From: a virus
Reading direction: 5' to 3' (one strand)
DNA: 23,634 nucleotides
Virus record (IMG/VR): IMGVR_UViG_3300035179_000905
Coordinates: 1 to 23,634 of that record
The notes beneath the pieces were generated by a model. It was not told the DNA's origin. It saw only the letters and a program-made list of their open reading frames with translations, and did not search any database. A program made the position numbers and the translations under genes. Shown piece after piece: positions 1-23,634 of this stretch. Numbering within the stretch: position 1 is the stretch's first letter; each line of letters opens with the position of its first letter.

Positions 1-387
1 GTGAGAATAGTTGGAAGACAAAAAGTGACATTATCGTTAAGCTCAAGATGTCTTGAAGTGATTGACCAGTATGCGGAGACCACTGGATTTGAATCTAGGA
101 GTAGAGTCGTTGAAGAAGCAGTGTTCGCTATATCCGAATTTCAGAAATATAGGCGTTTCTACGCTGAGAAGCTTCAAGAACCGAAGCCAAATACTCCGAA
201 AACCGAGACAGACCAGACCATAGAAAAGCTGATGGCATTACTAGACATTCTGTCAAAGTACGCCGGAATTCTTGACAGATTTGACAGATTTCCTAGCGTT
301 CAACAGACGCAAGAGGACAAGCCAGTAAAATATTATCGTCTTGTTCCGCCTGAAGATCGTAGCCAGAATATGAAGCCAAAAGGATGA
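1..387 (+). CDS. Ribbon-helix-helix DNA-binding protein
   Basis: Probable transcriptional regulator of the CopG/Arc type. Residues ~7-48 follow the ribbon-helix-helix plan: a short strand (KVTLSLSS), helix 1 (CLEVIDQYAETTGF) and helix 2 after SRSRVVEEAV. Such proteins dimerise and bind operators through the paired strands. The C-terminal half has a charged, proline-containing linker and a helical segment with two adjacent IxDRFDRF-like turns, possibly for oligomerisation. It starts with GTG at the first base of the window, so a longer upstream start cannot be excluded. It is one of only two plus-strand genes and converges on the ABC-ATPase/GNAT gene. A large dyad lies just after its stop. The fold is fairly certain; the target is unknown. 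Confidence 0.75.
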   Translation: MRIVGRQKVTLSLSSRCLEVIDQYAETTGFESRSRVVEEAVFAISEFQKYRRFYAEKLQEPKPNTPKTETDQTIEKLMALLDILSKYAGILDRFDRFPSVQQTQEDKPVKYYRLVPPEDRSQNMKPKG

Positions 388-392
388 AAGTG

Positions 393-500
393 AAGGTAGG
401 TCAGAATAGGCTAAAGCAAGTGATGCAGCCAGAATGCATGAGATATCCATGCATGTGAGGTTGCTATCCACACTTGCTATTTCCTCTGAGAGCCTACCTT
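393..500. repeat. Nested imperfect inverted repeat (108 bp)
   Basis: Outer arms AAGGTAGG (393-400) and CCTACCTT (493-500), and middle arms AGCAAGTG (415-422) and CACTTGCT (471-478), share exactly the same centre of symmetry. An inner pair ATGCATG (434-440) and CATGCAT (448-454) is offset by about 2.5 bp. The 14 bp between outer and middle arms pair only partly. It begins 6 bp after the RHH stop codon, in a region without genes between convergent genes. It could be an operator array, a structured RNA or a replication or recombination site; the sequence does not decide. Confidence 0.6.
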
Positions 501-561
501 ACTTGTATCCTTTCTCAGAATAAAACCTTACGATTCTTGGCGAGGTTGTTAAAGGCTTTTC

Positions 562-584
562 TCGATCGATCGATTTATATAAAA
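562..584. promoter_or_regulatory. Palindromic TATA-like promoter candidate
   Basis: Two perfect palindromes abut: TCGATCGATCGA (562-573) and TTTATATAAA (574-583). The second matches an archaeal TATA box in both directions. No gene start with a good ribosome-binding site lies at the expected distance on either strand, so the transcript may be non-coding or regulatory. Read leftward it would cross the 393-500 dyad; read rightward it would be antisense to the end of the ABC-ATPase/GNAT gene. The rest of 388-713 holds no gene I can support. Confidence 0.35.
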
Positions 585-713
585 CTTTACCCCAAACCCA
601 AACACCGATTAGCGGAGGAGTTCGTATCTGTTCGTCCCTGTTCTATGTTGAATGAATTGCATATGCTCATTATAGCCGCGAAAACCTCACTGCTCCAAAC
701 TGGCAAGATACTT

Positions 714-2165
714 TTAACTGCGCTGCCAAAAAAGGTAAACTTTCGTCTGCAACAGGAAGGCACAGATCCTGATCAACTCTGTGAGCTCGCTCAAGCTGGA
801 CTCCGCCACCTTTTTTCCGTACTCTTCTCTTCTGCCAAACGGCGTGTGAGGGAAGAAGTGTTTTTGGAAGCGACTGTGAGCATGCTTAATCAAGGCGTTT
901 CTTATTTCTGTCGCATCCTCCTCCCTTATAGTATGTAGCTTACCCGTCAGGTAGTTTCTGCTGCTCAACAGCTCAGTATTGAATCCTAACAGCAGGAGAG
1001 TTTCCGCAACTTTCAAAGCCTCCTTGGCAGGGGGCTGCTCAGCCACTTTTTTCATTCCCGCTCTCTCTGCAAAAGGGTTGTATTTTGCCATGACCGCAGA
1101 CATTTCAATGTATTGCGTGCCAGCTAGAGGCAGTGTCTCCTTGACAAGTTTACTGCCTATGCCGATGCTTCTGTACTTTGGGTGGACAACCACTCGGCTT
1201 ATGATGCTTAACTTCTCGTTCAATTCGCTCATAGACATCTTTGGCAGAACGAGCCTTCGTCCAAAACACGCGGGTGGCGGATAACAATAGGCGATTACTC
1301 CGCACAATTCATCACCGCGCTTGAGGCAGAAGACCTTACGTGGACCAACTATCTTGTGGCTTCGATAGTGAAAGCATGCGAGTTTTCGCCAATCTGTCGT
1401 TGAACCTTCTGTAATCCGCATTTCTTTTACAAGGCTACATTCTTCAGCAGGTTTATTGGGATAGTATTTTACCGTTATCTCCTTACCGAAACGTTTGTGT
1501 ATATGAACGCTAGGACTCAAATCTCCAAGAAGATCCGTGTGAGTTGTGGCGACAAGAACCGTTTTGCCCTGCTGACTCGCGAGCTTCTGAAGATTAAAAG
1601 CAACAATCTTAGCGGTGTCTCGGTCAAGAGTGGCTGCAAACTCGTCGGCAACCCAAAACTCCGCTCTGCTCTCAATCATCTTTGCAATGCGGTAACGGTA
1701 CTTTTGGCCGTCTGAGAGCTGGTCAAAGCTGCGCAGGAACAGGAAAGCATCTCCAAGGCCAACTTTCGCAAGCAGCTCCATTCCCTCTTCAACGGTACAA
1801 CCGACGGTCTCGATAAGCGGCTTCCCAGGCTCAGGCTTCACCCCAGCTATGTTAATGCAAGTCGCATGCATTCCCTGCTTAATATCTTGTTCCAAGGCCC
1901 TCAGCAAAACACTTTTGCCCGATCCACTGTCGCCAGTGACGTAAACAACGTCTCGACGACCAATCTTCAAGCTAACATTCTCGTACAAAACGAACTTTTC
2001 CCCCTCGTCCAGGCCGAGGCCGAAACCCTCAGCAACCGCAAGAACCCTATCACTAACCTTGGGCGCAGCGGTCTCATACGCGATATTGATGACAAACTTT
2101 CCCGTACGACGATCGTAACGCCTGGCAGACCTGCAGATCCTAAAAAACTCTTTCCGCCTTCTCAC
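714..2165 (-). CDS. ABC-type ATPase fused to GNAT acetyltransferase domain (COG2401-like)
   Basis: A cytosolic two-domain protein with no membrane segment. The N-terminal ATPase has Walker A GDSGSGKS (residues 78-85), the ABC signature LSDGQ (150-154), Walker B FWVADE (170-175) and a switch histidine (H209, ATTHTD). The C-terminal GNAT-like domain has the acetyl-CoA loop region SRVVVHPKYRSIGIGSKL (323-340). This matches the known family of ABC ATPases fused to a predicted acetyltransferase (COG2401), whose role and substrate are not known to me. The GTG start is supported by AAGGTGAT 5 nt upstream and by a GTGA overlap with a 25-codon ORF. It is the last minus-strand gene, after the membrane-protein genes. 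Both ATP-binding motifs look intact, so it is probably active. It is not a transporter subunit. Confidence 0.88.
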   Translation of the reverse strand: MRRRKEFFRICRSARRYDRRTGKFVINIAYETAAPKVSDRVLAVAEGFGLGLDEGEKFVLYENVSLKIGRRDVVYVTGDSGSGKSVLLRALEQDIKQGMHATCINIAGVKPEPGKPLIETVGCTVEEGMELLAKVGLGDAFLFLRSFDQLSDGQKYRYRIAKMIESRAEFWVADEFAATLDRDTAKIVAFNLQKLASQQGKTVLVATTHTDLLGDLSPSVHIHKRFGKEITVKYYPNKPAEECSLVKEMRITEGSTTDWRKLACFHYRSHKIVGPRKVFCLKRGDELCGVIAYCYPPPACFGRRLVLPKMSMSELNEKLSIISRVVVHPKYRSIGIGSKLVKETLPLAGTQYIEMSAVMAKYNPFAERAGMKKVAEQPPAKEALKVAETLLLLGFNTELLSSRNYLTGKLHTIREEDATEIRNALIKHAHSRFQKHFFPHTPFGRREEYGKKVAESSLSELTELIRICAFLLQTKVYLFWQRS

Positions 2166-2239
2166 CGTGTATCACCTTCAACCTGTCTCCGCTTCAACTT
2201 CTTCCGCAACTTCCCCAACTTCGCCTTTCCAACGTTCAT
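2162..2239 (-). CDS. 25-aa basic small ORF, coupled to the ABC-ATPase/GNAT gene
   Basis: ATG at 2239 is preceded by GAAGGAG with an 8-nt spacer. The ORF runs 25 codons and its TGA overlaps the GTG start of the ABC-ATPase/GNAT gene by 4 nt (GTGA). The peptide is very basic, with KLGKLRKKLKRR in its middle and leucines every 3-4 residues, so an amphipathic or nucleic-acid-binding helix is possible. It may be a true small protein or a leader whose translation controls the downstream gene. The ribosome-binding site and exact overlap support translation; the function is unknown. Confidence 0.5.
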   Translation of the reverse strand: MNVGKAKLGKLRKKLKRRQVEGDTR

Positions 2240-2290
2240 AGCATCCGCTCCTTCAAGTCAATCTTCAAAAAAAGGGGAACTCAAACCTGG

Positions 2291-2548
2291 CTACGTATGT
2301 TTACCGACCAAAACGCCCGTAACCGTGCCGATCAGCCCAGTTATTGCAGCGAAAATCTCACTACTCCAAGCTCTTAAAAACGCGAGATGAGCAACTTCAA
2401 GTGCGGCAAGAGAGAATGTCATGCCGATCGCAAACTTCACAAACAGAACAAGGCGTTCATTCGGCTGAATGAGTATAATCTCCTGTTTTCCTCGCGGTCC
2501 TTTATAGGCCACAGTTTTTGTCAGTGCCCGTTTAATCCAGTCTTTCAT
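2291..2548 (-). CDS. Small two-helix membrane protein (holin-like candidate)
   Basis: An 85-aa protein with a charged, basic N-terminus (MKDWIKRALTK), a first hydrophobic segment at ~32-58 and a second at ~63-81 ending in GVLVGKHT. A short chain with two membrane segments and charged ends fits a class II holin, but many viral membrane proteins look alike. It overlaps the upstream 132-aa gene by 17 nt. No recognisable lysis enzyme lies next to it, so a lysis role rests only on size, topology and position after the tail genes. Confidence 0.55.
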   Translation of the reverse strand: MKDWIKRALTKTVAYKGPRGKQEIILIQPNERLVLFVKFAIGMTFSLAALEVAHLAFLRAWSSEIFAAITGLIGTVTGVLVGKHT

Positions 2549-2930
2549 GATGATTCACGACCCTTTCCTGTCTCTTTCGCTTAGGGATAGCACGGCGGCC
2601 ACCCATCAAGAAACTGTGAAGAAGCTCCTTAGCGTCTCCTGCCTGGATGCAATTCTTGGCTATGACAAGGATCTTAACCGTCCAGGTGAGCGGAATCGCC
2701 GTGTAATCAATGTCATACAGTCCGTCTGCGTAGCGAAAATTGTTCTGCGCCAAGATCACATGCTTACTTTTCTCGCCCAAGACCCCTATGAAAAGGCCCC
2801 AGCTGCTCACTGTAACATCAACTGCCATTCCACTGCCTAAGCTTTTGCCTATGCTCGCGTCGCACCATTCAACGCGAACAAGGTCGCCTAGACCTACCTT
2901 TTTGACTTCTTCAAGAATCTTCGGCTTCAT
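2532..2930 (-). CDS. Hypothetical protein, beta-rich core with basic C-terminus
   Basis: A 132-aa protein I do not recognise. After a short helix (KILEEVKKVG) comes an alternating beta pattern: LGDLVRVEW, GMAVDVTVSSWGLFIGVLG, KHVILAQN and WTVKILVIAKN. This suggests a small SH3- or Sm-like barrel over residues ~14-92. The C-terminus is strongly basic (GRRAIPKRKRQER), as in nucleic-acid-binding tails. It is the first gene after a 176-bp gap that follows the tail fibre and carries a TATA-like stretch, so it may start a small terminal operon with the membrane protein and the ABC-ATPase/GNAT gene. The ATG has no strong ribosome-binding site. Confidence 0.6.
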   Translation of the reverse strand: MKPKILEEVKKVGLGDLVRVEWCDASIGKSLGSGMAVDVTVSSWGLFIGVLGEKSKHVILAQNNFRYADGLYDIDYTAIPLTWTVKILVIAKNCIQAGDAKELLHSFLMGGRRAIPKRKRQERVVNHHERLD

Positions 2931-3000
2931 CGCTTGACACCATCAGTGTTAGACTATGAGGAACACGTTTTTATCGTAGAACGGGTAATCTCCAATTATG

Positions 3001-3014
3001 TTAAACTATATTTA
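3001..3014 (-). promoter_or_regulatory. Candidate TATA element for the terminal minus-strand operon
   Basis: The minus strand reads AAATATAGTTTAA about 70 bp upstream of the ATG at 2930, inside the 176-bp gap 2931-3106, which holds no convincing gene. An archaeal TATA box here would place transcription start near 2975 and leave a leader of about 45 nt. No clear BRE is visible, so this is weak evidence based on AT-richness and position. Confidence 0.25.
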
Positions 3015-3106
3015 TCACGGCAAAAACAAAGCGCAATGTCACCCTAAACCGTCGTGTTGGGTATGCGTTATTCGACGTTTTTTTCTGAACGTCAACCAGC
3101 GCCATG

Positions 3107-4606
3107 CTAAAGCGTCATGACAAGTTTGTTTTCCGGGTCAGCTGGCAGCAAGTTCAGAACTGGGTTACCGCTGTTTAGGAATACTGCTTGAGCCTTTGCC
3201 AGTTTGATTTCCCAATTGACAGCAGCACCTAACGTGAACTTCTTAACGTAAGTTTGGTATCCTGCCTTTGAAATGGTTAAAGTGTGAGGACTATAATCCG
3301 TAAGAGTGTTGCCGTTGGCTTGAGTGTAGTAACCTCGATTCACGGTTTGCTGAGTGATCGTGCCGTCGGCAGCCGTGGTGACACTGAAGATTGTGTTACC
3401 GTCTTTGTCTTTCACGACAACTGTTGCACCGCTTATTGGATTGTTGTCTTTGTCAGTGACTTTGATGTCAAGCGTGTATTGACGGTAAACCTTGCCGGCA
3501 CCTGTCCCCGACCAATAAAACAGCCATGTGTTGGAATCCACGTTTTTCAAGTATTGATCAACACTGATGCGCGTACCTTGCATAATGTAAGTGCAATTTC
3601 TGATGGTAACATTGGAGATGTTTAGGGCAGCGTAGTTTTCGTAAGCCTGAAAAGCGTATGTGAAACCACTTGCGAGAACCCGGTCAAGAGTGCCGGAAGT
3701 TCCGTATAGGGCAGCGTTGCCCTTTGCTGTGATGAGACTGAAGAGGTCTATAACGCAGAGTCTCGGCAAAACGTTGTTGACGAAGGAACAGCCATAGATT
3801 TTGTCCGTGTTTTTTATGGAAAGCCTGTGTTCGGCGTTGGGACAGTCAAGAGTCGTCGCGTACAGTTCGATTACTCCTATGTCGCCTTCATTGTTAAGAA
3901 GAATGCCATTAGTAATCGAAGATTCCAAGCTTATTATCGTGCAACCTCTAGAACCAGTTTTTGAAGAAGCATCATCCAAGATGCCAAGTCTGAAGTGACC
4001 ATAACCGCGAACTCTTATGAGGCTTCCATAGGCTACTCCGACTACGCCATTAGAAAAAGTCACTTGTTTCTCAGTGTCAACAAAGTAAACATCCGTTATT
4101 CCATCGCTTAGGTCGATTTTCGCGTCAAGCTGAAATTGAGTCGAACCCTGTTTCCACACCACGCCCCACTGGGCCTGCTTAACTTCATAAGCGAAGGACC
4201 CGCTATCGCTTTTCGTGAATGCTGTGACTTGGGTTTGAGTCAAGGTTTTAAAGTATTTGGTTGCGTAGTAAGTGCCGTTGCCCGTGATGTTAAGGTCTTC
4301 AGTCTGAGCCGCGTCGCTTGTGTCTGTGCCGAGGAGGCGAACAGTGGCACTCGTCATGTTCGTCCATGCAGTGACGATAACGTACAAGTCTTGTTTAGCG
4401 CCGCCCAAAACCACACGATCTGTTGGACGCGCATTCCGGGTCAGGTTCACCGGGCTTGCATCAACACCGGTTATGCCCGTGCGTGCGTGAAGGCTCAATG
4501 TGCCAGCCTTGTCAGCGTTCCAGAGGTCTATAAAACCAATGGGGCTTCCAATAGGAACATTAGTGGCTTTGAGCACGTTAGTTGCAACGTCGTAAGTAAT
4601 AGTCAT
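3107..4606 (-). CDS. Tail fibre / adhesin with Ig-like (carboxypeptidase-regulatory) domain
   Basis: A 499-aa secondary-adhesin-type protein. Residues ~1-110 look like a beta-rich base. Residues ~190-370 have short repeated strands with many N, G and T residues, typical of a beta-helix (NGILLNNEGDIGVIELYATT, LNISNVTIRNCTYI). Residues ~377-468 match a carboxypeptidase-regulatory/Ig-like fold: LDIKVTDKDNNPISGATV, then DGTI, then HTLTISKAGYQTYVKKFTL. This fold is common in phage fibres, where it binds surfaces or adds stability. The ATG is backed by AGGTGATG 8 nt upstream. It is the third large distal protein in a row after the hub, and probably contacts the host envelope. No catalytic motif seen. 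Confidence 0.75.
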   Translation of the reverse strand: MTITYDVATNVLKATNVPIGSPIGFIDLWNADKAGTLSLHARTGITGVDASPVNLTRNARPTDRVVLGGAKQDLYVIVTAWTNMTSATVRLLGTDTSDAAQTEDLNITGNGTYYATKYFKTLTQTQVTAFTKSDSGSFAYEVKQAQWGVVWKQGSTQFQLDAKIDLSDGITDVYFVDTEKQVTFSNGVVGVAYGSLIRVRGYGHFRLGILDDASSKTGSRGCTIISLESSITNGILLNNEGDIGVIELYATTLDCPNAEHRLSIKNTDKIYGCSFVNNVLPRLCVIDLFSLITAKGNAALYGTSGTLDRVLASGFTYAFQAYENYAALNISNVTIRNCTYIMQGTRISVDQYLKNVDSNTWLFYWSGTGAGKVYRQYTLDIKVTDKDNNPISGATVVVKDKDGNTIFSVTTAADGTITQQTVNRGYYTQANGNTLTDYSPHTLTISKAGYQTYVKKFTLGAAVNWEIKLAKAQAVFLNSGNPVLNLLPADPENKLVMTL

Positions 4607-4767
4607 CTGATTTCATCACCTGCTTTTAGCGCGAAACTTAACGTAAAATCGCACATTGATCTGATGAGGGTTGTGGGCTGCCGCGCACTTCTCTGTTCGC
4701 GCGGAGATTTTTCAAGCCTAAACCCCTTGAAAATGCCGGTGGCCTGCAGCTCTCTTCACATTTTTAC

Positions 4768-4974
4768 TTAAGTTCGAATGACAGATTGGAAAGTACCGTC
4801 CGCGTTCCACGTGAATGTAAGTGTGAAAAGTAGCTCGGTGTCTTGATAGAATTTTATCGTTTCAAGCATGCCCCCGGAATACGTGCCCTGTATCTTAGTC
4901 ACTTTCTTGCCTAATGGAGCGCTCGTAAGCCCGCTAAGAATCGCGTTGTGAATGGATTCTCCAGCCCAAGCCAA
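4768..4974 (-). CDS. Small hypothetical tail-associated protein
   Basis: A 68-aa protein between two adhesin genes. The second half is made of predicted beta hairpins (KVTKIQGTYSGG, TIKFYQDTELLFTLTFTWNADG, QSVIRT), resembling small beta proteins often found beside viral tail fibres. The start must be TTG at 4974, since an in-frame stop lies two codons upstream. AAGGAG lies ~12 nt before it, a long but usable spacing. It probably belongs to the distal tail or fibre set; no specific function can be given. The 161-bp gap on its 3' side (4607-4767) contains nothing I can call. Confidence 0.6.
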   Translation of the reverse strand: MAWAGESIHNAILSGLTSAPLGKKVTKIQGTYSGGMLETIKFYQDTELLFTLTFTWNADGTFQSVIRT

Positions 4975-5010
4975 GTCTTAACACTTCTCCTTATTTACAT
5001 AACTATGATT

Positions 5011-6717
5011 TTATACTGTTGTCTCCGCGAACTTCACCCATTCATATGTATTGTCACTTTTCCGCATACAAATGAAAGCTTGTCCCTTGTTTGCTCCCCC
5101 TTGATTAAGATAGCCGATTTTGCCATCATTAGCCACTCCTGCAGGTGGCAACAAGTCTTGCCCGCTAAGCCATCCTTCGCTGTCGTGGATGAGTACCTCG
5201 CTTGTGGAGCCACTTTCGACAAGCCAAGCCTTTGTGCGCGGATAAACTTCAATTCCATATAGGTGTTGAAAGAGAAAATCGAGAATGTATGATGATGTGT
5301 TTTTTAACCCGATTTTTGCGTGAACTGGGTTGAAGCCATCTTTAATTGTGCAGTCGGTGAACCTTGTGATGGTCCATCTTGGAGCGTTATTATCAGCCCA
5401 AACTCTAGCCGCGTAAGTGCGATTCGTGGGACTTGTGTAAATCCATCCTAACCGGCAGCCTTTAACATTCACGAAGAACGGACTGTTATAGATTAACAAG
5501 TTGGTAGAGTTTATGTCTGAAACATTATCTTGATTGTTGTCCCGGATAAAACTGTCGTGGATGAAAACATGTTCCACCCAACCCTCGATTCTTATTCCTG
5601 TGAGCTTGTTTACTCCGAAATATCCATCGATATTGCACTCTATAACTCCTTTGTCTTCATATTGCCCTTTTATGAGCATCCCATGCCTGCATGAACTTGC
5701 CCAACAGTTCCTCATCAAAACTGTAATGGTGTACTTGTTAACCGTGTCCCTGAGAACCCATCCATCACCGGCACACTGATCTGCGGCAACGTTCGCGAAG
5801 AATCCTCCACACCAAACGCCTTCAAGCAATATGCCAATTTCTGAGCTTCCCAACACCACGACATTCGTGACCCATGGGCCGTTTGCCCCTTCTAAAAACG
5901 CCAAGCCGTAAGGACTATCATGAATCGTGGTATTGTCAAGCATGAAATCTGCTGAGACCTGTCCACTGGCAGGGTGCACTTTTATCCCGCAAGACTCGCT
6001 GCCGATAGCAGAGATTCTGCCGTTATGGACGTGAATGTTATAGCACGTGCCAATGTCTATTCCGTGAGACTGAGTTCTTATGATGATGTCACGGACGGAA
6101 GTGTGATTCACTTTGTCGAATTTTATTCCTCCGCTTCCGGAAATGCCTTCTCCATCAATCTTAAAATTCGCGATTTCACCCATGAAATCATACATCGTGT
6201 CGCTTAACCTTTCAAAGGCATACTTGTTCGCAACGGGCTTTATTATAGTGGAAGAACCTGTGCCTTGAAGACTTATGGGCACATCTTTCGTTATGGCATT
6301 AACATTCTCCATCGTTCCTTCAGCAACCCAGACAAGCCCACCCGGATTTATCAAGCTAAGATAATCATTGAATTTGTACTGATTCCAATGAGAGACTCTA
6401 ATACTCTCTTTGGGCAAGCCTAACTTTTTCCGCAGTTGCAAGTACCTGTAATATCCTTCGCTGAGAACCTTCGCCACGTAATCTTTAGCCTTTCTTTCCG
6501 CACATGTTTGTCTCGCCTGAACTGATCTCGTTGTTTGATTGATAATCTTCTGCAGGTCTGAACCATCCTTTCCTAAATCTTGACTCGGATAGATGTTGCC
6601 GACCGCAGAGCAGCCTAAGTCTTGCATGGTAAAGTTTTCAAGCATCATCCTTCGTTTTCTCAAGGCTGCCATGTTCTCAACATGGTCAATTTCCTCTCGA
6701 ACGTCTTCCTCACGCAA
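5011..6717 (-). CDS. Right-handed beta-helix tail spike
   Basis: A 568-aa protein. Residues ~1-110 are helical and charged, probably the attachment and trimerisation region. The helix starts near residue 112 with the classic module YKFNDYLSLINPGGLVWVAE, then short repeated rungs continue to ~500 (pectate-lyase-like fold: IHDSFIRDNNQDN, LIYNSPFFVNVKGCRLGW). The last ~50 residues (GKIGYLNQGGANKGQAF) resemble small fibre-tip domains. Such spikes bind or cleave surface polysaccharides, but I cannot assign catalytic residues. The TTG start at 6717 lies ~12 nt after AGGAGG and overlaps the end of the 52-aa ORF; an ATG at residue 16 is an alternative. Confidence 0.8.
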   Translation of the reverse strand: MREEDVREEIDHVENMAALRKRRMMLENFTMQDLGCSAVGNIYPSQDLGKDGSDLQKIINQTTRSVQARQTCAERKAKDYVAKVLSEGYYRYLQLRKKLGLPKESIRVSHWNQYKFNDYLSLINPGGLVWVAEGTMENVNAITKDVPISLQGTGSSTIIKPVANKYAFERLSDTMYDFMGEIANFKIDGEGISGSGGIKFDKVNHTSVRDIIIRTQSHGIDIGTCYNIHVHNGRISAIGSESCGIKVHPASGQVSADFMLDNTTIHDSPYGLAFLEGANGPWVTNVVVLGSSEIGILLEGVWCGGFFANVAADQCAGDGWVLRDTVNKYTITVLMRNCWASSCRHGMLIKGQYEDKGVIECNIDGYFGVNKLTGIRIEGWVEHVFIHDSFIRDNNQDNVSDINSTNLLIYNSPFFVNVKGCRLGWIYTSPTNRTYAARVWADNNAPRWTITRFTDCTIKDGFNPVHAKIGLKNTSSYILDFLFQHLYGIEVYPRTKAWLVESGSTSEVLIHDSEGWLSGQDLLPPAGVANDGKIGYLNQGGANKGQAFICMRKSDNTYEWVKFAETTV

Positions 6718-6868
6718 GGCTATTTATTGCCTCCTGAATGCTTGTGAAAAGCTTGCTACTATCAACATGACGATTCCACTTTGTTTCTGGTGTCATGACT
6801 TTGGCTGAACACGCGACGTACTCTTCGCCTTCCGTGCCCCCGCCATACGATTTAACCGTTTTATCCAT
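6710..6868 (-). CDS. 52-aa small protein between hub and spike
   Basis: ATG at 6868 follows GGTGAG with a 5-nt spacer, and the TGA at 6712-6710 overlaps the TTG start of the tail spike. The peptide is MDKTVKSYGGGTEGEEYVAC at the N-terminus and ends KLFTSIQEAINSLA. That end mirrors the last residues of the upstream hub (DFSTIHEGINAIAVS). It fills the 152-bp gap between hub and spike exactly, which supports it being real. It may be a small adaptor or linker for the spike; the function is not known. Confidence 0.55.
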   Translation of the reverse strand: MDKTVKSYGGGTEGEEYVACSAKVMTPETKWNRHVDSSKLFTSIQEAINSLA

Positions 6869-6869
6869 G

Positions 6870-8891
6870 CTAACTCACCGCTATCGCGTTGATTCCTTCA
6901 TGAATCGTGCTGAAGTCACGTGGAATAATCACAGTGGCTCCCGCGTAACGTGGGCTTGCAGTGCTGGCGTGAATGTAATCTATGATTTTCGGTTCATTGC
7001 TCAATTTTAACAGTGCGTCCCATCGCACGTCCCGCACAACGTAACGTGCTTCCAGAATGCGGTAGTAAGCGCTCAACGCGTCATTGCTTATCACAACAGG
7101 CAGTTTATCACCGGGAACAAAGCCGTTATTGCCCAACACTGTCAAATTGATGCTTTCCACAGGTTCTTTCAAGAACTCGATGAGACTTTCCGCTTTTTGT
7201 TCACATTCATGGTCGCTTTTTAGTTCTTCATCTGTTTGGCTTTCTGCATATCGTGCACCATATTTACCGATGCTCACGGAATTTTGAGCGTAACCACGAT
7301 AACTTCTTTGAGCAAAATACACGTTGTCAAAAGTGTACGTGTAATCGCTCACACCCGGGCCAACGTAAAAGTATAGGATGAATCCTTGCACATTCGTTAT
7401 GTCTGGAGAACCTACCATGCTGTCAAAATTTGCCAAGTTGATGGTGTGTTCAGTCGGGTAGCGGCCTGACACGTCACCCCCCATCCAGACGCCGTGACAA
7501 TCATACCAGAAGTAATTGTCTTCATCGGGTGCTAGGATTCTGAGACTCCAAAGGGCGTTGTAAACCGTAAGATACATCGCCCATAAGTGCAACTTATCAT
7601 AACCGTCTCTCGTCAAAATCTTGATCTGAGGAAACGTCTTTTTGATAATGTGCCCGGGCGCTCCACCACCGGAAGGAACCACACAGTTGATACTATAACT
7701 TCCAACTTTCCGGCTTGTGCTCGTACCCACAGTTCCCGGAGTGCCCGCTGCGTTCCGGCAAGACCAGCCGGTCGTGTCACTTTCCGTCCATGCATCCCCA
7801 TCTGTTGGCAACAGTAACTCCTTTTTCCCATAGACATTTATCTTGTTCTCAATGCGGTGTGCCTGAATTTTTCTTTCATAATCGCTGATTTTGTCGGTTA
7901 AGTCGACGGTGCTGGTGTACTTGTTTCGTGCGAAAACATGAACGTTACCAGCAGGGTCCACGTAACTATCAAACCCAACGATGCCTCCTACGGTAGTGGC
8001 TTTTTTGCATATTTCAAGAATCGTTGAGTACGGAACAGCATCCTCCAGCATTATGTCGTGTGTGCTAACTATGTCGTTATCCACGTCCACAAAAAGGTCA
8101 GTCAGTTGTCCGCACACGGTGTTGATACACTCTTTTATGATTGTGCGTCCATTGACGCCTTTGTACATTTTGGTCAAGAGTGCTTCTGGCGCGAGTAACT
8201 GTTGACCAAGGTCCATGCATTCAAAGGTTAAGTAATATTCCAGAGTCTGCGCGTTGCCCTTGTACGCATAGTCACTTATTACCCCTCCGAACGCTTTTTT
8301 CATGGAAGCGCCGACACGCCAAAGGTAAATGAGGATGCGATCAAACTGTGTGATCAGGCCCGTGTAAAGCCCACCATTGTTAGGTAATGCCAGGTTCGCG
8401 CCTGCCACACCCATTTCAAGCAGGGGACGTGTAATCGTGAGTTCGTGTGTTACATCTGTGGGGATAAGCATCTGATTCTTACAGATGAAAACATAATCAA
8501 ACTTCGCTGTCTTTCCCGTGCCACCCTCCACAGTTAACCTTATTTTGCTGTAGGTTTTTCCGGACAACAACGCAACGTCTAAGAGTGCAGGTGAAGTCCC
8601 TGAGGCTATGACATCCCAAGATGAACCATCATACAAGCTTAGGACCCAAGTGCCGTTTACGTCAGTTACTTTGAATTGGATTCTGGGATAACTGTCAGAA
8701 GATAAGCCCGTGAAACTTTTCTCAATTGTTCCAGCCGATTGATCGCCAGAATTAACCGTGACTATGTCGCCATCCGTGCTGAAACTCGAGGACCCCCCAG
8801 TTATTAGGCTCCATGCCTTAGCGAAGTTGTCATCCGCAAACCCCGGTCCCCTGAAAATCTCCACTCGCGCCTGCGCTTCAGCAACGCTCAA
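6870..8891 (-). CDS. Tail hub / baseplate protein with carbohydrate-binding-like domains
   Basis: A 673-aa distal tail protein. Residues ~15-138 look like a jelly-roll carbohydrate-binding module. Residues ~145-365 and 536-645 fit a split gp27-like hub of the siphovirus tail-tip type (TILEICKKATTVGG, DPAGNVHVFARNKYTSTVDL, then SVSIGKYGARYAESQTDEE and FVPGDKLPVV). A second jelly-roll-like domain (~370-530, ending YTFDNVYFAQR) is inserted between the two halves. The last 15 residues form a beta-helix-entry-like motif that recurs at the end of the next ORF. It starts at TTG 8891, overlapping the tape-measure stop as TTGA. It follows the tape measure in the usual order, so it should close the tail tube and anchor the spikes. 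Confidence 0.78.
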   Translation of the reverse strand: MSVAEAQARVEIFRGPGFADDNFAKAWSLITGGSSSFSTDGDIVTVNSGDQSAGTIEKSFTGLSSDSYPRIQFKVTDVNGTWVLSLYDGSSWDVIASGTSPALLDVALLSGKTYSKIRLTVEGGTGKTAKFDYVFICKNQMLIPTDVTHELTITRPLLEMGVAGANLALPNNGGLYTGLITQFDRILIYLWRVGASMKKAFGGVISDYAYKGNAQTLEYYLTFECMDLGQQLLAPEALLTKMYKGVNGRTIIKECINTVCGQLTDLFVDVDNDIVSTHDIMLEDAVPYSTILEICKKATTVGGIVGFDSYVDPAGNVHVFARNKYTSTVDLTDKISDYERKIQAHRIENKINVYGKKELLLPTDGDAWTESDTTGWSCRNAAGTPGTVGTSTSRKVGSYSINCVVPSGGGAPGHIIKKTFPQIKILTRDGYDKLHLWAMYLTVYNALWSLRILAPDEDNYFWYDCHGVWMGGDVSGRYPTEHTINLANFDSMVGSPDITNVQGFILYFYVGPGVSDYTYTFDNVYFAQRSYRGYAQNSVSIGKYGARYAESQTDEELKSDHECEQKAESLIEFLKEPVESINLTVLGNNGFVPGDKLPVVISNDALSAYYRILEARYVVRDVRWDALLKLSNEPKIIDYIHASTASPRYAGATVIIPRDFSTIHEGINAIAVS

Positions 8892-9565
8892 GCTTGCCCC
8901 ATCCTCTTAAGCCTATCCACAAGATAATCCATGTCGCCCCTATTGCGGAAAACAGGGTCATTCAACATTACGGTCATGCCGCCCGGGGATCCGCCCCTGA
9001 CGACATCATACGCAGTGGTTCCAGCAGTCATGCGTGGAACAACCTCGCCACCATGCAAGTAGTACAGGCCTGGCTGAGTAACCAAGCCACCGAACTGCCT
9101 ACCGGCGTACGAACCGAGCGCGGTTGGTGCGCCTCCACCCATCCCGCCTCCCGTTGAAAAGTAGTATGTCAAACCCCCCACTGCCGCTGCTGCCGCGAGC
9201 ATTATGGGCACAGCCACACCCCAACTGGCTACCGCGTTTGCAATGAAGTGTGCCACTGCCCTTGCGTGCTCAGCTATCGTGACGACCCATGATGCTTGAC
9301 TTAACGCCTGCAACGCTGAAGTTAATGATGACACGATGTTTGCAATGCGTAAAGCCGCTCCCACGGTTTGCATCACTCCCGCGAACTCTTTCCCTATCGC
9401 GCTGCTGTTGAAGAGTAAGCGGTTCATCTCGTTGATGCTGTAGCCCAAGCCCATGAATTGAAAGCTCAAGCCACGAAGGTTAACCTGAATCTCGTCAGCA
9501 GTCTCCTTAATCAAGTTGCGCGCGGAAAATGTGATTACAACACGCTTTTCGACTTCTTCAGACAC
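8888..9565 (-). CDS. Short tape-measure-like tail protein
   Basis: A 225-aa protein at the usual tape-measure position, between the chaperone-like gene and the hub. Residues ~20-110 are helical. Residues ~113-135 form a hydrophobic alanine-rich segment, followed by a glycine-rich linker. Residues 171-178 (HGGEVVPR) match the short conserved element found near the C-terminus of many tape measures. The family is normally 500-1500 aa or longer, so this one is very short; at ~0.15 nm per residue it predicts a tail of only ~30 nm. It starts at GTG 9565 behind GGAGAGG. A strong hairpin lies 21 nt before the start. Confidence 0.7.
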   Translation of the reverse strand: MSEEVEKRVVITFSARNLIKETADEIQVNLRGLSFQFMGLGYSINEMNRLLFNSSAIGKEFAGVMQTVGAALRIANIVSSLTSALQALSQASWVVTIAEHARAVAHFIANAVASWGVAVPIMLAAAAAVGGLTYYFSTGGGMGGGAPTALGSYAGRQFGGLVTQPGLYYLHGGEVVPRMTAGTTAYDVVRGGSPGGMTVMLNDPVFRNRGDMDYLVDRLKRMGQA

Positions 9566-9585
9566 TTCAACCCTCTCCTAAGACA

Positions 9586-9617
9586 CTTCTTGCGTAGATT
9601 GCAACCTACGCAAAAAG
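9586..9617 (-). repeat. Palindromic element, copy 1 (26-bp inverted-repeat partner at 16372-16397)
   Basis: Plus strand 9592-9617 is GCGTAGATTGCAACCTACGC followed by AAAAAG. This 26-bp string occurs exactly, in reverse complement, at 16372-16397. The core is a near-perfect palindrome around TTGCAA. As minus-strand RNA (the operon sense) the full 9586-9617 region forms an uninterrupted 13-bp stem, counting G-U pairs, with a UUGCAA loop. It overlaps the stop codon of the gp10-like gene and ends 21 nt before the tape-measure start. Confidence 0.85.
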
Positions 9618-9956
9618 AGCCTCACTAACACTCGCGGTTAATTCTTGCCACCTTTCCATGATGGTTTGCCAGGCGTGAGTCATGAACAACCTCGCTGGAA
9701 TAAACCGTGTCCCAAACTCTTGGTAAACCGCGTAAGCAGCCCCCGCGAATATTCGGTACCCCTCTTCTATTCTGTCCCAACCTATGCTGGCTCGGAGCCT
9801 TCCAGTACGAACCGGAGCCTCACTTCTCGCACGCTCCACAGCATTGTCCACAATATCCTGCATTCGATTTAACGTCTTTTCTTTGATCTCATCATTTAAG
9901 CTTGCAAGCCAACTTGCCAATTCCTCAGCACCATCAACAGTCATTTCGACGCTCAT
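9606..9956 (-). CDS. HK97 gp10-like neck/tail-completion protein
   Basis: A 116-aa protein with the family signature in order: an N-terminal helix (DGAEELASWLASL), a long helix (NRMQDIVDNAVERARSEA), the hallmark PVRTGRLRASI, then YAVYQEFGTRFIPARLF and a final helix. Members sit at the head-tail joint or aid tail completion. The ATG overlaps the chaperone-like gene's TGA by 4 nt (ATGA), and its own stop lies inside the repeated hairpin. In many siphoviruses this gene precedes the tube gene; here it lies after the tube and chaperone and directly before the tape measure. Confidence 0.85.
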   Translation of the reverse strand: MSVEMTVDGAEELASWLASLNDEIKEKTLNRMQDIVDNAVERARSEAPVRTGRLRASIGWDRIEEGYRIFAGAAYAVYQEFGTRFIPARLFMTHAWQTIMERWQELTASVSEALFA

Positions 9957-10477
9957 GTGAATCCAACCTTTTCTGACTTTTCTGGGATTGTTTTTGCTTG
10001 CGCGTCAAGGAACACGATTAATTCGTGGATTTTTTTGGCACTTTCCTCCGTGAGTTCACTGGGCCTGCATTTCAATTCATGGCAGAGGAACGCTTCAATC
10101 ACCTTTATGGTGGGTTTCTTTCGCAGAACACTCAGAGTAAGTTCGTTAATTTCTTGCGTTGATAGAAGATTGACTTTGCTTGCACATTCGAGCAGTTTAG
10201 CGCCTAAGAGCGCAGGAATCCCCTTTTCTGAATCATGACTGATCAGGCTTTCGAAAGTCACTGGGTTTCCTTCAGGTTGACTTCTCAAGCTTGACAAAAT
10301 CTGTTCCGCGTTAAAGTTTTCGTTGTCCACACTGAGAATTTGGCCCGTAAGCTTGTCCGTCACGGAATACTTCGTGAGCAAAGCGGAGTATTTGCCCCAT
10401 GTTATGCCGTGGAAAACGTATTTTCCCGCGTACTTCACGCCGAAACTGTCATCGACTTCCAGAACAATCTCTTCCAT
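9953..10477 (-). CDS. Tail assembly chaperone-like protein
   Basis: A 174-aa protein assigned mainly by position: after the tail tube and upstream of the tape measure, where siphovirus tail chaperones lie. The N-terminus is a small beta domain (VKYAGKYVFHGITWGKYSAL). The remainder is helical and acidic or charged, with KIHELIVFLDAQAK near the end, as in chaperones that bind the tape measure. I found no convincing slippery site or frame-shifted extension of the lambda gpG/gpGT type; the next gene begins by a plain ATGA overlap. The assignment is an inference from order and composition. Confidence 0.6.
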   Translation of the reverse strand: MEEIVLEVDDSFGVKYAGKYVFHGITWGKYSALLTKYSVTDKLTGQILSVDNENFNAEQILSSLRSQPEGNPVTFESLISHDSEKGIPALLGAKLLECASKVNLLSTQEINELTLSVLRKKPTIKVIEAFLCHELKCRPSELTEESAKKIHELIVFLDAQAKTIPEKSEKVGFT

Positions 10478-10493
10478 GAAAACGCGCCTTCGT

Positions 10494-11327
10494 TTATGCG
10501 ATTGCTAGCGTTTTGGCTGTCCATGGTAACCGTTGGGGCACAACCTCGACAGGCTTAGCAGCGAAGCGTCCCGCGTCAAACTTGCAGTTGTTGAAAGTAA
10601 ACGTGTCTGAGCCTACGGTGAACACAAGTGTAAACTCTGTGGCTCCGGTAACTTTCGCAAGTAGGGCGGAATCCATGTAAGCAACGGTTAACTCTCCGCT
10701 GAGCTGTCTCTGTCTCTCTATCAGAAACTTTAACAGGTCGCCGCTCGTGCTTCGAATCACCGGAAAACGCTGCAAGTTGTTGTTCACGGTGAAGTGCCAA
10801 TCCGTGAGCGCGTCTATCACGGCTGCGTCTAAGGTTGCTTGAGTGTCGTACCAAGTCTTGGGTACTGTTCCCGGGTCGTTCGCGTACGTTGCGCCGCTTG
10901 GGTGATTTGTGCTCATAGCAACGTCTTGCAGTATTATATCCGGTTTCACGGTTACTTGCTCGTTCACGCTAGCGGAGACTGTTAAAGCGTTGATCATCCC
11001 GCCCTTGTTCAAGTAACTGTTTATCAGCGAGCCTTTTTCAAACCAAGTTTCTAGGCTAAAGTCGTTGAGGTCTTTGACGAAGTGTAGAAAAGTCTTGTTT
11101 TGATACGCGTACTGCAACGCCACGCCATACTGCGCCAAGCCTTTCAGGATGTACGTTAAGTCTCGCGTTCCGATGCCTGGAAGCTTAATCAAGCCCCGGT
11201 CATAGCTGGGTTCCACGTTCTGGATTATGCCAATCCATAAGAACGTGGGATTTGTGGGCGTTTGCCCATACGTTACCTCTTCAACGTACTGTGCCTTTAC
11301 CGCTGCACCTGTATATGGTGTACTCAA
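10494..11327 (-). CDS. Major tail tube protein
   Basis: A 277-aa protein with a tube-protein N-terminus (VKAQYVEEVTYGQTPTNPTF, then WIGIIQNVEPSYD and GIGTRDLTYILKG). It then has alternating beta segments and an insertion (~130-165), ending in a strand-rich C-terminus (ATEFTLVFTVGSDTFTFNNC, QRLPWTAKTLAI). This is the pattern of siphovirus-type tube proteins, which stack as hexameric rings. It lies between the terminator-like gene and the chaperone-like gene, as expected. The presence of a tube, and no sheath, argues for a non-contractile tail. Confidence 0.8.
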   Translation of the reverse strand: MSTPYTGAAVKAQYVEEVTYGQTPTNPTFLWIGIIQNVEPSYDRGLIKLPGIGTRDLTYILKGLAQYGVALQYAYQNKTFLHFVKDLNDFSLETWFEKGSLINSYLNKGGMINALTVSASVNEQVTVKPDIILQDVAMSTNHPSGATYANDPGTVPKTWYDTQATLDAAVIDALTDWHFTVNNNLQRFPVIRSTSGDLLKFLIERQRQLSGELTVAYMDSALLAKVTGATEFTLVFTVGSDTFTFNNCKFDAGRFAAKPVEVVPQRLPWTAKTLAIA

Positions 11328-11343
11328 TTTTTTTCACTCTCCT

Positions 11344-11793
11344 TCAAGTTTTCTTATGAAAATACACACAGTTAACAAGAATAGTGAGTCGAAGCATGTT
11401 TTCAGCTTCAACCTGAACGGGCTCCCTCACGGGATAGGCGAACTGGACGTCTGTTATGCTGTTTTGCTTGTCATGAATTATCCGCAGTATCTCGTTTCTC
11501 ATTGCTGTGCGTTTCGCTAACATGTCATTGATGTTTAGGGGGGAAACTTTGATACAAAGGTCCACGGTGACAGTTTCATCGACACGCCACCAATTCGAAG
11601 CTATCACTTTTTCAGCGGTTAATCCCGGACTGTAACAGGCTATGGCATACGTTTTTCCGGAAGTTTTCAGCCAAGTTATGACATCTACGCGTTTGACTCC
11701 CCACTCTATGCTTGTTTTCAGAGGGTCACTTAAGCTCCAATTATCATGCAAAACTGCACTTACGTTTTCAGCAACACTCGTCATTATTGTCAT
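11344..11793 (-). CDS. Tail terminator-like protein
   Basis: A 149-aa protein directly upstream of the tail tube gene, the usual site of a tail terminator or head-closure gene. It has a mixed alpha/beta pattern: an N-terminal helix (SVAENVSAVLHDNW), strands WGVKRVDVITWLK and KTYAIACYSPG, then a strand TVTVDLCIKVSP, a helix MLAKRTAMRNEILRII and final strands NMLRLTILVNCVYF. This resembles small terminators that cap the tube and join it to the head. The ATG at 11793 has AAAGGAGAG about 7 nt upstream. The assignment is by fold pattern and context. Confidence 0.6.
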   Translation of the reverse strand: MTIMTSVAENVSAVLHDNWSLSDPLKTSIEWGVKRVDVITWLKTSGKTYAIACYSPGLTAEKVIASNWWRVDETVTVDLCIKVSPLNINDMLAKRTAMRNEILRIIHDKQNSITDVQFAYPVREPVQVEAENMLRLTILVNCVYFHKKT

Positions 11794-11824
11794 CTTCTCT
11801 CTCTCCTTTAGAAGCCGCTTACGA

Positions 11825-11953
11825 TCACGACCTCTCCCTCAGCAAGTTATTTATCAAAGAATGAAGTTCACACTTGCTGCAAACAGCATAATCACTCGTA
11901 GGACAATTCTTGCAGACAATCTTACTCAGCTTCGTTAGCTTCTCCAGGATCAA
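11825..11953 (-). CDS. Cysteine-ribbon small ORF, possibly frameshifted
   Basis: The 42-codon frame 11953-11825 encodes a zinc-ribbon-like core, C-x2-C-x7-C-x2-C (VCKNCPTSDYAVCSKC), followed by a helix (LHSLINNLLRERS). The only near start in this frame is TTG at 11953, just 3 nt after GGTGA and directly behind an in-frame stop. A GTG at 11960 in the overlapping frame reads VKFDPGEANEAE and stops. If one G is skipped at CCT-GGA (11945), the two join into VKFDPEKLTKLSKIVCKNC, which looks like an unbroken protein. So this is either a TTG-start microprotein, a +1 frameshift gene, or a gene with an indel. Confidence 0.45.
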   Translation of the reverse strand: MILEKLTKLSKIVCKNCPTSDYAVCSKCELHSLINNLLRERS

Positions 11954-12006
11954 ATTTCACCGCCGGCAAAAGGGCCCAACGCTCCAGAGGGAGGTTTCAG
12001 GATGGT

Positions 12007-12138
12007 TTACGATGGAGAGATCACTTCGACATCATAACCGTTGTCCAGAAGCTTCTGCAACTCGGCACTCGTCAAAACCATCTTCACATTGTTAACTTTC
12101 GCAACGACATAGTTGCCCTTTCCTAAGACTTTGCTCAT
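12007..12138 (-). CDS. 43-aa small protein after the head-tail adaptor
   Basis: The ATG at 12138 overlaps the adaptor gene's TGA as ATGA, with GGAGG 12 nt upstream. The peptide begins MSKVLGKGNYVVAKVNNVKM and continues LTSAELQKLLDNGYDVEVIS. It has a beta hairpin followed by a helix and a last strand, a compact pattern common in small viral proteins. The coupling and the sensible composition support it as a real gene in the head-tail joining cluster. I do not recognise a family. Confidence 0.6.
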   Translation of the reverse strand: MSKVLGKGNYVVAKVNNVKMVLTSAELQKLLDNGYDVEVISPS

Positions 12139-12851
12139 GGATTGATCAATCCTCCACGATAAGTCGGGACATCCTCTTTCGCACTCGCCTCAGCAGCTAC
12201 AACAGGCTTGGCAAAGTTCATCAGCACTCTGAGAAGGTCCTCGCGAAAACCCTGAATTGCGTTCTCAAACGCTAACCTACCAATCGAACTCTTCCCAGCG
12301 CCTAAGTCGCCAAGATGATAATCAAAGGCGCCTACGAGCATGCCGCCACTCGCAGCCACCAAAATACGCAAGCACGCGAGGTCGAGCGCAGCCATTTTCG
12401 CCCAATTGTAACGCTGGTCAGTCATTTCGAGCAATGAGCCTACGATAGCGTACACGTACAAGTTCGCGAAATCAACGTGCGCGTCAAAAGAGAATCCCAT
12501 AACAAGTAAGCCGAAAACCGTGTAAGTTTCGCCGCTCTCATCATGTGAAGCGTTTAGAGCTGCTTGAACCTCTGAGACAGTGACGTAAAACTCGGGTGTT
12601 GGTGGTCCGGGAGCTGCTGGTACTTTTATTGTATAGCTGATAACATGATTAAGCAGGGGGTCAGCATCACTTATGTTAATGCGAAACGTTATTGGCCCAA
12701 CGTTACCGGGCCACACTTGACGACCACCTAAGTCATCTTGCGGAGTTAACGTTATGTCGTTGATACTAGGTGTGGAAAGTAAGCCATGGGCGACATCAAC
12801 AAAGTATGTGTTCGCTAATATTGTTGCGCTTCCCGAGACAAACGTACTCAT
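12135..12851 (-). CDS. Head-tail adaptor fused to N-terminal beta-sandwich
   Basis: A 238-aa protein of two unlike parts. Residues ~5-80 form a beta-sandwich of the kind found on viral fibres or capsid decorations (YFVDVAHGLLSTP, then DDLGGRQVWPGN and ITFRINIS). Residues ~88-215 are mostly helical, opening with EFYVTVSEVQAALN and including FANLYVYAIVGSLLEM and LDLACLRILVAASGG. This fits the HK97 gp6-like connector/adaptor that plugs the portal. The N-terminal module resembles the C-terminal domain of the 907-aa protein just upstream. Its position between the head and tail genes supports the adaptor role, with the module probably displayed at the neck. No strong ribosome-binding site is visible. 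Confidence 0.65.
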   Translation of the reverse strand: MSTFVSGSATILANTYFVDVAHGLLSTPSINDITLTPQDDLGGRQVWPGNVGPITFRINISDADPLLNHVISYTIKVPAAPGPPTPEFYVTVSEVQAALNASHDESGETYTVFGLLVMGFSFDAHVDFANLYVYAIVGSLLEMTDQRYNWAKMAALDLACLRILVAASGGMLVGAFDYHLGDLGAGKSSIGRLAFENAIQGFREDLLRVLMNFAKPVVAAEASAKEDVPTYRGGLINP

Positions 12852-12874
12852 ACAATAAACCCCGTGATTATGTG

Positions 12875-15598
12875 TTATTCACCAATCGATGGGTCATATA
12901 TGCACTCAGCGTAACATTCCATAGTCGCGGGCAACGTGCCTACAGTAGCATTCCACGAAATTGTTATTGTCACTTGAGTAGGAGTAACGGACCACTCATA
13001 CCCCAAAACATTTTTAGTATTGAAACTCGCGTGAACGATGTTAGGCTGAATGGAACATCCATGATTAAAGGTAAACGTCACAGCAGTGGTGTTTGTTGCG
13101 ATAACATAATTCTGAGTAACGAGACCTACCACATGGTCAAAAACCGTGCGGACTCCATTATTTATGATGTTTGGAGAAATGTTGTAACTGAGTAAGCCGC
13201 CGAAGAATCTTGTGTTCGTCGTATCAGCATCAACTATATTTAGGAGTGTCGCGCCTGTAAACGTGTCCCAAGTCTTGAAATCAAAGAATTGTGTGCTGGC
13301 GGCATTGTTGATGTAGATGTATGTGCCGTTGAATCCAAGGTCGATTGTGCAACCGTAAAAAGTGTTTCCATACATGTCGCCGGTGTTAGTTTTGTTAAGG
13401 ATATATCCGTAATGATAGCCATAGTCGCTAAGTCCAACTTGGATATTGCGAAACTCGTTCTGATTTATATAATAACCCGAAAATGTCAAACTATTCTCAA
13501 GCACGACTCCATTGGTGAAATTGCCTTGGATGGCTATCTGGTTAAAAGTGCTGTATATCACGGAACCAGCAACTACTTTAAGTCCTGTACCGCCCATAGC
13601 TTTAGAGCCGCCTCTAACCATGTGGATATGGTTGACGTTGCAGAAACTTCCGTTAACCGTTAACATCGTATGGCTGAAGGATGTCTGTGTGCTTTCCAAA
13701 TAGACATTTTCAATCCAGCTCGCTTCACCACATAGCCAAATATAATCGATGTCGCTGGCTGACGCAAGAATCGTGCTGTCATAGTCCCAGCCTTCCACTC
13801 GCAATCCAACTTGGTCAGGAACATAGATTGTGCTAGTAATCCAATAATAGTCGGGGGTAGTTGTGGCACCTTTGAGATAGACATAACTGCCTTTGGACGT
13901 GTTACCTAACGCTGAGTTCGTGACTGAGCTAAAGTCTGTGCTTGAATAGTCAAGGTTGCCCACTGAGTCTTCCATGTAATATGTGCTGCCGCTTTTGTAA
14001 ACCAGGTAGCCGAATGGCAGAACGGGTTGAGTCCCGTTTATTGACTGCCAAACCTTAAACTCGTACATTGCACCTCTCCACGTACCGGTGCTAGCTGATG
14101 CATACCAACCTATCAGAATGTATCTACCACTCCCCATTGCGTGCGCCCACTGAATCTGATCAGCATCTTGAACCCATTCTTCGCAAACGCAGCTGTGATA
14201 ACCTCCAGTTCGCAGAGTCACACTGTTGTTGTCACCAATCTCGACGTAAACTCTGCCGTAAGCTCCTCCTGCAATGGTATTTCCAAACATGATTTTCATT
14301 GAAACCTCGATTCGGTCATAAATCTGTCCTAAGTCATACATCATAGTTCCGTATGTGGTGGCACTTCCATTCACTAATGTAGTTCCCATAGTGGTCCTTG
14401 TACTATAATCCTCATCAGTGGCATATTGCAGATTACTAGGCGGTGTACCCCAGTTTGACAAGCCAACGTCTGTCAATCCTTTCGCTCTGTTAATGATTAT
14501 GGCTCCTCCTCCGCCATCACCGCTACCACTGGATTGAAGCCATGCTGTGCCATTGTAAACGTAAAGTCCATTCAAATCTGTCCGGAAGAATGGTTGACCA
14601 GCAACAGAGTTTTCAGGGAAACTTGTGCCCTTCCAAAATGTCATGTTTACAGCTTGACCTTGATTGAAATAGATGTTCCCACCGTTGAGGTTAATGTTTG
14701 TAGTGTTAAGCCACGTTACCCCGTAAATGCCATAACCGCCCACGTTCCAATCTGCCGTTAAAGGTCTTGAGCCATTCTGGAGTAGATACATACTCAGGTC
14801 CGGGCCTGCGCCCCCTCCCCCTGAACAATTCACCCAAACTGAGCCATCGTAAACACACAGTGTGCTCCAATCCTTGCGGAAGAACAAGTAGCCCACAGAG
14901 GGACCTGACGGAAAGCTGGTTCCGTTTTCGACGATGAGTCTGAGAATTTTGACAACGTTACCCGTGATACTGTCGATTGTGTTAACGTAAATAGTAGTGA
15001 GGTTTGCGGAGACCGTGAGCAAATTCCCATGCACATAATCAAACTGACTGTAAAGCAGCCCGTTCGCGTAATAGCGGAAACTCCCGCTGTTGAAATCATC
15101 TACGATGCAGCTTGCGCTGGGGTCCACTCCTGAAATGGTTATTCCTTTAGCGCCATCATCAATCACGAGTCTAGTGTTATTCTTCAAAATAATGCTTGCA
15201 GAGTATGAGCCCTCAGCAATGTAGACGCTTCCGCCATTTAACGACGCGTTGCCAAGGCCAACCATAATTGGGCGTGAGTGATTAGTTGAAAAGTCACACA
15301 GCTTAGCCTGGCTGCCATTCTGAAGACAAGCATACGTGTCAACCAAGCTCACGATGTAACTGTTGCTCTTCCTGAACGCGCTGAGAGTGCTGTTCACTGG
15401 AATGTCAACGCGGTTCTCAAGCGCCTCCACCCGTGCCTCTAAGTTTACGTTAACTGAAACGTTAACGCCCTGCGAGGCTGCGAATCCTGCGGCAAGCAGA
15501 ACCGTAACTATCATTATTGTGGCTTGCCACCACTTCAAATTCAAAAGAGTGGATTTTAGGGAAATGGAACTTTTCTCGTTTACTTGTCTACTCTTCAT
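12875..15598 (-). CDS. Large membrane-anchored or secreted fibre-like protein
   Basis: A 907-aa protein. A basic N-terminus precedes a hydrophobic segment (~25-42, ATIMIVTVLLAAGFAA) that could be a signal peptide or anchor, then a short coiled coil (NLEARVEALENRVD). After it come a beta-helix-like part (~110-200), two copies of a GTSFP...FFR...VY-G--W unit (226-258 and 324-356), a discoidin-like region (~370-530), a second beta-helix (~560-830) and a C-terminal beta-sandwich. I count about 24 N-x-S/T sequons. The architecture says adhesin. The membrane signal and position inside the head-joining cluster are odd for a virion fibre, so it may act at the host surface or envelope. Confidence 0.7.
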   Translation of the reverse strand: MKSRQVNEKSSISLKSTLLNLKWWQATIMIVTVLLAAGFAASQGVNVSVNVNLEARVEALENRVDIPVNSTLSAFRKSNSYIVSLVDTYACLQNGSQAKLCDFSTNHSRPIMVGLGNASLNGGSVYIAEGSYSASIILKNNTRLVIDDGAKGITISGVDPSASCIVDDFNSGSFRYYANGLLYSQFDYVHGNLLTVSANLTTIYVNTIDSITGNVVKILRLIVENGTSFPSGPSVGYLFFRKDWSTLCVYDGSVWVNCSGGGGAGPDLSMYLLQNGSRPLTADWNVGGYGIYGVTWLNTTNINLNGGNIYFNQGQAVNMTFWKGTSFPENSVAGQPFFRTDLNGLYVYNGTAWLQSSGSGDGGGGAIIINRAKGLTDVGLSNWGTPPSNLQYATDEDYSTRTTMGTTLVNGSATTYGTMMYDLGQIYDRIEVSMKIMFGNTIAGGAYGRVYVEIGDNNSVTLRTGGYHSCVCEEWVQDADQIQWAHAMGSGRYILIGWYASASTGTWRGAMYEFKVWQSINGTQPVLPFGYLVYKSGSTYYMEDSVGNLDYSSTDFSSVTNSALGNTSKGSYVYLKGATTTPDYYWITSTIYVPDQVGLRVEGWDYDSTILASASDIDYIWLCGEASWIENVYLESTQTSFSHTMLTVNGSFCNVNHIHMVRGGSKAMGGTGLKVVAGSVIYSTFNQIAIQGNFTNGVVLENSLTFSGYYINQNEFRNIQVGLSDYGYHYGYILNKTNTGDMYGNTFYGCTIDLGFNGTYIYINNAASTQFFDFKTWDTFTGATLLNIVDADTTNTRFFGGLLSYNISPNIINNGVRTVFDHVVGLVTQNYVIATNTTAVTFTFNHGCSIQPNIVHASFNTKNVLGYEWSVTPTQVTITISWNATVGTLPATMECYAECIYDPSIGE

Positions 15599-15842
15599 TC
15601 TTCAACTTTTTTCCCTCGCTAACACCCAGCGAGCCTGAACACCCAATAATGGCAACCCAACCGATGTCACGCTCGAAAAATAAGCGTATGACTTGAACAT
15701 TCTCGCGAGTCTTGAAGATTTTCTTCCCTTCAGCGCGCGCGACGGCGAGAACGTCGCCCATGTCTTTGAACTTGCCCTCGTCATCACGGATGACTAATGC
15801 TTTTAGATACATGCTCAATTTGAAACACACCTTGAGCGACAT
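15588..15842 (-). CDS. Hypothetical small protein (84 aa)
   Basis: Not recognised. The body reads MYLKALVIRDDEGKFKDMGD, then a helix (VLAVARAEGKKIF) and strands (VQVIRLFF, WVAIIGCSG), a small alpha/beta fold. The first ATG (15842) has only a pyrimidine tract before it and no ribosome-binding site. A TTG at 15818, 9 nt after AAGGTG, gives MSMYLKALVIRDD and is the more likely start; ATG 15812 is a third choice. Its end overlaps the start of the 907-aa gene by 11 nt, so the two are probably translated together. Confidence 0.55.
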   Translation of the reverse strand: MSLKVCFKLSMYLKALVIRDDEGKFKDMGDVLAVARAEGKKIFKTRENVQVIRLFFERDIGWVAIIGCSGSLGVSEGKKLKNEE

Positions 15843-15847
15843 GAATT

Positions 15848-15869
15848 GAAAAAGAAAAAGGGGGAAAAA
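15848..15869 (-). terminator. T-rich transcription terminator candidate
   Basis: Directly after the stop codon of the three-helix membrane protein the minus strand has a 22-nt pure pyrimidine tract: TTTTT, CCCCC, then TTTTTCTTTTTC. Archaeal RNA polymerase terminates at such T-rich tracts without needing a hairpin. It would separate the capsid transcripts from the fibre and tail genes, at least in part. Confidence 0.45.
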
Positions 15870-16310
15870 CTACTTTTGAGGGACTAGTTTCAACACCACT
15901 CGTCTGACAACGTCAACAGCGAAGAGCAACACGACACCGTATTTGACTGGAATGAACTGGGCGACTAGAATCATCAGCGGCTCATAATAGTAGAAAGTCT
16001 CGCCAAATTTGACGATGCTAAACGTTTCATTCTCTTTCAACACGTTCTGCATGAAACCGCTTGCAACACCCACGAACACTGACACAAGCAGACCCACAAA
16101 GGCCGGATTGTCAAGCAGCTTGTCCAAACCGTTGTTAAGGTTGCCCAACTGCTGAATGCTGATGGCTCCAGTCCAAATAGATGCCTCGACCACGATGAAA
16201 ACCACGGAAACGAAGATTATCACTAGGCCCAATGTACTGTTGAGTCTGTTTTCACTCAAAATCTCACCCCCCGCGATTTTTTGCGGGTTCTTGTCCCGCC
16301 CACTCCGCAT
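15870..16310 (-). CDS. Three-helix membrane protein
   Basis: A 146-aa protein with three hydrophobic segments, ~27-48 (LGLVIIFVSVVFIVVEASIW), ~69-86 (AFVGLLVSVFVGVASGFM) and ~112-135 (ILVAQFIPVKYGVVLLFAVD), and a basic C-terminus (VVRRVVLKLVPQK). It could be a holin or a viral membrane protein of unknown role; I see no diagnostic motif. The ATG at 16310 lacks a ribosome-binding site. A TTG at 16259 with GGGGGTGA just ahead gives MSENRLNSTLG and may be the true start. It is separated from the capsid gene by a T-rich tract and copy 2 of the palindromic element. Confidence 0.6.
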   Translation of the reverse strand: MRSGRDKNPQKIAGGEILSENRLNSTLGLVIIFVSVVFIVVEASIWTGAISIQQLGNLNNGLDKLLDNPAFVGLLVSVFVGVASGFMQNVLKENETFSIVKFGETFYYYEPLMILVAQFIPVKYGVVLLFAVDVVRRVVLKLVPQK

Positions 16311-16335
16311 GTGAGTGAGCTTTGAGACTAAACTA

Positions 16336-16348
16336 GGAAAAATAAAAC
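16336..16348 (-). terminator. T-rich terminator candidate after major capsid gene
   Basis: The minus strand reads GTTTTATTTTTCC about 72 nt downstream of the major capsid stop codon and 26 nt before the next gene. This fits an archaeal T-tract terminator that would limit read-through from the highly expressed capsid gene. Confidence 0.4.
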
Positions 16349-16371
16349 GTGGGATTTTACTCGTTTGAGAG

Positions 16372-16397
16372 CTTTTTGCGTAGGTTGCAATCTACGC
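16372..16397 (+). repeat. Palindromic element, copy 2 (inverted partner of 9592-9617)
   Basis: Plus strand reads CTTTTT then GCGTAGGTTGCAATCTACGC, the exact reverse complement of 9592-9617 over 26 bp. It lies in the 109-bp gap between the major capsid gene and the three-helix membrane gene. In the plus-strand RNA the stem can extend through several G-U pairs; on the minus strand those become A-C mismatches. The two copies face each other around a 6.8-kb segment. Confidence 0.85.
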
Positions 16398-16419
16398 GAG
16401 GGCTTAAGAGGGCTCAAGT

Positions 16420-17313
16420 TTACGTCGTAGCCAAGCCTGTTATTCGGGATATGCATTCTCCATTCAGCACAACGGGCGCGTACCTCGTGCTCAGAATCAC
16501 TTCTACGCTGTCGAACTCTTTCACCATGTTAATGTCGGTCATCAATGGTCGCTTGATGATGAAGAATCCCATTGGCGCGTATGAGGCACTCAGGTTCTGG
16601 CCCGTGCTCACAACATACGCCGTGCCAGCTGAGCAAACATTGCTGACGTACAGGTTCAGGCCGTACACTTGGCCGATGGCGCCTGTTTGTATGACTGCTT
16701 CGCCATATTGTGAGGCAAGAGTGAACTGGGGCAGATACTTCAAGTCCCTAGCGTTTACCGGGTTGCAGATGAGTGAGTCGGCAACAAAGTTGTAACTTGC
16801 AATCTTAGCCTCAGCCCACAGAATGTCTTTCGTGCCTATACCACCCGCGATGGTGAACTCTGTGCCCGTGGCGCCTAGACTCAGACCGCTTCCTGCTGAT
16901 GTGCTTGCAGCACCGGCGCCGATTACATTCATGCAGTCAAGGTCTATCGTGTAGGCCATTCGTCTCGCGAGTCGTCTAAGCTGGTCTTCGATGACGGCAA
17001 TGTACAGGTCTTCTATGTTCTCCCGTGTCACCCGCTGTCTCTGACCTTTCTTGTAAGGCGTGACGGTTACGGTTGAGTAAGGCGTGAAATCCATCATTAT
17101 CTCCGCGCCTTCGCTTGACTCGCTTATGGCGGCGCTTCTGGAACCTGATTGTTTCACGAACGTAGCGGTCTTACCTGCGACAAGTGGAAACTCTGGAAAG
17201 AGTTTCTTGACGACGAGCGCGGGCATGGTTAATTCGATGATTTTCTTGTGAAGTGACGGATACTGAACGGCTCCTGTGTCAATCCAAGAAAGTGCATCTC
17301 TTACAAAGCTCAT
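16420..17313 (-). CDS. Major capsid protein (HK97 fold)
   Basis: A 297-aa capsid subunit. It has the usual order of parts: N-terminal helix (~1-35), an extended E-loop-like stretch (~45-100, AISESSEGAEIMMDFTPYST), the spine helix (ENIEDLYIAVIEDQLRRLAR, ~98-117) and the A-domain with VNARDLKYLPQFTLASQYGE, then GQVYGLNLYVSNVC. It ends with the strand-rich P-domain (NMVKEFDSVEVILSTRYAPV). There is no long N-terminal delta domain, consistent with a separate scaffold made upstream. AAGGTG lies 8 nt before the ATG. It follows the protease/scaffold and decoration genes in the canonical order. Confidence 0.88.
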   Translation of the reverse strand: MSFVRDALSWIDTGAVQYPSLHKKIIELTMPALVVKKLFPEFPLVAGKTATFVKQSGSRSAAISESSEGAEIMMDFTPYSTVTVTPYKKGQRQRVTRENIEDLYIAVIEDQLRRLARRMAYTIDLDCMNVIGAGAASTSAGSGLSLGATGTEFTIAGGIGTKDILWAEAKIASYNFVADSLICNPVNARDLKYLPQFTLASQYGEAVIQTGAIGQVYGLNLYVSNVCSAGTAYVVSTGQNLSASYAPMGFFIIKRPLMTDINMVKEFDSVEVILSTRYAPVVLNGECISRITGLATT

Positions 17314-17324
17314 TCAAGAACACC

Positions 17325-17723
17325 TTACCAAAGAAGTATAACGCCGGTGGCACCGCTTGCGATTGCCTCGACAGCATGGCCTACTACTGAAGTGTTTTTG
17401 CTCGTATTATCTGTTTGAACGCGTCCCTTGTTGACTTCACTGCCTGCTTGCGCTGAAGTTAATTGGTCGCCTGCGGCAATCGCACCATACGCTGTTGCTC
17501 GGCATAGACCTCGGCATACAACGCTTACTTTGCCGCCATTTACAGCTGAAGTCATTGTTATGCCAACGACCTTAAGGCTGTTAATAGCGGTCGGTCTCTT
17601 TACCGTCCAAGCGGCTGTTAATTCCACAAGTAAACCCATAGCAAGGTCTTCGCCAGCTATCATGGTGACGATGTAGCGGTCTGCAATGAGTGGACTTGTT
17701 CCTTCTAAAACTGGAGTGGACAA
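17325..17723 (-). CDS. Capsid decoration-like protein (DUF2190-type)
   Basis: A 132-aa beta protein between the protease/scaffold and the major capsid gene, where decoration proteins usually lie. The pattern AGEDLAMGLLVELTAAWTV, then KVVGITMTSAVNGGKVSVVC, AYGAIAAGDQLTSA and ASGATGVILLW fits the DUF2190/gpD-like fold that trimerises on HK97-type capsids. The start is TTG at 17723 with AGGTGA about 6 nt ahead. It is separated from its neighbours by only 11 nt on each side, so it should be made together with the capsid protein. Confidence 0.75.
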   Translation of the reverse strand: MSTPVLEGTSPLIADRYIVTMIAGEDLAMGLLVELTAAWTVKRPTAINSLKVVGITMTSAVNGGKVSVVCRGLCRATAYGAIAAGDQLTSAQAGSEVNKGRVQTDNTSKNTSVVGHAVEAIASGATGVILLW

Positions 17724-17734
17724 ATCTTTTCACC

Positions 17735-18232
17735 TTACTTGAATCCGACGAGTTCAGTACGGGCCTTGCACAAATCCTTGAACCAGTCCATGTTGCCTAA
17801 CGCGTCCTTTCTGACTTCCTCAATGGCGACTATGCCTTGACCAGTTGCACGCTTCGCCTCATTTTCACCTTTCGGAATCGTTGGAACTTTTCCTTCTTGT
17901 TCCCCTTCTTCCCGAGTTTCTTCCGCCCCAATACCTTGATCCGCCAGTTTCTTGCCGAGGTCAGCGATTTTCTTGCTTAGATTTCTCTTGGTGGCTCTCT
18001 TCGCAAGATCCGCCTCTAACTCTGCAACTTTCTTTGTGAGGGCCTCAACTTCCGCGTCTGATGCTGAAGGAGTCTCCCGCAGTTTGTTCTCGACCTGTGT
18101 AAGTCGAGTCATCATTTCTTCATATGTCACTTGCTTAGGAGCTTGCTCTCCAGGTGCGACGTTAACTATACCTTGTGCTTGATGTGGAGAAGCCTTTTTG
18201 TCTGCTTGCTCTCCTGTTTGAGGAGTAGACAT
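17735..18232 (-). CDS. Nested in-frame scaffold protein (internal start)
   Basis: Within the protease gene, ATG at 18232 (residue 223, MSTPQTGEQADKK) is preceded by GGAGGTGA with a 5-nt spacer, the strongest ribosome-binding site I saw in the window. It is in frame and would yield a 165-aa protein comprising only the coiled-coil scaffold and capsid-binding tail. This matches the lambda C/Nu3 arrangement, where scaffold is made from an internal start within the protease gene. Separate production would supply the excess of scaffold needed for prohead assembly. This is inferred from the start site and domain boundary. Confidence 0.7.
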   Translation of the reverse strand: MSTPQTGEQADKKASPHQAQGIVNVAPGEQAPKQVTYEEMMTRLTQVENKLRETPSASDAEVEALTKKVAELEADLAKRATKRNLSKKIADLGKKLADQGIGAEETREEGEQEGKVPTIPKGENEAKRATGQGIVAIEEVRKDALGNMDWFKDLCKARTELVGFK

Positions 18233-18898
18233 TGGCTTCACCTCCCGTGTTTCATTTTGTTTGTTTTCAGGTTCTTGCAGCTCACGCTTAGAACCCACAT
18301 TTTTGTTACTTTCCAGTAACTTTGAACAAGAGCATTGTGCGCATGAAGTTAAGATGGCATCATGTTGACTCTCATTCATGGCAGCGCCGAAACCCACAGG
18401 TTTAAACACCGTATTCTCGTATGCCGGGGAAGCCACGATGCTAAGTTCCCGCACTTTCGGCTTATGCACAATTTCCCACGCTCCGGGACAAAGATGAATG
18501 AGCATGCCCTCTTTTCGTGACGGTCGCTTACACTTACTGCATTCGACATCCTCACTATCAACCTGAGCGGAAACGTGGGTAACGTAATTGCGCAAAATTT
18601 TCTCGATGAGTTTCTCTTCACCAACTTCAGCACGGTACAGGACTTGAGTACCTACGCGCTTAGCTTCGCCGACTTTCCCGACAATCATCAAGGCGCTTTC
18701 CGCATGGTCTACACGGAGTTGAGCATTTTGCAAGGTCGCAGTAAAGAAGTCTAAGTCTTCCTCTGGTACTTGCCATTTATTGGCGTTGACGCTTGTATCT
18801 ATCGCTATGCCCTCAATGTTTAGAAGTTTGTTCTTTAGAGCGTCCTCTATTAAAACCCCGCTTTGGGCTTTGAAGGGCATATAATAACGGAGTTGCAT
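17735..18898 (-). CDS. Prohead protease fused to scaffold domain
   Basis: A 387-aa fusion. Residues ~1-170 are an HK97-type (U35) maturation protease: the likely catalytic histidine is H65 in LRVDHAES and the nucleophile S153 in RELSIVASPAY. Between them sits a possible metal-binding insertion, C120-x2-C123 with H135-x-C137, unusual for the family. Residues ~180-225 are a Cys- and Glu-rich linker. Residues ~250-325 form a coiled coil (YEEMMTRLTQVENKLR, VEALTKKVAELEADLAKR) typical of scaffolds, and the tail (~365-387) would bind capsid. GAGG lies ahead of the ATG. The protease should cut scaffold and capsid during maturation. An internal start makes the scaffold alone. Confidence 0.85.
   Translation of the reverse strand: MQLRYYMPFKAQSGVLIEDALKNKLLNIEGIAIDTSVNANKWQVPEEDLDFFTATLQNAQLRVDHAESALMIVGKVGEAKRVGTQVLYRAEVGEEKLIEKILRNYVTHVSAQVDSEDVECSKCKRPSRKEGMLIHLCPGAWEIVHKPKVRELSIVASPAYENTVFKPVGFGAAMNESQHDAILTSCAQCSCSKLLESNKNVGSKRELQEPENKQNETREVKPMSTPQTGEQADKKASPHQAQGIVNVAPGEQAPKQVTYEEMMTRLTQVENKLRETPSASDAEVEALTKKVAELEADLAKRATKRNLSKKIADLGKKLADQGIGAEETREEGEQEGKVPTIPKGENEAKRATGQGIVAIEEVRKDALGNMDWFKDLCKARTELVGFK
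18238..18245 (-). promoter_or_regulatory. Internal ribosome-binding site for nested scaffold
   Basis: The minus strand reads GGAGGTGA, an 8-nt complement to the conserved 3' end of prokaryotic 16S rRNA, five bases before an in-frame ATG in the middle of the protease/scaffold gene. It decides the start of the nested scaffold product. Confidence 0.75.
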
Positions 18899-18911
18899 CT
18901 TTCAAAACCTC

Positions 18912-19250
18912 TTATTCAACGTTTGAGATCCGCAAATACGCATTCACAACGCGGCGCCGGTACTCGTTCCAAGCCTTGAAATCCAGCAGGGTCTGAATCT
19001 CGCCTTTCAGGTGAGAATCAAGCCAACTGCGCACTTGCTCACGAGTTTTGAACCGTTCCTTCTCGAACATGTAGTTCTGGATCTCCCACCGGTCGCTACC
19101 CTTGACTTTTCCAAGCGTGATTTTAACGCCTTTCCCAAGCTCTTTCACGCGGAACTTCTCAAACTTGCCAGGGTCCGCTACCCGGTAACGCCAAACAGTC
19201 TCAGCTTCTTCAAGTCCAGGCATACTTTCACCAGTTAATTTGATAACCAT
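18912..19250 (-). CDS. Hypothetical head-module protein
   Basis: A 112-aa protein next to the protease gene. The core VWRYRVADPGKFEKFRVKEL, then GVKITLGKVKGSDRWEIQNY and KERFKTREQVRSWLDSHL, resembles a small alpha/beta domain I associate with phage head-protease neighbours of the XkdF type; this is from memory, not a search. Two starts are possible: ATG 19250, overlapping the upstream ORF by 16 nt, or ATG 19223, which has GGTGA 4 nt ahead. It probably works in head assembly or maturation. Confidence 0.65.
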   Translation of the reverse strand: MVIKLTGESMPGLEEAETVWRYRVADPGKFEKFRVKELGKGVKITLGKVKGSDRWEIQNYMFEKERFKTREQVRSWLDSHLKGEIQTLLDFKAWNEYRRRVVNAYLRISNVE

Positions 19251-19492
19251 TCACAAAATGTGAGCAACCTCTTCAGAATCAGGCCCTTGACGGATGCAAG
19301 GCGCCGCTTATTATCGATGAACAAAATGTACTGCGTGCAATCTTGCGGCATGACAATCCGCATGTACCGGTTATAATGATACTGTTTCCTGTCCATTTTA
19401 CCGTAGAAGAAACGCCGAAGTCTACAGAAAAGACAGCTCAAATGTATCCTTCTCAAATCATATCCACACAACTTTCGACAAGCAAAACTCAA
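19235..19492 (-). CDS. Hypothetical Cys-containing small protein
   Basis: An 85-aa ORF filling the 245-bp gap between portal and the 112-aa gene. It begins at TTG 19492, about 8 nt after GAGG at the end of the portal gene. An N-terminal cysteine cluster (C5, C9, C20, C23) could bind a metal; the rest is basic and mixed (MRIVMPQDCTQYILFIDNKR, LASVKGLILKRL). It overlaps the next gene by 16 nt. It is probably real, because it fills the gap tightly and has a plausible start. No family recognised. Confidence 0.5.
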   Translation of the reverse strand: MSFACRKLCGYDLRRIHLSCLFCRLRRFFYGKMDRKQYHYNRYMRIVMPQDCTQYILFIDNKRRLASVKGLILKRLLTFCEWLSN

Positions 19493-19495
19493 GCA

Positions 19496-20884
19496 CTAGT
19501 CCTCGCTTTGCAGGGCTTCAACGACGCCATCAACAACCTTCCTGCTTTCGCTCTTGGGCTTCGGAGCAGGGAGCATGTTTGCAGCTGCTAACATCTCATC
19601 CGTCGGCTGTTCCGGGTAGCCGAGCTGAGGGCGAGCTTCAGACGGAAGAATAATGCCCTTCTCGACCAGGTCACCTATAAACTTGGCCTTGGTATCCAAT
19701 GTGGGCTCCCATATGGGGCGCCATTTAATGTGCGGCACTTCTTGGTCCTCGCCAAACTTGGCCTGGATAAGCTGCTTGAACAGTTCGGTCTCAAGCATGT
19801 CCCCCATGAGTTCTTGGAGCATGCGCAGCCGCGTCACGTACTCTTGCATCACGATCTCAGCCGTGGCCCGGTTCGTCCGCTCGCTTTCACCCAGGAAGAT
19901 TTTCGGAACACCTAGAACGGCTTCACGTTGCTTGTACAGATAGTCGAGCCACCATTGAATGTTAACGTCTTTCGTCAGGCTGGGAACGACATCAACCGTT
20001 ACGTCTCCTCGCACGAATACGTCGGTAGCGGGTTTGCGGTCGCGGAAAGCTTCGACAAGACCTTGCAACTGCGGATCGCTGAACGGCCTCTCGGGAGTGC
20101 CGGCCTTCACAACGAGCATGGGCTTAGCGTAAGTGTGCACAATAATGGCCATATCGTCTTCAAGCTGATCAATCAGAGCCTGAATCTTCAGCAAGGGCCT
20201 TAACTGGCTAGTGCCATAGCTGAACTCGTACCACCAGCTTTTAGCGCCCCAGCGAAAATGAACAATGTCCTGAGCTGTGAAGACGACAGGAGGGAAGGTC
20301 AGCAATTGGATGTAGCCAAACACCTGGCCGTAGGCGTCACGCCTTACGCGTATATGCACTGGATCAAGAGGCTTAAGCCACCACTCTTCAGGCGGCAAGG
20401 CTTCTTCTCGGCAAATCTCAAACTCTCCATTTCCAAAAACAAGCATATCTGTGGCCGTGATCCGCAGAGTCTGCAGAATGTTATGTTCATCAAGCCAATC
20501 CGTGAGCCACTCGCGGACGGAGTCATTCCCACCCTCCAGCTCGAACCCATTACTGACGGCCAGGTTTACCGTAACATCAATACATGCCTTGACGTACGGC
20601 GTGAACGTGTAAAGGTCCTTGTATTTCGGTAGGTCCTCGATCGGGACAGCGCCCCAGACGCGCTCCCAGTACGCTGTGTATGGAGGCGTCACGAAGCCAG
20701 CGCCAGAGCCCTTAAGCACATAGCGAGTAACATAGCCCCACAGCATGCCGTCAGCTTTCCAGCTAACCGGGATCTCCTCTTCAACCTGCCGTTTACTTAG
20801 GTCTGGCGGAACATGGCGCTGAGCAACAAACGAAGCCGAAAACTGTCTGATTACTTTACGAACTCTCTTAGCCAAGAAACTCAT
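19496..20884 (-). CDS. Portal protein
   Basis: A 462-aa portal that forms the DNA entry ring at one capsid vertex. Family landmarks: TPYVKACIDVTVNLAVSNGF (clip/wing entry), LVFGNGEFEI, VHIRVRRDAYGQVFGYIQ, DIVHFRW, then the stem and crown region KQREAVLGVPKIFLGESERT and ATAEIVMQEYVTRLRMLQEL. Length is normal for HK97/SPP1-type portals. It follows the large terminase by 49 nt and is followed by the protease/scaffold block, the standard packaging-head order. AAGGTC lies ahead of the ATG. Confidence 0.9.
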   Translation of the reverse strand: MSFLAKRVRKVIRQFSASFVAQRHVPPDLSKRQVEEEIPVSWKADGMLWGYVTRYVLKGSGAGFVTPPYTAYWERVWGAVPIEDLPKYKDLYTFTPYVKACIDVTVNLAVSNGFELEGGNDSVREWLTDWLDEHNILQTLRITATDMLVFGNGEFEICREEALPPEEWWLKPLDPVHIRVRRDAYGQVFGYIQLLTFPPVVFTAQDIVHFRWGAKSWWYEFSYGTSQLRPLLKIQALIDQLEDDMAIIVHTYAKPMLVVKAGTPERPFSDPQLQGLVEAFRDRKPATDVFVRGDVTVDVVPSLTKDVNIQWWLDYLYKQREAVLGVPKIFLGESERTNRATAEIVMQEYVTRLRMLQELMGDMLETELFKQLIQAKFGEDQEVPHIKWRPIWEPTLDTKAKFIGDLVEKGIILPSEARPQLGYPEQPTDEMLAAANMLPAPKPKSESRKVVDGVVEALQSED

Positions 20885-20933
20885 TTTCTAAGACCTTTTC
20901 AGACGCCTTTTTGGAGATCTTTTCTGAACCCTT

Positions 20934-22232
20934 TTAGTGTGAAAGCATAACTGCACCTTTTCCTGGGGGAGGCGCCTGCGTGGAAGCGTAAACCGCCAAC
21001 GCCAGGCTCCAGAGCATGTCATCATGGCTGTTTGGGGGATGGCTAAACTGTAAGTGTCCGCTCTTGCTGTATTCAAATTGCTGTTCATTGATTTGTTGAC
21101 AAAGCTGTCTATGATATGGTATTGCTAAGCGATTCTGTTCCATGGCAATTTTCAGAGTTGTGAGTAGATCTTCCTTTGCTTGAAGCGTGAACGTCAAGCC
21201 CTCAGCACAAGTTACGCCTTGGTTGCGGGTCTCTTCTAGAACGGGTTCTCCCAGACCCGTTTGATCTACAAGAACCAGATGAAACTGGAATTTTTGTTGT
21301 GCACGTACAAGATGGCCTATTACATGAGTATAAGGCGTTCCGAGTGGAAACTGATGAATGTAAATGAGTTTGAGTTTTTCGCCTTCACGTTTTAGGACAG
21401 ATATGACCGAGTAGTCTTGTAGCTTGCCGAAATCGACACCGGCATAGTAATCGCCGCTTGGAAGTTTTAATTCTAGGTTGATGCATAGTTCAAGTCCGAT
21501 TTCTTGTGCAAGCTCGACGCATCCACGGATAAGGTCTTGTGGGAAATAACTGTTTAAGGCTTCGATGAACTCGGCTTCATATTCCATTAGGTAGGCGTCG
21601 CGGGTCATGTTAGCTTTCATTTCTTCAAGAAATTCCGGCTTAATTAGTGGGCATTCACTAGATTTTACTTTGTGCACGCTGTAAGCGGGGTTGACGAACG
21701 CTCGATAAAAGAAATGCTCCTTGCCCCAGGGCGTGCCTAGAAAGATTGCGTAACCATCTGTTGTACTGAGCATCGGAAAGAGGACCTGCGTGATGACTTC
21801 TTCAGGCATGAAACCTGCTTCATCCGAAATCACTATTTGTGCTGTGTAACCACGCAGCAAGTTTTGACTGCACGGTAAGGCTATTATGCGAGTGCCATTG
21901 TCGAAATGGATTAGAGTTCTTGTCGCTCTTCGAATTCTATTTCTCAGGCGCGGTTTGGAGTAGACAAAGTCCGCCATGCGGTCGAACATTATCATGCTTT
22001 GACGTAGGCTCGGAGACGTTATCAAAATGGTCACATTCGGATTTGTCTCTGCGAGGTAGATAGCTTTCATGGCTATTGTTGTTGTTTTGCCTGTTTGGCG
22101 GCCCATACAAGCAACTATACGTTTGCTTGGATCCCTGAGCAATTCAGCTTGATACGAAAAGGGCTTCATGCCCAGAACTTTCTCGGCGTAATCCACAGGG
22201 TCTTTGACTTCGATATCTCTTTCGCGTTGCAT
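20934..22232 (-). CDS. terL: Terminase large subunit
   Basis: DNA-packaging motor with ATPase and nuclease. With the ATG at 22232 (432 aa): Walker A GRQTGKT (44-50), Walker B IVISDE (~133-138), a coupling-type motif FLGTPWG, and nuclease acidic residues in YYAGVDFG (D267), LVDQTG (D323) and HDDM (D404/D405). The open frame continues to ATG 22349, but that would overlap the small terminase by 101 nt, so the shorter start is preferred; its ribosome-binding site is weak. It works with the portal and small terminase. All catalytic positions appear intact. Confidence 0.9.
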   Translation of the reverse strand: MQRERDIEVKDPVDYAEKVLGMKPFSYQAELLRDPSKRIVACMGRQTGKTTTIAMKAIYLAETNPNVTILITSPSLRQSMIMFDRMADFVYSKPRLRNRIRRATRTLIHFDNGTRIIALPCSQNLLRGYTAQIVISDEAGFMPEEVITQVLFPMLSTTDGYAIFLGTPWGKEHFFYRAFVNPAYSVHKVKSSECPLIKPEFLEEMKANMTRDAYLMEYEAEFIEALNSYFPQDLIRGCVELAQEIGLELCINLELKLPSGDYYAGVDFGKLQDYSVISVLKREGEKLKLIYIHQFPLGTPYTHVIGHLVRAQQKFQFHLVLVDQTGLGEPVLEETRNQGVTCAEGLTFTLQAKEDLLTTLKIAMEQNRLAIPYHRQLCQQINEQQFEYSKSGHLQFSHPPNSHDDMLWSLALAVYASTQAPPPGKGAVMLSH

Positions 22233-22248
22233 ATGCCTGATTTTTTCA

Positions 22249-22734
22249 TCAAGCTTCCGAAGTTTTCCTAGGCTCCTTCGCTGCTTGTAACTCTCCCACA
22301 GCAGCCTCAAGTTCTCCAATCTGCTTCTCAATCTTCTCCCACTTCTCATAACTTGCTAATAATGGACCGTAATCCTTAGCAGCCTGGAAAATTATGCGAA
22401 ACCGCTCAAGCACAAGCTTATTGACTTCCTTCGAGCTGCATATGTTCATGAAAGCCGTACTAAAGAGCTTAACAACTTTTTCCATAGTCAATGCGTCTGG
22501 AGCAGCTTCTATAGTGCTCACTATTGCGGCAGGGGAAGTGCGCACTATAGTACCGTAGCTGTGCAGTTCCTTAGCAATAGCCCGGAATGTTCTGCCAGGT
22601 AGTTTGCCGCTGTCATAGATCTGTTGAGGCGACATGCCTTGGGCGGCCATGTTCATTAACAGACTAATTTCATCATGGGTCCAAGGCTTTCCTCTAGCCA
22701 TAATTGGCGTGCCTCTGAAAGCTTCCATTTCCAT
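22249..22734 (-). CDS. terS: Terminase small subunit
   Basis: A 161-aa (or 150-aa) DNA-recognition subunit. The N-terminus has a helix-turn-helix of SANT/Myb-like character (KPWTHDEISLLMNMAAQGMS, then YDSGKLPGRTFRAIAKEL). The middle is helical (MEKVVKLFSTAFMNIC, VLERFRIIFQAAKDYG) and the C-terminus is a coiled coil (WEKIEKQIGELEAAVGELQ) for ring assembly. It lies immediately before the large terminase. The second start, ATG 22701 (MARGKPW), has GAGG 10 nt ahead and overlaps the upstream gene by only 8 nt, so it is more likely than 22734. Confidence 0.75.
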   Translation of the reverse strand: MEMEAFRGTPIMARGKPWTHDEISLLMNMAAQGMSPQQIYDSGKLPGRTFRAIAKELHSYGTIVRTSPAAIVSTIEAAPDALTMEKVVKLFSTAFMNICSSKEVNKLVLERFRIIFQAAKDYGPLLASYEKWEKIEKQIGELEAAVGELQAAKEPRKTSEA

Positions 22735-22942
22735 GTGAATCGATCAAAATCTCGCCTCTTTCAACATCCGGTGCTAGACTGACTTCAACAATCCCGCCTA
22801 GTAATCCGAGGACATCTTCACGTGACATTATAGAAACCATCTCGCCCCTATCATGATCACAATAGCTCGTGGATAAGATGATTTTGCGAATTCGCCTCAA
22901 CTGCTCTTTCTCCTTGCTTCTTTTGTGTGTCAAGGTTCTCAC
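22694..22942 (-). CDS. Hypothetical protein (82 aa)
   Basis: A short protein before the small terminase, starting at GTG 22942. The N-terminus is very basic (KRSKEKEQLRRIRKII). The second half (MSREDVLGLLGGIVEVSLAP, then ERGEILID) is mixed alpha/beta. No family recognised. A start at the internal ATG (residue 35) is also possible. It is the first gene of the packaging operon and is divergent from the plus-strand RHH gene; the 68-bp gap between them (22943-23010) has the dyad-like CGCC-N7-GGCG and a repeated AGCTTT that could be regulatory. Confidence 0.5.
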   Translation of the reverse strand: MRTLTHKRSKEKEQLRRIRKIILSTSYCDHDRGEMVSIMSREDVLGLLGGIVEVSLAPDVERGEILIDSHGNGSFQRHANYG

Positions 22943-23010
22943 TCACGCCACTCAGAGGCGGCGAGCTTTGAAGCTTTCACGTTAGCAATGGTCTTATCAA
23001 TTGAAATACC

Positions 23011-23235
23011 ATGTGGTACCGTAGAAGGACCCCTAGAAGGACCCTTGCGTTGGCACGGAAAATCGTCAAGGTTTATCTAACGCCCGAAATGAAGAAGCCT
23101 TTGGAAAAGAAATGCATTAGCTTTGGAATGGATGAGAGTGAGGTTTTACGGCATACGTTGTTGGAATATGCACAGCCAATAAGCTTAGTCACAGACAAGG
23201 TTCATGGCAAATTACGAAACAGGCACGTACGCTGA
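23011..23235 (+). CDS. Small ribbon-helix-helix protein
   Basis: A 74-aa plus-strand protein with a basic leader and an RHH-like core: strand KIVKVYLTPEM, helix KKPLEKKCISFG and helix ESEVLRHTLLEYA. It likely binds DNA as a dimer and may control the divergent packaging operon. ATG 23011 has no clear ribosome-binding site; an in-frame TTG at 23050, 9 nt after GAAGG, gives MARKIVKVYLTPEMKK and may be the true start. Its stop abuts the end of the convergent 132-aa gene with no bases between. Confidence 0.6.
   Translation: MWYRRRTPRRTLALARKIVKVYLTPEMKKPLEKKCISFGMDESEVLRHTLLEYAQPISLVTDKVHGKLRNRHVR
23022..23045 (+). repeat. 12-bp tandem duplication at the RHH gene start
   Basis: TAGAAGGACCC occurs at 23022-23032 and again at 23034-23044, a period of 12 bp. 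Within the ATG-start frame it encodes RRTP/RRTL. If translation starts at TTG 23050 instead, it supplies two consecutive GAAGG ribosome-binding sites. Confidence 0.6.
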
Positions 23236-23634
23236 TTATTTGTGAAGCCAGCCTCTTCCACCCTTCTTCGACTGTTGCTTTTGCTTCTCACCTTTAGCCT
23301 TAGGCTGCTGACTCTCAAGCATCTTAGCACGCAAATGAGCATGCTTTTTCAACTCTGTCCGGAAAAACTTGCCCCACCCGCCAGTGAGGGGATCAGGAGA
23401 GTAAACGCGACCTTGAACACTCCAAAAATCGACTATCTCTGAAAAACTCGGAGTTTTGGCGTTTCTGCTTGCGAAAACAACACAACCCCGATCCATAAGA
23501 AGCAAGGGATAATCCCGAACAGAAACACCCTCAGCCCTAAACCTATCATCAAACCGCTCCCTCCACAACGACGCCCACTCGTCCTTAAGCTTCTTCCGAA
23601 ACTCTTCTCTTCTAGCATATTCCTCATTATCCAT
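23236..23634 (-). CDS. Hypothetical charged protein (132 aa)
   Basis: Starts at ATG on the last base of the window, so an upstream extension is possible. The N-terminal helix is highly charged (EEYARREEFRKKLKDEW). The middle has strands (DYPLLLMDRGCVVFASR) and FSEIVDFWSVQGRVYSPD, then a helix FFRTELKKHAHLRAKML. The C-terminus is Lys/Gln/Gly rich and disordered. No family recognised. It lies upstream of the packaging block on the same strand, but the plus-strand RHH gene separates it, so it may not be in the same operon. Confidence 0.6.
   Translation of the reverse strand: MDNEEYARREEFRKKLKDEWASLWRERFDDRFRAEGVSVRDYPLLLMDRGCVVFASRNAKTPSFSEIVDFWSVQGRVYSPDPLTGGWGKFFRTELKKHAHLRAKMLESQQPKAKGEKQKQQSKKGGRGWLHK

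Follow-up and report, generated by a model that had tools for sequence, protein, structure and literature searches.

A probable nested scaffold gene with conserved RNA structure at its internal start in viruses of Bathyarchaeia

Introduction

The window analysed here, an IMG/VR virus record of 23,634 nucleotides, contains one long reading frame in which a putative prohead protease is followed by a putative scaffold. It raises the question of whether the scaffold is made only as the tail of the protease or also as a protein of its own, from a start codon inside the gene, and of what might control such a start. The initial annotation proposed a scaffold with an independent start, nested in the protease gene of a probable archaeal virus. 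We evaluated this proposal using homologue alignments, structure models and the covariation of the RNA around the start. Coordinates are those of the window; the fusion gene, the features within it and the four neighbouring genes named below are all on the (-) strand.

A protease-scaffold fusion gene between the portal and capsid genes

The fusion ORF (17735..18898) encodes 387 amino acids (42.8 kDa) and has homologues, 47 in the first round and more than 120 distinct ones in all. On one side lie the genes for the portal protein (19496..20884) and the terminase large subunit (20934..22349), both assigned by Pfam and PHROG searches, and on the other those for a cement/decoration protein (17325..17723; Pfam Phage_cement_2, E 1.2e-7) and the major capsid protein (16420..17313; Pfam Phage_capsid_4, E 1.8e-8; PHROG 544). 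The fusion protein itself had no significant match in Pfam or PHROG, and a search against PDB sequences returned weak matches to coiled-coil chains and none to solved assemblins. Its identification as a protease is therefore based on structure matches. In the structure model, which is confident only N-terminally (pLDDT about 80 in that part, 58.9 overall), residues 1–160 matched T4 gp21 (5jbl; Foldseek E 4.6e-4, Z 10.2, rmsd 3.8 over 136). The next matches were herpesvirus assemblins with Z values of 6–7.5, a range in which unrelated folds were also found. In a library of viral structures, the domain matched prohead serine proteases. Among the structural families listed by the fold searches, these matches assign a predicted assemblin-like fold to the N-terminal domain (residues 1 to ~170; 18389..18898). 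The domain gave no S49 hit in Pfam, a result that is compatible with an S49 fold as well. Candidate catalytic residues, His65 (18704..18706), Ser110 (18569..18571) and Glu151 (in the motif VRELSIV; 18446..18448), are conserved in the three clades of homologues (A, B and C), and so is a zinc-knuckle-like CxxC...HxC insert formed by Cys120, Cys123, His135 and Cys137 (18488..18541), which may bind a metal.

In the C-terminal part, DSSP analysis of the model gave coiled-coil-like helices at residues 259–275 and 281–320 (17939..18124 in all). This helix content and the position of the gene between the portal and capsid genes suggest that the C-terminal part is a scaffold, which would follow the protease domain in one and the same frame. 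Four copies of the fusion gene (L184, L185, L186 and L187), all from two metagenomes, are broken by frameshifts; these probably reflect sequencing errors, and the copies were left out.

The fusion gene is also present in metagenome-assembled genomes of Candidatus Bathyarchaeota, at full length on a 309-kb contig. Together with the RNA element described below, it was found as a provirus in two of 256 genomes of the class Bathyarchaeia (G001 and G131), and when 398 genomes of the phylum were searched again for the RNA element, only G001 was recovered. The proviruses place this family of tailed viruses in Bathyarchaeia. Head-tailed viruses of Bathyarchaeia have been reported, in a paper whose main text does not mention a protease or a scaffold (PMC10848311). 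No relatives of either the protease or the capsid protein were found in 50,697 annotated phage records. In many Bathyarchaeia genomes there are further ORFs, one or more per genome, whose prohead-protease-like domain shows distant similarity (motifs HVSVGADY and AELSLVAVPG; L098-L123, e.g. L099, L101 and L122), and these ORFs often end in a conserved C-terminal RSW..GPQRMCQELR motif.

An internal ATG follows the strongest ribosome-binding site of the window

Inside the protease gene, a Shine-Dalgarno (SD) sequence, GGAGGTGA (18238..18245), is followed after a 5-nt spacer (AGCCA) by an ATG (18230..18232) that is in frame with the 387-aa ORF. The nested reading frame that begins there (17735..18232) would encode 165 amino acids with a mass of 18.0 kDa. 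The SD is complementary to the anti-SD sequence GGATCACCTCCT at the 3′ end of the 16S rRNA of the provirus-carrying genomes G001 and G131. Its duplex with the archaeal anti-SD has a calculated energy of -15.9 kcal/mol; the next best gene reaches -12.1 kcal/mol and the fusion ORF's own start -7.0 kcal/mol. The two strands of the window contain 2583 start-like codons, of which only the internal ATG is preceded by an 8-nt SD. The annotated arrangement, as well as its rank as the strongest ribosome-binding site of the window, was thus borne out, except that the start had been placed exactly at the border of the coiled coil, whereas it belongs to the linker, with about 36 residues between it and the predicted coiled coil.

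Homologues conserve a start codon rather than an amino acid

Our first scan yielded 47 homologues with 47–69% identity, and later scans extended this set to three clades with identities down to about 32–38%; all were aligned by protein. Over aligned residues, identity to the window is 38% for clade B (L096, L097, L124, L129-L136 and others) and 34% for clade C (L125). When the sequences were aligned with no pattern imposed, the codon at the internal start was TTG in 60, ATG in 59 and GTG in one of the 120 alignable distinct homologues from the three clades, with no other codon in any of them (the one remaining row, which is frame-shifted, was left out). At other positions of these genes all six leucine codons are in use, with TTG making up 15%. 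The SD region reads GAG/GAA-GTG-A in the first 43 unique homologues: its Val codon is GTG in all 43 (background 27%) and its Glu codon is GAG in 40 (background 39%). The initial annotation had expected both the SD and the Met to be conserved, and had counted homologues without the internal ATG as evidence against it. The SD and the start are conserved, but Met itself is encoded in only about half of the homologues. Those without ATG have TTG (GTG in the single case above) and never another Leu codon, and since TTG is a usable archaeal start, they leave the internal start standing.

On a phylogenetic tree, the start column underwent 11 codon changes, all between ATG and TTG, as compared with 27–45 for most Leu columns; only two further Leu columns were slow, and these are at the hairpins H1 and H2 described below. 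The 107 sequences of this tree had been selected by a pattern allowing only ATG, GTG or TTG, and we rely on the pattern-free tally instead. Around the internal start, codons -29 to +25 show unusual constraint at synonymous sites, and H1 and H2 occupy the 5′ half of this stretch. In clades B and C the linker differs, yet a hairpin, then GGAG(G/A) and then ATG or TTG occur at the same place. This conservation of codons among the homologues makes a chance origin of the internal start untenable.

We also considered whether the scaffold might be freed from the fusion by self-cleavage only, in which case the sequence EVK[P/H][M/L]S would be the cleavage site and the start-like codon would be incidental. 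The motif is indeed conserved as protein, and assemblin-type proteases cut between protease and scaffold, at the R site (PMC12474303). The constraint, however, is on the codons and not on the residues, as Leu is encoded solely by TTG and Val solely by GTG while Met, Leu and Val interchange, and clades B and C keep the SD and the start but have a different motif. Release by cleavage alone thus seems highly improbable, although cleavage may occur on top of internal initiation.

One homologue separates the two parts. In L037, an in-frame TAA lies 8 codons before the internal TTG, so that protease and scaffold form two adjacent frames, and the flanking portal, cement and capsid frames are open; because of this stop, the internal start is the scaffold's own start there, although L037 is a single metagenomic contig in which an assembly error is possible. 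At the sequence level, the conserved SD and ATG/TTG/GTG codon, together with this natural split, strongly support the proposal that a 3′-coterminal scaffold with a start of its own is nested in the protease gene.

Two covarying hairpins lie upstream of the internal start

The mRNA upstream of the SD contains two hairpins, seen both by covariation and in the minimum free energy fold of the window: H1 (GUUACU-GGAA-AGUAAC; 18305..18320) and H2 (GGGUUCU-A-AGC-GUGA-GCU-GCA-AGAACCU; 18269..18296), the latter with a conserved internal loop, A/GCA. An A-rich linker (18246..18268; 61% A in 107 sequences), unpaired in the window fold, leads from H2 to the SD. In an alignment of 33 sequences, 99.4% of the H1 and H2 cells were standard pairs and 8 of the 15 pairs had changed on both sides, a result reached by none of 500 shuffles (such shuffle counts overstate significance, as related sequences are not independent). 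When the partner strand was slid by 1–3 columns, at most 51% of the cells were paired. In a wider set, which was found with a covariance model and aligned by fitting to that model, 98.4% of the cells were paired and 12 pairs had changed on both sides. In 40 sequences, no pair of the inner H2 stem was broken, and double changes at its pairs numbered 13, 7 and 12; the outer stem showed compensated changes in L081 and L083. A search of the window against 4227 Rfam families gave no match up to E 1. By eye, the A/GCA loop fits neither the kink-turn nor the bulge-helix-bulge consensus, and these assignments of H2 were dropped.

In three different backgrounds, the ORF linker contains an inserted, perfect 17-mer resembling a tRNA T-arm (GCGGGTTCGAATCCCGC) directly 5′ of H1 (L036:6558, L063:6555, L071:4215, L074:4679, L078:6552 and duplicates), perhaps the core of an attachment site or a hairpin that was captured. 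The inverted repeats might then be supposed to act as DNA, as a packaging, recombination or attachment site, next to which such a core might be expected. It would also suit a DNA site that the element occurs once per virus, always at the internal start and nowhere else (in 89 of 90 loci, other matches being weak). Three observations speak against this: 63 of the 73 four-nucleotide H2 loops are GNRA, the wobble cells comprise 58 G-U on the mRNA strand versus 9 A-C, with the A-C cells confined to the two innermost pairs of H1, and a third hairpin, H3, pairs the SD itself. We consider a function at the DNA level the least probable of the explanations discussed here.

A third hairpin pairs with the Shine-Dalgarno sequence and the start codon

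H3 (18186..18242) involves the beginning of the scaffold coding sequence. The SD segment GGUGAAGCC pairs with GGCUUCUCC, and the SD and start codon together with GCUUCUCC, in scaffold codons 11–15. With the 3′ arm placed from the protein alignment and not from pairing, 89.8% of the H3 cells were paired and 31 were double-change cells, a number of double changes that none of 500 shuffles reached; slid controls were paired at 60% or less. The probability that the region from the SD to the start is unpaired was 0.30 for the native sequences and 0.41 after synonymous shuffling of the downstream codons only, and it was lower in the native than in the shuffled form for 107 of 107 sequences. Only in clade A is it clear that a conserved helix contains the SD and the start codon, and the innermost counted pair (columns 12–19) is unpaired in about half of the sequences. 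The window RNA alone folds into exactly H1, H2 and H3 (z -3.29; 0 of 200 shuffles). Thus H1 and H2 rest on strong covariation, and H3 on weaker covariation plus the codon-shuffle test. Because this conserved hairpin sequesters both SD and start, the strongest ribosome-binding site need not give the strongest translation, and the burial implies regulation or coupling.

Hairpins resembling H1 (CACAGTYAT..ATGAC, then AAA and an SD) occur directly before the probable major tail protein gene of some relatives (L033:10679-10718, L023:10888-10927, L028:8611-8649, L049:11567-11599 and L009:7625-7662), the window homologue of which is at 10494-11327. Since they are found in some relatives only, H1 was rejected as a leader common to all viral genes. 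Elsewhere in the window, at ~9566-9640 (-), a strong hairpin (TTTTTGCGTAG...CTACGCAAGAA) stands just before an SD and a GTG start, upstream of the gene at 8888-9565; the 75 nt upstream have a folding energy of -28.7 kcal/mol.

The three hairpins might instead belong to a shorter mRNA of the scaffold's own, generated from an internal promoter or by processing at H1/H2, and serve as its leader or processing signal. H1 and H2 have the look of a structured 5′ leader, the tail-gene hairpins likewise directly precede a ribosome-binding site, and herpesvirus UL26.5 begins in the middle of UL26 (PMC12474303). TATA-like sites, on the other hand, are not enriched at positions -210 to -60: TTTAWA was present in 17 of 107 sequences, with 13.8 expected, and two other TATA-like patterns were likewise near expectation. 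The upstream linker is, moreover, highly variable among the relatives. These observations argue against a separate scaffold mRNA, which we regard as unlikely.

Discussion

We conclude that this gene probably encodes two 3′-coterminal proteins, the protease-scaffold fusion and a free scaffold, and that its internal start appears to be under the control of structured mRNA. Initiation at the first start would yield the full-length fusion and initiation at the internal, SD-led start the free scaffold of 165 amino acids. The internal site may set the protease-to-scaffold ratio, as the initial annotation proposed; the scaffold would be expected in excess of the protease, and the shared scaffold tail would carry the protease into the procapsid. 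As H3 buries the SD and the start codon, de novo initiation would probably be weak until H3 opens. H3 would most likely be opened by ribosomes that are translating the protease portion upstream, and such translational coupling has precedent in archaea (Huber et al. 2019, cited in PMC7531240).

What the hairpins do on a translated message is not obvious, as a passing ribosome will unfold all three. H1 and H2 may be the binding site of a modulating factor or an element that positions the ribosome. As a tentative suggestion, H1-H2-H3 might be a new family of viral translational operator, with a capsid-assembly protein or a host factor on the conserved H2 internal loop tuning scaffold synthesis to how far assembly has progressed. 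Such an operator would amount to an autoregulated switch of structured RNA within the coding region of an archaeal tailed virus. The conservation of the internal start across more than 100 distinct viral sequences and the compensatory changes tell experimenters what to measure. A long-standing question, namely how a virus sets the scaffold-to-protease ratio and whether assembly feeds back on it, is opened to test, and the balance that an archaeal virus keeps between a building tool and a cutting tool becomes directly testable.

The nested layout is of a known kind, present in a few phages and herpesviruses. In the bacterial phage Mu (I/Z), the scaffold is the C-terminal part of the protease gene; in another bacterial phage, P2, protease and scaffold are fused in gpO; and the herpesvirus short form, UL26.5, has its own transcript. 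In lambda, Nu3 has its own start inside C and shares the frame and 3′ end of that gene, so that the annotated parallel with C/Nu3 holds for the layout; to our knowledge, no covarying RNA element is known at the Nu3 start. The parallel probably does not extend to the fold: Nu3 is the scaffold and C the protease (PMC3224144), and C is an S49-family peptidase (PMC10695390), whereas the protease domain here matches T4 gp21 and then the herpesvirus assemblins. UL26/UL26.5 (UL80/UL80.5) is for this reason the nearer parallel, with an N-terminal assemblin-like protease, a C-terminal scaffold and a second gene that starts inside the first and gives a 3′-coterminal free scaffold (PMC12474303). The T4 protein gp21 is the top structural match, but the T4 scaffold, gp22, is a separate protein, whereas here it is fused to the protease. 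An excess of scaffold would fit the proportions in T4, with about 580 copies of gp22 and 55 of gp21 (PMC9958956), and in HSV-1, where the long form is about 10% of the scaffold (PMC12474303).

Internal in-frame initiation in an archaeon has been proven for Cas11b, encoded inside cas8b of Haloferax volcanii, which like the present start has an SD-like motif; according to its authors, this was first proven only in 2025 (PMC11899642). In the text consulted, Cas11b is a cellular gene with a weak SD and no described RNA element, whereas the start studied here is viral, has a strong SD and is accompanied by hairpins. The literature searched contained no other nested scaffold gene with a gp21/assemblin-type protease, a weak negative as older literature is thinly covered; in that literature, the archaeal host, the SD-led scaffold nested with an assemblin-fold protease and, above all, the covarying RNA are undescribed. 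Unlike the herpesvirus short form, whose gene starts within UL26, the scaffold of this archaeal virus would arise from an SD-led internal translation start in folded RNA. The gene would then be a nested protease/scaffold gene of Bathyarchaeia viruses with a protease of the T4/herpesvirus fold and, in addition, a conserved RNA element that lacks an Rfam match and apparently controls the internal start.
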